The notes under the pieces: model-generated
Seen by the model: the letters and a program-made list of their open reading frames with translations, nothing else
Database searches by the model: none
What the model was told of the DNA's origin: nothing
NCBI RefSeq assembly: GCF_014138285.1
Contig: NZ_JACGXN010000004.1
Coordinates: forward strand, 1-64,000
Reading direction: 5' to 3'
Source: Phyllobacterium myrsinacearum
GTDB taxonomy: Bacteria > Pseudomonadota > Alphaproteobacteria > Rhizobiales > Rhizobiaceae
DNA length: 64,000 nucleotides
Part shown: in pieces, positions 1 to 64,000 of the stretch
Numbering within the stretch: position 1 is the stretch's first letter
Layout: every line of letters starts with the position of its first letter
Position numbers and translations under genes: made by a program

Positions 1-78
1 GATGCGGATCGGACGACCCGCATCCGCACGCGCCTGCATGTCCCGCGCCAATCCCGTCAGTGCTACATTGCTCGCCAT
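1..78 (-). CDS. N-terminus of an unidentified protein, cut by the window edge (possibly a SAF-domain NAD(P)-dependent oxidoreductase)
   Basis: An open frame reads off the left edge from an ATG at 78, preceded by a GAGGAG ribosome binding site. The 26 visible residues begin MASNVALTGLARDMQARADA and run into an R-P-I-R-I stretch that resembles the lead-in to a Rossmann fold. Such N-termini occur in rhizobial homoserine-dehydrogenase-like proteins with a SAF domain, which often sit next to sugar or polyol operons. That identity is from memory of the family and rests on very few residues. The gene lies 69 bases downstream of the epimerase on the same strand, so it may belong to the same operon. 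Confidence 0.5.
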   Translation of the reverse strand, partial: MASNVALTGLARDMQARADAGRPIRI

Positions 79-147
79 ACCAAAAACGCTCCTCATCTGG
101 CTGTTTTGCGTTCCGGCATAGGACGGGAGCGGGCGCTTGGCAACTGG

Positions 148-1176
148 CTAGCGATGGAAGAAGCGGAATTCCGTGTGCTGCCGATAGGTCTCGCCGGGCC
201 GCAGCACGGTATTGGGAAAAAGCGGCTGGTTCGGGCTGTCGGGAAAGTGCTGGGCTTCAAGGCACAGCCCCGCATGCGGACCATAACGCTTGCCGTCAAG
301 ACCGGTCAGCGAGGGATCGATCATCCGTCCGTCGTAGAATTGCAGACCGGGTTCGCTCGTATGGACCTGCATTTCAAGGCCATTGTCCGCGGCGAGGGAC
401 GCGGCGTGGCGCATGCCGTCCCTGATCTCACCATTCAGCACGAAGTTGTGGTCATAGGCTACCGACGGGTACGCTCCGATCAGGCGGGACAGACGGAATT
501 CGAATGGCGTCTGATCGACAGACAGAATCTCTCCCGTCGGAATGAGGTCGTCGGAGACGGCCGTGTAGGCGTCCGCAAAAATCTGCAATCTGTGACTGCG
601 GATATCAGCCGATCCATCGAGATTGAAATAGCTGTGCTGGGCAAAATTGGCGACTGTCGGTGCATCGGTCGTCGCTTCGATTTCCAAGCGCAGCGTTGAA
701 CCGGAGGTGAAACTGTAGGTGCAGTGCACCTCCATTGCACCCGGAAAACCCTGATCGCCTTCGGGCAGTTTCAATGTGAGCGTGACCGAGGATACGCTCC
801 AGCTGGTAATGGTCCACAGGCGCTGGGATGTCCCCTTTGAGCCCCCATGCAGGGTCTGTTTGCCACCCTCATTCCGGTCGAGCTGATATGTTTTGCCGTC
901 AAGAGTAAAATGGCCATGGGCGATCCTGTTGGCGTAGCGCCCGACCAGCGCCCCGAAATAGGGCGACAGAGCGGGATAGGGATCGAACTGCTCGAAGCCG
1001 AGCACCACCCTTTGCGGCGTGCCATCCGCCAGAGGGATCTGCAGATCGCGGATGACTGCGCCCCAGTTGAGAACATGCGCAAGCGCCCCGGACGGCGACT
1101 GGATTGTCGCCTGAAAGACCGGCTCTCCGGCAAACATTCCGAATGGCTGGGGTCCAAGCAGCGCACGCACGCTCAA
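148..1176 (-). CDS. Aldose 1-epimerase (galactose mutarotase family)
   Basis: This 342-residue protein should interconvert alpha and beta anomers of a free aldose in the cytoplasm. The family motif with N-R-I and G-x-F is at residues 83-90. The catalytic acid/base pair is visible as His110 (T-L-H-G-G) and His181 (A-Q-H-S-Y-F-N-L). Asp242 and Glu307 (L-C-L-E-A-Q) match the sugar-binding Asp and catalytic Glu of GalM. The length is normal for the family. Its ATG overlaps the stop of the upstream permease gene by 4 bases (ATGA), so it is translationally coupled to the sugar importer. That coupling implies it handles the imported sugar, plausibly galactose-like given the transporter's resemblance to the galactofuranose system. 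Confidence 0.92.
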   Translation of the reverse strand: MSVRALLGPQPFGMFAGEPVFQATIQSPSGALAHVLNWGAVIRDLQIPLADGTPQRVVLGFEQFDPYPALSPYFGALVGRYANRIAHGHFTLDGKTYQLDRNEGGKQTLHGGSKGTSQRLWTITSWSVSSVTLTLKLPEGDQGFPGAMEVHCTYSFTSGSTLRLEIEATTDAPTVANFAQHSYFNLDGSADIRSHRLQIFADAYTAVSDDLIPTGEILSVDQTPFEFRLSRLIGAYPSVAYDHNFVLNGEIRDGMRHAASLAADNGLEMQVHTSEPGLQFYDGRMIDPSLTGLDGKRYGPHAGLCLEAQHFPDSPNQPLFPNTVLRPGETYRQHTEFRFFHR

Positions 1177-2150
1177 TGATCCCTTGCGGCGGCATTGCCG
1201 CGCGAGGACAGTTTCGCCTGCAGGATGACCACAATGAGCAGAAACAGGCCGCGAATAACCGACTGCCAGTAGGCGGAGAGCGAAATCCAGCCTTTGCCGT
1301 TTTCAAAATTGAGAACGTTGAAGAGGATGCCGAGAAGTAGAACGCCTGCCAGCGTTGCCCCGACCGAACCGACGCCGCCCGTCAGCAAGGTTCCGCCAAC
1401 CACGACAGCGGCAATGGCGAAGAGTTCCCAGCCCACGCCTTCAATCGGCTGGCCTGCGCCGAACTGCGACGCGAGAATGACGCCCGCCAGACCGGCAAGG
1501 CCGCCGCTGGCAAGATAAACCAGAAATTTGATCCGCCCCACCGGCAGGCCCATCATGCGGGTGGCATCTTCATTGCCGCCGACGGCAAGGACGCCGCGTC
1601 CAGTGCTGGTGAAGTTGAGAACGACCCAGCCGGCGATATAGGCAGCCAGCGCGATCCATGCCGGGATGGGAAAGCCGAGGAAATTCTCCTGGCCGATGGT
1701 GGTGAAGCCGCTGTCATAGGAAACGGAAACCGATTGATTGTCGGCAAGCAGCAGGGCCGTGCCGCTCGCCGCCAGCATGGTTGCAAGCGTGGCAATGAAC
1801 GGCATGATCCTCAGCCGGGTCACCAGCATGGCATTGACGAGGCCGACACAGAGCCCCGCACCGACGCCAGCACCGAGGCCGATCCACGTGCCTTGCGGAC
1901 TGAAAAGCGCGGCGACGACGCTGCCAAGCGCGGCGGTTGACCCCACCGACAGATCAATGCCGCCGGTCATGATGACAAAGCACATGCCAAGCGCCACCAG
2001 CGCGAACATCGAATTGTAACGCAGCACGCTGGTAATGTTGAAGAAGCCCAGGAAGTAATCGTAACGCAGCCAGCCGAACAGGATCAGCAACAGGAGTGCA
2101 ACGACGACGCCGTAACTGCCGAGCAGGGATAGAAATCGTGTCCGGGTCAT
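1173..2150 (-). CDS. yjfF: Sugar ABC transporter permease, YjfF-like
   Basis: This 325-residue integral membrane protein is one of the two permeases of a carbohydrate-uptake (CUT2/ribose type) ABC importer. The conserved motif M-T-G-G-I-D-L-S-V-G-S lies near residue 75, after two hydrophobic segments. The usual set of about ten membrane helices follows, with the G-G-T-L-L-T-G-G cytoplasmic coupling region late in the chain. The frame is open further upstream, but I chose the ATG at 2150. It overlaps the stop of the preceding permease gene as ATGA, and the upstream extension is arginine-rich antisense-like sequence. Order and similarity follow the E. coli ytfQ-ytfR-ytfT-yjfF galactofuranose transporter; the substrate is inferred from that. 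Confidence 0.9.
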   Translation of the reverse strand: MTRTRFLSLLGSYGVVVALLLLILFGWLRYDYFLGFFNITSVLRYNSMFALVALGMCFVIMTGGIDLSVGSTAALGSVVAALFSPQGTWIGLGAGVGAGLCVGLVNAMLVTRLRIMPFIATLATMLAASGTALLLADNQSVSVSYDSGFTTIGQENFLGFPIPAWIALAAYIAGWVVLNFTSTGRGVLAVGGNEDATRMMGLPVGRIKFLVYLASGGLAGLAGVILASQFGAGQPIEGVGWELFAIAAVVVGGTLLTGGVGSVGATLAGVLLLGILFNVLNFENGKGWISLSAYWQSVIRGLFLLIVVILQAKLSSRGNAAARDH

Positions 2151-3145
2151 GCGTGCGCCCTGCCTTGTTGCTGGATCCAGACGGCGAGAATGATGATCGC
2201 GGCTTTGACCACCAGTGCGGCGGCATCGGGGACACCGTTGGCCAACAACGTGTAGCGCACCAGCTGGATTGTCATGGCGCCGATCAGCGTGCCGATGATG
2301 GTCGCCTTGCCGCCGCTGAGCAGCGTGCCGCCAACGGCGACCGCGGCAATGGCGTCGAGTTCCATGCCAAGCCCGACCAGATTGGCGTCGCTGGATGAAT
2401 TGATGGCGATGACGACGAGCCCCGCCAGCCCGGCGCAAAGACCGCTGATGGCATAGACAAGCAGTTTGACCTTGGCGACGGCAATGCCTGACAGTTCGGC
2501 AGCACGCTCATTACCGCCAATGGCGATGATCTGACGGCCAAAGACCGTGCGTTTCAGCATCCATGCTGCGGCGAGGACAATCAGCGCCATCAGGATCACC
2601 TGCACCGGAATGCCGAGCACCCGGCCAAGCCCGATGAACTGGAATTGCGGCACGCGGAATGTCTGCAGGTTGCCGTTGGTCATGACCTGCGCGATACCGC
2701 GACCGGCGATGAACAAAACAAGTGTGGCGACGATAGGCTGAATCCGGAAGGCGGATATGAGCCAGCCATTGAACAGGCCGAAGAGCCCGGCAACAGCGAT
2801 GGAAACGACCATCGCGGCGGCAACGGCGAGATAGACGTTGTCGATAGGAATGATCTTTCCGAGAAAAATCATCGGAGCCAGGGCGCCCGAAATGGCCATG
2901 AGCGAACCGACCGACAAATCGATGCCGCCGGTGGCAATGACCAGTGTCATGCCGACCGCGACGATGACGATGGTGCAGACCTGCGTCAGGTTTACATTCA
3001 GGGTCTGTATCGTTGCGAAATTGCGGGTAAACGCCAGATTGAACAGGATCAGCAGTACAAGAGCGATGAGCGTGCCGTAGCGCGCGAGAAAGTCGAATGG
3101 ATCGAAACGTTTCCCTGTGTGGGCCGTTTGGGACGTGTCGGTCAT
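2147..3145 (-). CDS. ytfT: Sugar ABC transporter permease, YtfT-like
   Basis: This 332-residue permease of the CUT2 family forms the membrane channel with the next gene product. The block G-M-T-L-V-I-A-T-G-G-I-D-L-S-V-G-S and the later F-R-I-Q-P-I-V-A-T-L segment are close to E. coli YtfT. Near the C-terminus the stretch L-E-L-D-A-I-A-A-V-A-V-G-G-T-L-L-S-G-G is the coupling region facing the ATPase. The start overlaps the end of the ATPase gene as ATGA, and the stop overlaps the next permease start in the same way. The whole transporter is therefore a tightly coupled operon. Two different permeases, rather than one homodimer, is the arrangement seen in the galactofuranose system. Confidence 0.92.
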   Translation of the reverse strand: MTDTSQTAHTGKRFDPFDFLARYGTLIALVLLILFNLAFTRNFATIQTLNVNLTQVCTIVIVAVGMTLVIATGGIDLSVGSLMAISGALAPMIFLGKIIPIDNVYLAVAAAMVVSIAVAGLFGLFNGWLISAFRIQPIVATLVLFIAGRGIAQVMTNGNLQTFRVPQFQFIGLGRVLGIPVQVILMALIVLAAAWMLKRTVFGRQIIAIGGNERAAELSGIAVAKVKLLVYAISGLCAGLAGLVVIAINSSSDANLVGLGMELDAIAAVAVGGTLLSGGKATIIGTLIGAMTIQLVRYTLLANGVPDAAALVVKAAIIILAVWIQQQGRAHA

Positions 3146-4680
3146 ATCTGGGCCTCCTCGACAACAGGCGCATTGCCGTGGGCCATGGCACCCATAAGGG
3201 CGTCTTCGGTGGCGGCGGCCCGGTCGAATTCTGCAACACTGATGCCGTCACGCAGGACGAAGACCCGGTCAGCGCCCTCGATGACCTCTTCCAACTCGGA
3301 GGAGATCATCAACACGGCCAGACCCTGATCCGCCAGTGATTTGATCAGCGACTGAATCTCGCCCTTGGCGCCGACGTCGATGCCACGGGTCGGTTCGTCG
3401 AGAATAAGCAGGCGCGGGTTCATCGCGAGCCAGCGGCCGAGCAGGACTTTCTGCTGGTTGCCGCCGGAAAGTTCGCGCACCTTCTGATCCGGACCGGAGC
3501 ATTTTATGCCAAGCTTCCTGATGAAATGCTCGACAATCTCCCGCTGTGCTTTCTCGTCGATCACCCCTGATTTTGCGAGCTTTGGCATCAGCGCCAGCAT
3601 CATGTTTTCGGCAACACTCATATCAGGCACGATGCCTTCGCTCTTGCGGTCTTCCGTGCAGAAGCCCAGACCCGCAGCAATCGCGTCGGATGGGCGCCGG
3701 GGTTCAAATGTCTTGCCGCCGTAGGTCATGGCGCCCGCCTTCAGACGGTCGATGCCAAAGACCAGCCGCGCCGTTTCCGTACGGCCGGCGCCGAGCAATC
3801 CAGCAAAACCGGCAATCTCGCCGCTGCGGATGTTGAATGAGACGTCCTGAACGATCTGGCCCACGGCGAGATTGTCGGCGGAGAGCAGTATTTTGCCGAT
3901 GTTCTTTTCGTCGCGTGCGGTGAAGGCGGTCGCATGGCCCTCGGCTTTTTCAATGCTTCGGCCGAGCATGGACGAGACCAGATCGATCTTTTCGATCTTA
4001 TCCATGCGGGCCGTTTTGACTGTTTTACCGTCGCGCATGATCGTCACGCGGTCACATACCGCATAGAGTTCATCCAGCTTGTGGCTGACGAACACCACGG
4101 AGACGCCTTCCTGTTTCAACTGGCGGATGACGTTGAACAGGACGCCGACTTCGCGCTCGTCCAGCGAGGACGTCGGCTCGTCCATGATGACGAGTTTGGC
4201 GGAGAACCCGATTGCGCGGGCAATGGCGACCATCTGCTGGGTTGCCGTGTTGAATTCCATGAGGGGACGGCGCACGTCGACGCGAATGTTGAAGCGCTGC
4301 AGCAGACCCTCGGCTTCCCGGTGCATGCTCGCCCAGTCGAGAAGGCCGAAACGGCGCTTTTCCCGTCCGAGGCAGATATTCTCCGTCAGGGAGCGGTAGG
4401 GAACCAGATTGATTTCCTGATAGATCGTGCTGATGCCGTTCGCCTGCGCCTGTTGCGGTGAGGAAACCTCGAACGGCTTGCCGTCGAAGGTCACGTCGCC
4501 GGTATCCCGCTTGTGATAGCCGGTCAGAACCTTGATGAGTGTTGATTTTCCCGCGCCATTCTGGCCGATCAGCGCGTGAACCTCGCCGCGTGCCACGGTA
4601 AATGCGGCGGCCGAAAGGGCAGGGATGCCGGCAAAACGCTTGTCGATACCTGTCATCGACAGAAGATTATCGGTGTCCAT
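3142..4680 (-). CDS. ytfR: Sugar ABC transporter ATP-binding protein, YtfR-like (two fused ATPase domains)
   Basis: This 512-residue protein carries two nucleotide-binding domains in tandem, as in RbsA/MglA/YtfR, and energises sugar import at the inner face of the membrane. The first domain has Walker A G-Q-N-G-A-G-K-S-T near residue 40 and Walker B L-V-I-M-D-E-P-T, but a degenerate signature around F-N-T-A-T-Q-Q. The second has a degenerate Walker A (G-L-L-G-A-G-R-T-E), a good signature L-S-G-G-N-Q-Q-K and Walker B L-L-I-L-D-E-P-T. This one-good, one-poor pattern is normal for the family. It lies 103 bases downstream of the binding-protein gene, with a stem-loop between them, and overlaps the following permease by 4 bases. 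Confidence 0.95.
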   Translation of the reverse strand: MDTDNLLSMTGIDKRFAGIPALSAAAFTVARGEVHALIGQNGAGKSTLIKVLTGYHKRDTGDVTFDGKPFEVSSPQQAQANGISTIYQEINLVPYRSLTENICLGREKRRFGLLDWASMHREAEGLLQRFNIRVDVRRPLMEFNTATQQMVAIARAIGFSAKLVIMDEPTSSLDEREVGVLFNVIRQLKQEGVSVVFVSHKLDELYAVCDRVTIMRDGKTVKTARMDKIEKIDLVSSMLGRSIEKAEGHATAFTARDEKNIGKILLSADNLAVGQIVQDVSFNIRSGEIAGFAGLLGAGRTETARLVFGIDRLKAGAMTYGGKTFEPRRPSDAIAAGLGFCTEDRKSEGIVPDMSVAENMMLALMPKLAKSGVIDEKAQREIVEHFIRKLGIKCSGPDQKVRELSGGNQQKVLLGRWLAMNPRLLILDEPTRGIDVGAKGEIQSLIKSLADQGLAVLMISSELEEVIEGADRVFVLRDGISVAEFDRAAATEDALMGAMAHGNAPVVEEAQI

Positions 4681-4745
4681 TTGCTACGCCATTTCTGAAA
4701 TCAGCGGAAGTTTTGCCTGACACAGGTATGCGTCAGGCAAAGAGA

Positions 4746-4774
4746 AAGCCAGCGCCCCATTGGAGCGCTGGCTT
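4746..4774 (-). terminator. Stem-loop between binding-protein and ATPase genes
   Basis: A perfect 10-base-pair stem (AAGCCAGCGC pairing with its complement) closes a 9-base loop in the 103-base gap. On the coding strand it is followed by a short pyrimidine-rich tract (CTTTCTCTTT). This is a weak or attenuating terminator, or an mRNA 3'-end stabiliser. It would make the binding protein more abundant than the membrane components. Confidence 0.65.
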
Positions 4775-4783
4775 CGTTGGATA

Positions 4784-5764
4784 TCAATAGGCGGAGCTCA
4801 GCAATTTTGCTGCGTTGCTGGAATCGTAGAACTGATCCGGATTGATGATGTTAGGAGCTATCTTCTCTCCGGCAGCGTAGGCAACGGCCGTGTCATAGGC
4901 CTTCGGGCCGAAACGTGGATTGCATTCGACGACTGCGGCGATCTTGCCGTCAACCACCGCCTGCACGGCTTCCTTGCCGCCATCGATCGACAGGACGAGG
5001 ATGTCCTTGCCGGGCACCTTGCCCGCGGCTTCGATGGCCGAAATCGCGCCAAGTGCCATTTCGTCATTGTGGGCGTAGATCACATTGGCATCGGGATGGG
5101 CCTGAAGCAGGGTTTCTGCAACCTGGCGCCCCTTGTCACGGGCAAAATCACCGGTCTGCGAGGCAACAATCTTGAAATCCGAATGCTTGGCGATGACGTC
5201 GTCAAAGCCCTTCTTGCGGTCGTTGGCAGGCGAGGAGCCGGTCGTGCCTTCGAGTTCGATAATCTTGGTCTTGCCCTTGCCATTGGCCACCAGCCATTCG
5301 CCGATACGCTGACCTTCCTCGATGAAGTTGGAGCCGATGAAGGTCACGTAATCGTCGCCTGCCTTGGCAAGGGACGGATCAACGCTGCGGTCGAGCAGAA
5401 TGACCGGAATACCGGCATTCTTGGCGGCCTTGATGGCCGGAATCAGTGGCTTTTCCTCACGCGGAGCCAGGAAAATCAGATCAACACCTTGCGCGATCAT
5501 CGAATTGACGTCGGCGACCTGCTTGGCTGCGGAACTTGCCGCATCCGTATAAACAAGCTGCCAGCCGCGCTTCTTGGCTTCTTCCTGCATGCTGGCTGTC
5601 TGGGCCAGACGCCACGGATTGTTGCTTTCCGTCTGGGCAAAGCCAACCTTGTAGGTGTCTTTCTTCTTCAGGGGCGGTGACGCTGCGAAAACGCTGCCTG
5701 CAGCCATGGCGGCGATGAGGCCGGCGGCCGACGTGAGCAACAGGGTACGACGGGTAATGGACAT
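4784..5764 (-). CDS. ytfQ: Periplasmic sugar-binding protein, galactofuranose (YtfQ) type
   Basis: This 326-residue protein is the periplasmic receptor of the importer. Residues 1-27 form a signal peptide with a twin-arginine-like T-R-R-T-L-L-L start and an A-x-A cleavage region, so Tat or Sec export is possible. The mature part is a type I periplasmic binding protein. The strings L-L-D-R-S-V-D, D-R-K-K-G-F and Y-A-H-N-D-E-M match E. coli YtfQ closely at the sugar-contacting positions. It is the first gene of the operon, and a divergent LacI regulator starts 174 bases away. A galactofuranose-like substrate is inferred from this similarity and from the downstream epimerase; other aldoses remain possible. 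Confidence 0.9.
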   Translation of the reverse strand: MSITRRTLLLTSAAGLIAAMAAGSVFAASPPLKKKDTYKVGFAQTESNNPWRLAQTASMQEEAKKRGWQLVYTDAASSAAKQVADVNSMIAQGVDLIFLAPREEKPLIPAIKAAKNAGIPVILLDRSVDPSLAKAGDDYVTFIGSNFIEEGQRIGEWLVANGKGKTKIIELEGTTGSSPANDRKKGFDDVIAKHSDFKIVASQTGDFARDKGRQVAETLLQAHPDANVIYAHNDEMALGAISAIEAAGKVPGKDILVLSIDGGKEAVQAVVDGKIAAVVECNPRFGPKAYDTAVAYAAGEKIAPNIINPDQFYDSSNAAKLLSSAY

Positions 5765-5831
5765 ACGAATTTTCCTCCCAGAAATTCAGAGCGTGGTAAT
5801 TCCACTGGCCTGATCATCTTCATTTATAAAA

Positions 5832-5862
5832 ATTAGTCAATAATTATTTATGTTGATTAGTC
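5832..5862. promoter_or_regulatory. Candidate regulator site in the ytfQ/lacI-type divergent gap
   Basis: The AT-rich 174-base gap contains the heptamer ATTAGTC twice as a direct repeat, at 5832-5838 and 5856-5862, about two helical turns apart. The inner flanks (GTCAA and TTGAT) also form an imperfect inverted repeat. This is a plausible binding region for the adjacent LacI-type repressor, but it lacks the central CG typical of many LacI-family operators. Confidence 0.3.
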
Positions 5863-5938
5863 GGTGGTTCGCTGCATAATCATTGCAGGCGGTTTGGTTG
5901 ATTCAGACGCGCTATGCGTGGCAGAGGGCTAGCTTCGA

Positions 5939-7090
5939 ATGAACGACACAGTGGATGATACAACCACTGAAAAGAACAAGCCCACCCGGGCAACGGCCCG
6001 GCGCAAGCGTGTGAACAAGCGTGTGACGATGACCGATATTGCGCGCATTGCTGGCTGTTCGCAAGCCACGGTTTCCTTCGTTCTCAACAAGACTCCGGGC
6101 ATCAAGCTGGCGGCGGAAACGCGCGAACGCGTGATCGAGGCCGCGCGCTCGCTTGGCTATGCAGCACCCAATTTTGCCCACCTGGATGCAAACGAAACCT
6201 ATGTTCCTGCGGTCGACGGTAAAATCGGCTTTGTGGTGGACCAGCTGGCAACCAGCCCTGAAGCCGTGGTTGCCATCGAAGGGGCACGGCAGGCATCGTG
6301 GAATGCGGGCAATATCATTCTGGTTGCCCAGACATTGAATGACCCCGAGATGGAGCCGCGCACCATCCGCGCCCTGTGCGAGCAGGGCATTTCCGCGCTG
6401 ATCTACATGGCGATTTTCACCCGCGAGGTGACTTTGCCCGACTACCTCTACGATCTCGATATTCCGCTGATTCTTTTAAACTGTTATACCGCCGATTACG
6501 CGTTTCCCGCTGTCATTCCGAGTGAGATTGCCGGCGGCCAGCACTCGACCCGCCATCTGATCCAGCATGGTCACAAGCGGATCGGGATCATCACGGGCGA
6601 ACCCTGGATGGAAGCGGCAAAAGATCGGCTTCGCGGCTACCGCCGGGCGCTGGCGACCGCCGATATCCCCTTTGATCCGGAACTGGTGATCGAGGGCGAC
6701 TGGTCGGCAAGTGCGGGCTACAAAGCCACGAAAACGCTGCTGGCGCTGAAAGACCGGCCCACTGCCATTTTCTGCCAGAACGACCGGACCGCGATCGGCT
6801 GTTACGAGGCTTTGAAAGAAGCCGGGATCCGCATCCCAGAAGATATTTCGGTTATCGGATATGATGATGAAGAAATTTCGCGGCATCTGCATCCGCAATT
6901 GACCACGTCCGTTCTGCCGCACCGGGCGATGGGCCGATGGGCCATCGAACAGCTCGATACCTATAGTCCGGGAGGCAGCACGCGCTATCCGGTCACCAAG
7001 CTCGAATGTCCCCTGGTCGAACGTCTCTCGGTGACGGAGCGTGCCGGGTTGAATGGCTCTAGATCTGGCCCGGGGGTGACTTTCCTTTAA
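5939..7090 (+). CDS. LacI-family transcriptional regulator
   Basis: This 383-residue protein is a sugar-responsive DNA-binding regulator. After a basic, probably disordered N-terminal tail of about 28 residues comes the LacI helix-turn-helix ([17 protein letters not shown]) at residues 30-47. A periplasmic-binding-protein-like effector domain runs to about residue 365. The gene is divergent from the ytfQ-type importer and most likely represses it until the sugar is present. The ATG at 5939 is preceded by AGAGGG at a rather long spacing; an internal ATG at 6028 just before the HTH is a possible alternative. The 3' end overlaps the end of convergent dctD by 32 bases. Confidence 0.9.
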
Positions 7091-8432
7091 TATAATCAGC
7101 CCGGTCAATGCCGTGGCGTTGGAGCTTGTCGTAAAAGGTCTTGCGCGGAATCCCCAGGGCTTCGATCGTTGTTCTGACGTCACCCTCATTGGCGGACAAG
7201 GCATCACGGATGAGTTTCGCCTCGTATTGCTCCATGGCATCAGGCAGATGAACGGGTGTCGGGGCATGCGCGGCAACACGTTCACCGCCCATTTCCCCCA
7301 AGCCAAGCGCCACCCGCTCGGCAAAATGTGCCAGTTCACGCACGTTGCCGGGCCAATCGTGCTCCATCAATCGTGCGCGCAGGGCTGATGTCATTTCCTG
7401 CGGTTCCGTCTTGAAGCGGATGGCCGCGCGGTGCAGGAAATGCGTGAACAGCAGCGGAATATCCTCCTTGCGCTCACGCAGTGGCGGTATCGAGACCGTG
7501 ACGACATTCAGGCGGTAGAACAGATCCTCGCGGAAATTGGCGCGCTGTTCGGGGCTGCCAAGATCTACCTTCGCGGCGGCCACGACCCGCAAGTCGACGG
7601 GGCGGTGTTCATTGGTGCCGAGCGGCGTGATTTCCCGCATTTCAAGCACCCGCAGCAGCTTGACCTGTGTGGCGAGGGGCATGCTTTCGATTTCATCGAG
7701 AAAGAGCGTGCCGCCGCTGGCATACTCGATCCGCCCGATGCGCTTTTTCTGCGCGCCGGTGAAGGCTCCCGCCTCATGTCCGAACAATTCGCTCTCGATC
7801 ACAGATTCCGGCAGGGCACCGCAATTGAGCGCGACAAAATTGCCCTGCTTGCGGCGGCTCCATTCGTGCAGGAGCCCGGCGGCTACATCCTTGCCGCTTC
7901 CGGTCTCGCCGGCAATCAGCACATCCACATCCGCATTGGCAACATGGCGCAAGGTTTTGCGCAAATTCTGCATCACGGGCGTCTGGCCAATGAGCGGAAC
8001 TGTCTCATCGGCGGACTCCATGATCTGGCGCAACTGGCGGTTTTCCATGACAAGGTGGCGCTTGTCGGCAGCGCGGCGGATGCTCTGGACAAGGCGCTCG
8101 GCCGGATAAGGTTTTGCGATGAAATCGTAAGCCCCTTCCTGCATGGCCTGAACTGCCATCTCGATATCGCCATGTCCGGTAATCAGGATAACCGGCAGAT
8201 CCGCGTCCATCTCGCGCAGGCGCCGGAAAAACTCGAGGCCATCAATATGCGGCATGCGTACATCACTGACCACGACGCCGGTAAAATCGGGCGTCAGGAA
8301 CCGCAGCGCGCTCATGGCATCGGCAAAGGGCACGACGCTGAATCCCGCGAGCTCGAGGGTTTGCCGGTTGGCGTTGCGCAGATCGTCATCATCGTCGACA
8401 AACGCAATGTGTGGTTGAAAATCCATGATCAA
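7059..8432 (-). CDS. dctD: C4-dicarboxylate response regulator DctD (sigma-54 activator)
   Basis: This 457-residue NtrC-type activator turns on sigma-54 transcription of dctA. A receiver domain covers roughly residues 8-120, with the acidic pocket V-D-D-D-D-D and phosphoacceptor Asp in V-V-S-D-V-R-M-P. An AAA+ domain (about 145-370) has Walker A G-E-T-G-S-G-K-D and the sigma-54-contacting G-A-F-T-G-A loop. A Fis-type helix-turn-helix ([11 protein letters not shown]) ends the protein. The start overlaps the stop of dctB as ATGA, so sensor and regulator are translationally coupled. Two DctD-like upstream sites and a canonical -24/-12 promoter lie before dctA. Confidence 0.95.
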
Positions 8433-10285
8433 ACAACCCTCTTTAGATGTACCGTGAACGCGGTTCCGGCGCTGCTGCTTTCCACTTCGATCCTTCCGCC
8501 ATATTCGGCAACAATGTCATGGCAGATCACCAGCCCAAGTCCGAGACCACGATCTTTGGATGTGTTGAAAGGGGTAAAAAGAGCCTGCATGATATCATCG
8601 GGAATGCCGGGGCCATTATCCGCCACGGTCAGTTGTACTTCGCTATCTGCGACTGCGCACCGGACGCTGATTTGACTCGAAGGACCGCCTTCCGTTGCTT
8701 CCAGGGCATTCTGCATCAGGTTGATCAGAACCTGTTCGAGCCGGATGCGATTGCCGTGCACTTTTACGTCTGCCGGAGGTGTCTCGGTGGTGATCTTGCC
8801 GACGGTCTGGCGGAAGCGGCTTCCAAGAAGGAGAAGCGCGCCTTCGATGACATCGCTGACCGCCGCCGGGCCTGCATCACCGGTGCCCTTGCGGGAGAAG
8901 GTGCGCAGTTCATCGGTGATGCTGCCGATGCGTTCCGTCAATCCGGCAATGGCGGAGAGGTTCTCTTTCGCCGGCTCAGTCTGGTTGCGCGACAGGAAAG
9001 TCTTGGCGTTATCCGCATAGGAGCGAATGGCCGCCACAGGTTGGTTGATCTCGTGGGCGACGCCTGCGGTCACCTGTCCAAGAATGGCAAGGCGATTGGC
9101 CTGCACAAGCTCCTGTTGGACGGTCTGCAACTTGGTTTCGGTTTTCTGCCGCTCCTCTGCCTGCATCACCAGTTCGGCATGGGCGGTGCTGAGCGCTTCG
9201 GTCCGCTCCGCAACGCGGCGCTCCAGCTCGAGCCGGGCCAGTTCCTGTTCCTGCAGGCGCCGCAATGCCAAGCCGCGGCGATAGAGGAAAAATCCGGTAA
9301 ATCCGAGCACCGGCGCAAGAACGGCCAGTGCTGCGAGCTGGGCGGATCGTATGGATTCCGTCACCGCCGCTCCGGCCGGTGTCAGCAACTGCAGTGTCCA
9401 GTTCGTCGTAGGAACCGGCACGCGCACGCGCACATATTCTTTCTGCTCGCTGGTGCCGGGCATCTGCGCCTTTACCCTGTCAGGGCTCGATTGCGTCAGG
9501 GCTGGTGTGACGTTCAATGGGGCAAGCGGGGCACTGCCGAATTGCAGGCTCTCGCGGATCGGGCCGACCTGATCGGGCGGGATCGGCGCTTGTGCCATGA
9601 AACGCCACTCGGGAAAGCTGGTGATCAGGACAATGCCGCGCGGATCGATAACGTAGGAGGGATCGCTGCTTCGGCGCCAGTCCGCTTCAAGTTCATCAAA
9701 CTCAACCTTGACGACGATGACGCCAAGCAGGCCGGAAGGACCATCGACACGGCGCGAAATATAAAGGCCCGGCCGCTTGCTGATTGTGCCGAGTGCATAA
9801 TGTTCAGCACTGCCATTCGCCATCGCGCGGAGATAATAGGGCCGGAAACTATAGTCTATGCCGACAAAGCTTGTCGGCTCCTGCCAGTTGCTGGCGGACA
9901 GCGCCGTGCCTTTCGCATCCAGGAGATAGATAACCGAAGCATGAGTCCCTTCGATCAGACTTTCCAGCTTGCGATCGACGAGGTGCAGCATGCTCTCGCT
10001 GCGCGCCGTCAGTGCGCTGATGACATCGCGATCCTGTGAAAGGACAAAGGGTAGGGAGCGCTGTTTTTCCAGCACGGTTCGCAGAAGAACAGCATTGAGC
10101 TCCGCGGCGCTTGCTGCTCTGGTTTCCAAGGTCGTGTAAGCACGGTTACGGCCATAATCATTGGCGGCCAGCAAGGCGCCGAGAATGATGAAAACAGCCA
10201 ATGCACCGAAGATGATTTTGCGCGCTGCACCTGACCCTGCGGCTGCAGGCAATGTGGCTGTCTCTCTCTCTGCCAGATTGTCCAT
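8429..10285 (-). CDS. dctB: C4-dicarboxylate sensor histidine kinase DctB
   Basis: This 618-residue membrane kinase senses succinate, fumarate or malate in the periplasm and phosphorylates DctD. A first transmembrane helix lies near residues 24-44. A periplasmic double-PAS sensor region follows to about residue 300, then a second helix ([16 protein letters not shown]) and a coiled coil. The HisKA motif [13 protein letters not shown] holds the phosphorylated His. The ATPase domain shows [15 protein letters not shown] and G-L-G-L-G-L. It is transcribed away from dctA. The DctB-DctD pair is a well-studied rhizobial two-component system. Confidence 0.95.
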
Positions 10286-10293
10286 GATTTATT

Positions 10294-10311
10294 TGTGCAT
10301 AGATCCGCACG
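10294..10311. promoter_or_regulatory. Candidate DctD upstream activating site 1 (imperfect)
   Basis: TGTGCATAGATCCGCACG is an imperfect inverted repeat with half-sites TGTGC and GCAC. It resembles the DctD sites described upstream of rhizobial dctA. Its centre is 32 bases, about three helical turns, from the better site at 10326-10343. Confidence 0.7.
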
Positions 10312-10325
10312 ATTGACAATAAGCT

Positions 10326-10343
10326 TGTGCGTAATTCCGCACA
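10326..10343. promoter_or_regulatory. Candidate DctD upstream activating site 2
   Basis: TGTGCGTAATTCCGCACA has perfect 6-base half-sites TGTGCG and CGCACA around a 6-base centre. It lies about 75-90 bases upstream of the sigma-54 promoter of dctA, the usual distance for an enhancer-binding activator. Confidence 0.8.
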
Positions 10344-10415
10344 TTCAAAACAAAGCAATGTTTTCACTTAGAATAATATTATTGAAAATCAGTAGTTTAT
10401 GGAAAAATATCCGGT

Positions 10416-10430
10416 TGGCACGGCGCTTGC
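10416..10430 (+). promoter_or_regulatory. Sigma-54 (-24/-12) promoter of dctA
   Basis: TGGCACGGCGCTTGC matches the RpoN consensus TGGCAC-N5-TTGC exactly, with the invariant GG and GC at correct spacing. It is about 100 bases before the dctA start and on the dctA strand. An AT-rich stretch between it and the activator sites could bend DNA or bind IHF. Confidence 0.9.
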
Positions 10431-10529
10431 TAATGGGATTGGAGAGAATGCGTAGGTTGTTCTCGAGAACAAGGGCCCGGGAGGCTGACAGGGTTTCTGC
10501 CAGACGCGGCTCGCACCATGGAGGAAGAC

Positions 10530-11855
10530 ATGAGTCCTGTAACCATCAGTGCTGCGCCGCAGCCGCACGTCAAGAAACCAATCTATACCCATCTGTATTT
10601 CCAGGTCATCGTTGCCATCACGATCGGTATCGCGCTTGGCCACTACTATCCGGATATCGGCACGAGCATGAAGCCGCTTGGTGATGCCTTCATCAAACTG
10701 GTGAAGATGATTATCGCCCCGGTTATTTTCCTGACCGTGACAACCGGCATTGCCGGGATGAGCGACCTGCAGAAGGTCGGTCGCGTTGCCGGCAAGGCAA
10801 TGATCTACTTCCTCACCTTCTCGACGCTGGCGCTGATCATCGGCCTTATCGTCGCGAACGTCGTGCAGCCCGGTGCAGGCATGAACATCAATGCGGCAAC
10901 ACTTGATCCGGCTGCTGTTGCCACCTATACGCAGCAGGCGCATGAACAGAGTGTCATCGGCTTCCTGCAGAACATCATTCCAACGACCATTGTCGGTGCT
11001 TTCGCGTCCGGCGACATCCTGCAGGTCCTGTTCTTCTCGGTTCTTTTCGGTATTTCGCTGGCCATGGTCGGCGAGCGCGCTGAGCCGGTCACCAACTTCC
11101 TGCATACGCTGTCCGCACCGGTGTTCAAACTTGTTGCCATTCTGATGAAGGCTGCCCCCATCGGTGCTTTTGGCGCCATGGCTTTCACCATCGGTAAGTA
11201 TGGCATTGCATCGGTCGCAAACCTGCTGATGCTCATCGGAACGTTCTATCTGACATCGATCCTTTTCGTGGTGATCGTTCTGGGCGCTGTTGCCCGTTAC
11301 AACGGCTTCTCGATCTTCGCTCTGATCCGCTACATCAAGGAAGAACTGCTTCTCGTTCTTGGTACCAGTTCTTCGGAAGCTGCCCTGCCGACGCTGATGG
11401 CGAAAATGGAAAAGGCCGGCTGCAAGAAGTCCGTCGTTGGCCTTGTTATTCCGACCGGCTATTCGTTCAATCTGGATGGCACCAATATCTACATGACATT
11501 GGCTGCACTCTTCATCGCGCAGGCAACCAACACACCGCTGACCCTGACCGATCAGGTTCTGCTGTTGCTGGTTGCGATGCTCAGCTCCAAGGGTGCCGCC
11601 GGTATTACCGGTGCCGGTTTCATCACGCTCGCGGCAACGCTGTCCGTGGTTCCGGCCGTTCCGGTCGCCGGTATGGCGCTGATCCTCGGTATCGACCGTT
11701 TCATGTCGGAATGCCGCGCCCTGACCAATCTCGTCGGCAATGCGGTGGCAACGATTGTTGTCGCCCGCTGGGAAGGCGAACTGGACAAGGGTCAGCTTGA
11801 TCGTGCGCTGCACGGCGGCGTCAGCGAAGATGAAGCTCTCGCCTTCGCCGGCTGA
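10530..11855 (+). CDS. dctA: C4-dicarboxylate transporter DctA
   Basis: This 441-residue inner-membrane symporter takes up succinate, fumarate and malate with protons or sodium (DAACS family). Diagnostic segments are the serine-rich [12 protein letters not shown], then [13 protein letters not shown], and the late [16 protein letters not shown] motif. About eight hydrophobic segments plus two re-entrant loops are expected. I start at the ATG at 10530. An in-frame ATG at 10518 overlaps the GGAGGA ribosome binding site itself and is unlikely to be used. Transcription should be DctD/sigma-54 dependent from the promoter upstream. Confidence 0.96.
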
Positions 11856-11877
11856 TGTCCAGCCATGAATAAATTCG

Positions 11878-11903
11878 AAAGGCGGGCTTAGGCCCGCCTT
11901 TTT
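11878..11903. terminator. Bidirectional rho-independent terminator between dctA and rhaK
   Basis: The 7-bp GC stem GGCGGGC/GCCCGCC with a TTAG loop is extended by three A-T pairs (AAA and TTT flanks), giving a T run on either strand. It sits right after dctA and immediately abuts the rhaK stop codon, so it can serve both convergent genes. Confidence 0.85.
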
Positions 11904-13264
11904 CACGTAAGGCGGTCACGCCATGCCTTTGCATAGGCATCGAATGCGGCATCAAGCGGTTGTACATTTCCGATCTTCGCCTGTGTGGGAATTGTCGCGC
12001 CGGCAAGAAGCGCCGCGCCAAGACTGGTTCCGGTTGAGCCCGGCAGCGCGACGACTTCCCGCTTCGTCAGGCTGCGCAGGGCAGACAGATACACCACGTT
12101 GCGGGCAAATGGACCCTCCACAACGGTGGCGCCCTCAGCCCCGATCAATTCAAGGCTGATTTGGGTCATCAGAGCGGCATAGAGAGACGCTGCAGCAGTT
12201 CGTTCTGCCGGTGTTCGGGCTTCGCCGTTCGGCCACACTGCCTCTCTGTCCGGAAACGGCCCTGTTCCCTTGACGAGACTTGGCAGCAGCATCACCTGAT
12301 CGCGAATGACGTGCTCTAGCGTTTCCGTATCGGGAGCGATGGCATTGCCACCCGTCAGAAGGTTGAACTCCCGGCCACCCATGAACCGGGCCGATGGCAC
12401 CGCCTTGCCGTAGGCGTCCACGTTGGCAAGCGTATCGCGTTCCTGATCAAGCTGATCCAGCCGCCCGCCCACGGCAAACAGCACAACCCATGTGCCTGTC
12501 GAGACAACCGAAAAGGGTGAGCTGCGCGTCATCCGATGCGGCAGCAGAGACGCATTGGAATCATGAATACCGCAAAAGACCCGCACAGGTTTCTGGACAC
12601 CGAGCAGATGTCGAAGAGATTCCAGCAAATCGCCGATATGGTCGAAAGCCGAGCGGATGGGCGGCAGGAGCGGACGCAGGTCCAGCGTATCGACGAGGCT
12701 GGAATACTCTGCCTTCCGGGGATTCCACAAATCCGTGTGACACCCAAGCGACGTCACTTCGTTCACCGCAACGCCTGTGAGCCGCCACACCCAGTATTGG
12801 GCGTAGGTCAGGATGGTTTTTACATCCCTGAACAATTCGGGAAACTGCGTCTTCTGATAGTGAATCTGAGCGCCGACATTCAGGCCGCCTGCAAGATAGG
12901 GCGAAGCGGTCTCGGCAAAATCCGGTCGCAGTTCCGCGTAGGACCGGCGGATGGCATCGGGATAGGTGTGTTCATAGTCGATGACGGGCATGGCTAGCCC
13001 GTTGTCCCCGAGTAGCGCTGCCGATGCGCCATGGGCAGTGACGGATATCGCATCGAAGCCCGGTGTGGTTGCGAGTTCCTTCAGCGAGGCCAGAAAGAAG
13101 TCCCAGAGTGCGTCGACGCCATAGTGGGGATAGGGGCCGCTGGTGACAACGCGATTAGGTGTGCCGCAAGCTGCAAGCTCAACACCGCTGGCAGCATCAA
13201 CCACAACGACTTTGGCGTTGGTTTTGCCAACGTCAATGACAGCGATATGGCGTGGTTTGGTCAT
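11903..13264 (-). CDS. rhaK: Rhamnose-locus sugar kinase RhaK (FGGY family)
   Basis: This 453-residue FGGY kinase should phosphorylate L-rhamnulose (or rhamnose) in the cytoplasm. The N-terminal phosphate-binding motif V-I-D-V-G-K-T-N-A-K-V is at residues 9-19. The second-domain ATP motif is visible in V-V-S-T-G-T-W-V-V, and a C-terminal G-G-x-F/N-region precedes the final helices. It is the last gene of the rhaRSTPQUK order known from Rhizobium leguminosarum. There RhaK was reported to be needed both for catabolism and for activity of the rhamnose ABC transporter; that second role is literature knowledge, not visible here. It follows rhaU after 6 bases. Confidence 0.93.
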   Translation of the reverse strand: MTKPRHIAVIDVGKTNAKVVVVDAASGVELAACGTPNRVVTSGPYPHYGVDALWDFFLASLKELATTPGFDAISVTAHGASAALLGDNGLAMPVIDYEHTYPDAIRRSYAELRPDFAETASPYLAGGLNVGAQIHYQKTQFPELFRDVKTILTYAQYWVWRLTGVAVNEVTSLGCHTDLWNPRKAEYSSLVDTLDLRPLLPPIRSAFDHIGDLLESLRHLLGVQKPVRVFCGIHDSNASLLPHRMTRSSPFSVVSTGTWVVLFAVGGRLDQLDQERDTLANVDAYGKAVPSARFMGGREFNLLTGGNAIAPDTETLEHVIRDQVMLLPSLVKGTGPFPDREAVWPNGEARTPAERTAAASLYAALMTQISLELIGAEGATVVEGPFARNVVYLSALRSLTKREVVALPGSTGTSLGAALLAGATIPTQAKIGNVQPLDAAFDAYAKAWRDRLT

Positions 13265-13270
13265 GTCAGC

Positions 13271-13594
13271 TCAGGCCAGATGAAACAGGCAGACCAGATT
13301 GGACTGCACCGGCGAATTGTCGGGGTTTGTCACCATGATGTCGGCCATGTGCGCCCACCATTTCTTCATCACTGGATGGCCGGGAAGATCAGCCATCGTA
13401 TGACCTGCCGGGCGGGTCAGAATACCGAACAGCGTGTTGCTATCGCGATCAAGGTGGATCGAATAGTCCCGCACACCGGCCTCGTGCAGAAGATCGATCA
13501 ATTCGGGCCAGATGGCATCGTGGCGCCGCTTGTATTCTTCTTCCATGCCCGGATTGAGCGTCATCTTGAACGCATAGGTTTCCCGGGTGCTCAT
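13271..13594 (-). CDS. rhaU: L-rhamnose mutarotase RhaU (RhaM family)
   Basis: This small 107-residue protein interconverts alpha- and beta-L-rhamnose. The family fingerprints are the N-terminal E-E-Y-K-R-R-H-D-x-I-W-P-E-L, the central Y-S-I-H-L-D and the [14 protein letters not shown] stretch. These include the active-site His and the Trp-Trp pair. The frame is open upstream, but the ATG at 13594 overlaps the stop of rhaQ as ATGA and gives the standard length. Placement between the permease and kinase genes matches the R. leguminosarum locus. Confidence 0.95.
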
Positions 13595-14592
13595 GCGTGT
13601 TTCCTGTGTCTGATCCGGCGGATGATGATGGGCAACGTGATGGTGATGATCAGAAGCAGGCCGATGAAGATCGACATGACGATGCCCGGCACGTTGAGAA
13701 GCCCGAGGCCGAATGTCACCAGCCCCATGACAAAGGCGGCGATGACCACGCCGCCGATGGTTCCCGAGCCGCCGAGAATGGAGATGCCGCCCAGAACCAC
13801 CATGGTGACGATTTCGAGCTCCCATCCTTGCGCGATGGAAGGCCGTGTCGAGCCGAGGCGGGAGGTGAGGCAGACCGCAGCGATGCCTGACATCAATCCG
13901 GTCATCAGGAACAGCGTGAACTTGATGCGTTCAACACGGATGCCGGAAAACCGGGCGGCAAACTCATTGTTGCCGATGGCATAGACGCGCCGGCCAAAAT
14001 TGGTCGCATGCAGAAGAACGGCAAAGAGAATGGCCAGAACGGCAAAAAGTGCGAACTCAAACGAAATCACCGAGAAGACATAGCCTTGTCCGAAATAGGC
14101 GAAGGACGCGGGATAGCCGCCATAGGCTTTGTCGCCGAGGACGATATAGGCAATGCCGCGAAACAGGCTCATCGTGCCGATGGTCACGACAATGGACGGC
14201 AGGCGCAGCCCGGCCACGAGGATGCCGTTGATCACGCCGCAGCCGGCGCCGACGGCGAGGCCGATAGCAACGAGGCCGGGCGTACCAACGCCCATCTGGG
14301 CCGCAGCACCCATGGCTGTCGAGGCAAGCGCAATGATCGCCGCAACGGAAAGGTCAATCTCTCCGGCAATGATCAGCAGCGCCATGGCGAAGGCCACCAT
14401 TGCCTTCTCGGTGAAGTTGAACGTAGCGTCGGAGAGGTTCCATGCATTGAGGAAGTAGGGAGAAGCAAACGAGTTGGCGATGAAAATCAGGATTGCGACA
14501 ACCAGCAGCAGTGCTTCCCAACTGGCAAACAGGCGCGTTGTGGATGTGCCGAGACGATCCGGGATATGACGTTTTTCACTGACCGTGCTCAT
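13591..14592 (-). CDS. rhaQ: Rhamnose ABC transporter permease RhaQ
   Basis: This 333-residue CUT2-family permease is one of the two membrane components of the rhamnose importer. It shows the family block [10 protein letters not shown] near residue 85 and the coupling segment [17 protein letters not shown] near residue 275. Hydrophobic helices fill most of the rest. Its start overlaps rhaP and its stop overlaps rhaU, both by 4 bases. Assignment to RhaQ rather than RhaP is by gene order. Confidence 0.9.
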
Positions 14593-15590
14593 GCGATACC
14601 CTCGATCTTTTCCGATGCCCCGCGATCACGCAGAATGATACGGCCGCGCCGCCGTTCTTGCCGCGCATTGAAGATCACGGCGGCGATGATCACGCCGCCC
14701 GAGATCGCCATTTGCGAGAAGGGAGAAATATTGATGACCGGCAGGGCATTCTTGATGACGCCGAGAAACAGCGAACCCAGCAGCGCGCCGGCCACCGAGC
14801 CAATGCCGCCCAGTGTCGAGATGCCGCCGATGACGCAGGCGGCGACGCTGTCGAGTTCGAAGCCTGCGGCAATGTCCACATAGGCCACCGCATAGCGCGA
14901 CACCCAGAGATAGCCGCAGAGACCGGCGAGGGTGCCCGATATGACGAAGGCGAAAAAGCGCGTGCGCCCGACATCGATACCCGCATAGACCGCTGCAGTC
15001 GGGTTGCCGCCGGAAGCATAGATAGCACGGCCAAGGAACGTGCGCGACATGACGATATAGATGATGGCGACGATGACGATGGCGGTCCAACCGAGGATGG
15101 GCAGGCCAAGAAAAAGCTGGCGCGGGGTTTGCAGGAACGGTTCGGTCATCTGGTGAGCGTTGACCCAGCCGCCGCCGGAGAGAACGAAAGCCATGCCGCG
15201 ATAGATGGTCAATGTGCCAAGCGTCACGACAATCGAGGGAATGCCGAGTTTCCAGACAAACAGGCCGTTGATCGCCCCGAGGATCGCGCCGATGCTAAGC
15301 GCGGTGAGAATGATCACAGCCAGCGGCAGGTCCGGATGCGCCGCGTTGAGCATGGCGACGGCCATGCCGGTAAAGGCAACATTGGCCGCGACGGAAAGAT
15401 CAATCGATTTGGTCAGGATCACGGTCATCTGGCCAAGGGCGAGAATGATCAGGATTGATGTATCATTGAAAATATTCGAGAGGTTCGAAGGGCTGGCAAA
15501 GCCGGGCGAGCGCGACGAGAAAACCCCGAGCAGGACGGCAATGATCACCACCAGCAGCATTTCTCGAAATTTGAACAGTTGCTTGATCAT
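14589..15590 (-). CDS. rhaP: Rhamnose ABC transporter permease RhaP
   Basis: This permease (333 residues from the chosen start) pairs with RhaQ. The motif L-T-K-S-I-D-L-S-V-A-A-N and the late C-V-I-G-G-I-S-T-L-G-G-I-G-S-V-A-G are clear CUT2 signatures. The start is ambiguous. A GTG at 15602 overlaps the rhaT stop by 4 bases. The ATG at 15590 has AGGAT at good spacing, gives M-I-K-Q-L-F-K-F, and is chosen. The downstream overlap with rhaQ keeps transporter subunits tightly coupled. Confidence 0.9.
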   Translation of the reverse strand: MIKQLFKFREMLLVVIIAVLLGVFSSRSPGFASPSNLSNIFNDTSILIILALGQMTVILTKSIDLSVAANVAFTGMAVAMLNAAHPDLPLAVIILTALSIGAILGAINGLFVWKLGIPSIVVTLGTLTIYRGMAFVLSGGGWVNAHQMTEPFLQTPRQLFLGLPILGWTAIVIVAIIYIVMSRTFLGRAIYASGGNPTAAVYAGIDVGRTRFFAFVISGTLAGLCGYLWVSRYAVAYVDIAAGFELDSVAACVIGGISTLGGIGSVAGALLGSLFLGVIKNALPVINISPFSQMAISGGVIIAAVIFNARQERRRGRIILRDRGASEKIEGIA

Positions 15591-15598
15591 CCCGATCC

Positions 15599-17125
15599 TC
15601 ACGCGTTGCCCGTTGCGGCGCGAACCAGTGTCTCGGCATTCATGTCAGCGCGCTCGAACAGACCGGCGGACAGGCCTTCGCGCATCACGAGCACGCGGTC
15701 GGACATGCCAAGAATTTCCGGCAGTTCCGATGACACCATGATAATGCTGAGGCCTTCGCCGGCGAGTTCGCTGATAAAGGCATGAACTGCGGCCTTCGAA
15801 CCGATATCGATACCCTTGGTCGGTTCATCCAGAATGAGAATTTTTGGTTGTGTGGCGAGCCATTTGCCGATGACTACTTTCTGCTGGTTGCCGCCGGAAA
15901 GTGTACCGACCGGCACCGAAAGCGCGGCTGCCCTGAGGTCAAAGCGTTCGGCATATTTTCGCGCGAGCGCCAGTTCCTCCGCTGCGCGCAGAAAACCCGA
16001 GCGGGATGTTCGTCCAAGCGACGGCAATGAAATGTTCTGATAGATCGGCAGTTGCAGGACAGCGCCGTGGCGGCCGCGCTCCTCCGGCACGTAGACAATG
16101 CCCGCATGGATCGCATCACCGGGCGAACGGATCTGGATCTCCTTGCCCTCCAGTTCCAGCCTGCCGCCGGACGGCCGCGTCACGCCGAAGAGGGACTGGC
16201 AGATTTCCGAGCGGCCCGCACCGACCAGCCCGTAGATGCCAAGGATTTCACCCTTCCTGAGTTCAAAGGAAATGTCGCGGAATTCGGTGGGGTGGCTGTA
16301 GTTCTCGACTTTGAGAACTGTTTCGCCGAGCGGAATATCAACTTTTGGAAAGGCATGCTCGATGGAGCGGCCGACCATGAGGCGGACAATGTCGTTCTGG
16401 TTGATATCAGCAAGAATCCCGCTGCCGACCGCCCTGCCATCACGAAACACGGCATAATTGTCAGCGATCTCGTAGACCTCATCGAATTTGTGGCTGATGA
16501 AGAGAATGGCCTTGCCCTGTGCTTTCAGCCGCTTGACGATCTGAAAGAGGTCATCCACCTCTTTACGTGACAGGGCGGCGGTCGGCTCGTCCATGATGAC
16601 GATACGCGCGTCGACCGACAGTGCGCGGGCAATGGCAACGAGATGGCGCTGGGCGATGGACAGGTCTTTCAGACGCGCGCGCGGATCGATGTTGCTTTCG
16701 AGCGAGTGGAGGAGGGCGAGCGCCCTTGCGTTGACGCCCCGCCAGTTGACCAGCCCCAGCGATGTCTTCGGTGCATGACCGATGAAAATATTCTCGGCGA
16801 CCGAGAGTTCATCAAACAGCACCGTTTCCTGATGGATGGCGGTGACGCCGTGATCGATGGCGTCCTGTGCGTTGCCGAAGGTGACGGGCTTGCCGTCAAT
16901 GTGTATCTCGCCTTCGTCGGATTGATAGATACCGGTCAGAATTTTGACGAGCGTGGACTTGCCCGCGCCGTTTTCGCCGATGAGAGCGGTCACTTCGCCG
17001 GAGAATAAAGCAATGTTGACGTCATCAAGGGCTTTTACACCTGGAAATGACTTGGAGATGGCCCGCATTTCCAGAATGGGGGTTGCGGGAGGTGTTTCAG
17101 CAAGAGCTGTGGTCATCATGGCCAT
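15599..17125 (-). CDS. rhaT: Rhamnose ABC transporter ATP-binding protein RhaT
   Basis: This 508-residue protein has two fused ATPase domains and powers rhamnose import. Domain one shows G-E-N-G-A-G-K-S-T (Walker A), L-S-I-A-Q-R-H (degenerate signature) and I-V-I-M-D-E-P-T. Domain two shows the degenerate Walker A G-L-V-G-A-G-R-S-E, signature L-S-G-G-N-Q-Q-K and I-L-I-L-D-E-P-T-K-G-I-D. No strong ribosome binding site precedes the ATG at 17125; a nearby internal ATG at 17119 is possible. The gene follows rhaS after a 61-base gap holding a strong terminator-like stem-loop. Confidence 0.94.
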   Translation of the reverse strand: MAMMTTALAETPPATPILEMRAISKSFPGVKALDDVNIALFSGEVTALIGENGAGKSTLVKILTGIYQSDEGEIHIDGKPVTFGNAQDAIDHGVTAIHQETVLFDELSVAENIFIGHAPKTSLGLVNWRGVNARALALLHSLESNIDPRARLKDLSIAQRHLVAIARALSVDARIVIMDEPTAALSRKEVDDLFQIVKRLKAQGKAILFISHKFDEVYEIADNYAVFRDGRAVGSGILADINQNDIVRLMVGRSIEHAFPKVDIPLGETVLKVENYSHPTEFRDISFELRKGEILGIYGLVGAGRSEICQSLFGVTRPSGGRLELEGKEIQIRSPGDAIHAGIVYVPEERGRHGAVLQLPIYQNISLPSLGRTSRSGFLRAAEELALARKYAERFDLRAAALSVPVGTLSGGNQQKVVIGKWLATQPKILILDEPTKGIDIGSKAAVHAFISELAGEGLSIIMVSSELPEILGMSDRVLVMREGLSAGLFERADMNAETLVRAATGNA

Positions 17126-17135
17126 ACCGAAGGGT

Positions 17136-17166
17136 TAAAAAATGCCCGGCAGAAGGTCTGCCGGGC
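17136..17166 (-). terminator. Terminator-like stem-loop between rhaS and rhaT
   Basis: A perfect 10-bp GC-rich stem (GCCCGGCAGA with its complement, 3-base loop, 17144-17166) is followed on the coding strand by a run of six T residues. This fits a partial rho-independent terminator that lets rhaS be expressed more strongly than rhaTPQUK. Confidence 0.8.
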
Positions 17167-17186
17167 TTTGCGACACGATTGCCGGA

Positions 17187-18182
17187 TCAGAAAATCTTGG
17201 AAAACTGATCGATATTCTTCGCATCATAGACGAAGGGATCAGCCATGGCCGCTTCGCCGTTTTCACCAATCTTGATCTTGCCCATGCGGCCGGCATTGAT
17301 TTCACTGCCGGGCTTGCCATCGGTGTCACCCTTGACCAAGCGGTAAGCAATTTCCGTGGCGGAGTAGCCAAGGTCAATCGGATTCCAGATGGCGAATTCC
17401 TTGGTGGCACCTGACTTGATGGCGCCTGCCATTTCAGATGGCAGACCGAGGCCGGTGACATAGACGGTGCCGATTTTCTTGGCATCGGATACTGCCTGCG
17501 AGGCGGCCAATACGCCAACCGTGGTTGGTGCGACGATCACTTTCACATTGGGCTGCGAGGTCAGGAGGCCCTGGGCTTCGCGGTAGCTTTTGTCGGCGAG
17601 GTCATCGCCATAAACTGTCGTCACGAGGTTGAGGCCGGGGAAATTCGGCAGCTGCTTTTTCATCTCGGCAATCCAGGTATTCTGGTTAGTCGATGTGGTC
17701 GTTGCCGAGAGGATGGCAAAGTCGCCCTTGCCGTCAGGCAGATGGGCGGCGGCAAGCTGCAGGCACATCTTGCCGATCAGCTCGTTCGACGACGGATTGA
17801 GATGGACGATGCGGCCTTCCTTGGCCACGGCGGAATCCCACGAGATAACCTTGATGCCGCGCGCCATGGCTTTCTTCAAAGCCGGTACAACCGCGTCGGG
17901 ATCATTGGCGGAAATGGCAATCGCATTGACGTTCTGGGCGATCAGCGCGTTGATGACCTCGATCTGGCCTTCCGCTGTCGTCGATGTCGGTCCGGTATAG
18001 ATGACCTCGACCCCGCCCAGTTCCTTCGCGGCTTCCTGTGCGCCTTTGTTGGCCGCTTCAAAGAAGCCGTTGCCGAGCGATTTGGCGACGAGGCCGATTT
18101 TGATGGTTTCTGCGTGTGCCTGTGATGCCAGCATGGCGAGGGCCAAGGCCGAGCCCAGTGCGAGTTTCTTCAACAGTTTCAT
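17187..18182 (-). CDS. rhaS: Rhamnose-binding periplasmic protein RhaS
   Basis: This 331-residue receptor has a Sec signal peptide (about residues 1-24, K-K-L-A-L-G-S-A-L-A-L-A-M-L-A ending A-H-A). A type I periplasmic binding fold follows, with K-S-L-G-N-G-F-F-E-A near the mature N-terminus and I-S-A-N-D-P-D-A and W-D-S-A further on as ligand-cleft segments. An excellent GGGAGGA ribosome binding site precedes the ATG. It lies between rhaR and rhaT as in R. leguminosarum. The symbol follows the rhizobial nomenclature and is not the E. coli AraC-type regulator RhaS. Confidence 0.93.
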   Translation of the reverse strand: MKLLKKLALGSALALAMLASQAHAETIKIGLVAKSLGNGFFEAANKGAQEAAKELGGVEVIYTGPTSTTAEGQIEVINALIAQNVNAIAISANDPDAVVPALKKAMARGIKVISWDSAVAKEGRIVHLNPSSNELIGKMCLQLAAAHLPDGKGDFAILSATTTSTNQNTWIAEMKKQLPNFPGLNLVTTVYGDDLADKSYREAQGLLTSQPNVKVIVAPTTVGVLAASQAVSDAKKIGTVYVTGLGLPSEMAGAIKSGATKEFAIWNPIDLGYSATEIAYRLVKGDTDGKPGSEINAGRMGKIKIGENGEAAMADPFVYDAKNIDQFSKIF

Positions 18183-18228
18183 TTTTCATCCTCCCTAGAT
18201 TGAAACACACCGCTTCGGCGCCTGGTTT

Positions 18229-19041
18229 TTATGCGGTCGAAGCGGAATCCCTTGATTTGTCTTGAACTCCCACCTTTGCGATGACGAGCTCAACCCCGGC
18301 GTCCTCCACCATCTTCCGGTCAGCATCTGAAATGCCGTCATCGGTGATGATTGTTGCGACCCTCTGAAGCGGGCACAGGATGAGACTCGAACGGCGCTGA
18401 AACTTGGTGGAATCCACCAGCAGCACCAGTTCATCCGCCTGATTGATCAGCTTCTGCTCACCCTGAATGATCAGCGGGTCCGATTCCATGGCACCGAACG
18501 GACCGACGCCGACGGCGCCCATGAACATGCGCTTGCCGTAGAAATTACGGGTCACGTCATTGTCGAAAGGCGAGAGGATCATGCTCTGCTCGCGGTAGAT
18601 CATGCCACCGGGAATGATGACGGTGCTCTTGGAGTTCTTCACCAGATGTTCGGCAATGGCGAAGGAATTGGTCATGATCTGAAGGCGGCGCGTCGCGAGG
18701 TAATGCACCATCTGGAATGTTGTGGTGCCGCCGTTGAGAATAATGGCGTCACCCTCACTGCAGAGGCCCACGGCTTCGCGGGCAATCGCTCGCTTCTTGT
18801 CGATGTTCTCGGCTTCGGAGACGCGAAACGGCCTGCCGGCAAGCGCGGTCTGCTGCGGCGGGTGGATGGCCTCCGCCCCGCCGCGCACCCGGCGCAGCTT
18901 GCCCTGTACGTGCATGGAGGCGATGTCACGACGGATCGTTGCTTCCGACGCTTCCGTCAGTTCCGCAATGTCCTGAATGGTGATGAACGGCTTTTCCTGG
19001 ACGGCACTCAGGATAATACGTTGGCGCTCACGTTCGTGCAT
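18229..19041 (-). CDS. rhaR: DeoR-family repressor of rhamnose genes, RhaR
   Basis: This 270-residue regulator has the DeoR helix-turn-helix at residues 18-55 (I-Q-D-I-A-E-L-T-E-A-S-E-A-T-I-R-R-D-I). A sugar-phosphate-sensing DeoRC domain follows, with N-G-G-T-T-T-F near residue 105. It heads the rhaRSTPQUK transcript and is divergent from rhaDI, so it can control both units from the 215-base gap. The start is supported by GGAGGGAAG just upstream. In R. leguminosarum RhaR acts as a negative regulator; the same is inferred here. Confidence 0.93.
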   Translation of the reverse strand: MHERERQRIILSAVQEKPFITIQDIAELTEASEATIRRDIASMHVQGKLRRVRGGAEAIHPPQQTALAGRPFRVSEAENIDKKRAIAREAVGLCSEGDAIILNGGTTTFQMVHYLATRRLQIMTNSFAIAEHLVKNSKSTVIIPGGMIYREQSMILSPFDNDVTRNFYGKRMFMGAVGVGPFGAMESDPLIIQGEQKLINQADELVLLVDSTKFQRRSSLILCPLQRVATIITDDGISDADRKMVEDAGVELVIAKVGVQDKSRDSASTA

Positions 19042-19085
19042 TTCTTCCCTCCACTATCGCAAACATTGCGCAAATAAACGGGCGG

Positions 19086-19167
19086 TGTCAATCAACTTCA
19101 GTCAAATTTATTCATATTGCACTGCACAAATGCAATTTTATGATTGAATTTGATCATTTATGATTGA
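19086..19167. promoter_or_regulatory. Candidate RhaR operators in the rhaR-rhaD gap
   Basis: The undecamer TTTATGATTGA occurs twice as a direct repeat at 19137-19147 and 19157-19167, exactly 20 bases apart. The 9-mer TGTCAATCA at 19086-19094 is the perfect inverse complement of TGATTGACA at 19161-19169. Repeats on both sides of the gap suit one repressor controlling both divergent units. Confidence 0.6.
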
Positions 19168-19256
19168 CAGCAAATGTCTCCCTGTTTCATAGCTAGAGGA
19201 AATTCACATGGCTGCGGCGCGATGTCCGGCCATCAGAACGTCTTCGGGAGGCAAGC

Positions 19257-21347
19257 ATGGCAAACAAGGTCCAACTTCTGGATAATCGTTGGGATGATCA
19301 AAAGGCTGCCATGCTGGACGAGCCCGGCAAGCTGCTCTACCGCTCCAATCTTCTGGGCGCCGACAAGCGCATTACCAATTATGGTGGCGGCAACACCTCG
19401 GCCAAGGTTTCGGAAACTGATCCGCTGACCGGCAAGCCGGTTGAGGTGCTTTGGGTAAAAGGATCGGGCGGCGATGTCGGTACGATCAAGCTCGACGGTT
19501 TTGCCACTCTCTACATGCAAAAGCTGGAATCGCTGAAGTCCATCTACCGGGGTGTGGAAGACGAAGACCGGATGGTGGGTTTTCTGCCCCATTGCACATT
19601 CAATCTCAACGGCCGCGCCGCATCGATTGATACGCCATTGCATGGTTTTGTGCCGTTCAGGCATGTGGATCACATGCACCCTGATGCGATCATTGCCATT
19701 GCTGCGTCGAAGAACTCTCGAGAGCTGACCAAAGAGGTCTTTGGTGACGAAATCGGCTGGCTGCCATGGCGCCGCCCGGGGTTTCAGCTCGGTCTCGATC
19801 TCGGCGCCTACGTGGCGGCCAATCCCAATTCAAAGGGTGTTGTGCTGGAAAGCCATGGACTCTTTACGTGGGCCGATGATGCCAAGGAATGCTATGAACT
19901 GACACTTGATATCATCAACAAGGCGATTGTCTGGTTTGATGCCAAGACGGCAGGGAAACCGGCATTCGGCGGGGAGGTGGCGAAGAGCCTTGATGCGCCC
20001 AGACGCCGTACCATCGCCGCGCGGCTGATGCCGGAAATTCGCGGCAAGATCGGTGTATCCGAACGCAAGCTTGGCCATTTCGACGATCAGCCGGCGGTGC
20101 TGGAATTCGTCAATTCCCGTAACCTGCGTCCGCTTGCGGCGCTGGGGACAAGCTGCCCCGATCATTTCCTGCGCACGAAAATTCGCCCGCTGGTGCTGGA
20201 TGTCGATCCGGCCAATCCCGAAGCCGCTGTCGAAACGCTTGATGTGGCGCTGGAAGCTTACCGCGCCGACTACGCCCGCTATTACAACGCCTGCAAACAT
20301 GCCAACTCGCCTGCCATGCGCGATCCCAACCCGGTGATCTTCCTCATTCCCGGCGTCGGCATGCTGTCCTTTGCCAAGGACAAGGCAACAGCCCGTATTG
20401 CCGGAGAGTTCTACGTCAACGCCATCAACGTGATGCGCGGCGCGTCATCTGTCTCGGAATATCAGGGGCTGCCGGAACAGGAGGCCTTCGATATCGAATA
20501 CTGGCTGCTTGAGGAAGCCAAGCTGCAGCGTATGCCGAAGCCGAAATCTCTGGCTGGGCGTGTCGCTTTTGTTACCGGCGGTGCCGGCGGTATCGGTCGT
20601 GCTACGGCGGAGCGGTTGCTGGATCAGGGCGCTTGTGTTGTTCTTGCGGATATCGATGCCGAGGCACTGAAAGCCGCCCATCAGGATTTTGCAGGGCGCT
20701 ACAGCACCGATGTGGTGCGCGGTGTCCAGCTCAACGTGACGGATGAAGCGGCCGTGATTGCCAGCTTTGCCGAGGCGTCGATTGAATTCGGTGGCATCGA
20801 TATCCTTGTTTCCAATGCCGGTATCGCCTCGTCTGCTCCGATAGAGGTCACGGAGCTTGCCATGTGGAACCGCAATATGGACATTCTGGCAACCGGCTAT
20901 TTCCTCGTATCGCGCGAAGCATTTCGCCTGTTCAGGCGGCAGAAGATCGGCGGCAATGTTGTCTTCGTCGCATCGAAGAACGGGCTTGCCGCATCGCCCA
21001 ATGCCAGCGCCTATTGCGCTGCCAAGGCCGCGGAAATCCATCTCGCGCGCTGCCTCGCGCTGGAAGGTGCGGAGGCCGGTATCCGCGTGAATACGGTTAA
21101 TCCAGATGCGGTGCTGCGCGGTTCCAAAATCTGGAATGGCGAGTGGCGCGAACAGCGGGCGGCCTCGTCCAACCTGCAGGTGGACGAGCTTGAGGAACAT
21201 TACCGCAAGCGGTCGCTGCTCAAGCTCAACGTGCTGCCGGAAGACATTGCCGAGGCGATCTATTTCCTTGCCTCTGATGCATCTGCCAAATCGACAGGCA
21301 ATATTATCAATGTCGATGCTGGCAACGTGCAGAGCTTCACGCGATAA
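19257..21347 (+). CDS. rhaD: Bifunctional rhamnulose-1-phosphate aldolase / short-chain alcohol dehydrogenase RhaD
   Basis: This 696-residue fusion has two enzyme domains. Residues about 20-390 form a class II aldolase/adducin domain with Zn ligands in H-V-D-H-M-H-P-D and a later E-S-H-G-L-F-T-W. It cleaves L-rhamnulose-1-phosphate to dihydroxyacetone phosphate and L-lactaldehyde. From about residue 425 comes an SDR domain with the nucleotide motif T-G-G-A-G-G-I-G-R, S-N-A-G-I-A and catalytic Y-C-A-A-K, which oxidises the lactaldehyde. The GGGAGGC site before the ATG is good. The fusion and its position divergent from rhaR match the rhizobial rhamnose locus. It forms an operon with rhaI. Confidence 0.94.
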   Translation: MANKVQLLDNRWDDQKAAMLDEPGKLLYRSNLLGADKRITNYGGGNTSAKVSETDPLTGKPVEVLWVKGSGGDVGTIKLDGFATLYMQKLESLKSIYRGVEDEDRMVGFLPHCTFNLNGRAASIDTPLHGFVPFRHVDHMHPDAIIAIAASKNSRELTKEVFGDEIGWLPWRRPGFQLGLDLGAYVAANPNSKGVVLESHGLFTWADDAKECYELTLDIINKAIVWFDAKTAGKPAFGGEVAKSLDAPRRRTIAARLMPEIRGKIGVSERKLGHFDDQPAVLEFVNSRNLRPLAALGTSCPDHFLRTKIRPLVLDVDPANPEAAVETLDVALEAYRADYARYYNACKHANSPAMRDPNPVIFLIPGVGMLSFAKDKATARIAGEFYVNAINVMRGASSVSEYQGLPEQEAFDIEYWLLEEAKLQRMPKPKSLAGRVAFVTGGAGGIGRATAERLLDQGACVVLADIDAEALKAAHQDFAGRYSTDVVRGVQLNVTDEAAVIASFAEASIEFGGIDILVSNAGIASSAPIEVTELAMWNRNMDILATGYFLVSREAFRLFRRQKIGGNVVFVASKNGLAASPNASAYCAAKAAEIHLARCLALEGAEAGIRVNTVNPDAVLRGSKIWNGEWREQRAASSNLQVDELEEHYRKRSLLKLNVLPEDIAEAIYFLASDASAKSTGNIINVDAGNVQSFTR

Positions 21348-21409
21348 GTGAGCAAGTTTTGTCAGGCTCCGTAGAAACAAAACTTGCTCCAAGTCCCGGG
21401 GAGGACATC

Positions 21410-22702
21410 ATGGCTGAACTACAAATATCAGGCGATCTGATCGCGTCCGAAAACGACAAGCTTGCTGCGGCACAGAAGAGCGACTTCGAGGCGCTGGGCG
21501 CGCATCTCGCCCGCCGCAACATCGATATCGAGGCGATTACTACCAAGGTGGCCGATTTCTTCGTCGCCGTTCCCTCGTGGGGTGTCGGCACCGGCGGTAC
21601 ACGCTTTGCCCGGTTTCCGGGCCAAGGCGAACCGCGCGGCATTTTTGACAAGCTCGATGATTGCGCGGTCATCAACCAGTTAAGCCGTGCGACACCCAAT
21701 GTCTCGTTGCACATTCCGTGGGACAAGGCCGATCCGAAACAGCTCAAAGCCCATGCGGAAGCGCTCGGCCTTGGCTTCGATGCGATGAATTCCAACACCT
21801 TTTCCGATGCACCGGATCAGGTGCATTCCTACAAATACGGCTCGCTCAGTCACGTGGATGCAGCTACGCGCAAACAGGCCATCGCGCACAATATCGAATG
21901 CATCGAAATCGGCAACGCGATCGGTTCGAAGGCCCTGACCGTGTGGATCGGCGACGGCTCGAATTTTCCCGGCCAGAGCCATTTTGCCCGGTCGTTCGAG
22001 CGCTATCTCGATGCCATGGCGGAGGTTTACAAGGCGCTGCCGGATGACTGGCGCATCTTCTCCGAGCACAAGATGTTTGAGCCCGCCTTCTATTCGACCG
22101 TCGTGCAGGACTGGGGCACGAATTATCTGATCGCCCAGACATTGGGGCCGAAAGCGTTCTGTCTCGTAGACCTCGGCCACCACGCGCCGAACACTAACAT
22201 CGAGATGATCGTGTCACGGCTGATCCAATTCAAGAAACTCGGTGGCTTCCATTTCAACGATTCCAAATATGGCGATGACGATCTCGATGCGGGTTCCATC
22301 GATCCATACCGGCTGTTCCTTGTTTTCAACGAACTTGTTGATGCGGAAGAGCGCAGCGTCGAGAATTTCCATCCAGCGCATATGATCGACCAGTCGCATA
22401 ACGTGACAGACCCGATTGAAAGCCTGATCTCCAGCGCCAATGAAATCCGCCGCGCCTATGCGCAGGCGCTGCTGGTTGATCGGGCGGCACTGGGTGGTTA
22501 TCAGGACGGCAATGATGCGCTGATGGCATCGGATACCCTGAAGCGGGCATACCGGACGGATGTTGAACCTGTACTCGCTGAGGCTCGGCGCCGGGCAGGG
22601 GGGGCCATCGATCCCATCGCCGCGTATCGAGCCAGTGGCTACAGGCAAAGGGTTGGGAAAATACGGCCTGCCAGCACGGGCGGCAGCGGCGGTATCATCT
22701 GA
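21410..22702 (+). CDS. rhaI: L-rhamnose isomerase RhaI (rhizobial type)
   Basis: This 430-residue TIM-barrel enzyme of the xylose-isomerase-like superfamily converts L-rhamnose to L-rhamnulose. Metal- and substrate-binding strings are visible in F-S-E-H-K-M-F-E-P-A-F, V-D-L-G-H-H-A-P-N-T and G-F-H-F-N-D-S-K-Y-G-D-D-D-L. It differs from E. coli RhaA and is the version found with rhaD in rhizobia. The chosen ATG at 21410 has GGGGAGGA upstream; the frame is open a little further but without a ribosome binding site. It follows rhaD by 62 bases and ends 28 bases before a terminator. Confidence 0.93.
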   Translation: MAELQISGDLIASENDKLAAAQKSDFEALGAHLARRNIDIEAITTKVADFFVAVPSWGVGTGGTRFARFPGQGEPRGIFDKLDDCAVINQLSRATPNVSLHIPWDKADPKQLKAHAEALGLGFDAMNSNTFSDAPDQVHSYKYGSLSHVDAATRKQAIAHNIECIEIGNAIGSKALTVWIGDGSNFPGQSHFARSFERYLDAMAEVYKALPDDWRIFSEHKMFEPAFYSTVVQDWGTNYLIAQTLGPKAFCLVDLGHHAPNTNIEMIVSRLIQFKKLGGFHFNDSKYGDDDLDAGSIDPYRLFLVFNELVDAEERSVENFHPAHMIDQSHNVTDPIESLISSANEIRRAYAQALLVDRAALGGYQDGNDALMASDTLKRAYRTDVEPVLAEARRRAGGAIDPIAAYRASGYRQRVGKIRPASTGGSGGII

Positions 22703-22730
22703 CGAGGATCGTCCATCGATTGCATGACCA

Positions 22731-22760
22731 AGGCAGCGCCATCAGCGCTGCCTTTTTCTT
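22731..22760 (+). terminator. Rho-independent terminator after rhaDI
   Basis: A perfect 9-bp stem AGGCAGCGC/GCGCTGCCT with a 5-base loop is followed by TTTTTCTTTTTT. It is a strong terminator for the rhaD-rhaI transcript. Confidence 0.92.
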
Positions 22761-22791
22761 TTTTGTTTGACAGCGCCTGATACATTTGGTC

Positions 22792-22833
22792 TTATTCTAC
22801 TATAAAACACTATATAACATAATAATAGAATAA
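22792..22833. promoter_or_regulatory. Long inverted repeat, candidate operator of the peptide-type ABC operon
   Basis: TTATTCTACTAT (22792-22803) and ATAATAGAATAA (22822-22833) pair at 11 of 12 positions around an 18-base AT-rich centre. The repeat lies just upstream of the ribosome binding site (AAAGGGGA) of the binding-protein gene and downstream of a TTGACA hexamer at 22767. A repressor bound here would block transcription. The divergent-module IclR protein at 27994-28827 is the nearest candidate regulator. Confidence 0.55.
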
Positions 22834-22847
22834 CAAAGGGGACTGCC

Positions 22848-24377
22848 ATGAAATCATTGAAACTCGCACTCCTGCTGGGTTCGGCGCTGATCGCCGTAAG
22901 CCCTGCTGCCTTTGCCCAGACCAAGGGCGGTGTCATCAACGTCGCGACAATTGGCGAACCGCCGACACTCGATGCGATGGCTTCGACCGCCGATCTGGTC
23001 GGTATTGTCTCGCAGCACATTTTCGAGACGCTCTACACGTTTGATGAGAAGTGGAATCCGACCCCGCTGCTGGCGGCAAGCCTGCCGGAGATTTCGGCTG
23101 ACGGCAAAATCTACACGATCAAGCTGCGCACAGGCGTCAAGTTCCATGATGGCACAGACATGGATTCCGCCGATGTTGTCGCCTCGCTGAAGCGCTGGAC
23201 GCAGATCGCCTCACGCGGCAAGCAGGTCGCTTCCCTCATCACATCCATTGACGCGGTCGATGCCTCAACCGTCCGCATCACGCTCAATGCCCCCCATGCT
23301 CCGCTGTTGTCGCTGCTGGCATTCAACAATGCCGCGGCGATCATCCTCCCAAGTGAAAAACAGCAGAACCCGATGACCGATCCGGTCGGCACGGGCCCGT
23401 ACAAGGTAAAAGAGCGCAAGGCCGATCAGTATATCCAACTCGTCCGCTTCGATGACTACAAATCTCCCGAAGGCCAAGAGAACGGCTATGGCGGTGCACG
23501 CCATCAATATCTCGACGAAATCCGTTTTGTTCCCGTCCCTGATGCCAATACCCGGGTTGAAGGCGCGATTTCCGGCCAGTTCGATTATGCAGACAGCGTT
23601 CCTGTAGAAGCCTATGACCGCCTGAAGGGCCAGAAAACCACGGAACCGGTCCTGCTGAAGCCCTTCGGCTGGCCGGTCTTTGTGCTGAACACGGCACAGG
23701 GTCTGACCAAGAACCAGGATATGCGTCTGGCGATCCGCGCTGCGCTGAATGTGGAGGACATGCTGGCTGCGGCTTTCGGTAGCAAGGACTTCTATTCGCT
23801 CAATGGATCGTTCTATCCGGCTTCCTATAGCTGGGCGACTGATGCGGGTGTTGAGGGCGCGTACAACATCGGTGACCCTGAGAAGGCGGCCGCCCTTTTG
23901 AAAAAGGCCAATTACGACGGCAAGCCCGTGCGCATTCTCACCAGCCGCCAGTATGAGTTCCACTACAAGATGGCGCAGGTCGCCGCCGAGTATCTGAAGG
24001 CAGCGGGAATTAATGTCGATCTGCAGGTGGTCGACTGGGCAACGCTGACCCAGCGCCGTGCCGATCCGACACTTTGGGATATTTATATCAGCCATAGCCC
24101 GTTCCTGCCGGAGCCTGCCTTGATCGGCGCTCTGTCGACCAGCGCGCCCGGCAATTGGGATACACCGGCCCGCAAGGTTGCGGTTGATGCCTTCAACTCC
24201 GAAACCGATCCAAAGAAACGTGTCGCGCTGTGGGCTGAAGTCCAGAAGGTGATCTACGCGGAAGCACCGATCATCAAAATCGGTGATTTCAACGCGCTGT
24301 CGGCCAAATCGCCGAAGCTGGAGGGATTCACGCCTGCGCCATGGCCGTATTTCTGGAACGTGTCGCTCAAGCAGTAA
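22848..24377 (+). CDS. Peptide-type ABC transporter substrate-binding protein (family 5)
   Basis: This 509-residue periplasmic receptor has a Sec signal peptide over residues 1-23 (L-K-L-A-L-L-L-G-S-A-L-I-A ending A-F-A). It carries the SBP_bac_5 fold of dipeptide, oligopeptide, glutathione and nickel receptors. Family-typical strings include H-I-F-E-T-L-Y-T-F-D-E, K-L-R-T-G-V-K-F-H-D-G-T and D-P-V-G-T-G-P-Y-K-V. It is the first gene of a unit with two DppB/DppC-type permeases, an amidohydrolase and a RidA protein; the matching ATPase is encoded at 30193. The true ligand is unknown. The adjoining enzymes suggest an acylated amino or hydroxy acid rather than an ordinary peptide. Confidence 0.9.
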   Translation: MKSLKLALLLGSALIAVSPAAFAQTKGGVINVATIGEPPTLDAMASTADLVGIVSQHIFETLYTFDEKWNPTPLLAASLPEISADGKIYTIKLRTGVKFHDGTDMDSADVVASLKRWTQIASRGKQVASLITSIDAVDASTVRITLNAPHAPLLSLLAFNNAAAIILPSEKQQNPMTDPVGTGPYKVKERKADQYIQLVRFDDYKSPEGQENGYGGARHQYLDEIRFVPVPDANTRVEGAISGQFDYADSVPVEAYDRLKGQKTTEPVLLKPFGWPVFVLNTAQGLTKNQDMRLAIRAALNVEDMLAAAFGSKDFYSLNGSFYPASYSWATDAGVEGAYNIGDPEKAAALLKKANYDGKPVRILTSRQYEFHYKMAQVAAEYLKAAGINVDLQVVDWATLTQRRADPTLWDIYISHSPFLPEPALIGALSTSAPGNWDTPARKVAVDAFNSETDPKKRVALWAEVQKVIYAEAPIIKIGDFNALSAKSPKLEGFTPAPWPYFWNVSLKQ

Positions 24378-24393
24378 TCTGAAATGAAAAGTC

Positions 24394-24416
24394 GCGGGCG
24401 GCCGGAAGCCGTCCGC
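24394..24416 (+). terminator. Stem-loop between binding-protein and permease genes
   Basis: A 9-bp GC-rich stem with one G-T wobble closes a 5-base loop, 17 bases after the binding-protein stop. No T run follows, so it is better read as an mRNA stabiliser or processing site that favours the receptor message than as a full terminator. Confidence 0.5.
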
Positions 24417-24459
24417 TGACAGTCCTTTCTCATCCCTGTAGCAGGATCGAACCGACCCA

Positions 24460-25401
24460 ATGCTCCGTTACATCTTCCAACGCTTTATCGGCATGATTGT
24501 CGTGATGTTTCTGGTGGTGACCATCGTGTTCATCATCGTTCGCGTCACGCCGGGTGACCCTGCCGCCGTCATGCTCGGACCGGAAGCAACGGCTGCCGAT
24601 ATCGCGCAGTTGCGGACGGCGCTGGGCCTCGACCGCTCGATCCTCGTCCAGTACGTCTATTTCATCGGTCAGTTGCTGCAGGGGGATCTCGGGCGATCCA
24701 TCTTTCTCGACCAGCCCGTGTTGACCGCATTGGCGCAACGTGCGGAGCCGACGTTCTTTCTCACAATCTTCTCCATCCTCATCGCCAGTGTCATCGCTAT
24801 TCCTATCGGGGTCTATGCCGCCTATCGGCGTGGATCGATCTTCGATCAGGCTGCAACGGCGCTCGCCATGCTCGCAGCCAGTATTCCGAGTTTCTGGCTC
24901 GGCCTGATCCTGATGCAGGTCTTTGCCGTCCGCTTCGGGATATTCCCGGTGTCGGGCTATGGCGGGCCGGATACGACTCTGGGAGAGCGGTTGTATCATC
25001 TCGTACTTCCCGCTTTTGCCCTCGGAATCGTTTCATCGGCGCTGATCATGCGGTTTACCCGCGCTTCGATGCTGGATGTGCTGGGGGATGACTATATCCG
25101 AACAGCCCGTGCCAAGGGTGTTGTCGAACGCAGTGTCGTGCTCAAGCACGCATTCAAGAATGCGCTGATCCCGATCATCACCGTCGTCGGCCTGACGGCC
25201 GCAGTCCTTATATCCGGTGCGGTGGTGACGGAAACGGTGTTCGGTCTGCCCGGCGTCGGTAATCTCGTTGTCTCGGCCGTGCTTCGCCGCGATTACCCCG
25301 TCATTCAGGGCGCTCTTCTCATCATCGCCGGGCTTTACGTCCTCATCAATTTCGCCATCGACATGCTTTATCTCGTGGTTGACCCAAGGGTGCGCTACTG
25401 A
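24460..25401 (+). CDS. Peptide-type ABC transporter permease, DppB-like
   Basis: This 313-residue inner-membrane permease starts with the typical single N-terminal helix (F-I-G-M-I-V-V-M-F-L-V-V-T-I-V-F). It has the DppB periplasmic signature R-x-T-P-G-D-P-A, and a BPD_transp_1 core from about residue 95. The coupling (EAA) loop reads D-Y-I-R-T-A-R-A-K-G-V. The stop overlaps the next permease start by one base (TGATG), so the two are translated together. Confidence 0.92.
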   Translation: MLRYIFQRFIGMIVVMFLVVTIVFIIVRVTPGDPAAVMLGPEATAADIAQLRTALGLDRSILVQYVYFIGQLLQGDLGRSIFLDQPVLTALAQRAEPTFFLTIFSILIASVIAIPIGVYAAYRRGSIFDQAATALAMLAASIPSFWLGLILMQVFAVRFGIFPVSGYGGPDTTLGERLYHLVLPAFALGIVSSALIMRFTRASMLDVLGDDYIRTARAKGVVERSVVLKHAFKNALIPIITVVGLTAAVLISGAVVTETVFGLPGVGNLVVSAVLRRDYPVIQGALLIIAGLYVLINFAIDMLYLVVDPRVRY

Positions 25402-26270
25402 TGACCGACATCATTTCACCCGTACCCGTTAGCGAGCGCAGCAAGTTCCTCCGGGTTCTCCTGCGCCGCAAGACGGTCCTGTTCGGCCTGATTGTTCTGG
25501 CGATCTTCATTACGCTTGCCGTTCTTGCGCCGCTCATTGCTCCTTACGCACCGAACAAGCTGTCGATCGTCAACCGGCTGAAGCCGCCAAGTGCGCAATG
25601 GATTTTCGGCACGGATGAATTCGGGCGCGACGTATTCTCGCGGACGATCTATTCAGCCCGCCTGTCCTTGCTGGTTGGTTTTGCCGTTGTGGTTCTCGCC
25701 TCGCTCATCGGCGTCACCCTCGGCATTCTGGCAGGCTTCTTCCACAAGCTCGATGCACCGATCACCCGGCTGATCGATGCGATGATGGCGTTCCCTGACA
25801 TATTGCTTGCCATCGCTCTGGTCGCCGCACTCGGTCCTTCGCTGACAACGGTGATCATCGCACTGAGTATTGTCTATGCGCCGCGGCTTGCCCGCGTGGT
25901 GCGGGCATCGACGCTGGTCATCCGCGAACTGCCCTATGTGGAAGCCGCCCATGCCCTCGGCATATCGACTCCGCATATCCTGACGCGCCATATCCTGCGC
26001 AATCTCCTCTCGCCCATCCTTGTCCAGGGAACGTTCCTGTTTGCCCATGCCATGCTGGCAGAGGCAGGGCTGTCGTTCCTCGGTCTCGGCGTCAGCCCTG
26101 AAGTGCCGACATGGGGCACCATGATTGCCGCCGGCCGGCAGTATGTCGGTCAGGCCGACTGGATGACCCTGTTTCCCGGTATTGCCATCGTCCTTTCCGT
26201 TCTCTCGCTGCAAATGGTCGGCGATGGCTTTCGCGACCTCCTAGACCCCCGTCTCAGAAAGGATCTCTGA
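25401..26270 (+). CDS. Peptide-type ABC transporter permease, DppC-like
   Basis: This 289-residue partner permease has the DppC N-terminal segment with one helix, then W-I-F-G-T-D-E-F-G-R-D-V-F-S-R, the classic DppC motif. The transmembrane core carries E-A-A-H-A-L-G-I-S as the ATPase-contact loop. It shares one base with the DppB-like gene before it and is two bases from the amidohydrolase start after it, so it lies within one operon. Confidence 0.93.
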   Translation: MTDIISPVPVSERSKFLRVLLRRKTVLFGLIVLAIFITLAVLAPLIAPYAPNKLSIVNRLKPPSAQWIFGTDEFGRDVFSRTIYSARLSLLVGFAVVVLASLIGVTLGILAGFFHKLDAPITRLIDAMMAFPDILLAIALVAALGPSLTTVIIALSIVYAPRLARVVRASTLVIRELPYVEAAHALGISTPHILTRHILRNLLSPILVQGTFLFAHAMLAEAGLSFLGLGVSPEVPTWGTMIAAGRQYVGQADWMTLFPGIAIVLSVLSLQMVGDGFRDLLDPRLRKDL

Positions 26271-26272
26271 TC

Positions 26273-27484
26273 ATGCCCGCCCCCTCTGCAACCGATGGTC
26301 GCTTGCTGCTGACCAATGTCAAAGCGGTTGCCTTTGGCCCCAATACACCCACCGGCACCATCGATATCCTGATCGGTGCGGATGGAAAAATCGCTGAATT
26401 CGGCCCGTCGCTGAATGTTGGCGGAGATGCCAGACGCGTCGACATGAAGGGTGCATGGATTTCACCCGGCTGGACCGACCTGCATGCCCATGTCTGGCAC
26501 GGCGGAACCGATATCTCGGTTCGCCCGCAGATTTGCGGTGTCGAGCGCGGTGTAACGACAATCGTCGATGCGGGCTCGGCCGGTGAAGCGAATTTCCATG
26601 GCCTGCGCGAATACATCATCGAACCGGCAAGGGAACGTATCAAGGCTTTCCTCAATCTCGGCTCGATTGGTCTTGTTGCCTGCAACCGTGTCAGCGAACT
26701 CAGCGATATCCGGTCGATCGATCTTGATCGCACCGTGGCCTGCGTCAACGAGAACCGCGATCATATTGTCGGCCTGAAGGTGCGTGCGAGCCATGTCATC
26801 ACCGGCTCTTGGGGCGTGACACCGGTCAAGGTCGGCAAGAAGGTGGCAAAAATCCTCAAGCTGCCGATGATGGTGCATGTGGGTGAACCGCCTGCGCTCT
26901 ATGACGAAGTACTGGAGATTCTGGGACCGGGCGACATCATCACCCATTGCTTCAACGGCAAGGTCGGCAGCAGCATCATCGAAGACGATGATCTGTTCGA
27001 ACTGGCAGAGCGCTGCGCGGGTGAAGGTATCCGGCTCGACATTGGCCATGGCGGTGCATCGTTCTCCTTCCGGGTGGCGGAAGTCGCGATCAGTCGCGGT
27101 CTGCTGCCGTTCTCCATCTCGACGGACATTCACCTGCATAGCCTGAACTATTCCGTGTGGGATCTGGGAACGACCATGTCGAAGCTGCTGAGCGTCGGGA
27201 TGCCCTTCGACAAGGTTGTCGAAGCCGTCACCCTGTCACCGGCATCGGCCATCGGCCTGCCGACTGACAATCTCCTTGAGGTGGGCAAACCGGCCGAATT
27301 CACCATTTTTGAACTGGTCGATTCCGACCTCAAGGTGATCGATTCATTGGGTTACGAGGCGACACTGCACAAACTGTTCGAGCCCCGCATGGTCGTTCTG
27401 GGAACCGAAACCATTGCGGCCAGCCGCTATCAACCGGTGAAGCCCGAGCTGGTCAATCACCGTCATACCTATTCATACCGCTAA
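26273..27484 (+). CDS. COG3964-type amidohydrolase/deacetylase (dihydroorotase-like fold)
   Basis: This 403-residue metal-dependent hydrolase is not a true dihydroorotase. The metal ligands are all visible: H-x-H in D-L-H-A-H-V, a probable carboxylated Lys in I-V-G-L-K-V-R-A-S-H, His in M-V-H-V-G-E-P-P, His in I-T-H-C-F-N-G-K, and Asp in S-T-D-I-H-L-H-S. Characterised relatives of this group (Agrobacterium Atu3266) hydrolyse acetyl-(R)-mandelate-like esters, and Enterococcus relatives sit with SelA-like enzymes. Here the start at 26273 follows the permease stop by two bases; the longer open frame upstream lies inside the permease gene. The substrate is probably delivered by the adjacent importer. 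Confidence 0.85.
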   Translation: MPAPSATDGRLLLTNVKAVAFGPNTPTGTIDILIGADGKIAEFGPSLNVGGDARRVDMKGAWISPGWTDLHAHVWHGGTDISVRPQICGVERGVTTIVDAGSAGEANFHGLREYIIEPARERIKAFLNLGSIGLVACNRVSELSDIRSIDLDRTVACVNENRDHIVGLKVRASHVITGSWGVTPVKVGKKVAKILKLPMMVHVGEPPALYDEVLEILGPGDIITHCFNGKVGSSIIEDDDLFELAERCAGEGIRLDIGHGGASFSFRVAEVAISRGLLPFSISTDIHLHSLNYSVWDLGTTMSKLLSVGMPFDKVVEAVTLSPASAIGLPTDNLLEVGKPAEFTIFELVDSDLKVIDSLGYEATLHKLFEPRMVVLGTETIAASRYQPVKPELVNHRHTYSYR

Positions 27485-27493
27485 GGAGCTCGC

Positions 27494-27991
27494 GTGAACC
27501 CTTCATCCAGTCCAGCTGTTGACGCTGGCACTTCTCCTTACATCAGACTGAAAGCGCTGGGCATTGCCCTGCCGCCGGCACCGCGTCCGATTGCCAATTT
27601 TGTCACCCACATTCAGGAAGGCAATATGCTGTACCTGTCGGGTCAAGGTCCGCGCGAAGACGATGGATTCATGCATACGGGCAAGGTGGGCGATACGGTC
27701 AGTGTCGAGGATGCCTATGCCCATGCCCGGCTCACCGGCATCAACCTGCTGGCGGTCCTGCAGTCCGCGTTGGGCGATCTCGGCCGCGTCAAACAGGTGG
27801 TTAAGCTGCTCGGCATGGTCAATGCCACGCCTGACTTTGCCGATCATCCACTGGTTATCAACGGATGCTCGGATCTCCTGATCGACGTATTCGGTGACGC
27901 GGGTCAGCACGCCCGTTCAGCTGTGGGTTTCGGCTCGCTTCCAGGCAATATTACCGTGGAGATCGAGGCGATTATCGCCTTGAGGGACTAG
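27494..27991 (+). CDS. RidA-family protein (reactive enamine/imine deaminase type)
   Basis: This 165-residue protein belongs to the YjgF/YER057c/UK114 family. RidA proteins hydrolyse 2-aminoacrylate-like enamines and imines released by PLP enzymes. The key Arg is present in H-A-R-S-A-V-G-F-G-S-L-P-G, followed by the typical V-E-I-E-A-I-I-A. The N-terminal P-I-A-N-F-V-T-H and L-Y-L-S-G-Q-G-P strings are also typical. At 165 residues it is longer than the 128-residue archetype and belongs to a longer subgroup. It starts 9 bases after the amidohydrolase and converges with the IclR gene, ending 2 bases from it. A PLP enzyme at 28941 could supply its substrate. Confidence 0.9.
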   Translation: MNPSSSPAVDAGTSPYIRLKALGIALPPAPRPIANFVTHIQEGNMLYLSGQGPREDDGFMHTGKVGDTVSVEDAYAHARLTGINLLAVLQSALGDLGRVKQVVKLLGMVNATPDFADHPLVINGCSDLLIDVFGDAGQHARSAVGFGSLPGNITVEIEAIIALRD

Positions 27992-27993
27992 GA

Positions 27994-28827
27994 TCAGGAA
28001 TGACTGCGCCAGCCCATCACCGTTTCGATCCGTTCAGCAGATGCCTTGACCTCGGACGTATAGCGCTCGGGATTTCCAGCTATCTTCTGTTCGGGCAGAA
28101 CGATGGAGATGGTGGCAACGCAGGTACCCTTGTCGTCGCAAACCGGCGAGGCAACACAGGCAACGGCATAGTCGGATTCACCCGCCTGAATGGAGAGGCG
28201 CGATTCCAGCGCTTCTCCGGCGGCCTTGGCCAGCGCAGCCGGCTCGATGACGGCACGGCCAGTGGGCGAGGATTTGGCGCAGCGCTTGAAAAGCTCCAGC
28301 CGTTCGGCTTCGGGCAGATGGCCGACAAGCAGGCGGCCGGATGCGGTCCAGTTGAGCGGAACGCGCGTACCGACGCGCGATGTGACATGGAAATGGCCGG
28401 GACCATCGGCCATGGCCAGAACCATCATGTGATCACCATCCCGACCACAAACCTGCACCGTTTCACCCGATACGCGGCTGAGATTGTGCATTTCGTGGTT
28501 GGCTACATCGAGAAAATCCAGCGAGCGGGCATAGGCGAGACCGTAATGGTAAAGCCGCGCACCCAGCCAGACCGAACCGTCGTTGTTGCGGGAGAGAAGG
28601 TTCTTCTCAACAAGATCGTCAATGATGACATAGACCGTGGAAAGCGGCGCGCCAATGGCCTTGGCAATGCCATAAACCCCGGCTGGACTGCCGGTTTCGT
28701 AAAGATGATCCAGAACCTGCAAGGCCCGGTCAATGCCGCTGACACGCGAGCGACGGGTGGCCGTTTCCGGTTGTTCGATTTTCTCAAGACCGGGGGCAGC
28801 ACCCATGTCTGATGTCTTTGCGTCCAC
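27994..28827 (-). CDS. IclR-family transcriptional regulator
   Basis: This 277-residue regulator has a winged helix at about residues 28-85 (V-Y-G-I-A-K-A-I-G-A-P-L-S-T-V-Y-V-I-I-D-D-L). A GAF-like IclR effector domain reaches about residue 270. It stands between the two halves of the importer/enzyme module, convergent to RidA and divergent from the SelA-like gene. The 113-base divergent gap holds a perfect 12-bp palindrome. It is the likely controller of the module; the inducer is unknown. Confidence 0.92.
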   Translation of the reverse strand: MDAKTSDMGAAPGLEKIEQPETATRRSRVSGIDRALQVLDHLYETGSPAGVYGIAKAIGAPLSTVYVIIDDLVEKNLLSRNNDGSVWLGARLYHYGLAYARSLDFLDVANHEMHNLSRVSGETVQVCGRDGDHMMVLAMADGPGHFHVTSRVGTRVPLNWTASGRLLVGHLPEAERLELFKRCAKSSPTGRAVIEPAALAKAAGEALESRLSIQAGESDYAVACVASPVCDDKGTCVATISIVLPEQKIAGNPERYTSEVKASAERIETVMGWRSHS

Positions 28828-28875
28828 GTTCAGGCTCCTGGCAGGCTCGATTGGTCTTCAAACTGTTTATTACAT

Positions 28876-28893
28876 TATAATGGCATATATGCC
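28876..28893. promoter_or_regulatory. Promoter -10 and palindromic operator for the SelA-like gene
   Basis: TATAAT at 28876-28881 is directly followed by the perfect 12-bp palindrome GGCATATATGCC at 28882-28893. It lies 48 bases before the SelA-like start and 49 bases from the iclR-type start. Binding of the IclR-family protein here would regulate both genes. The matching -35 is poor (TTGGTC at 28851, 19-base spacing), which suggests an activated promoter. Confidence 0.55.
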
Positions 28894-28940
28894 TAGAAAA
28901 TGGAATGTGTTGCAAGCGGCAACATTTCGAGGAGATTAGC

Positions 28941-30152
28941 ATGACAGACTCTCATAACCCCGACGATATTCGCGAAACGCTTGGGTTGCGACCCGTTATC
29001 AACGTATCAGGCACAATGACCTCGCTGGGGGCCTCGATCGTCGTCCCCGAAGCGGTTGCCGCCATGACGGGCATCCTTCCGCAATTCGTCGAGGTCAATG
29101 ACCTGCAGAAGAAGGCAAGCCCGGTGATTGCCCGATTAACGGGCGGAGAAGCGGGGTTTGTCACGGCGTCCTGTTCCGCCGGCATCAGTCTTGCTGTAGC
29201 CGCGGCCATGACGGGGAGCGATCTTGCCGCCATTGAGCGCCTGCCTGACACCACGGGATTGAAGGACGAAGTCATCATCCAGATGGGCCATGTGGTCAGC
29301 TATGGCGCTCCGGTCGATCAGGGTATCCGGCTCGCCGGTGCCAAGGCTGTCCTGGTTGGTCAGGCTACGTCCTGCTACCCCTATCATCTCGATGGGGCGA
29401 TAAACGAACGCACTGCCGCCGCCGTGTTCGTTGTCTCACATCACACGGTTCAATATGGCCTCGTTGCCTTGGAGAAGTTTGCCGAAGTCTGCCACGCCCG
29501 CGGCGTGCCTGTCATCGTCGATGCGGCTTCGGAATATGATCTGAAGATCTTTCTGGAGCAGGGGGCTGACATCGCGCTCTATTCCTCGCACAAGTTTCTG
29601 GGCGGCCCAACGGGCGGTATCGTTGCCGGAAACAAGGATTTCGTACGCAACACCTTCCTGCAGAACATGGGCATTGGCCGTGGCATGAAAGTGGGCAAGG
29701 AGAGCATCCTCGGAACAATTGCCGCGCTGGAAGCATGGGAAAAGCGCGACCATGCCGGTATTCGTGAAAGAGAGACTGGTTATCTCAATCTCTGGCAGCA
29801 GACACTTGCAGACAAGCCGGGTGTAACCACTGTCATCGAAGCCGATCCGACGCACAATCCGCTCGACCGCCTGCGTGTCACGATTGAACCGCAGGCGGCC
29901 CATATCTCCGCCTGGGATCTTGCCGATGCGCTGGCAGTGGGTTCGCGCCCTGTCATCGTCAGGGACCATGAGGTCGAGCACGGCTATTTCTATATGGACC
30001 CGTGCAATCTGCATCCCGGTGAAGAGACCATCGTGGCCAGCCGTCTGGTTGAAGAACTCGGCAAGGCGCGGGCTTCCAATGAGATCATCTCGACCCCCGT
30101 TGAAAATCGCTACACGCGCCGCATGGCCGGTCTCATGCGCTGGCCTGATTGA
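28941..30152 (+). CDS. SelA-like PLP-dependent enzyme (D-glucosaminate-6-phosphate ammonia-lyase-like family)
   Basis: This 403-residue type I PLP enzyme belongs to the selenocysteine-synthase-like group that also contains DgaE, an ammonia-lyase. The N-terminus has [16 protein letters not shown], typical of SelA-like proteins. The PLP Lys is in [13 protein letters not shown], and the cofactor Asp in P-V-I-V-D-A-A-S-E. There is no selenocysteine machinery nearby, so a catabolic lyase or racemase role is more likely. The start at 28941 has GAGGAG upstream. It is followed after 40 bases by the importer's ATPase gene. The exact reaction is unknown. Confidence 0.82.
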
Positions 30153-30192
30153 TCAGCGCGCCGCCATTTGCCAACGGAAAGGATTTGTACTC

Positions 30193-32043
30193 ATGGAAAA
30201 TCGCCAGCCTTCCCATTCTGACAACGGGAGCAATGCAGTTGCTCCTGTTCTGTCGGTCTCCAATCTGACGACATCCTTCCAGTCCGACGGTAAATGGCGG
30301 CCGGTCGTGCGCAATGTCTCGTTCGACGTGGCGCCGGGCGAAACAGTGGCGATCGTCGGCGAATCCGGTTCGGGCAAAAGCGTGACATCGCTGTCCATCA
30401 TGCGGCTTTTGCAGAAGGACAAGAGCCGTATCGAGGGCGGGATCATTCTCGGCGGCAAGGACATTCTTGCGCTTCCCGAGAACCAGATGCGGGCGGTGCG
30501 CGGCAATGATGTCGCCATGATCTTTCAGGAGCCGATGACTTCACTCAATCCGCTGTTCACCGTGGGCCAGCAGATCAGCGAAGCCTTGCTCTGCCATTCA
30601 TCCATGTCGCGGGCGGAAGCCAAAGCCGAAACAATCCGGCTTCTGGAAAAGGTCCGCATTCCCGCGGCGAAATCGCGCTTCGATGAATATCCACACCGAT
30701 TCTCCGGCGGCATGCGCCAGCGCGTGATGATTGCCATGGCGCTGGCCAGCAAGCCGAAGCTGCTGATTGCCGACGAGCCGACCACGGCGCTTGATGTCAC
30801 CATTCAAGGCCAGATTCTTGATCTGATAAAGCTTCTGCAGGAAGAAGAGGGAACATCCGTTCTCTTCATCACCCACGACATGGGCGTTGTCGCTGAAATC
30901 GCTGATCGCACCGTTGTCATGTATAACGGCGAGGCGGTGGAAACCGGTAGGACCGAGGATATTTTTGCCCGTCCACAGCATCCCTATACCCGTTCGCTTC
31001 TCTCGGCCGTGCCGATCCTTGGCTCGATGAAAGGGCATAAACGGCCGTTGCGTTTCCCGGTGGTTGATCGCGCAACCGGCACATCGGATATACCTGTAGA
31101 GGCTGCCGATACCGTTCAATCGCAAGCAAAGCCATTGCTGGAAGTGAAGAACCTCACCACGCGCTTCAATATCCATTCGGGCATGTTCGGGCAGTTGGAA
31201 GGTCGCGTTCATGCGGTGGAGAACCTGTCATTCACCCTGCAGCCGGGCGAGACGCTGTCGCTGGTGGGTGAATCCGGTTGCGGCAAGTCAACGACCGGGC
31301 GCTCGATCATGCGTCTGGTGCAGCCGCAAAGCGGCGAGGTACTGCTCAACGGCGAAGACGTCCTGACAATGGAGCCGAAGCGGCTGCGCGATATGCGCCG
31401 CACCATGCAGATGATCTTTCAGGATCCGTTTGCCAGTCTCAATCCACGCATCACGGTCGGCGCTGCGATTGCCGAACCCTATCTCGAACACAAGCTGGGA
31501 ACGCGCGCGCAGGCCCGCGATCGTGTCGCCGATCTTCTGGAGCGCGTCGGGCTGACGGCGGATATGGCAAGCCGCTATCCGCATGAATTCTCCGGTGGCC
31601 AAAGGCAGCGTGTGTGCATTGCCCGGGCACTCGCACTCGATCCGAAGCTGATCGTTGCCGATGAATCTGTCTCGGCACTGGATGTATCCATCAAGGCGCA
31701 GGTCATCAACCTGCTGCTGGATCTGCAGGCCAGCCTCAACCTTGCCTATCTCTTCATCTCGCACGATATTGCCGTGGTCGAACGGGTCAGCCATCGCATC
31801 GCCGTCATGTATCTCGGTGAGATCGTCGAGATCGGATCACGCGAAGCCATCTTCGAGAACCCGCAGCACCCTTACACAAGAAAGCTCATTTCGGCTGTGC
31901 CGGTTCCCGATCCATCGCGGCGCGGCAACAAGCGGCCTGTTTCCAATGACGAGATCAAGAGCCCGGTGCGCACGCCGGACTTCATCGTGCCAGTGCGGCA
32001 ATACAATGAAGTCTCGGCGGGGCATCTGGTTCAGGTGCAGTAG
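30193..32043 (+). CDS. Peptide-type ABC transporter ATP-binding protein, fused DppD-DppF type
   Basis: This 616-residue protein contains two complete ATPase domains in one chain and so can energise the DppB/DppC-like pair alone. Domain one has G-E-S-G-S-G-K-S-V and F-S-G-G-M-R-Q-R with L-L-I-A-D-E-P-T-T-A-L-D. Domain two has G-E-S-G-C-G-K-S-T, F-S-G-G-Q-R-Q-R and L-I-V-A-D-E-S-V-S-A-L-D. In the latter, Ser replaces the usual Pro-Thr after the catalytic Glu, which is common in DppF/OppF-type proteins. Both domains end with the oligopeptide-type H-P-Y-T-R tail. The frame is open far upstream inside the SelA-like gene; the ATG at 30193 is the natural start. The gap to the convergent next gene is 5 bases. 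Confidence 0.94.
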   Translation: MENRQPSHSDNGSNAVAPVLSVSNLTTSFQSDGKWRPVVRNVSFDVAPGETVAIVGESGSGKSVTSLSIMRLLQKDKSRIEGGIILGGKDILALPENQMRAVRGNDVAMIFQEPMTSLNPLFTVGQQISEALLCHSSMSRAEAKAETIRLLEKVRIPAAKSRFDEYPHRFSGGMRQRVMIAMALASKPKLLIADEPTTALDVTIQGQILDLIKLLQEEEGTSVLFITHDMGVVAEIADRTVVMYNGEAVETGRTEDIFARPQHPYTRSLLSAVPILGSMKGHKRPLRFPVVDRATGTSDIPVEAADTVQSQAKPLLEVKNLTTRFNIHSGMFGQLEGRVHAVENLSFTLQPGETLSLVGESGCGKSTTGRSIMRLVQPQSGEVLLNGEDVLTMEPKRLRDMRRTMQMIFQDPFASLNPRITVGAAIAEPYLEHKLGTRAQARDRVADLLERVGLTADMASRYPHEFSGGQRQRVCIARALALDPKLIVADESVSALDVSIKAQVINLLLDLQASLNLAYLFISHDIAVVERVSHRIAVMYLGEIVEIGSREAIFENPQHPYTRKLISAVPVPDPSRRGNKRPVSNDEIKSPVRTPDFIVPVRQYNEVSAGHLVQVQ

Positions 32044-32048
32044 AACGC

Positions 32049-33245
32049 TTACTTCGATTTCTTGGATCCGACCAGTTCATCCCATTTGCGGAAGGCGATG
32101 ACCATCTTGTCCGGCTTCAGCGGCAGTTCGATGGGATTGTTGGCGATCAGTCCGGCATATTCCTCGCGGCCGAACTGCTTGATCACGTCCTGACTGTGCT
32201 GTGGTGCCATGGAAAGCGGCACGTTCTTCACCGCCGGGCCTGGATAGAGATAGCCCTCGTCATAGGAATAGGCCTGCGCCTTGGGTGTGAGCAGGAAGGC
32301 CATCAGGTCAAGGACGACGGCCGCCTTGTCATCGGCGATCCCCTTGGGCATGCACATGAAGAAGGCGTCGGAAACCCAATGGAAACCCTTGAGGGTTCCG
32401 ATCTTTGCGGTCTCGGGCACGATGCCGAGCGCACGCGGGTTAATGTCCCAGCCGGTAGTGCTGATGATGATATCGCGCGATCCCTCGCCGAATTCCTTCA
32501 TCGTCGCACCGGTCCCTGCTGGATAGTAATCGATATACTGGCCGAGATCGGCGAGATAAGCCCAGGTCTTCTCCCAACCGTTGACCGGATCCTGCGGGTC
32601 CTTATCGCCGAGAATATAGGGCAGTCCCATCATGAAAGTACGGCCTGGGCCGGAATTGGTCGGGCGGGCATACATGAAACGCCCCGGATTTTCCTTGGCG
32701 TAGGCGAGAAGCTCCTCCGCGCTGGTCGGGACTTTTTTCACCCGTTCCGGATCATATTCGATGAGCGGGCCCGAGGGGTAATAGTTGACGACGACGCCGA
32801 AACCGTCGCCCTGTGCCTTGTGCAAGGCGAGAGCGGCGGGTTCGTAGTTCTCCTCGATCCCCGGAAATTTGTCGGCGAATTCAGGCAGGATTTTCAGCCA
32901 TGTTTCGTTGGCAAGTCCGGCGGCAAGTCCATCACTGCCCGTCAGCACGATATCGATATCGACGCGGCCCGCGCTCTGCTGCGCCTTGAGCTTGCCAGCG
33001 AGTTCTGTCACCGGCGCCTTGGTGAAGATGACGCGTGAAGCCCGTTCGGGATAGGTCTTGGCGTATTCTTCGAATGCAGGCTGGATCAGCGCGAGCGCAC
33101 CGCCTACATCCATGACGGTGATCACGACAGGTGCAGAGGGCAGGGCGGGTGCCTTTGCCCAGGCAGGCATTGCGCCTGCCATAGCCGATGCGGTCATGCC
33201 GCCAAGCAATACCCGGCGGCTCATTCGATACTGGTTATTTCCCAT
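32049..33245 (-). CDS. Orphan extracellular solute-binding protein (family 1, Tat-type signal)
   Basis: This 398-residue periplasmic binding protein has a twin-arginine-like leader (S-R-R-V-L-L-G-G) with cleavage near P-A-W-A. The mature part resembles family 1 receptors for spermidine/putrescine, iron or thiamine-type ligands. The segments T-V-M-D-V-G-G-A and A-R-P-T-N-S-G-P-G-R-T-F are visible, and K-G-F-H-W-V-S-D-A-F-F resembles a cleft. No permease or ATPase of a matching family is adjacent. The start at 33245 is chosen because AAAGGGGA is correctly spaced; the ATG at 33251 abuts that site. It lies 31 bases downstream of nagA on the same strand and might share its transcript. Confidence 0.85.
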   Translation of the reverse strand: MGNNQYRMSRRVLLGGMTASAMAGAMPAWAKAPALPSAPVVITVMDVGGALALIQPAFEEYAKTYPERASRVIFTKAPVTELAGKLKAQQSAGRVDIDIVLTGSDGLAAGLANETWLKILPEFADKFPGIEENYEPAALALHKAQGDGFGVVVNYYPSGPLIEYDPERVKKVPTSAEELLAYAKENPGRFMYARPTNSGPGRTFMMGLPYILGDKDPQDPVNGWEKTWAYLADLGQYIDYYPAGTGATMKEFGEGSRDIIISTTGWDINPRALGIVPETAKIGTLKGFHWVSDAFFMCMPKGIADDKAAVVLDLMAFLLTPKAQAYSYDEGYLYPGPAVKNVPLSMAPQHSQDVIKQFGREEYAGLIANNPIELPLKPDKMVIAFRKWDELVGSKKSK

Positions 33246-33275
33246 TTGCATTCCCCTTTATTGTTCTTGGATATT

Positions 33276-34295
33276 TCAGTTGTAGTTTCTGATCTTTCTG
33301 CCGATGCGGACGCTGCGAATGGCCATGCTGTCGGACCATTCGATTTCCGTATGCGGGAGGGTAATTTTGCGGGCGCGCAGCGCCGGTGCGAGTGCGCCCA
33401 GTAATCGCGTGGACGCCATTTCAATCGCCTGTTCGAAGGAGGCGATGTTCCAGCGGACGAGATTGCGCACCGCTTCATCAAGACGAAGAGACGATCCGGC
33501 AAGCCCTGTTGTCCCAGGCAAACGCACCATGCCATCTCCGGTGCGCTCAATGCGCATGCCGGCAAAATCATAGGTTCCTGCCGGAACAGCGGCTGCTGCA
33601 ACAGCGTCTGTTACCAAAGCGGAACGCTCGAAGCCCTTGGCTCGTATCAGGGATTTGAGCGCCTTTGGCGGAAGATGAATACCATCGGCAATGAATGTCG
33701 CCAGCAGCCGGTCTTCCCCAAGCTGTGCGAAGAGCGGGTTGTCAAGCTTGGGCAAGCTCTGCGGCAGGCCATTGCCGAGATGGGTGGACATGGTTGCTCC
33801 CGCCTGCACCGCGGCCTCGACCATGGCAAAATCCGCGGATGAATGGCCGATCGAAACCAGAATGCTCTGTGCCGCCATGGCCCGGATGAAATCGAGCCCG
33901 CCCGATATCTCCGGCGCAACGGTTGTGAGGAGAATGGGCCGTTTGATCTTGCTTTGAAGATGTGTGACCAGCGCCGGATCAGCTGCCGTCATTGCGCCTG
34001 CCGGATGGCATCCGGAAAAGCCCTGTGCGGGATTGAGAAAAGGACCTTCCAGATGATACCCCGGACACATCAGCGGGCCGAGTCGGCTGGAGTTGACGCA
34101 ACGATCCAGAGCCGTGAACCGGGCTTCCAGTTCATCGGGATAGGCGGTGATGATCGTGGGCAGGCATGTGGTAACACCCGTTGCGAGCATTACCTCCAAT
34201 GCGTGATCCAGCACTTCCGGTGTGAGGTCGGAAGAATTGAAATCCACACCGGCAAATCCATTGACCTGGATATCGACAAGGCCTCCCGTGATCAT
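33276..34295 (-). CDS. nagA: N-acetylglucosamine-6-phosphate deacetylase NagA, short form
   Basis: This 339-residue enzyme removes the acetyl group from GlcNAc-6-phosphate. Metal and catalytic residues are visible: Glu in Y-H-L-E-G-P-F-L, His in S-I-G-H-S-S-A-D, His in S-T-H-L-G-N-G and Asp in L-V-T-D-A-V-A-A. It begins directly at [11 protein letters not shown]. The 40-50 residues that normally precede this and form half of the beta-sandwich are missing, and the usual C-terminal G-x-x-A-D-L-V strand is also not recognisable. Its ATG overlaps the nagB stop as ATGA, so no longer start is available. Confidence 0.88.
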
Positions 34296-35029
34296 GACAG
34301 TCTCGACGCCGAGTCCGGATCGAGCAGCAAAACGGTCTGCGGATGAGTCTGAATGATCGAGGCGGGGTGGCGAGGGTCCACCGGGCCTTCCAGAGCGTCC
34401 TTTACGGCCTGCGCCTTGCGCTCGTCCGGCACTGAAAGGATGATCAGCCGGCTTTTGAGGATTTGCCGAATGCTCATCGAGATGGCCTGCTGCGGCACGG
34501 CTTCCAATGACGGAAACCAGCCTTCACCCATCTGCTGCTTGCGGCATGCTTCATCCAGCGTCACCACAATGTAAGGTTCTTCCGTATCGAAATCGGCAGG
34601 CGGATCGTTGAATGCCAGATGGCAGTTCTCACCAATACCGGCAAAGCAGACATCGATATCGTGTTCGGCGATCACAGCACTGAGCCGCTTTGCTTCCTCC
34701 TCCGGATCGCTTTCGGCGTTGACCGGATGAAACGTTATATTGCCGCCAAGCGGCGCTATAAACCGCTCCTGCAGATATTTGCGGAAGCTGGCTGGGTGGG
34801 TGATCTCCATGCCGACATATTCGTCGAGATGAAACGCCGTAACCCGCGCCCAATCAATGTCATCGGCTGCAACGAGGTTCTGCAGAAGCTCAAACTGGCT
34901 GGCACCCGTTGCAACAATGATTGAAGCCTTGCCCTTTTGTGCAATGGCCTGGCGGATGGCCTCCGCACCAAGTGCGGCGCCAGTTGCACCTAGGACCTGC
35001 TTGTCAGATAAAATACGCGTATCAACCAT
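34292..35029 (-). CDS. nagB: Glucosamine-6-phosphate deaminase NagB-like
   Basis: This 245-residue protein should convert glucosamine-6-phosphate to fructose-6-phosphate and ammonia. Typical strings are [11 protein letters not shown] (phosphate loop), F-H-L-D-E-Y-V-G-M (catalytic Asp/Glu) and [13 protein letters not shown] (catalytic His). A GTG at 35062 would extend the N-terminus by 11 residues but has no ribosome binding site. The ATG at 35029 has AAGAAGG at long spacing; the choice is uncertain. It overlaps nagA by 4 bases and is divergent from a ROK regulator across a palindrome. Confidence 0.88.
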
Positions 35030-35106
35030 GGGCTTTGCCGACCTTCTTGCATATGCTTTCACCGTGGAGCCATTGTAAGCATAGCTATCCCTGGCACTGC
35101 AAGGTA

Positions 35107-35130
35107 TTTTAGAATAATATTATTCAAAAA
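35107..35130. promoter_or_regulatory. Palindromic operator between nagB and the ROK regulator
   Basis: GAATAATATTATTC (35112-35125) is a perfect 14-bp palindrome flanked by TTTT and AAAA, giving near-complete symmetry over 24 bases. ROK repressors such as NagC and Mlc bind AT-rich palindromes of this general size. It sits in the divergent gap and can control both transcripts. Confidence 0.65.
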
Positions 35131-35151
35131 TAGGAACGAGGCTTTCTCCGC

Positions 35152-36330
35152 ATGATTTTAACCGTTGACGAGACGCACTATGATGACGCTCATCAGCGCG
35201 ATTGTGCCCGCGTCATCGCGCTGATTTCAAATGGCCGCCAGTATTCGCGGCCTAGTATAGCCGAAGCGCTCGATATGACTTCGACCACCACGTCAAAAGT
35301 GGTAGGCGACCTGATTGCCCGAGGACTGCTGGTGGAGACTGCGGGTGAAAAAAGCGGGCGCGGTCGGCCAGCTATCCGGATTGGCCTCAATGCCCGGCGT
35401 TTGGGGGCAACCGTCATACACGTGTCCAGCCGTTCATTGCGCGGTACGCTGGTGGATTTCGGGGGCCGGGCGCTTGAGCGTGCGGGTGTTGACATTCCGG
35501 ATGATGTGGACCGCGATCAGATGACCGCAGCGATGCGGGACCTGATCCGATCCCTGGTTGGCAAGTGTCCGCCCGGCATGCAGCATATCGGCACATCGGT
35601 ATCCGTATCCGGCGTTGTCGATGTCAAAAGCCGGACCTGGCTGCTTACCTCCCGCTGGCCGAATATCCGTGATTTTGATCTGGCCACGGCGCTGGCGCCG
35701 GTCACGCCGGAGGTTCTGGTCTGCCGTCATCTCGACGCCGAACTCAATGCCCGCCTGCTGCAGGACCCCGTTTTCGGCACGGACAATACATTGCTTCTGC
35801 ACTGGGGCTGGGGCATTGGTCTGGCGTACAGTGTGAACGGCGATTCCTTCATCCGTGCCGGTGGTCCGTTCGGTGAAATCGGCCACTGGCGTTTCAATCT
35901 GCTGGAAGACCGTGCCTGTGGTTGCGGTAATTACGGCTGTCTGGAAACCGCCGCATCGCTCTGGGCCCTGCTGCCCCGGATGCGCGAAATTTGGCCGGAT
36001 CTTTCTGAAGACGAAGAACTGCTTGCCGGGCAAATGTCGGGGCTGCCTTTACTCGACATGCCGGATATGCGGACCGGATTGCAACTCATGGCGCGGTCTC
36101 TGGCCAATGTCTGCCGTTTGCTTTTCCCGAAGCGCGTCATCGTTACAGGCCCATTCATTGCCAATGCGGATATCTGGCAGACATTTGAAAAAGCCTTTCA
36201 GGCCGAAGGCTTGATTGGAACGCTGGAACTACCGGCCCTGCTCGCCGATAGATCAAGCGAGGATTTTGCCATTCTTGGCGCTGTACGCCCGCTGTTCAAT
36301 CTGGGGCTTGAGACATTCATCCGATCGTGA
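35152..36330 (+). CDS. ROK-family transcriptional regulator (NagC-like)
   Basis: This 392-residue regulator has an N-terminal winged helix (residues about 25-65, I-A-E-A-L-D-M-T-S-T-T-T-S-K-V-V). A ROK sugar-binding domain follows. The zinc signature C-G-C-G-N-Y-G-C-L-E-T is intact at about residue 257, and the E-I-G-H-W substrate-contact motif precedes it. It is divergent from nagBA, so it probably represses amino-sugar catabolism and responds to GlcNAc-6-phosphate or a relative. That ligand is inferred from context. Confidence 0.9.
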   Translation: MILTVDETHYDDAHQRDCARVIALISNGRQYSRPSIAEALDMTSTTTSKVVGDLIARGLLVETAGEKSGRGRPAIRIGLNARRLGATVIHVSSRSLRGTLVDFGGRALERAGVDIPDDVDRDQMTAAMRDLIRSLVGKCPPGMQHIGTSVSVSGVVDVKSRTWLLTSRWPNIRDFDLATALAPVTPEVLVCRHLDAELNARLLQDPVFGTDNTLLLHWGWGIGLAYSVNGDSFIRAGGPFGEIGHWRFNLLEDRACGCGNYGCLETAASLWALLPRMREIWPDLSEDEELLAGQMSGLPLLDMPDMRTGLQLMARSLANVCRLLFPKRVIVTGPFIANADIWQTFEKAFQAEGLIGTLELPALLADRSSEDFAILGAVRPLFNLGLETFIRS

Positions 36331-36410
36331 GATGACACTGGCTGCGAATATCCGATTGCACCAATACACGGCTCCTTGCCGGAAGAACACAGCAGGACAC
36401 CATACGGATC

Positions 36411-37601
36411 ATGACCCAGCAATTCATCGATCACCTTACGACTGAGCTGAAAGGCTTGAAGGAGTCCGGGCTTTACAAGTCCGAACGTATCATCACCTCC
36501 AAGCAGGCCGGGGAAATCGAAGTTTCCGGCGGTGCCAGGGTTCTGAATTTCTGCGCCAACAATTATCTCGGTCTTGCCAACAATGAAGAGCTGGCGGAAG
36601 CCGGAAAAGCCGCGCTCGATCGTTATGGCTACGGCATGGCCTCGGTCCGATTCATCTGCGGTACGCAGGAAGAGCACAAGCAGCTCGAGTCGCGCATCTC
36701 CAGCTTCCTTGGTCTGGAAGACACGATTCTCTATTCCAGCTGTTTCGATGCCAATGGCGGCCTGTTCGAGACGTTGCTGGGCGAAGAGGATGCGATCATT
36801 TCCGATGCGTTGAACCATGCTTCGATCATTGACGGCGTACGCCTGTCGAAGGCAAAGCGCTTCCGCTATGCCAATAACGATATGGCGGCATTGGAAGAAG
36901 AACTGAAGAAAGCCGAAGGCAGCCGGTTCAAACTGATCGCCACGGACGGCGTCTTCTCCATGGACGGCATTATCGCCAATCTGAAAGGTGTCTGTGATCT
37001 CGCCGAAAAATACGGCGCCATGGTCATGGTCGACGACAGCCATGCGGTTGGTTTTGTCGGCAAGCATGGCCGCGGTTCCGCCGAGCATTGCGGCGTCGAG
37101 GGCCGGGTCGACATCATCACCGGCACGCTCGGTAAGGCATTGGGCGGTGCGTCGGGCGGGTACACTTCTGGCAAAGCCGAAGTGATTGACTGGTTGCGTC
37201 AGCGGTCGCGGCCCTACCTCTTCTCCAATACGCTGGCGCCGGTTATCGCCGCCGCCTCGCTGAAAGTATTCGACCTGATCGATCAGGGCGCCGACCTGCG
37301 TGCGCGCCTCAGCGCCAATGCAGCGCATTTCCGCAAGGATATGACCAAGCTCGGCTTTACGCTTGCCGGTGCCGATCACCCGATCATTCCTGTGATGCTC
37401 GGCGATGCGTCGCTGGCACAGGAAATGGCCTCGCGCATGCTGGAGAAAGGCGTCTATGTCGTCGGTTTTGCCTTCCCCGTCGTCCCGAAAGGCCAGGCGC
37501 GCATCCGCACGCAAATGTCTGCTGCCCACACCACGGAAGACGTCGCCCGCGCGATAGACGTCTTTGCGCAAGTCGGGCGTGATCTCGGCATCATCAAATA
37601 G
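36411..37601 (+). CDS. kbl: 2-amino-3-ketobutyrate CoA ligase (glycine C-acetyltransferase) Kbl
   Basis: This 396-residue PLP enzyme cleaves 2-amino-3-ketobutyrate with CoA to glycine and acetyl-CoA. Family marks are F-C-A-N-N-Y-L-G-L, the substrate region [20 protein letters not shown] for PLP binding and the Lys in [15 protein letters not shown]. It is followed after 10 bases by tdh, which makes its unstable substrate. The two form the threonine dehydrogenase pathway. Confidence 0.97.
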
Positions 37602-37611
37602 GAAAAACACC

Positions 37612-38649
37612 ATGTCGAACATGATGAAGGCACTGGTAAAGGCCAAGGCTGAACCCGGCATCTGGATGGAACACGTTCCTGTGCCGGAGCCGGGTCCAAA
37701 CGATGTGCTGATCCGCGTGAAAAAATCCGCGATCTGCGGCACCGACGTTCACATCTACAATTGGGATCAGTGGGCGCAGGCGACAATTCCCGTGCCTATG
37801 GTTGTCGGGCATGAATTCTGCGGCGAGATTGCCGACATCGGCTCGGCTGTCACCAAATACAAAGTTGGCCAGCGGGTTTCCGGCGAAGGTCATATCGTCT
37901 GCGGCACATGCCGCAATTGCCGGGCGGGCAGAGGGCATCTTTGCCGTAACACGCTCGGTGTGGGTGTGCACCGTCCAGGCTCGTTCGGTGAATATGTCTG
38001 CATTCCGGAATACAACGTTGTTCCGATCCCGGATGATGTTTCTGATGAGATTGCCGCGATCTTCGATCCGTTCGGAAATGCGGTTCATACCGCATTGAGC
38101 TTTGACCTTGTGGGCGAAGATGTGCTCGTTACCGGTGCCGGGCCAATCGGCATCATGGGCGCCATGGTTGCCAAGCGCTCCGGCGCACGCAAGGTTGTTA
38201 TCACCGACATTAACCCGTCCCGCCTTGCACTCGCCAAGAAGATGGGCATCGATCACGTCGTCGATGCGTCAAAAGAGAACCTTACGGATGTCATGCGCCA
38301 GATCGGCATGACGGAAGGCTTTGACGTCGGTCTTGAAATGTCGGGTGCTGCGCCCGCCTTCCGCGACATGATCGACAAGATGAACAATGGTGGCAAGATT
38401 GCCATTCTGGGCATTGCGCCGACAGGCTTTGAGATCGACTGGAACAAGGTCATCTTCAAGATGCTCAATCTGAAGGGCATTTACGGCCGGGAAATGTTCG
38501 AGACCTGGTACAAGATGATTGCTTTCGTACAAGGCGGTCTTGATCTCAGCGAAATCATCACCCATCGTCTGCCGATTGACGATTTCCAGACCGGTTTTGA
38601 TGCCATGCGCTCGGGAAGCTCGGGCAAGGTGGTTCTGAGCTGGCACTGA
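37612..38649 (+). CDS. tdh: L-threonine 3-dehydrogenase Tdh
   Basis: This 345-residue zinc alcohol-dehydrogenase-type enzyme oxidises L-threonine to 2-amino-3-ketobutyrate. Catalytic zinc ligands lie in C-G-T-D-V-H and G-H-E-F-C-G-E. The structural zinc lobe has [15 protein letters not shown], and the NAD motif is [10 protein letters not shown]. The ATG at 37612 is preceded by AGGAAAAACACC; the frame extends upstream into kbl without need. It is the second gene of the kbl-tdh operon, followed by a pair of hairpins. Confidence 0.97.
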
Positions 38650-38669
38650 AATGAAAGCCGCGCTTCGCA

Positions 38670-38712
38670 ATGACGCCATTTCATGGCGTCATAATCGGCG
38701 CAACAATGCGCC
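38670..38712 (+). other. Two adjacent perfect stem-loops between tdh and the MfnB-like/FolB gene
   Basis: A 10-bp perfect stem ATGACGCCAT/ATGGCGTCAT with a 3-base loop (38670-38692) is followed four bases later by a 6-bp stem GGCGCA/TGCGCC with a 4-base loop (38697-38712). Neither has a T run, so simple intrinsic termination is not evident. They may mark an mRNA processing point, a protein-binding leader or a rho-dependent end. Confidence 0.55.
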
Positions 38713-38751
38713 AATATGTGTAGTTCATGGTGCATTCGGAGGTTTTTGCCC

Positions 38752-39864
38752 ATGACCAAGATGCTCGCAACCGTCAAAACGCTTGAAGAGGCGAATATCA
38801 TTCTTCAAAGCGGCGCCGACGTCATCGATGTGCTGGTCTCTGATCTGGAAGCGTTGCGGCCCTATGCAAAAGCTGCAGAGGGCAAGGCCGCGCTGTCCGC
38901 AACCCTGCCGCAGACCGTGCTGCCGTCCCATGCCCGGGAACTGGCGGATCTTGGTCTCGGGTTCATCAAGATTCCGTTTGAAAGCTCCACGTCTTCGTAT
39001 TCTCTGCCCGCTTTGCATGGCACCACGAAGTGGATGGCCGTTGTTCATGTGGATCTGGCGAGCGATCTGCCTGAAGCATCCAGCCTCGGGTCTCAGGGTT
39101 TTGCAGTGATCATGCTGGACACCAGCAACGGATCGCGACTTTTGAATCATCTGTCACTTGCAAGAATCGATGCCTATGTTCGGGAATGCCATGCCCTTTC
39201 GATACTCGTTGGTATAGCCGGTGCGCTCGAGACGCCGGATATTCCGCGGCTTCTCAGTTTTCAGCTCGATATTCTGGGCTTCAAGGAGGCATTTTTCAAC
39301 GGCGCTGTGGCAGACGCAATCGACGTGCAGGCAGCCACACGAATTCGCGCGCTCATTCCTGAAGAGCGGCAAGCGAACCTTGCTCCCGGTGTCGACTATC
39401 AATTGCTGGCGGCGCGGGGTTATTTCCCTGATCCGGCAGAAGAGGGGCTCGGTACCGACAAAATCTTCGTTCGCGATTTCGTCCTGCCCGTTCATATCGG
39501 TGCATATAGTTTCGAGCACGGCGTTGCCCAGAAGATGCGTTTTGACGTAACGGCCGAAGTCTTGCGGGTCACCCGCAACCCTGAAGATATGCGCCACATC
39601 GTTTCCTACGATCTGATAATGGATGGTATTCGCACGATTGTTGCACGCGGGCATATTGAGCTATCCGAGACCCTTGCCGAGCGCGTAGCAGCATTCATTC
39701 TCGAAAATCCACGCGTTGTGCGTGTGGTGGTCCGCGCCGAAAAGCTGGAGCTTGGACCGGGGGGCGTTGGTGTCGAGATCGAACGCAAGCGGGAGGCGCA
39801 AATCGCTCCGGTCAATCCAGCTTATCCAGATGTATCCGTGTCGCAGCGTCGCCGCGACCACTGA
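38752..39864 (+). CDS. Fusion of an MfnB-like (UPF0264/DUF556) domain with dihydroneopterin aldolase (FolB)
   Basis: This 370-residue protein has two domains. Residues 1 to about 205 resemble MfnB, the (5-formylfuran-3-yl)methyl phosphate synthase of methanofuran biosynthesis: M-L-A-T-V near the start, G-A-D-V-I-D-V at 21-27, F-I-K-I near 73 and M-L-D-T at 121-124. Residues about 236-347 are FolB-like, with the acidic site in A-Y-S-F-E-H-G, S-Y-D-L-I-M-D, E-T-L-A-E-R-V and a late Lys at 331. FolB makes 6-hydroxymethyl-dihydropterin for folate or methanopterin. By eye, the Schiff-base Lys expected after I-D-V is Leu28. The start has GGAGGT upstream. The gene faces fae across 20 bases. Confidence 0.8.
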   Translation: MTKMLATVKTLEEANIILQSGADVIDVLVSDLEALRPYAKAAEGKAALSATLPQTVLPSHARELADLGLGFIKIPFESSTSSYSLPALHGTTKWMAVVHVDLASDLPEASSLGSQGFAVIMLDTSNGSRLLNHLSLARIDAYVRECHALSILVGIAGALETPDIPRLLSFQLDILGFKEAFFNGAVADAIDVQAATRIRALIPEERQANLAPGVDYQLLAARGYFPDPAEEGLGTDKIFVRDFVLPVHIGAYSFEHGVAQKMRFDVTAEVLRVTRNPEDMRHIVSYDLIMDGIRTIVARGHIELSETLAERVAAFILENPRVVRVVVRAEKLELGPGGVGVEIERKREAQIAPVNPAYPDVSVSQRRRDH

Positions 39865-39884
39865 GCATTGTTTCAGGGTCCGGA

Positions 39885-40367
39885 CTACTGGCGCCCTGTC
39901 AGTGTTTCCGCTGCTGTGGGGCGGCCGGTGACCGCCCGCAGAATGGCTTCTTTGGTCGCCTGGTAATTGTAGTCATGTATCTTGGTGTCATCACTCGCCT
40001 GCCAGTGAATAAAAACACCAACACAAATAAAGAGGTTGTCTGCCTCATTTTGCGGGATCACGCCTTCCGCCACGGAATCGCGCACCGCCTTGGCGATCCC
40101 TGATTGTGCCGGGCCGAAGAGCTGCATCGCTTGTCCGGCGCCGCGGATCGTCACCTTGTTGTACATTACCGTATTGGGTTTACATGGCAGGTTTGGTTCG
40201 ATTACTGCCAGAACAGAGGTGAAGCCGTCCTTGTTGTTGGTAAGCGCATTGCAGAAAGCGGTTTCCACCGCACTGCCGCGAGGGCCCATCAACAGGTCGA
40301 TATGAGCGACCTCGTTGCCTTCGCCGACCAGAGATTCTCCCACCATGACCCTGTTGATGATCTGCAT
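39885..40367 (-). CDS. fae: Formaldehyde-activating enzyme Fae
   Basis: This 160-residue protein is a clear Fae, the enzyme that condenses formaldehyde with tetrahydromethanopterin to methylene-H4MPT in the cytoplasm. Strings shared with the Methylobacterium enzyme include [11 protein letters not shown], holding the catalytic His, then [17 protein letters not shown] and G-V-F-I-H-W. The open frame extends 24 codons upstream, but the ATG at 40367 has GGAGGAAT and gives the family length. No mch, fhc, mtdB or methanopterin-synthesis genes are in the window apart from the fusion gene facing it. Confidence 0.95.
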
Positions 40368-40439
40368 GCCGATTCCTCCATTTTGCGCAGCTATAGCCCA
40401 AGATGGAGAAGTGGGGAAAGAATTGTATTCGGCCGCCAA

Positions 40440-41447
40440 TCAAAGCGTAAGATTAAGTGTCTTCAGCCGTTCGGCCACGTCTTGCTTGCGATCAGGGTGG
40501 ATGGCCAGAATGTTGGCCACCCGACCGGCCGGGAAAGCCGTGTCGATGGCTTGAGCCGTCGGCAATTGCCTCACGGAATCCGCTAGAACTTCCCACACCT
40601 CATAACCCCAGCCAGCCAGTCTGTTAAAAATGGTACCGGGCGTTGTTTTGGAGAGCGTCGCAAGCACTTGCCGGTTCACCTCAACAAGCATTGTCGGGTT
40701 TGATGCAGGAATGGTTTCGACGGCTCCAGCGAAGAACAGGCCTTCCGCGCCTTCGATGTCGATCTTGATGGAATCAGGCTTCAAGCCTTTTGCCATCTTA
40801 TCCAGTGTTTCCACTTTCGTGCTACGTTCGGATTTTGTGTTTCCAGAGCCAGCCACAAGGCTTGTCGCCCCAGCATTGACTGTATGTTCAGCAGTGTTCA
40901 GTTCCATGGTGCCGGGCGCATCAGCAAGCGCAAGTTTGTGCACCGTGATGACTTTCGAAAGCTTGTTTTCAACAATTGATTTGCTGAACAAGCTCCAAAG
41001 ATGCGGCAGCGGTTCAAACGAAACGATCCTGCCAGAGAATCCGGGTTTGGTCGCAACCGAGAGCGAATAATAGCCGACATTACCGCCGACGTCGAAGAAC
41101 ACGCCTTTGTCTGGAGTCACAGCCTTTATGATGTCGATATCAAACTTCTCATAACCGCCGTTAAAGATACCGAATGTCATGTGGTACTGACGCAGATCGA
41201 GGTAAATCTTGAAATTATTCTTTGTCTCGAACAGCACCTCGATGCTTCTCGGCACAAAATTCTCGAAAATAACTTCTGCATGCTTTTGATGAAATTCTGT
41301 CGAAGAGAGAAACCTTCTCCGATGCTCTCCAAATGAAATATCCGATATGTTCAATAAATGTTCGGATATGATTTTTCTCTCTTCAGTGTTTGCTTCGCGT
41401 CCAAGGATAAATTTGTAACAATTCAGAATATCATTGTAACTCGTCAT
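40440..41447 (-). CDS. FkbM-family methyltransferase with an N-terminal DUF4214-like segment
   Basis: This 335-residue protein is a SAM-dependent methyltransferase of the FkbM type, commonly found modifying sugars in polysaccharide loci. The SAM motif is F-F-D-V-G-G-N-V-G-Y-Y at about residue 115. Later come F-E-P-L-P and I-K-I-D-I-E-G-A-E-G, the FkbM hallmark. Residues 3-55 form an extra domain with C-Y-K-F-I-L-G-R-E-A-N-T-E-E, which looks like DUF4214. GAAGG precedes the ATG. It is the last gene of the kpsS-kpsC-GT unit, 54 bases after the glycosyltransferase. Confidence 0.85.
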   Translation of the reverse strand: MTSYNDILNCYKFILGREANTEERKIISEHLLNISDISFGEHRRRFLSSTEFHQKHAEVIFENFVPRSIEVLFETKNNFKIYLDLRQYHMTFGIFNGGYEKFDIDIIKAVTPDKGVFFDVGGNVGYYSLSVATKPGFSGRIVSFEPLPHLWSLFSKSIVENKLSKVITVHKLALADAPGTMELNTAEHTVNAGATSLVAGSGNTKSERSTKVETLDKMAKGLKPDSIKIDIEGAEGLFFAGAVETIPASNPTMLVEVNRQVLATLSKTTPGTIFNRLAGWGYEVWEVLADSVRQLPTAQAIDTAFPAGRVANILAIHPDRKQDVAERLKTLNLTL

Positions 41448-41501
41448 GACGCCTTCACATTCATTAGAATTCGTTTGCTACATCAGGTGAATTTAAGTCT
41501 G

Positions 41502-42770
41502 TTACCGTATAGTATGTGCAACACTTGCTAACAATTCATCCAATACTTGAAAATGTCCATTCCAATCTTGTGATGTATGGCGTGATTTATTGCGATATTC
41601 ACTGGTATGCGCATCTATCGCTGCGCGCCAGCCGAGTCCGTCGCAGGGGTCAAGCAATGTCGCCTGATCACCTATGATTTCCCTGTGCGATGGAATGTCG
41701 GAGGCAATGATAGGAGTGCCAGTGGCCATGGCTTCGGCAACCGGCATGCCATATCCTTCAACGAAGGAAGGTGCCAGCAAGGCCGCCGCTCCAGACATCA
41801 GATCTGCCAATGCTGCATCCCCCAGATCCGATACTTCGATCACCATGTTACGCAGCTGCGGGCATCGGTCCAATGTGGCAAAGACCTGCGCATTTTCCCA
41901 GCCGCGTTTGCCAGCTATCACCAGCCGCGGTGCGTTTTCTCCATCACGGTCGACGAGCCAGCGCCACAATTGCAAAAGCAGTATGTGGTTCTTGCGAGGC
42001 TCAATCGTGCCTACGATGACAAAATAGGGGTGTTTCGTGCGGCGCGCGCCGGTTCGGCTGGCATAACGGAAGCTATTCTCGATACCTGGCGGCAGAATCG
42101 CGATGGGCGGTGCAGTGCGCCCGCGTTCCTCTGCAAAAGAGCGCAGCGAGCGGGCTGTCGTTTGGGAATTGCACAGGACAAGCCCGGCGTGGCGCAACAC
42201 CGTCTCCATTCGGCGCAGATGTCGCTGCGGTTCTCTTTCGCGGACAAATTCCGGATGGGTGACCGGAATAAGATCATGGACGTAGAAGACGCCGCTTTGC
42301 CGTTTTGCGTCGAGCCAGGAAAAGGCTGCGGGTCTGTCGAGATTGGTGTGCGAGACGTGCACAAAGGGTGCGTTTCGTTCCATCGGGCCGGCTGGAAGAA
42401 ATGTTCGCAACGCCTTTCTTGCCGAAAGGCTCCACTGTTTTACTTTTGTCGGCTGTGCAGTATTGGAGGCGCATTTGAGGTCATGCCAGGATACAAGCCC
42501 GTCGATCGCCGCATAGATTTTTTCAAGTTCGGTCGATTGCTTCGGGTTCAAGGCAGTCCCCGACCACCGGGCGCTGAGATCGGTTATGAGCCCTGATGCA
42601 CGGCCCTGATTGATAGCAATTGGCTTGTTGCGCCCCATTTCGACAAAGAAGGAACTACGGGCCTTAGCCCAATGGGCATATTGCAGCTCAAAACGATCAA
42701 TACCCGTCGGTGTCGAATAGTGTGACCGCCCGATCAGCCGGGAAATGTCCATTGCAATTGCATTCATCAT
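41502..42770 (-). CDS. Glycosyltransferase family 4 protein
   Basis: This 422-residue GT-B glycosyltransferase probably adds a sugar to the capsule repeat. The C-terminal domain shows V-G-T-I-E-P-R-K-N-H, A-P-S-F-V-E-G-Y-G-M-P-V-A-E-A-M-A-T-G-T-P and S-D-I-P-S-H-R-E-I. These are the GT4 donor-binding E-x7-E region and its surroundings. The ATG at 42770 overlaps the kpsC stop as ATGA; a GTG two codons further up is possible. Donor and acceptor sugars cannot be told from sequence. Confidence 0.88.
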   Translation of the reverse strand: MMNAIAMDISRLIGRSHYSTPTGIDRFELQYAHWAKARSSFFVEMGRNKPIAINQGRASGLITDLSARWSGTALNPKQSTELEKIYAAIDGLVSWHDLKCASNTAQPTKVKQWSLSARKALRTFLPAGPMERNAPFVHVSHTNLDRPAAFSWLDAKRQSGVFYVHDLIPVTHPEFVREREPQRHLRRMETVLRHAGLVLCNSQTTARSLRSFAEERGRTAPPIAILPPGIENSFRYASRTGARRTKHPYFVIVGTIEPRKNHILLLQLWRWLVDRDGENAPRLVIAGKRGWENAQVFATLDRCPQLRNMVIEVSDLGDAALADLMSGAAALLAPSFVEGYGMPVAEAMATGTPIIASDIPSHREIIGDQATLLDPCDGLGWRAAIDAHTSEYRNKSRHTSQDWNGHFQVLDELLASVAHTIR

Positions 42771-44896
42771 GCCCACCCAATCCGGTGCAGCGACCGGCGT
42801 AAAAGACTGCGTTTGTCGTGTCGTGTTGCGCGAATCTCGTCGATAACGTCTTCGACCTCGCAGGACAGTCCGGTTTCACCGGACAGGTAACGCGGATAGA
42901 GAATGAGGACTCCGGCGATCAGCTCATCGACCGAAAGCTTGCGGCGCGGGCGAAGTGGCGTGACGCCATCATGGGTCAACCCCCAGCCCGCATAGAATGG
43001 CAATCCGTAACACCAGACAGGACATCCCCGGATCAGGGCTTCAAAACCCAGCTGTGACGTTGCCACATGCACTTCGTCGCTGGCATCAAGGAGGCGATCG
43101 ACCGCCACATTGCCGACGATCAGGTCGGCGATTTCACCAAGAGCAGCAGTGTCGGACCGACCCTTGCGCTTCCCGGCAAGCAGGTCGGGATGTTCCTTGT
43201 AGACAAGGAAAGCACCCGGACGCCGCTTTCTTGCGATCCGCAGCAATTCAATATTGGAAATGCCGTTGGTCAGACCGAACCGCAACGAGGCGTCATCGGG
43301 GACCTGCCCGGCGACCGTGATGACGGGGCGGCCTGCAGCAAGTGCGCGGTAGTCGGGAGATATAGTGGACTGAAGATTGTACTTGGTAATGCCGTCCTCG
43401 GCGATTCGCTGGCGCAGGCGGGCGGCTCTCACCAGCAGCGCCTGGTCAAATTGTACGGTCCGCAGCAGTTTTTCCAGTCCGCTCTGGCGTGTCGCATCGT
43501 AATAGATGCCCTCCCGGTCAATACAGACCGAGGACGCCGGGGTGAGCTGGGAGCCGAGACCGGCGGACCGGATAAAGCCGTCTTCCATGCAAAGAACTGG
43601 AGCGGAGGAGGAATGCAGCGCATCTGGCGCGGGCGTACTTGCGTTCTGGCCCCAGCGCACGACGTAATCAGCTTGCGCCAGCTGCTTTTTGCTGGGTGTA
43701 TCTCCGCAGAAGGTGACGCTTGACCACGGGCCCTGAAGCAGATGGCGAACGGTTGATCGCTTGTGGCGCGAGAAACCGGCGCAGAGGTAATTTCCGCGTC
43801 CTTCCAGTGCATGGTGACGCCAAGCAACAAGCCGATCAATGGCCTTCTCGGCAATCACCGGGTGCTGTGTTACCGGATCCACATAAACCGGGTATTGCAG
43901 CAGCGTTGCCGCGACGAATGCGTCAAGACTGACTTTGCACGTACGACGCTTCAGAGCGGCAGTGGCGATCTCGCCCTCCGCCCAGTCCCGGGTCAGGCCC
44001 CATCCGGCATAAAAGGGAGCGCCAAACGTCGTCACCGGCACGGAGCGCAGTATTGCATCGAAACCAAACTGGCTCGAGACCGTCCAGACTTCGTCGACAA
44101 CGTCCAGCAGTGCGTGCGGTGAAATACTTTCATTGATGAAGTGAACGTTCGGCTGCCGGGCAAGATCACTGAGATAACCTTTGGCATAGCCTGCAACGAT
44201 ATCCGGATGGCTTTTGACTAGGATCATCGCCCCCGGCACAGCGCGTGCTTCATTCCACATGCGCAGGAACGCGTGTTCATCAGCCCCGGCGCCCGGTACA
44301 GAGTAATCGCCGGCGACCTGGTCAATGAGGAGGATCCGCCTGCCATGGCATGCGGGGAGGGAAATACGATAATCCAACAGGTGATTGTATTTGGTAAGCC
44401 GGTGCCCGACGATCAGCGCATGCACATTGCGGGCGCGCTCGAGATCCGGCTTTTCTGCACCGCGCTGCAGTAACTCTTCCAGTCGTGAAGGCGTGGCCGC
44501 ATTGAAATAGACACCAAGATCGTCCGCAACCATCGAAACGGGCGGTGCGCCTGCCTTACCAAGGCCGACCGACCTGAGAAAGCCGTCTTCCAGAGACCAG
44601 TAGGGAAGTCCACGGATTGAAGCGAGGCGCTGAGCCATGCGGGCGAGTGGCTTTATGCCCCAACCAACGATCCCATCGGCACGATTCCAGGTCAGCTCGG
44701 CCGATTTGATGGCGGCTGCATCAAGGGCTGGCCCTATGAGAGGAAAACGTAGCCGTGTTGGCAGGAAAGCCAGGAGTTCTGACCCTTGTGGCGGCAACCA
44801 GCTGGTTTTTTTGACCTTCTCGATGACAATATCAGCGGAGCTTGCCTGAACTGTCTCGGGAAGGGTGAGTGTTCTCGCAAAATTCATGGCGATCAA
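42767..44896 (-). CDS. kpsC: Capsule polysaccharide Kdo transferase KpsC
   Basis: This 709-residue protein has two homologous halves. Each carries W-S-L-E-D-G-F-L-R-S or C-M-E-D-G-F-I-R-S followed by a G-L-G-style motif, and later V-Y-K-E-H-P-D / V-K-S-H-P-D and the tail motif V-T-T-F-G-A-P-F-Y-A-G-W-G-L-T / G-L-P-F-Y-A-G-W-G-L-T. This is the dual-module KpsC, which alternately adds beta-Kdo residues to build the poly-Kdo linker on a lipid anchor for ABC-exported capsules. The length is normal. It overlaps kpsS and the following glycosyltransferase by 4 bases each. Confidence 0.93.
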   Translation of the reverse strand: MIAMNFARTLTLPETVQASSADIVIEKVKKTSWLPPQGSELLAFLPTRLRFPLIGPALDAAAIKSAELTWNRADGIVGWGIKPLARMAQRLASIRGLPYWSLEDGFLRSVGLGKAGAPPVSMVADDLGVYFNAATPSRLEELLQRGAEKPDLERARNVHALIVGHRLTKYNHLLDYRISLPACHGRRILLIDQVAGDYSVPGAGADEHAFLRMWNEARAVPGAMILVKSHPDIVAGYAKGYLSDLARQPNVHFINESISPHALLDVVDEVWTVSSQFGFDAILRSVPVTTFGAPFYAGWGLTRDWAEGEIATAALKRRTCKVSLDAFVAATLLQYPVYVDPVTQHPVIAEKAIDRLVAWRHHALEGRGNYLCAGFSRHKRSTVRHLLQGPWSSVTFCGDTPSKKQLAQADYVVRWGQNASTPAPDALHSSSAPVLCMEDGFIRSAGLGSQLTPASSVCIDREGIYYDATRQSGLEKLLRTVQFDQALLVRAARLRQRIAEDGITKYNLQSTISPDYRALAAGRPVITVAGQVPDDASLRFGLTNGISNIELLRIARKRRPGAFLVYKEHPDLLAGKRKGRSDTAALGEIADLIVGNVAVDRLLDASDEVHVATSQLGFEALIRGCPVWCYGLPFYAGWGLTHDGVTPLRPRRKLSVDELIAGVLILYPRYLSGETGLSCEVEDVIDEIRATRHDKRSLLRRSLHRIGWA

Positions 44897-46317
44897 TTCG
44901 GAAGATCGGGAGACAGTGAGGGGAAGATATCCTGCTGCTGCGCGGCCCCATTTTTCTCCGTTGGGACCTCGACAGGATGCTCGGACAATGCTGAGGGGAC
45001 GCCGACAGAGATGACCTTCAGATCACCCTGGATACGTTGAACAACGCGCTTGGTCGTGGCGTCGATCAGATTGCGTAAATAGAAGCTGCCATTGACCAGG
45101 CTTTCCTCGTGCATTCGCTTGTTGAATGCTTTGACTGCATCGCGCTTGGGTGGAGCCGGCGAGAGCCAGAAACCGTCAATTCCCGACGTGCCATCCAAAT
45201 CATCGCCATATCTGGTCCAGACGAGGTCGCGTTTGTTATAGATGGCTTCACCGAGAGAAAGTACAGGCTTGCCGTGGTTCAGCGCGAGCAGCCCCGACGT
45301 GCTGTTAACGGTTACAAGCCCGAGGGAGTGGCGTATCAGCAAACCGATAGAGCCATCGTCGACGATATGCACCCGGTCATCACAGCCGGCAATACGGGCA
45401 AGTTCCATTGCGAACGGACGATAGCTTTTATGTCCCCGATCCATTGGATGTACCTTGATCACCAGATGATGCTCCGGCGACGCAAATCTCCTGAAGGAGC
45501 GTATGCTTTCGGTGATGAGCTTTTCCATTGTCCAGCCGCGACCATGCCGCAACAATTGCTGGTCGTCATGAACCTGCAGCGCCACCACAAAATACTGGTT
45601 TTCGAGGTTCTCGATGAGATTCAGCATCATCTCGTTGTTTGCCGGATAATGACGAATCTTGCGGTAGAAATTTCGTGTCCAGAGAATGGACTCCGACAGG
45701 ATTCCACGGCTTCGATGATGCACATTGCCACGAAAGAAGACCGCGCCTGCAGTTTTGGCGAGATAGTAGCGGATGGCGAAGAAAGTCATGGCCCGAAACA
45801 GGTTCCCCCTGACGGGCTCCACAGCGTCCGCTGCAGGACTTTCATGGCGCGCCGGCCGGGGCCTGCGCAGCGGCGACAAGGCATTGTTGCCATCCCATTC
45901 ACAGGTAATGAAGTTGGGACGCACATATCCTTCTTCAAAGGACGAGACAGGCACGCCAGCGCGCAGGGCAACCATGATCGCCTGACGATGATAGGGACGG
46001 CTGTCCCCGAAAAGCACGATGGCCTCTGGCCGTCTGCTGCGTATGAACGCATCGAGCCAATCGGACCAGGCATCCATTGAGCCGCAGAAGTTGAGCGTGC
46101 CGGGGCCATGGGAGAACAGCCAATCGCCACCGTTGAAATTAATCTTGAGGACATCGAAGCCGCTAGCTTCAAATGTATTGGCGAGTGTGCGGAAAAATGG
46201 ACCGACAGGCCCCTGCAATAAAAGAATCAATGGCTTTTGAGAAGTAGTGCAGCGGATTCCGCGTCCGCGGATCGGAAAAGGAACGATTATACCAGATTGC
46301 CCGGATTTCTCCCCCAC
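44893..46317 (-). CDS. kpsS: Capsule polysaccharide Kdo transferase KpsS
   Basis: This 474-residue protein resembles KpsS, which adds the first Kdo to the phosphatidylglycerol anchor at the cytoplasmic face. Characteristic strings are L-L-L-Q-G-P-V-G-P-F-F, I-N-F-N-G-G-D-W, F-G-D-S-R-P-Y-H-R and F-E-E-G-Y-V-R-P-N, then V-I-K-V-H-P-M-D-R-G and V-N-S-T-S-G-L. The only available start in frame is a GTG at 46317 with a poor ribosome binding site. At 474 residues it is somewhat longer than E. coli KpsS. It is the first gene of a four-gene minus-strand unit. Confidence 0.9.
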   Translation of the reverse strand: MGEKSGQSGIIVPFPIRGRGIRCTTSQKPLILLLQGPVGPFFRTLANTFEASGFDVLKINFNGGDWLFSHGPGTLNFCGSMDAWSDWLDAFIRSRRPEAIVLFGDSRPYHRQAIMVALRAGVPVSSFEEGYVRPNFITCEWDGNNALSPLRRPRPARHESPAADAVEPVRGNLFRAMTFFAIRYYLAKTAGAVFFRGNVHHRSRGILSESILWTRNFYRKIRHYPANNEMMLNLIENLENQYFVVALQVHDDQQLLRHGRGWTMEKLITESIRSFRRFASPEHHLVIKVHPMDRGHKSYRPFAMELARIAGCDDRVHIVDDGSIGLLIRHSLGLVTVNSTSGLLALNHGKPVLSLGEAIYNKRDLVWTRYGDDLDGTSGIDGFWLSPAPPKRDAVKAFNKRMHEESLVNGSFYLRNLIDATTKRVVQRIQGDLKVISVGVPSALSEHPVEVPTEKNGAAQQQDIFPSLSPDLPN

Positions 46318-46682
46318 AGGTCGTCAAGCCCCTTCGCAATCGGTCCCGGTCTGACGATACGCCGCTGGAACCCAAAACAAACGCAATTTCAGATAGTTAT
46401 TTCACCACGCTTTTTATGGCGCTATACTAATTCCGCCAGAACAAGTATAATTACGACAATAAGATATGTATTTATGTTTTCATGGTTGCTAACGTACATT
46501 TGTATTGTAATAACTTTAATTATATCAATAGTTCCAGTTGGTTATAATTGCGGAATTTTTAGTTTCACTATATCTTATGCCGTAGTAGACGGCTCTGGTG
46601 CTCTTGTGGAGATCAATATGAGGTTGGTATTGCCGAGCAAACATTACAGACTCTGCCTTTCGACCTATGCGCGTGTGATTGC
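46318..46682. other. 365-base AT-rich divergent gap between kpsS and kpsE, with a possible 70-codon ORF
   Basis: The gap is distinctly AT-rich, especially 46380-46610, and must hold the promoters for kpsS and kpsE. On the plus strand a frame opens at ATG 46474 and stops at 46686, overlapping the kpsE start as ATGA. Its 70-residue product would begin with a hydrophobic helix (M-F-S-W-L-L-T-Y-I-C-I-V-I-T-L-I-I-S). There is no ribosome binding site for it and I recognise no family. No clear palindromic operator was found. Confidence 0.4.
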
Positions 46683-47885
46683 ATGACGCGACTCAGTCCC
46701 AACGACGAATTCCTCGATTACATGACCCTGGTCGATCTCGGGCAGTCGGAGGTTGGTGAGGCACGCAAAGGCAAGCAGTTGGGTCGGCTGCTAGCGCTGG
46801 CGCGCAGACATGCGCTGCTTATCCTGATGGTCATTCTCCCGACCACATTCGCCAGCGTCTATTATGGTGTTATCGCTTCACCCCAATACGCGTCAGAAAC
46901 GCGCTTTGTTGTCAGAAGTCCAAACAGAAACGCAGCTGGTATGCTCAGTGGATTTTTGCAAAGCACGGGTTTCGTCCGCGCACAGGACGACAGCTATGTG
47001 ATCATGGAATATATTGAGTCACGCGCAGCGCTCACCACACTGGAAGAAACAAGCGATTTGAGAGCAATGCTCTCGCGACCCGAGGCAGATTTCCTCACCC
47101 GGTTTCCACGCCCCTGGGGCGGCACGACTGAAGAAGCACTTTACAAGCACTATCTCAAGATCATGACGATTGATACGGACTCGAGCGGAGGCGTGACAAC
47201 CCTTCAAGTTCGCGCGTCACGGCCTGATGATGCGCAGAAGCTGACGGAAGCACTGCTCGTTGGCGCCGAGACACTTATTAACCAGCTTAATGAGCGGGCA
47301 CGGCAGGATGCCATTCGGTATGCAAAGCTTGAGGTTGCGGACAGTGAAGGCCGGATGGCAGCGGTGCAGAAGTCGTTGACAGATTTCCGCAACAAAGTGG
47401 CGATGGTTGACCCCAGCAAGCAGTCTGCAGTGATGCTCGACATGATTGCCAGGCTGTCTGACGATGTGGCCAAGAACAAGGCTCAGTATACGGCTCTTAT
47501 CCAGCAGGCTCCGCAAAGTCCGCAGATACAGTCATTGCGCAGCAATATTGACGCCATGGAAACTCAGATCAGCACGGAACGCGCCCGGATTGTTGGCGGT
47601 GATGCTTCCATGGCTCCCCTCATCGCCCAGTATGAGCAATTGCTCCTGCAGCGTGAACTCGGCATGCGGATGTTGGAATCGTCAGCGACATCGCTTGAGA
47701 ATGCGAAGATCGATGCGCAGAGGCAGCAACTTTACCTTGAACGCATCGTCAATCCCAACCGCCCGGACTATGCGCTCTATCCAAAGCGCCTCTATTCGGT
47801 TCTGCTGCTCTTTGCCCTGTGCTTTTCAGCGTTCTGGATTGTTCGCTTCCTTCTCAACCAGATTTACGATCACGCTGAATCATGA
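46683..47885 (+). CDS. kpsE: Capsule export inner-membrane protein KpsE
   Basis: This 400-residue polysaccharide co-polymerase-type protein links the KpsMT transporter to the outer-membrane channel. It has a cytoplasmic N-terminus of about 38 residues and a first helix (L-L-I-L-M-V-I-L-P-T-T-F-A-S-V-Y-Y). A large periplasmic region with long heptad-rich coiled coils lies around residues 200-350, and a second helix near the C-terminus. The motif V-V-R-S-P-N-R after the first helix is typical. There is no ribosome binding site before ATG 46683, which overlaps the stop of a small upstream ORF; an internal ATG at 46722 is an alternative. The stop overlaps kpsT as ATGA. Confidence 0.9.
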   Translation: MTRLSPNDEFLDYMTLVDLGQSEVGEARKGKQLGRLLALARRHALLILMVILPTTFASVYYGVIASPQYASETRFVVRSPNRNAAGMLSGFLQSTGFVRAQDDSYVIMEYIESRAALTTLEETSDLRAMLSRPEADFLTRFPRPWGGTTEEALYKHYLKIMTIDTDSSGGVTTLQVRASRPDDAQKLTEALLVGAETLINQLNERARQDAIRYAKLEVADSEGRMAAVQKSLTDFRNKVAMVDPSKQSAVMLDMIARLSDDVAKNKAQYTALIQQAPQSPQIQSLRSNIDAMETQISTERARIVGGDASMAPLIAQYEQLLLQRELGMRMLESSATSLENAKIDAQRQQLYLERIVNPNRPDYALYPKRLYSVLLLFALCFSAFWIVRFLLNQIYDHAES

Positions 47886-48628
47886 CCAATCCAGACACCA
47901 TTGTTTTCAAGGGTTCTGACGGGTCGCCGGTGCAGTTGACGACCAACACCGTGTCACCCAACGGCTTGTCGCAGACCGGCGTTGTGGGTGCTTATAATCT
48001 GGTCAAGGAATATCCGATCCATGGAGGTACCCGACGGGTTCTGGATAATATCAATTTTGAAGTGCGTCCGGGGGAAAAGATCGCCATACTTGGTCATAAC
48101 GGTGCGGGTAAATCCACACTTGTGAGATTGATTGCCGGCATTGAAACACCGACATCCGGTCGCGTGGCACGATCCATGTCCCTGTCGTGGCCTATCGCAT
48201 TGAGTGGTGGCTTTGGTGGCTCGATGACCGGTTTCGATTGCATGCGGTTTCTGGCGCGCATTTATCACAAGCCGTTCGATGAAATCCGTGATTGCGTCGA
48301 GACGTTCAGCGATCTGGGCAAATACCTCCAGATGCCTATCAAAACCTATTCCTCCGGCATGCGTGCGCGTCTATCCTTCGGCCTGTCGCTTGCGATCGAT
48401 TTTGACTGTTATCTGATCGATGAGGTAATCGCCGTTGGCGACCAGCGCTTTCAACGCCGGTCGTTCGAGGAATTGTTTGTGAAGCGTAAAAACCGGGCGA
48501 TGATTATCGTCGGCCACAGCCTCGATATTATCGCCGATCAGTGCAAATCAGCTCTCGTCCTCAAAAATGGCCGTGGCCGCGTTTTTGACGATGTTAAATT
48601 TGCCTTTGATATTTACGCGTCTTTGTAA
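47882..48628 (+). CDS. kpsT: Capsule ABC exporter ATP-binding protein KpsT
   Basis: This 248-residue ATPase powers capsule export with KpsM. Walker A is G-H-N-G-A-G-K-S-T near residue 77, the signature region Y-S-S-G-M-R-A-R-L-S-F-G and Walker B C-Y-L-I-D-E-V-I-A-V-G-D. The last is the polysaccharide-exporter version with I-D-E-V instead of D-E-P. An N-terminal extension of about 35 residues precedes the usual beginning N-L-V-K-E-Y-P, making it longer than E. coli KpsT (about 219). The ATGA overlap with kpsE supports this start. Confidence 0.94.
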   Translation: MTNPDTIVFKGSDGSPVQLTTNTVSPNGLSQTGVVGAYNLVKEYPIHGGTRRVLDNINFEVRPGEKIAILGHNGAGKSTLVRLIAGIETPTSGRVARSMSLSWPIALSGGFGGSMTGFDCMRFLARIYHKPFDEIRDCVETFSDLGKYLQMPIKTYSSGMRARLSFGLSLAIDFDCYLIDEVIAVGDQRFQRRSFEELFVKRKNRAMIIVGHSLDIIADQCKSALVLKNGRGRVFDDVKFAFDIYASL

Positions 48629-48647
48629 GCCGCACGACAATCGGAAT

Positions 48648-49406
48648 TCAGTCACGCCGGGCTATGAAGTAGTAGGCGTGAATACCTGTCGTTGACCGAT
48701 CATGAAGAAGGTGGACATTGGTCATCTGGTTCTTGTGAAACAGGGCCAGAACCGTGTTCGCATCATAGTCATACATCTGAATATCGGGGTGGCCGTAATT
48801 GTCCCTGTCGATAAACACAGTTTCGTTCTTGTAGTAGTCGTTCCGGAAATACATGACGCGATCATTATAGTATTCGGCGCGATTTGCCGTCTTGAAAAGC
48901 GGGACGTGCAATGACGCGATGCCGCCGCTCTTCACGCATTGCAAGAGATCATTGATGATGAAATAGCCGCGGCGAGGTTCGATATGCTGCAACACGATGT
49001 AGCTGTTCAGCCAATCAACTTTTACACCTTCCTTGACGAGAAGTTCCGGGGTTTCGACGCATCGAACGTTTTTCAACCCGTGATTGGCAACATTTTGAAG
49101 GCTGATGGAACGCATCGTTTCCGAGATATCGATGCCGATAGCAGTTTTAGCGCGCTCGGCCAGAGGTATCAGCAGTCTCCCGACACCACAGCCAAAATCG
49201 ATGACAGACTCCACGGGTGTCGAAAAGTCAGGAAAGAGACCTTTGATTACCGTGGTAAGATTGGCAATATCAGCGCGGCCTGTCGCAAAAAAGGTATCCA
49301 GATGCTTCTTTGTAAGTTTTTTTGACTTGAATTCGTCCTCGGTCAGAACTGCCCAATAGGCATTGTCTTGCGCCAGTTTTTCCCAGTCTTCATTCGTATC
49401 GCGCAT
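48648..49406 (-). CDS. Class I SAM-dependent methyltransferase
   Basis: This 252-residue protein has a Rossmann methyltransferase core: V-I-D-F-G-C-G-V-G-R-L at about residue 55, then I-G-I-D-I-S and Y-I-V-L-Q-H-I-E-P as motifs I, II and IV. In this setting it may methylate a capsule sugar or the end of the chain, but the target is unknown. The ATG at 49406 has GGAGGATAC upstream. It follows kpsM on the minus strand by 56 bases and converges on kpsT with a 19-base gap. Confidence 0.82.
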   Translation of the reverse strand: MRDTNEDWEKLAQDNAYWAVLTEDEFKSKKLTKKHLDTFFATGRADIANLTTVIKGLFPDFSTPVESVIDFGCGVGRLLIPLAERAKTAIGIDISETMRSISLQNVANHGLKNVRCVETPELLVKEGVKVDWLNSYIVLQHIEPRRGYFIINDLLQCVKSGGIASLHVPLFKTANRAEYYNDRVMYFRNDYYKNETVFIDRDNYGHPDIQMYDYDANTVLALFHKNQMTNVHLLHDRSTTGIHAYYFIARRD

Positions 49407-49462
49407 AAGTATCCTCCATCGGCAGTAATTGGATTGGTTCACTAAGGACCAAGCTCTTCGGC

Positions 49463-50272
49463 TTACTCGAATTTGATGTGTTTTTTGACATGTTCAACAA
49501 GATAGAGACCGACCGCTGTGGTGAGCAGGCAACAGGTGAAAAGGTAGGAGATGTCGTAAAAGGGCTTGACCGCATTCCCGAATGTTCCTGCGCGGAACAT
49601 TTCGTAACAATGGACAGTTGGTACATAAAGCGCGAGCTTTTGTGCATCATGCGGCAGCCAGGCCACCATGAAGAACATGCCTGAGATGGGCAACATCAAG
49701 TATTGCAAGGGCGCCACGAACTTTTCGACAACTTCAAATATTTCCGAGAGGGCTGCCAGAATGAGGCCCACTCCAAACGAGAACCAGGCCATGAATAGCC
49801 AGCCGGCCAGAATGAGACCAATGTCTTTAAACGGTTCAATGAATCCCGCCAGGGATGCACCGGTATAAACCACAACCAAAGCAAAGGTGGTGCCACCGAT
49901 TTCGAGCAGGGCCCGTGCGATCAATGCGTCCGCGAGACCAATCTGCCTGTGATACATCAGGGGTATGTTATGGCGCAAACAGGATACCATATGGGATGAA
50001 ACGTGGCGCCATAAAGTCAGTGGCATATACCCGCTGAGTACGAAGCCGATCACAGTCAACCCATGGGCCTCGTGCTTCAAAAGCGTCCACATCAGCATGA
50101 CGCCACACGTCAGAATCATTGGCTCCAGAATCAACCAGAGGAAGCCGATATTCTCGCGTCCATACCGGGTTATCATCTCGCGCATGACCAGCGCGCCTAA
50201 AACACGCGCCTGCACTCGCAGTCCAGTTAAAAAAAGTGAATCCTTATTGGATTTCGACGAAACAGTTTCCAT
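49463..50272 (-). CDS. kpsM: Capsule ABC exporter permease KpsM
   Basis: This 269-residue ABC2-type membrane protein forms the exporter with KpsT. The N-terminal amphipathic region contains R-E-M-I-T-R-Y-G-R-E-N-I-G-F-L-W, a strong family signature. About six hydrophobic segments follow, with the S-G-x-F-F late segment (L-P-I-S-G-M-F-F-M-V-A-W-L-P) as in KpsM and Wzm. It lies on the opposite strand from kpsE-kpsT, although the proteins work together. Confidence 0.93.
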   Translation of the reverse strand: METVSSKSNKDSLFLTGLRVQARVLGALVMREMITRYGRENIGFLWLILEPMILTCGVMLMWTLLKHEAHGLTVIGFVLSGYMPLTLWRHVSSHMVSCLRHNIPLMYHRQIGLADALIARALLEIGGTTFALVVVYTGASLAGFIEPFKDIGLILAGWLFMAWFSFGVGLILAALSEIFEVVEKFVAPLQYLMLPISGMFFMVAWLPHDAQKLALYVPTVHCYEMFRAGTFGNAVKPFYDISYLFTCCLLTTAVGLYLVEHVKKHIKFE

Positions 50273-50548
50273 TCAATGTCTTCTTCAAATTATAGCCACT
50301 GAGCGACAAAATGAACAATATACGTTCTTTTGATCAACGCAAGGATGATCTAAGTACTTCACAAGTCATATATTTCTGAACTATACTAATTTTGCTTTTC
50401 ATTGAATGGGAATGATACATTAACTGCTTCCGTATCAATGCCGTGAAGGATTAATATCATAAATAGTCTGGCACCCAATTCTTTCATTCCGACTGCAAGG
50501 AAGACAAAGCGAGGAATAATATCGAAGCTTTGGCGAATCCGCTTTGCA
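50273..50548. other. 276-base AT-rich divergent gap between kpsM and the second KpsE-like gene
   Basis: The gap is AT-rich and should contain the promoters of both neighbours. The plus-strand frame of the KpsE-like gene is already open from 50447, directly after a GAAGGA ribosome-binding-like site at 50445-50450, but offers no ATG, GTG or TTG before 50549. I see no strong palindrome or terminator. Confidence 0.5.
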
Positions 50549-51610
50549 TTGATCGTGATCGTCATCCCGGTTCTGTCGGTTTGTATTTATTATATCTTTA
50601 TCGCGGCACCGATCTATGTTTCGCAGTCGTCGTTTGTTGTACGCGTTTCTGCGCCGCCATCATCGTCGAGTTTCGGCAATCTATTGCAGAACAGCGGTAT
50701 TACCCGCTCGCAGGATGATACGTTTTCAGCACAGGAATACATCAGGTCGCGCGATGCCTTGCAGCGGATGATCGATGATTTGCCCGTACGCAGCTATTTC
50801 GACCGGCCCGAAGCGGATGTATTCGCGCGTTTTCCGGCCCCTTGGCAAACGGGTCTGTTCGAGGAGCTGTTTCAATATTATTCACAACGGGTGCAGGTTA
50901 TTCACAACGATACGACGGGCATAACGGTTCTGAAGACCTCGGCCTTTCGTCCCGACGACGCCTACACCATGAACCAGAAGCTGCTTGAACTTGGTAGCGA
51001 GCGACTTTCCAAAATGAATGAGCGGGCGAGGAGCGATGCAATTCGCTTCGCCACTGCTGAAGTCGAGAATGCCGAACAACGGATGATCGATGCGCAAAAG
51101 GGGATTACACTATTCCGCAACAAGGAACTGATGATCGATCCCGGACAGAACTCGGTATCCCTTGTCGAACTGATGAGCCGGCTGAGTGCCGAGTTGGCCG
51201 CGTCTCGCGCAACTCTCGCCGAGACCAGGGAGACGGCGCCTGATTCGAGTTCCATTCCGTTTATCAACAGCCGGATCAGTGCACTTGAAGAGCAATTGAA
51301 ACTCGAGCAGGAGAAAGTGGCCGGAACTGACGGCTCCATCGCCCCGAGGATTGCCGATTATGAAGCGCTGATGCTGCAGCGGGAGTTTTCCAACAAAGCG
51401 CTGCTCTCGGCGCTCGACTCCCTCAAGACCGCAAGAGCGGATGCCAGACGGCAACAGCTCTATCTCGAGGTGGTGGTTCCAAGCAATCGTCCTGACAAGG
51501 CAGAATTGCCAACGGAATTGAGGAATATCACCATTGTTCTGCTTGTTACATCCATCGGCTATTTGCTCGCCTGGCTGCTTCTCACGGCAATCCGGGACCA
51601 CAGCAATTAG
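50549..51610 (+). CDS. Second KpsE-like capsule export protein, start codon uncertain
   Basis: The protein (353 residues from TTG 50549) resembles the KpsE at 46683. It has a first transmembrane helix, V-V-R-V-S, S-Q-D-D-T-F-S-A-Q-E-Y-I-R-S-R and R-S-Y-F-D-R-P-E-A-D after it. A long periplasmic coiled coil and the C-terminal helix (I-T-I-V-L-L-V-T-S-I-G-Y-L-L-A-W-L-L-L) follow. A start at TTG 50549 begins inside the first helix. The frame is open back to 50447 and would add about 34 residues, including the expected basic cytoplasmic tail (T-A-R-K-T-K-R-G), but only ATT, ATC or ATA codons follow the GAAGGA site. Non-AUG initiation, or loss of the start, is possible. Confidence 0.75.
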   Translation: MIVIVIPVLSVCIYYIFIAAPIYVSQSSFVVRVSAPPSSSSFGNLLQNSGITRSQDDTFSAQEYIRSRDALQRMIDDLPVRSYFDRPEADVFARFPAPWQTGLFEELFQYYSQRVQVIHNDTTGITVLKTSAFRPDDAYTMNQKLLELGSERLSKMNERARSDAIRFATAEVENAEQRMIDAQKGITLFRNKELMIDPGQNSVSLVELMSRLSAELAASRATLAETRETAPDSSSIPFINSRISALEEQLKLEQEKVAGTDGSIAPRIADYEALMLQREFSNKALLSALDSLKTARADARRQQLYLEVVVPSNRPDKAELPTELRNITIVLLVTSIGYLLAWLLLTAIRDHSN

Positions 51611-51645
51611 GGCGTGGCTGTTTTGAATGGCAGTCAGATGAATAT

Positions 51646-52482
51646 TTAAAAGCAGGTATAGATTTCGTTGATGCAACCTAGGATTTCGTGCTCATACGCC
51701 GAGATTGCATCCACATAGCCCACGCGCTCAAACTGAAGGTTACGGGCTTTGATATAGTGCGCCAAGGCGGTCCGATAATCCCCGGCAATCTTGTGCAGAT
51801 GACCCAGCTGAACTTCTACATCTTCCAGACTGGCGGGATTGAAAGCGTTGGCATACTCCCGGTACTGCCCGTAGAGCGTCAATGCTTCGTCAAAATCCCC
51901 GTCTTCCTTTGTCACGTTGGCATAGACAGCGATCATGTCAACTTGACCATTCTCAACGACAAGTTCCCGCAAAGCCGCCCGGGCACTGGGCCAATTATTC
52001 TCTTCGACAAGGCGCATGGCGTCACGACGGTTCTGTTCGAGTCCGGGTCGGCTGGAGCCGTTGCGCGCGATGCTTACATGCCGGGCGATCTCAAGATTAT
52101 CAGGTGAAAGCTTGAGGGCCTTTTCATACCAGGTGAATGCTGTCTTCAAATCGCCCTTCCGATTGAACAGATGGCCGAGTTGCACGTGTATGTCGACGTC
52201 GCGCGGATGGAGCCCCTGATACTTACGATAGGCAGTTTCAGCCTGATCATAGTTCCCCAGCTCTTTTTCGCTATGTCCAAGTTGCACCAGAAGATCCGTT
52301 CTGGCGGGATTGTCCGCGATAGCACGCCGGTAAAACGTGGCGGCAGTCTGCCAATCACCCCGATTACGCGCCGCATCCGCCTGAGCAACGGCTGTCCGGG
52401 TCATCTCTACCGGTGGTGCGTCGCTATCGGACAATTTGATCGCGCGCCTTGCCGCCTGTCCGGAAAATGGCAGCCGGATCAT
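51646..52482 (-). CDS. Tetratricopeptide-repeat protein
   Basis: This 278-residue protein has several TPR units between about residues 27 and 140, for example G-D-W-Q-T-A-A-T-F-Y-R-R-A and G-D-L-K-T-A-F-T-W-Y-E-K-A-L-K-L-S-P. A further set lies around 190-250. TPR solenoids mediate protein contacts; in a capsule locus this may scaffold the glycosyltransferases. Its ATG overlaps the stop of the DUF4214 gene as ATGA. No signal peptide is seen, so it is likely cytoplasmic. The function is otherwise unknown. Confidence 0.8.
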   Translation of the reverse strand: MIRLPFSGQAARRAIKLSDSDAPPVEMTRTAVAQADAARNRGDWQTAATFYRRAIADNPARTDLLVQLGHSEKELGNYDQAETAYRKYQGLHPRDVDIHVQLGHLFNRKGDLKTAFTWYEKALKLSPDNLEIARHVSIARNGSSRPGLEQNRRDAMRLVEENNWPSARAALRELVVENGQVDMIAVYANVTKEDGDFDEALTLYGQYREYANAFNPASLEDVEVQLGHLHKIAGDYRTALAHYIKARNLQFERVGYVDAISAYEHEILGCINEIYTCF

Positions 52483-53456
52483 GATTGTCCCTCGCGAACC
52501 ATTGATATGTCACGAAGACGGACCCAGGAGGTTTCGTTGCCTGTCTCGATGACTTTCACACGCAGCTCGATAAACCGGTGTTCCGTACCGATCTCTGTTG
52601 AAAGATTGCCAACGAATGACCCTGCTATGGTCACCTCCTGCAATACATCCAGGCCCGAATTGGCAACAAGTTGTATTGCGAGTTTTGCGTTCATTTCCTG
52701 AACAAGATCAATCTGGACACGCCATGATCCCGCTTGCAGGCTGCGTTTGGGTCCGACCAGAAGCCAGCCCGGGCTCACTCTCCAGCCGTCGTCGACAACG
52801 TTGACCGGCTGGCGCAGCAAATCGGGACCGATCATCCAGCCCGAACCGGGAGCTTCCCGAACGAAGATCAAGGTCTCCTGACCATTCAGATCATAGGAAA
52901 GGCCGGCAGGCAGCGTGCGCGCTTCACTGTTGTCGGCTTTACCCGGCAAGTCACCTGTTTCCGTGAGTGTGTCCCAAAGTGAGACACCGCCGTCACGACG
53001 CGCAATACCGACGATCTGCTTCACAGCCTCTTCGCGTGTTCGCGTGCCGCGCCTCAGATCGAATTCGAACGCAAGGCGTTCCTTATCCGTTGGCTCGCGG
53101 CCAAGAATTTTGGAGAAACTATAACGGAGAAATGCGACATCACTGTCAGGGGCAAAACGGGTAAAATTCTCAAGCAACGCGAACTGATCGGCAGGGCGTC
53201 GCACGACCTGCGCGGAAAAGTCACCAATCTTACCATTTGTTTCAGGCGATGCAGCCCGCAAAGCATCAATGATCTTCATTCTGCTGGTTCCATTCCGGAT
53301 CGCTTGCGCCAGATTGTTGCGTTGATCGGCGCTTAGATCCGAATCGGCGAGATTGAATGCGGACGCCCACGCTTCGACAAACGCGTCTGCCGGCAAAGAA
53401 AAAACGTCCTTTGGTAGCGCCTGAAGAGGAATTTTATGCAGCTCGGCGATTGTCAT
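52479..53456 (-). CDS. DUF4214-containing protein with a C-terminal beta-sandwich
   Basis: This 325-residue protein of unknown function shows a DUF4214-like segment at about residues 105-150 (F-S-K-I-L-G-R-E-P-T-D-K-E-R). The same segment type occurs at the N-terminus of the FkbM protein at 40440. From about residue 225 a predicted beta-sandwich (L-V-G-P-K-R-S-L-Q-A-G-S-W-R-V) resembles the C-terminal half of the protein at 58020. The gene overlaps the double glycosyltransferase upstream by 23 bases and the TPR gene by 4. The three therefore form one operon and probably one functional unit in glycan assembly. Confidence 0.7.
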   Translation of the reverse strand: MTIAELHKIPLQALPKDVFSLPADAFVEAWASAFNLADSDLSADQRNNLAQAIRNGTSRMKIIDALRAASPETNGKIGDFSAQVVRRPADQFALLENFTRFAPDSDVAFLRYSFSKILGREPTDKERLAFEFDLRRGTRTREEAVKQIVGIARRDGGVSLWDTLTETGDLPGKADNSEARTLPAGLSYDLNGQETLIFVREAPGSGWMIGPDLLRQPVNVVDDGWRVSPGWLLVGPKRSLQAGSWRVQIDLVQEMNAKLAIQLVANSGLDVLQEVTIAGSFVGNLSTEIGTEHRFIELRVKVIETGNETSWVRLRDISMVREGQS

Positions 53457-55755
53457 ACTTGCGCCCTAACATCTGTTCGATAATCACAACATGTCGCGCA
53501 GCAACGCGCGGATAAGAATTCCATTGTGCTGCCTGACGGCGATCGACGTCGCGTAAACCAAGAAGGTCAGTATTTTGCGCAAGACTTACGAGCGCCTCCG
53601 CAACGCAATCGACGTCCACTGAACGTACGACATGGCTGATTGGCCACATATCCCGCAGTACCTGTGAACGCGAGCACAGGAGAGGGCGATCGGCAGTCAT
53701 GGCAACACGCGCCGCGCCGGTTGCTGTCTCGGTCGATGCACCATAGAGGAAGGCAAGCAGATCACAGCGGGAAAGTTCGCTGCCCAGCTCAGTTTCGTCG
53801 ATGAAATCAAATCTGGCGGTAGCAACATCATGCAAATCAAAATGGCTCAGAAGATTTTCAATCAGGACGCGCGATGCGCGTGATTCATCGTTGGGAACCA
53901 TGCAATTGAGGAGTTTGAGACGCAGACGCGGCTCGAAAAGACGGGCTTTTGCAAAACCCTGCACGAGAACGTCAACGTTCTTGTGTGGCATCAAAAAGCC
54001 GAATGAGCCTATTGTGAATGTCGATGGATCCGGCCGCAGCGCATTGTCTTGCGCTTCGCGCACTCCATGCGGCACGACAACCGGGTTTGTGTGACCTGCT
54101 TTGGCCAGGAGCCCGGCGTCTTCGGCCGAATGAACGAAAACAACGTCAAAGGCTTTCGTCCATTCAAGATTTCCACCGCGAAGCGTTTCCTTGACGCTGT
54201 GCATGGTAATGACACGGAGCTTGTGACTGGTCTGTTGAAGTGTCTTCAGCAGCAATTCCATGTCGGGCGTGGAAAAATGTCCCGGATGATGTTGAATCCA
54301 CAGAACGTCACCGCGCGCGTTCTCCATTTCTGCTATGAAACGCGTCAGCGAGGAGAGATCATAACCCCACGGCCGTGTCAGAATATCTGCTGTCTCGCCA
54401 GCATGACCAGCGGCGCTTTCCGGCAAAGCGTCGTCAACGATACGGCGTGCATAAATATGCGAGAAACGGCCCGCCAGCGCCGGGGTTGAGTACAGATGCT
54501 CGGAATAGGTCGCAAGACCGCACTGTTGCTGCCACGATGAGACAAGATCAATTGTCCAGGGCCGCTTGGAAGCGACCATCTGCTTTACAGGTTTGGCTAT
54601 AGCCGCGAGAACCCTGCCGGCAACCGAGTTCCACCCGGTGTGCTCATCCAGAAATTTTTGCGCATTTTTGCTGCGCATGCGTGCCTCCTCCTCATTCGTA
54701 AGTGCTGCGCGCATTTGTGTGCCAAGATGGGCAACAGACGGCTCGGCCCACAGGCTTAATGATCCGGATACATGTGCCACAGATGGGGCCATGTGATAGT
54801 CGACCAGCCACGCGGTTTCCGGTGTGCAGAAGTCTATCTGACCGCTGAATCCAGTCGTTACCACAGGTATTCCCAGACGCATTGCCTCGGCTAGTGGTAA
54901 CCCGAAACCTTCGCCCCTGCTGGGAGCGACAACAAGCGACGCTGTCCTATACAGGCCAAGCAATTGCTCGGGATTGCAATAATCCTCGATGAGAATGACC
55001 GGCGGCGCGCTTTTTAACTGCTCCTCGAATCTGGCCATGACCGACGAGAGGATATTATCAGGGTTGGGAAAGGTCTTGATGACCAGCTCGACCGCTTCAT
55101 CCTTCTCGAAGGTACGGGCATATGCCTCGACAAGCGCATCCACGCCCTTGCGCGGAAAGCACGATGAGACATGAAGAATCCGTGCTTTACCATTGGATGG
55201 CAAAGATGAATCGGCCGCAAGACCGGCATGGGGTTTTATGTGGTCTGTTCCATTGCCGACCACTTCGACAGGAATTGTCAGGCCCGATTGAACAAAGGCC
55301 TGTTTGACGAAGTTTGATGTGACCATCACAAGATCAAGATCGCGGTTGAAACGCGAAACCAGATATTGCGGAACTTCAAGCTCCTCCCAGGCGAAATTGA
55401 CGTAGGCGTTGAATTTCCCGAGCATATCATGTGTTGCTGGAGGCCATGTATTGCGCAGATGGACGTCGAACATTTCACCGGCCGGATACTGAGCGACAAT
55501 ACGGCGTTTCACTTCCGGCATGGCATCAAGACGTGCGTCCGTTTGCCAGTGAGACTCTGGCGTGTGGCAGACAATTTCAACGCCGGTGGCGATCAGTGCT
55601 TGTGCAAGACAACGGTTGACGATGGCCAGGCTGTAGTCACCCTTGAAAACACCATCAAAAAAAATGCGTTTGCCAGCGAATTTTCCAAGCAAACTTTTCA
55701 AGTCATTCTTGTTTTCATCGAGCGTATAAGGTGAAACCAATAGTTCACTACGCAT
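53434..55755 (-). CDS. Large glycosyltransferase with two GT4 modules
   Basis: This 773-residue protein contains two GT-B modules in tandem. In the first (about 30-385) are F-A-W-E-E, V-S-S-C-F-P-R-K-G-V-D and A-P-S-R-G-E-G-F-G-L-P-L-A-E-A-M. The second (about 400-760) has I-G-S-F-G-F-L-M-P-H-K-N and a weaker donor region L-A-F-L-Y-G-A-S-T-E-T-A-T-G-A-A-R. Two modules suggest a bifunctional or processive transferase. The second module's donor motif departs from E-x7-E and may be altered or inactive. GGAGAG precedes the ATG. It heads the operon with the DUF4214 and TPR genes. Confidence 0.85.
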   Translation of the reverse strand: MRSELLVSPYTLDENKNDLKSLLGKFAGKRIFFDGVFKGDYSLAIVNRCLAQALIATGVEIVCHTPESHWQTDARLDAMPEVKRRIVAQYPAGEMFDVHLRNTWPPATHDMLGKFNAYVNFAWEELEVPQYLVSRFNRDLDLVMVTSNFVKQAFVQSGLTIPVEVVGNGTDHIKPHAGLAADSSLPSNGKARILHVSSCFPRKGVDALVEAYARTFEKDEAVELVIKTFPNPDNILSSVMARFEEQLKSAPPVILIEDYCNPEQLLGLYRTASLVVAPSRGEGFGLPLAEAMRLGIPVVTTGFSGQIDFCTPETAWLVDYHMAPSVAHVSGSLSLWAEPSVAHLGTQMRAALTNEEEARMRSKNAQKFLDEHTGWNSVAGRVLAAIAKPVKQMVASKRPWTIDLVSSWQQQCGLATYSEHLYSTPALAGRFSHIYARRIVDDALPESAAGHAGETADILTRPWGYDLSSLTRFIAEMENARGDVLWIQHHPGHFSTPDMELLLKTLQQTSHKLRVITMHSVKETLRGGNLEWTKAFDVVFVHSAEDAGLLAKAGHTNPVVVPHGVREAQDNALRPDPSTFTIGSFGFLMPHKNVDVLVQGFAKARLFEPRLRLKLLNCMVPNDESRASRVLIENLLSHFDLHDVATARFDFIDETELGSELSRCDLLAFLYGASTETATGAARVAMTADRPLLCSRSQVLRDMWPISHVVRSVDVDCVAEALVSLAQNTDLLGLRDVDRRQAAQWNSYPRVAARHVVIIEQMLGRKYDNRRAA

Positions 55756-55857
55756 TCACTGCTCTCCAAAGCATCTATCGAAATGATTTCATACTGAAAA
55801 GAATGATTTGTAAATGGGATATATATTATCTCAACGAGAGTTTATTATTATGAATGG

Positions 55858-55898
55858 TTAAAATTATAGGCCGCGCCCGGATATCCAGGTGCGGCCTA
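55858..55898 (-). terminator. Terminator after the Hint-domain gene
   Basis: ATAGGCCGC and GCGGCCTAT form a perfect 9-bp outer stem (55865-55898) with a partly paired interior. On the minus strand it is followed by an A/T-rich AATTTTAA tract. It lies 16 bases beyond the Hint-gene stop. Confidence 0.7.
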
Positions 55899-55913
55899 TA
55901 CTTTGTTTCAATA

Positions 55914-57098
55914 TTAAGACGCTTTCGCTTCGTTTTTACCGTAGCCGAGGGCTACTTCGCGGTCGGCGAGAAGCGCACGTGCCTTGTCTACTGCAGGTCC
56001 CCAGTATGCGAGAGGATAGCAAGCCTTGGCCTGTTTTGCTTCAGGCGACGTAAACTGGAGAACACCCGGCTCCAAAAATACATCTCTATTGCCCAGATCC
56101 AGATAGGTTTCTGCTTGAGCGCCTTCAGCCCAGATCACATCGTGCTCTTCAAGCTCGATATGGAAATAGTCCACCGCGCTCAGGATGATTGGCTGCGTGA
56201 CGGTTGTACCATTGATCAAAAGTTTTGCTGGAATGAGCGAGCCTTCGATGAACATGCAATGATCAGGAGAAACAAGGAGATCGCGATGTGGAACATTTTC
56301 CGCGATTGCTCCAGCATGGATGCGAATGGGAAGTTCATCACGCGGCTTGTCCATAGCCTTTGGATCAACCGTGCGATTGCCAACCCATTTCACGCTCACC
56401 GCACCGTTGTTGAGGCTGAGAACAAGATCGCCTTCTTTCAGATACTCCACAGGCACTTCGCCGTCTGGTGTGGCAATCATGGTACCACGAACAAAACATG
56501 GTGTGAGGAAGGTAAGGGTATCGGTAGCGTTGCTGTAAGAGTATGTCGCGCCGACAGGAATGGTGTAGGATACCGTGGAAAGTCCCAAAAGACCCACGCC
56601 ATGGAATGTAACGACATTGCCCGACTGGGTAACACTGGTCGAGCCTGTAATCGTAACCTGGTCGCCGTTCTGCACATTCACAATGGTTGGGATCGACGTT
56701 AGAGGAACACTGAGCAAAGTCGACGGCAGATAAGTGAAATGTCCACTGCCAGCTGCATTAGCAAAGTCAACTGTGGTGGTATTCAGCACTTCTACACTGA
56801 GCGCTGCCTGGTTGATTGTCAGATTACTGCCCGCGCCTATATTGTAGTTGAACGTGGAACCAGCACCGGCGCCCGCAAGCTGAGCACTAACTGTCAGACT
56901 GGCACCATTTATCACGTTAAGAGTCGTCGTCGTTGCTGCAGTAATGCCCGTAAAATTCGTGACAGTGACATTAACGCCGTCGACGGTCAAAGTGGCGTTT
57001 GAGACCAGACCGAGATTTACTGTATCTCCGTTAGTTGCATTTGTAGAATTGAGTGTTGTGTTGGTGTTTTGAAGTAGTTGAATATTTAAGACAGCCAT
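55914..57098 (-). CDS. Hint-domain protein with an N-terminal Thr/Asn-rich beta region
   Basis: This 394-residue protein has two parts. Residues 1 to about 198 are rich in Thr, Asn, Val and Gly and look like a repetitive beta-structured surface domain. At Cys201 begins a Hint (Hedgehog/intein) module: P-C-F-V-R-G-T-M-I-A-T, D-G-E-V-P-V-E-Y-L-K-E-G-D-L-V, and later L-V-S-P-D-H-C-M-F as the block B-like His. Such modules can cut the chain before the Cys. There is no classical signal peptide. The ATG at 57098 has GAGGG upstream. It lies 60 bases downstream of the Omp gene. Its role in the capsule locus is unknown. Confidence 0.8.
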   Translation of the reverse strand: MAVLNIQLLQNTNTTLNSTNATNGDTVNLGLVSNATLTVDGVNVTVTNFTGITAATTTTLNVINGASLTVSAQLAGAGAGSTFNYNIGAGSNLTINQAALSVEVLNTTTVDFANAAGSGHFTYLPSTLLSVPLTSIPTIVNVQNGDQVTITGSTSVTQSGNVVTFHGVGLLGLSTVSYTIPVGATYSYSNATDTLTFLTPCFVRGTMIATPDGEVPVEYLKEGDLVLSLNNGAVSVKWVGNRTVDPKAMDKPRDELPIRIHAGAIAENVPHRDLLVSPDHCMFIEGSLIPAKLLINGTTVTQPIILSAVDYFHIELEEHDVIWAEGAQAETYLDLGNRDVFLEPGVLQFTSPEAKQAKACYPLAYWGPAVDKARALLADREVALGYGKNEAKAS

Positions 57099-57158
57099 AG
57101 CCAATCCCTCTCTGTTAAGAGCTGAGTGTTCGTTTCTTGTATTCTCAGAATGATCGGA

Positions 57159-57872
57159 TCAGAACTTGTAGTTCAGACCGATGCGTACACTGTGAAAGTC
57201 AGATGTTGCCTCGGTTGTGAGGACATCGTCTCCAATAGTGCGGCTGCCCAGATTGATGTACTGGTATTCAAGCTTGGCAGTCAGATGGTCCGTGAATGCA
57301 TGTTCCACACCAGCGCCGGCGACCCAGCCTGCACGGGTCTTGCTTTCGTCAATGAAATTGGCACCGTCAACATCCACTTTGTATTTAACATTGCCAAATG
57401 CCAGACCGCCTGTGCCGTAGATCAACGTACGATCCCATGCATAACCGAGGCGGGGGCGGACTGTACCAAACCAATTGATTTTGGAACTGGCATGCACATC
57501 AGCACTTTGACCTAAACTGGTGAAGCGGGTTGTGAAGTCATCATTGACGTCGCCACCCTGGAAGTCTGCTTCCAGACCCAGAACGAAATTGTTCATCTGA
57601 TAGTTATAGCCGACCTGCGCACCGCCGAAGAAGCCACTGTTTTCCAACTTATCGACATCGCCCAAATACTGGCCAAAGGAACGCAAACCGACTTTATCAT
57701 CACCGGCAAAGCCATAGCCCGCATTCACACCGGCGTAGAAACCTGTCCAGGTGAATGCTGGTTCCGTGAATACTGCCTCCGGAGGCGCTTCAGACACCGC
57801 ATCAGCAGCGTAGGCATTGCCTGCAAATACTGTAGCCGCGAGGAACAAACCGATAGCACCGAATTTCTGCAT
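57159..57872 (-). CDS. Outer membrane beta-barrel protein, Omp25/Omp31 family
   Basis: This 237-residue protein has a Sec signal peptide (about 1-22, ending N-A-Y-A-A). An eight-stranded barrel typical of rhizobial and Brucella Omp25/Omp31 porin-like proteins follows. The marks are W-T-G-F-Y-A-G-V-N-A-G-Y-G, G-A-Q-V-G-Y-N-Y-Q and V-R-P-R-L-G-Y-A-W-D, and the C-terminus ends with aromatic Phe (G-L-N-Y-K-F) for Bam recognition. The ATG at 57872 has AAGGTGG at proper spacing. It may anchor surface glycan or simply be a housekeeping surface protein located here. Confidence 0.92.
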   Translation of the reverse strand: MQKFGAIGLFLAATVFAGNAYAADAVSEAPPEAVFTEPAFTWTGFYAGVNAGYGFAGDDKVGLRSFGQYLGDVDKLENSGFFGGAQVGYNYQMNNFVLGLEADFQGGDVNDDFTTRFTSLGQSADVHASSKINWFGTVRPRLGYAWDRTLIYGTGGLAFGNVKYKVDVDGANFIDESKTRAGWVAGAGVEHAFTDHLTAKLEYQYINLGSRTIGDDVLTTEATSDFHSVRIGLNYKF

Positions 57873-58019
57873 GACTTCCACCTTAAAAAGACCAACTTCA
57901 AGTGGAAGAGTGACATAGAATATATTTACTGGATATACTTTAGTTATCTGGGAATAGCTAAATATAGTCGCTAACTGTATGCGCGTGTCGCATTTTGTAT
58001 TGCATCGTCAGAAGTTACA

Positions 58020-59171
58020 TCATTCCGCATGGTTAACTTTTTCTGGAGCCGTTTCTGCCTCATCTTGATTGTATTCCGGAACCATGTCGAGGGGCGGGTC
58101 AGAATCATGATTTCTCAAGCCGATCGCGGTCAGTTCAACAGACCAATAGGCAATCGAACCTTCAATCGAACCGGTATCCGTAAAGAGGCGAATTTCGATT
58201 GGTGTCTTGGGACTGTCGATACGGAAGGCTGCTTCGGCGGCGAACGATCCGGTTCCCGAAGGTCTGACTCGAATTTTACTCAACAGGCCATCGCTATGCA
58301 CCTCGATCGTAAAGATTTGCCCATAGACATTCTGCTCGATGCCCAAAGAATATTTTGCGGTCCATTCGCCTGATGGAAGGTGAAAATAGGGGCCGTAGAC
58401 CAGGCAACGCGCCCGTCCTACGAGTGTAATCTCTCCCTCGGCTGGTTCTCCACCCTTGTCGGCCAACAGAAAACTTTCCTGAGGCCAGACTATTCCCGAC
58501 ACCTCACCATTCAGAATTTTGTGATCAAATGGCGCAAGCGCCCCTCTAGCCATTCCCTGTAGATTCTCCGGGATATCCTCATGCCTTGTTCCGGGGGCGC
58601 TATAGCAATAATTGATCTTTGCAGCAGACTGTTCAAACGTTGGAATTTGATCAATCTGGGCCCTTGATTGGACTGGATCAAAACCGAGACTTTTTAAACA
58701 TCGCACCATGCCGCCGGTTGACAATGATATGCCAAACTGCCGGCAAATGTGTGCGAGGATAAGATGGATCGGTGTTGCTCCAATTTTCTCGCGATCAAAA
58801 TGGACGAGAAAGGGATGCTTTTTCAATTGCGACAGACATGCAATGCTAGCCGATATCGCTTGAACAATACTTGCGTCCTGACGCTCCATGTGCCGTGCAA
58901 GATAAAGTACCGAATCCAGAGCATTCTCGCTAAATAATATGTATGGCGTTTTGGATCGCATTAGAAATGCGCAAAGCTGTGCATCAGGATGTTGCGCCGT
59001 TACAATAACATTCTCGCTGGTCCTGTTATCCCAGGCACTTTTCAGATCCGGCAATGTTCCGATCTGAAAAGTGCAATAGTCAACGAATGCTTCACGGGCA
59101 ATCGCATGCAAAGCTGCAAGCCCCCACGATGACATAATTCCCGGCATTCCAAATGCAACCAAGAGTGTCAT
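58020..59171 (-). CDS. Unknown protein of the capsule locus with a C-terminal beta-sandwich domain
   Basis: I do not recognise the N-terminal half (residues 1-220) of this 383-residue protein. It begins F-G-M-P-G-I-M-S-S-W, lacks a signal peptide and shows no P-loop or SAM motif. From about residue 240 a probable beta-sandwich (V-Y-G-P-Y-F-H-L-P-S-G-E-W-T) resembles the end of the protein at 52479 and carbohydrate-binding-like folds. The gene is relatively AT-rich. It follows a glycosyltransferase by 23 bases on the same strand, which suggests a role in polysaccharide modification or recognition. Confidence 0.65.
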   Translation of the reverse strand: MTLLVAFGMPGIMSSWGLAALHAIAREAFVDYCTFQIGTLPDLKSAWDNRTSENVIVTAQHPDAQLCAFLMRSKTPYILFSENALDSVLYLARHMERQDASIVQAISASIACLSQLKKHPFLVHFDREKIGATPIHLILAHICRQFGISLSTGGMVRCLKSLGFDPVQSRAQIDQIPTFEQSAAKINYCYSAPGTRHEDIPENLQGMARGALAPFDHKILNGEVSGIVWPQESFLLADKGGEPAEGEITLVGRARCLVYGPYFHLPSGEWTAKYSLGIEQNVYGQIFTIEVHSDGLLSKIRVRPSGTGSFAAEAAFRIDSPKTPIEIRLFTDTGSIEGSIAYWSVELTAIGLRNHDSDPPLDMVPEYNQDEAETAPEKVNHAE

Positions 59172-59194
59172 TGGCTTTGTCCGCTCGTTATAAT

Positions 59195-60523
59195 TTATCT
59201 CCCATCAAGGAGATTGTCATAAAGCGCTCCAATTGCTTGCTGGTATCGTTCCGGGGAGAAACGCTCCGCCTGTTTCGGACCAACTTTGGAGAGATGGTCA
59301 CAAAGGTCATCATCACTTGCAAGAGCTTTTATCGCTTTGCGTAGCGCATCTGTATCGTACGGGTCGATCATTAGCGCAGCCTCGCCAGCAACTTCCGGAA
59401 CGGAGCCTTCCGTAGAAGTGAGGACCGGTGTTCCAAGTTGCATTGATTCCAAAATTGGCAGGCCAAATCCCTCATACAACGAAGGAAACAAAACAGATCG
59501 CGCTCCACGGATGAGGCTAACAAGCAGTGGATAAGAGACAAAATCAAAGCGATGGATTCGACGGCCTGGAACTATGCGGTCCTCCGCATGCATATAAAAC
59601 CGGAAACGTTCATCATCCACCAATTGCTGAGCCTTATCACCTTTCCAGCCTGGCGCGCCAACAATGATCAAGGGTAAATCAACTTTCGCTGCCAGATAAG
59701 CTTCGACCAACCGGAATAGATTTTTCTTTGGCTCGAAAGCACCGAAAAAAAGGAAATACTTTTTCCAGTCCAAGTTGAATATTCCGGAAATTTCATCAGC
59801 AACAACATCATCCGGCTTGTTGCGTAGTTTTAGCGGAACATGTGCCGCTTGATATGTATTTGTGACACGCTTTTCGTCCACCTTTAAAATGTTGATGATA
59901 TCCCGGCGCGAGCTCTCGGAAACTGTAACAATATGATCAGCAGTTTTCACCAAATGGCGCAGCATATTATAATGGTAACGCTTATTGTCTTCAGTCAGGT
60001 AAGGCAGCCGCAACGGTACGAGATCGTGAATCGTATAGATATTTAAAGTATCACGAACACTGAGCGGCATTGGATATGTGCAATGCCACAGATCGGGCTT
60101 GTCCTTGATATCAAGTTGGAGTCGGTTGCCGTATAATTTGAAATGAGAACGGGCGAGCTGAAAAATATCGTTGTCCGCATAAAATATATCTGCATCGCCA
60201 AGATTGGTTTCTTGCGACATCGTAATGACAGTTCCGGATAAAGGAATGCGGACAGGCTTTATGCCAAATGGTGCAGCAATACGTCGACGAAGCCAGCGGC
60301 GTCCTGTTGCGACGGGTCCGAGCGGTTGCACACTCGTGTCATCAAAAAGTACAACTTCCCGCAATAAAGGAGTCTTTGGTGGAGCACCTTGGATCGCGTG
60401 AACAACACCCGTTTTATGACCAAGGCTTTGAGCCGTCTTAATTAAACTGCGTACGTACGTGGCAACGCCTGTACCTTTTTTTAATGATATATTGAGGCCA
60501 TCATAGAGAACGGTTTTCACCAT
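59195..60523 (-). CDS. Glycosyltransferase family 4 protein
   Basis: This 442-residue GT-B enzyme starts with Y-D-G-L-N-I-S-L-K-K-G-T-G-V-A-T-Y, the typical GT4 N-terminal acceptor loop. Its C-terminal donor domain shows F-G-A-F-E-P-K-K-N-L, F-P-S-L-Y-E-G-F-G-L-P-I-L-E-S-M and T-S-T-E-G-S-V-P-E-V. The two Glu residues of E-x7-E are present. It probably adds a sugar to the capsule or an associated glycan. It is 48 bases downstream of an FkbM methyltransferase gene. AT content is higher than in the metabolic part of the window. Confidence 0.9.
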   Translation of the reverse strand: MVKTVLYDGLNISLKKGTGVATYVRSLIKTAQSLGHKTGVVHAIQGAPPKTPLLREVVLFDDTSVQPLGPVATGRRWLRRRIAAPFGIKPVRIPLSGTVITMSQETNLGDADIFYADNDIFQLARSHFKLYGNRLQLDIKDKPDLWHCTYPMPLSVRDTLNIYTIHDLVPLRLPYLTEDNKRYHYNMLRHLVKTADHIVTVSESSRRDIINILKVDEKRVTNTYQAAHVPLKLRNKPDDVVADEISGIFNLDWKKYFLFFGAFEPKKNLFRLVEAYLAAKVDLPLIIVGAPGWKGDKAQQLVDDERFRFYMHAEDRIVPGRRIHRFDFVSYPLLVSLIRGARSVLFPSLYEGFGLPILESMQLGTPVLTSTEGSVPEVAGEAALMIDPYDTDALRKAIKALASDDDLCDHLSKVGPKQAERFSPERYQQAIGALYDNLLDGR

Positions 60524-60571
60524 GGCGGCGTCTTTCTTTCCGAGATGTTAAATTGCATCGATGTGAACACG

Positions 60572-61435
60572 TTATGCTGGCTCGTGATCACAAATGACTA
60601 AAAGCCAATCTTCGCCGACGTTTTCACTGAGCAATTCCTGTCTGCTTACGACATGCGTTTGCCCTTTGAAGTCCAGCCGCCGCAACGCACCATACACACT
60701 TGTTAATCTATCGATGAATTCAGCCCCATTTAAGTATCGCGCCGCATTAAACTCCATAACAATCATAGGTTTGTGACGTTCAATCGTTTGTTGCATGCCT
60801 TCAAAAATGCGCTGCTCGGCGCCTTCAGCATCAATCTTGATGAAATTGACGTGGTCATATGATGCACAGAGGTCATCCAGAGTTGTCACCGGAACATCAA
60901 CGAGCAAACCTGCGGCGGGATTTGCTATAAATTCGTTTTCTACAACTGTTGCATTCTTGGGTTCGTTATGGGGGATGAAGAGTGGTGCAGTGCCGAGTTT
61001 TTGGTCGCCCAAAACTCTTTGCTCAAGTTGAGACCGCCCCAGAAAACCGTTCAGATCAATACTTCGGGCTAAGAAATCCATGGCATGGGGATTTGGTTCA
61101 ACTGCCAGGAGTTTCCCCGAAGCACCCACGAGTTCCGCAAGCAAAACGGAGTAATAGCCAAAATTGGCACCCACATCGACGGCAAACATTCCGGCCTTAA
61201 TATTGCGTGCGCAAAACTGTGTCAGCCAGATTTCCCAGAAACCATCTAGCAGCAGATGCGATCCAAATCCGCGATCGCGCGTATCTATGTAAAACTTATA
61301 ACGTCCCAAGATACGGGCTATTGCCGTGTGATCACCAAGATAGGCGCTCCGCGCAAGATTCTGCACGGCTATTTCCAGATCCTGGCGCTTGAAGTTTGCA
61401 ATCTCGTGGAGATGGAGCAACGACTGGGATGGCAT
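60572..61435 (-). CDS. FkbM-family methyltransferase
   Basis: This 287-residue SAM methyltransferase has motif I F-A-V-D-V-G-A-N-F-G-Y-Y near residue 88, then V-E-P-N-P-H-A and the FkbM hallmark F-I-K-I-D-A-E-G-A-E. It lacks the DUF4214-like N-terminus of the FkbM protein at 40440. Methylation of a capsule or lipopolysaccharide sugar is the likely role. It is transcribed with the following glycosyltransferase. Confidence 0.88.
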   Translation of the reverse strand: MPSQSLLHLHEIANFKRQDLEIAVQNLARSAYLGDHTAIARILGRYKFYIDTRDRGFGSHLLLDGFWEIWLTQFCARNIKAGMFAVDVGANFGYYSVLLAELVGASGKLLAVEPNPHAMDFLARSIDLNGFLGRSQLEQRVLGDQKLGTAPLFIPHNEPKNATVVENEFIANPAAGLLVDVPVTTLDDLCASYDHVNFIKIDAEGAEQRIFEGMQQTIERHKPMIVMEFNAARYLNGAEFIDRLTSVYGALRRLDFKGQTHVVSRQELLSENVGEDWLLVICDHEPA

Positions 61436-61547
61436 GATGTATTCTCACTAGAGCTGTTCCTGAATGGAAGACATAGGACAGTGATAGTTTCAGTTGTATG
61501 AGTATTCCACGGACGAATGCGTAGAATTTCATCTCCTCAATTGTAGT

Positions 61548-62810
61548 TTATCTGCCTACGGCTGCCGCATTTATACCGATAGATGTGGCTGAGAGCGCCG
61601 GTGAAGCGACACCCTGGAAGATTGCCATGACCTTTTGCCATTCGGCGCCGGAAGCATTGGCAATATAAATAACATCGCGAGGCTGCATTTCAAATCTTTG
61701 CATGGCCAGCAGTGTACTCGTGTTCTTCATCGCAAAACGATAAACAACGGGAACATATTCGCCGGAATTGATGAGCGGACTGCCTGCGGGCAGGAACCGG
61801 CGTGCGACGGATGCAAGCTCATACCGCAAGACAAAAACGCCATTTGCATCAGCGCGGTTGTCATTCAGACCAGCGGCCTTCGCAAGGGCATCGGCCATCG
61901 AGATACGTGATGCTTCGAATGGAATCTCGGCATTGCGGCCAGCTGCACCCAGCACGAGGATGGTACGCGGTTCACGCACAACGGTAATAAGATCCCCCGA
62001 TCTTAACCGGATGTTTTCGGCGGGGTTTTCGATAAGGACATCAAACGGAATGCGGGCGGTAACGCCGTTTCGCGTCAATCGAATGATGCTTTCGCTGGCC
62101 GCCGCCCGGATACCTCCGGAAGAGGCAATGGCGTCGAGAACACGTTCTCCGGCACCGGTCAGGGAAATACGTGCGCCGGATGCGACTTCACCGGTTACAG
62201 TAACAGAATTTGCCGTGCTTCGCTGAATGGTGACCAGAGCCTGGGGTTGAACCGCCTTGCCCTCGAGTGCCGCCGCGATCTGATGTTCCACCTCGGAAGG
62301 CGTGCGCCCTGCCACGGAGATACGGCCCGCATAGGGAACAGCAATGGTGCGGTCGCCCGAGACCGTTTGCGGTGGAATAGTTGTGGAGCCACCGGATGAT
62401 TGCTGCAGGCCGGACGACATCATGGTGCCGCCGAACAGGCTGCCGGGAGGGGCTTCCCAAAGATTGACGCCGACTATATCGCCGACCGCAATGCGCAGGT
62501 CTGTTGTTCGCGGGCCTGAGCCAAAACGATTGACCAGGCTTTCACGGGGTCGCGTTGCAGCATAGGAAAGAACAGCGTCGTTCACATCCACCATGGCATA
62601 ATTGGTGTGGGTTTCGGTTTTGCGCTGCTCGATAACCTGTTTAGCGGAAGGGCCGGAACTGGGGAGGGCGCAGCCGGACAAGGCAAGGGCCAATGTCATC
62701 GACATGAACAACACCGTCGATGCTGATCTCTCCGATCCGAACTGCCGATAAGGGAAACGTTGTGGCATGACGCCGATTGGGTACAAAAGACCAACTCGCC
62801 TTCTCAGCAT
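61548..62810 (-). CDS. Wza/KpsD-like polysaccharide export outer-membrane lipoprotein
   Basis: This protein (420 residues from ATG 62810) has a lipoprotein signal with lipobox L-S-G-C at about residues 44-47 after the hydrophobic run M-T-L-A-L-A. It then has a Poly_export domain (I-A-V-G-D-I-V-G-V-N-L-W-E-A) and SLBB-type repeats (V-A-G-R-T-P-S-E-V-E and V-T-G-E-V-A-S-G). It should form the outer-membrane channel for the capsule. The N-terminus before the signal is unusually long; ATG 62705 or 62768 may be the true start. It begins 3 bases after the AraC-type regulator gene, so they share a transcript. Confidence 0.9.
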   Translation of the reverse strand: MLRRRVGLLYPIGVMPQRFPYRQFGSERSASTVLFMSMTLALALSGCALPSSGPSAKQVIEQRKTETHTNYAMVDVNDAVLSYAATRPRESLVNRFGSGPRTTDLRIAVGDIVGVNLWEAPPGSLFGGTMMSSGLQQSSGGSTTIPPQTVSGDRTIAVPYAGRISVAGRTPSEVEHQIAAALEGKAVQPQALVTIQRSTANSVTVTGEVASGARISLTGAGERVLDAIASSGGIRAAASESIIRLTRNGVTARIPFDVLIENPAENIRLRSGDLITVVREPRTILVLGAAGRNAEIPFEASRISMADALAKAAGLNDNRADANGVFVLRYELASVARRFLPAGSPLINSGEYVPVVYRFAMKNTSTLLAMQRFEMQPRDVIYIANASGAEWQKVMAIFQGVASPALSATSIGINAAAVGR

Positions 62811-62813
62811 GTT

Positions 62814-63806
62814 TTACGCGCTCTTTTCATGAAATCGCATCATAGCCGACGGGCTCATTCCATATGCGTTCCGGTACAAGGAGGAAAACCGCCCCGGATT
62901 TGAAAACTGCAGATGCATGGCTAGATCCGTTACGTTTCTCGCGCTGCCGCTGACAATCGCATCATGGGCAGCCGACAATCTGTATTCGCACAGAATGTGC
63001 ATAGGGCTCGCGTCGCGATATTCCTTGAACATGCGTTGCAGGGCGCGTGAGCTGCACCCGGCAGCGGCTGCAATGTCGTCAAGCGTGATCGAGTTGTGAA
63101 TGTTTTCGCGCATGAATGCCTCGGCGCTTTGCAGATAGCGTGGCGAAATTCTGCGGGAGGATTGGTTGTTCAAGGCGCTGACATTGTCAGGCTTTGTCAT
63201 GAACAGTTTTGCAAGCAGCAACCGCTCATAAACGCTGGCCAGAACTTCCCGTCCCGAGGTTGAGGCCGCCGCTATATCTTCGCTGACGTAGCAAAGCGTC
63301 TGGTAGAGCGCGGAAGCGCTGCCGGTGCGAAAATCATGCAAGGGTGAGAATGCGAGCTCCTGAAAATAGGGCCTGCGCATCAGGCGTTCGAAATGCTCAC
63401 GCAAGGTCGGCACTGGCACCAGATATGTTACCCAGGAGCTGCCGGGATAAAGCTTGGCCTTGACGCCCGGGCGATCAAATACACTCGTAGCACTTCCGGC
63501 AGCTATGTTCTGTATCTTGCGATTCTTGGTATCAATAAGATCAATCGCGCCCTTCAGCATGAAAACAAAGCTTAATGTCGCGCCCACACCATTTGATACA
63601 ACTTCGAGTCTGCCGCTTGTCTCGCCATACACAATGGATGTTTGTTGAAGTGTGCATATTTGACGCTTGAAGCCATAGCGCCCCTGCTCGTCAGGAAAAC
63701 TAGACCAACGCCAGCTCTCGTCAATCTTCTCAATATTATTAGATATGCCGTCGCTTGAACTCGAAAGAGATCTGTATTCAGAACGTTCCATAGGATTTTT
63801 ATACAT
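62814..63806 (-). CDS. AraC-family transcriptional regulator
   Basis: This 330-residue regulator has a C-terminal AraC DNA-binding domain at about residues 225-325: I-T-L-D-D-I-A-A-A-A-G-C-S-S-R-A-L-Q-R, then F-S-N-P-G-R-F-S-S-L-Y-R-N-A-Y-G-M-S-P. The N-terminal half is of the AraC_binding_2 type. GGGGGAGAA precedes the ATG at 63806. It is directly upstream of the polysaccharide export gene and is probably a local controller of export or capsule production; the signal is unknown. Upstream to the window edge (63807-64000) the DNA is AT-rich and I see no gene. Confidence 0.9.
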   Translation of the reverse strand: MYKNPMERSEYRSLSSSSDGISNNIEKIDESWRWSSFPDEQGRYGFKRQICTLQQTSIVYGETSGRLEVVSNGVGATLSFVFMLKGAIDLIDTKNRKIQNIAAGSATSVFDRPGVKAKLYPGSSWVTYLVPVPTLREHFERLMRRPYFQELAFSPLHDFRTGSASALYQTLCYVSEDIAAASTSGREVLASVYERLLLAKLFMTKPDNVSALNNQSSRRISPRYLQSAEAFMRENIHNSITLDDIAAAAGCSSRALQRMFKEYRDASPMHILCEYRLSAAHDAIVSGSARNVTDLAMHLQFSNPGRFSSLYRNAYGMSPSAMMRFHEKSA

Positions 63807-64000
63807 TTCTCCCCCAAAAAAACCCAAATACCCTCAAGCAACTTCTGCACTAGAAGTCGAAGATAAACTTTAGACATTCAAGGAGTTCTAGACTACGAGG
63901 AAATTCACAGAAATAGCAACTAAAGAAATAACTTTTCTAAGTTTTTCAAATGAATTGATTAATGCCAAATTTAGATACAAATTTATGTAATCCATACAAT

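Follow-up and report, generated by a model that had tools for sequence, protein, structure and literature searches.

The window, which is the whole stretch of DNA that was analysed (the first 64,000 nucleotides of a Phyllobacterium myrsinacearum contig), contains an open reading frame of 370 codons in which an MfnB-like domain precedes a dihydroneopterin aldolase (FolB) domain (Table 1). A GGAGG ribosome-binding site at 38738-38742 lies 9 nt ahead of the ATG, and the start methionine is the same one that is found in the closest homologues, referred to below as window-type copies. The Pfam profile PF04476 (4HFCP_synth) matches residues 4-182 with 67.7 bits (curated cut-off 22.4, E 1.6e-18), and PF02152 (FolB) matches residues 238-344 with 61.7 bits (curated cut-off 31.8, E 1.2e-16). 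The protein scores below the cut-offs of the NCBIfam MfnB-type and folB equivalog models and barely above that of the NCBIfam folB_dom model (45.6 versus 45.05). A single-chain AlphaFold model of the fusion (mean pLDDT 86.5, pTM 0.77) predicts eight strands within residues 1-180, followed by a half that resembles FolB, and the top PDB matches in a Foldseek search are chains of MJ1099 (4rc1, 4u9p), with solved FolB chains among and after them. An earlier, sequence-only reading of this DNA had proposed that an MfnB-like domain and FolB are joined in one chain, with Pfam and structure set beforehand as the checks on the proposal; both profiles score above their cut-offs, both predicted folds match, and the predicted N-terminal fold is that of MJ1099 rather than an unrelated one.

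A chance or wrong-frame ORF is ruled out by the open frame, the ribosome-binding site, the two profile matches, and synteny in other strains, and a recent pseudogene by a frame that is open in six strains with an omega of 0.01-0.04 in the FolB half. Five other Phyllobacterium strains (L008-L011, T1293) carry the fusion as an open frame in the same gene order, which excludes an assembly artefact. A promoter and terminator scan returned five promoter-like sites, all on the minus strand, against 2.4 expected, and six terminator-like sites against 4.7 expected, and gave nothing useful for the fusion gene.

Table 1. Features of the fusion gene and its neighbours in the window.
Feature	Coordinates	Strand	Remarks
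kbl (glycine C-acetyltransferase)	36411..37601	+	Upstream of the fusion; Aminotran_1_2; name from relatives
tdh (threonine 3-dehydrogenase)	37612..38649	+	102 nt upstream of the fusion; name from relatives
MfnB-like/FolB fusion gene (window-type copy)	38752..39864	+	370 aa; open over 370 codons
MfnB-type (beta/alpha)8 barrel half (residues 1-200), probably without catalytic activity	38752..39351	+	PF04476, fold match, K27/K155 lost
Leu28 codon, position of MJ1099 Lys27	38833..38835	+	From alignment; Pro in five other Phyllobacterium copies
Loop D123-T-S-N-G-S, equivalent to the MJ1099 D151...K155 loop	39118..39135	+	From alignment; Asp kept, Lys deleted
Linker, residues 201-235	39352..39456	+	Hardly varies among window-type copies
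FolB (dihydroneopterin aldolase) half, residues 236-348	39457..39795	+	PF02152
Glu255, equivalent of the FolB active-site Glu	39514..39516	+	From alignment
Tyr286, equivalent of the FolB active-site Tyr	39607..39609	+	From alignment; Tyr53Phe mutant entry 7su4 among structure matches
Lys331, equivalent of the FolB active-site Lys	39742..39744	+	From alignment; Lys98Ala mutant entry 7su6 among structure matches
fae2, formaldehyde-activating enzyme paralogue, 160 aa	39885..40367	-	PF08714, 214.4 bits; start as annotated in relatives

The same-strand neighbours of the fusion are kbl and tdh, which belong to threonine degradation. The gene on its other side is a true fae lying 20 bases away, as had been noted earlier, but it is encoded on the other strand, its 3' end facing that of the fusion, and this convergent arrangement rules out an operon of the two. 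No mch, mfnE, mfnF or myfB-type gene stands beside the window copy; its neighbours are a ROK regulator gene, kbl, tdh, fae2, and capsule genes, a block that is common to L008-L011 and T1293 (some of its genes being shadowed in the simple gene calls for L008, L009, and L011) and that is located on plasmids in strains 628 and T1293. The four loci L008-L011 carry a fusion 75-82% identical to that of the window, compared with 97-98% for tdh and 92-94% for fae2, so that divergence has been quicker in the fusion than in the genes beside it. fae2 is present in the window and in all four of these loci (5/5), with an omega of 0.02-0.06 in the 8 pairs with defined, non-zero values.

Residues of the MfnB half were read in MJ1099 numbering, which was set from the alignment. 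In MJ1099, K27 is presumably the Schiff-base lysine, and we take K85, D25, and D151 to be functional residues of MfnB as well. PMC11365854 describes K155 as a catalytic or substrate-binding residue and R217 as a possible phosphate binder. The window copy keeps the equivalents of D25 and D151. The equivalents of K27 and K155 are absent from it and also from L008-L011 and L182, and none of the six window-type strains has either; at the K155 position, L008-L011 have no residue, and T1293 reads likewise by eye. The K85 equivalent is Lys73 in the window copy, a lysine in three of the five other strains, and a glycine in L008 and L009. R217 corresponds to Val186, the arginine being lost in window-type copies, and the barrel is about 20 residues shorter than that of the canonical copy described below.

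In the FolB half, the glutamate, tyrosine, and lysine of the active site all have equivalents, with Glu255 presumably the counterpart of E22 in Staphylococcus aureus FolB. The FolB active site is built by a tetramer or octamer. The E255/Y286/K331 triad is kept in 82 of 82 FolB-bearing rows, which comprise 51 genomes with fae, 21 without it, six window-type copies (one a duplicate), and four separate FolB proteins.

PF04476 and PF02152 each match the genome twice, and these matches correspond to its two fusions. The second, canonical fusion (G000:C14:41237-42352) keeps IDMKNPANGALGA, IKIGL, and DTADK, and with them the lysines K27, K85, and K155. It heads an overlapping minus-strand run of genes for AA_kinase (MfnE-like), flavoprotein, DUF6513/pterin-binding, and DUF447 proteins, and nearby lie mch, fae, and genes for a RimK-like ligase (MyfB-like), a CitG-like protein, a His_biosynth protein (Orf17-like), and a Hydantoinase_A protein. 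In PMC8141765, the MfnB, MfnE, and MfnF homologues of Methylorubrum extorquens are Orf22, Orf21, and Orf9; the other genes of the C14 region would, judging from their Pfam domains, correspond to further gene names in that paper. The window and C14 copies are identical at 198 of 372 aligned positions (53%), with roughly half of the identities falling in FolB, and the FolB halves are far more alike than the MfnB halves. Coordinated supply of furan and pterin cofactors, which the sequence-only reading had suggested for the window gene, would fit the C14 copy, with its three lysines and its mch, fae, and MfnE-like context, but not the window copy, in which K27, K155, and R217 are lost. That reading had overlooked both the loss of K27 and K155 and the second, intact fusion in the same genome.

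Among 297 genomes of the family, two separate PF04476 copies occur only in the window's genome and in G149; the two matches in G057 are one split gene, and the window-type protein of G149, which is identical to that of strain OV277, was counted once. A profile search found three Fae matches in the window's genome, and a third, distant Fae-like gene with 31% identity to fae2 lies near the start of contig C10 (L088:124-822). A gene beside the canonical fusion in T1293 (L184:8167-8802) is annotated 'dihydroneopterin aldolase'; its positional counterpart in the window's genome is the MfnE-like AA_kinase gene.

The recurrence of the fusion and its co-occurrence with fae, a survey proposed with the earlier reading, were followed across the family. 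The query P0001 matched 79 of the 297 genomes (the best candidate places per genome were scored), and with seven FolB-only matches set aside (G009, G065, G097, G118, G171, G231, and G232), a fusion-type protein was found in 72, making the fusion itself common in the family. fae occurs in 51 of the 297 genomes, all of them within the fusion-bearing 72. These 51 genomes keep K27 in 50 cases and K85, K155, and the FolB E/Y/K triad in 51. The sole exception is G057, in which fae is present and the N-terminus of the canonical MfnB is out of frame at K27 (L029). The 21 genomes without fae keep K27 in one case (G282, which is without D25, K85, and K155), K85 in two (G026 and G126), K155 in none, and all three lysines in none; the FolB triad is kept in 21 of 21. 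Each of these 21 has a single FolB match, and a second, separate FolB occurs in 7 of the 72 (G015, G033, G057, G188, G263, G271, and G285).

PF04476 scores run from about 181 to 247 bits in the genomes with fae, as against 134 down to 22 in those without it, where the profile matches 18 of 21 and gives no match in G076, G088, and G093; the N-terminal half of the G088 protein is not convincing as MfnB. Two further genomes with a PF04476 match lie outside the 72: in G252, which is fae-less and has Glu at the K27 position, the contig ends inside the gene, and in G255 the PF04476 match is below the cut-off. Fisher's test of fae against intact lysines gives 2.8e-17, with species that are not independent, and the same contrast is found within single genera (g1, g51, g60, g79, and g88). 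The presence of fae and an intact MfnB are nevertheless not strictly tied, because strain 628 (L011/G1059) has fae2 together with an MfnB of the decayed type only, no intact MfnB having been found in that strain. Fae2 in strain 628 may function in the absence of methylofuran, or may not function.

The decayed fusion lies in a shared setting in several small genomes (L046, L048, L056, L081, and others), its neighbours at L046 being genes for a TerC/CorC protein, LPG_synthase_TM, a Na/H exchanger, and SecD/F. Three genomes of genus g91 (G091, G168, and G228; 1.5-1.6 Mb) have no FolB match, and G282, of the same genus, keeps a decayed fusion.

A tree was built from 120 alignment columns of the FolB halves; many of its forks are open, it has long branches, and its bootstrap remained unsettled. 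The decayed state needs 7 changes on this tree, of which well-supported branches force at least 5, and most simply these changes would be losses. Five window-type copies cluster together (100/95) close to the Phyllobacterium copies, the exact fork being open in the tree. Many dS values exceed 1, so that omega figures for the halves are rough: pairwise values for window-type copies are 0.14-0.23 in the MfnB half (10 pairs) and 0.01-0.04 in the FolB half (9 of 10, one undefined), and those for canonical Phyllobacterium copies are 0.12-0.17 in the MfnB half (4 of 6 pairs) and 0.03-0.04 in the FolB half (5 of 6), all of which indicates purifying selection. An omega of about 0.2 for the barrel would also be expected if barrel misfolding merely harmed FolB. 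The best-kept parts of the window-type N-terminal half are the late barrel and the linker: 17 of 20 residues at 161-180 are invariant in five window-type copies, as are 36 of 40 at 201-240, versus 25 of 40 in blocks 221-260 of four canonical copies, a comparison between sets that differ in species and divergence.

Beyond the family, PF04476 has matches in 20 of 385 genomes of the class and in 92 of 397 of the order. Among the loci examined (L091-L159, part of these matches), folB lies directly behind a separate mfnB in 20 and ahead of it in 9; clear fusions are present at L113, L119, L120, L123, L145, L146, L148, and L149, a partial one at L110, and possible ones at L127 and L130. The presence of fae was tested in 20 hand-picked order genomes, namely 11 from genus g476 whose MfnB scores are low, four with residue loss (G880, G1056, G722, and G924), and five that are intact. 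The 15 genomes without fae are the 15 with a damaged MfnB, and the five with fae are the intact ones; in G924, K27 is the sole loss among the five residues read. In genus g476, an unfused MfnB without K27, K85, and K155 stands behind folB-folK in 11 of 11 genomes, and the median pairwise omega (55 pairs each) is 0.147 for MfnB, 0.129 for FolB, and 0.125 for FolK. The lysines are intact in G873, which belongs to that genus and has fae. G760 gives weak, split PF04476 matches, yet K27, K85, and K155 are present in it.

Based on these data, the window gene probably encodes a dihydroneopterin aldolase whose attached MfnB barrel is non-catalytic and is kept for structural reasons, a reading that we favour with some reserve. 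The product would be a FolB that still carries an MfnB-type furan-phosphate synthase barrel as its N-terminal half. The kept triad suggests that the FolB half is active. The chemistry of the barrel would have been lost, with K27 and K155 gone and K85 unconserved among the copies; loss of the first two is strong evidence of inactivity, if no proof, and a standard MfnB function was set aside for the window copy as implausible on the basis of the lost lysines. The remaining role of the barrel would be structural, and it may have been retained because the conserved late barrel (beta6-beta8) and the linker help the FolB half to fold or assemble. The window copy is probably a duplicate of the canonical fusion that arose in or near Phyllobacterium, rather than a transfer, with the deciding fork open in the tree, and the canonical copy on the other contig would remain for methylofuran and H4MPT synthesis.

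Alternatively, the MfnB half might have no role at all, with selection acting only against stops, frameshifts, and misfolding that harms FolB while the barrel is slowly lost, which we consider a minor but serious possibility. Such decay would be consistent with the stepwise erosion of PF04476 scores in the fae-less genomes, down to the three without a match, and with G924, whose loss of K27 only looks like an early stage. It would also suit a 304-aa form of the fusion from a 1.2-Mb genome, in whose AlphaFold model the N-terminal third is of low confidence (pLDDT 39-66 over residues 11-100), for which reason the model was not used to claim a barrel. However, conservation of the linker and late barrel in window-type copies equals or exceeds that in canonical ones, and the lysine-less MfnB of g476 is about as constrained as FolB and FolK; that protein is unfused, and fusion therefore cannot account for the constraint there.

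The selected, unfused MfnB beside folB-folK could instead argue for a repurposed barrel, in which a lysine-less MfnB would have gained a new folate-linked role, such as the handling of phosphorylated pterins or the regulation of FolB. A family member was solved with PRPP, according to the title of 4rc1, and PMC1971073 leaves FolQ, the dihydroneopterin triphosphate enzyme, open in most bacterial species and has the last phosphate before FolB thought to be removed by a non-specific phosphatase. Nonetheless, the R217-equivalent arginine is lost in window-type copies, and a search among the invariant polar residues of the window-type barrel identified no new active-site cluster, the only lysines invariant across five copies within residues 1-215 being K3 and K45, which makes such a role improbable. 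A bifunctional enzyme that is active in both halves and links the supply of furan to that of pterin, although compatible with two Pfam domains above their cut-offs and a good fit for the canonical paralogue, is scarcely credible for the window copy, in view of the loss of K27 and K155 in six of six window-type strains, the barrel shortened by about 20 residues, the convergent fae neighbour, and the lack of an mfnE or mfnF neighbour.

A retained, non-catalytic barrel on an active FolB, as preferred here, can be extended to a bolder and rather doubtful proposal, namely that furan-dead MfnB barrels have been taken over repeatedly and independently as a part of the folate pathway, either fused to FolB or separate behind folB-folK. 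They might then serve as scaffold, regulator, or handler of phosphorylated pterins, possibly in the dephosphorylation before FolB. More generally, the family offers a natural experiment, repeated several times, on the fate of one half of a fused enzyme once its pathway seems lost, and the unfused g476 case poses the question of whether folate synthesis can recruit a dead cofactor enzyme. There is also a practical side: orthologous copies are named methanofuran enzyme in one public record and dihydroneopterin aldolase in another, and such uneven naming can lead to methylofuran synthesis being predicted in cases where it is improbable. A check for the three lysines would help the annotation of MfnB-FolB proteins.

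No account of an MfnB-FolB fusion or of its decay was found in the open-access PMC literature; PMC9088363 names MfnB and FolB as separate products in a Burkholderiaceae region, and PMC4224340 has other folB fusions as its subject. Compared with Orf22 of M. extorquens, the bacterial MfnB homologue treated in PMC8141765, the window copy belongs to the same Pfam family and shares the predicted barrel and the D25 and D151 equivalents, whereas it is without the equivalents of K27, K155, and R217, is shorter, is fused to FolB, and lies outside a furan-cofactor gene cluster. With solved FolB proteins (3v9o, 1dhn) it shares the Pfam family, the predicted fold, and the Glu/Tyr/Lys triad, to which it adds a 235-residue N-terminal extension made up of the MfnB barrel and linker. 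The canonical fusions, that of C14 and those of 50 other fae-bearing genomes of the family, have the same architecture, the window copy being 53% identical to the C14 protein, but they keep the three lysines (50 of 51), and the C14 copy has mch, fae, and an MfnE-like gene for neighbours. Elsewhere in the order, other families have mfnB and folB next to each other as separate genes. The fusion itself is common in the family; what makes the lysine-less type noteworthy is its recurrence, the constrained form in which it occurs unfused in g476, and the uneven annotation.
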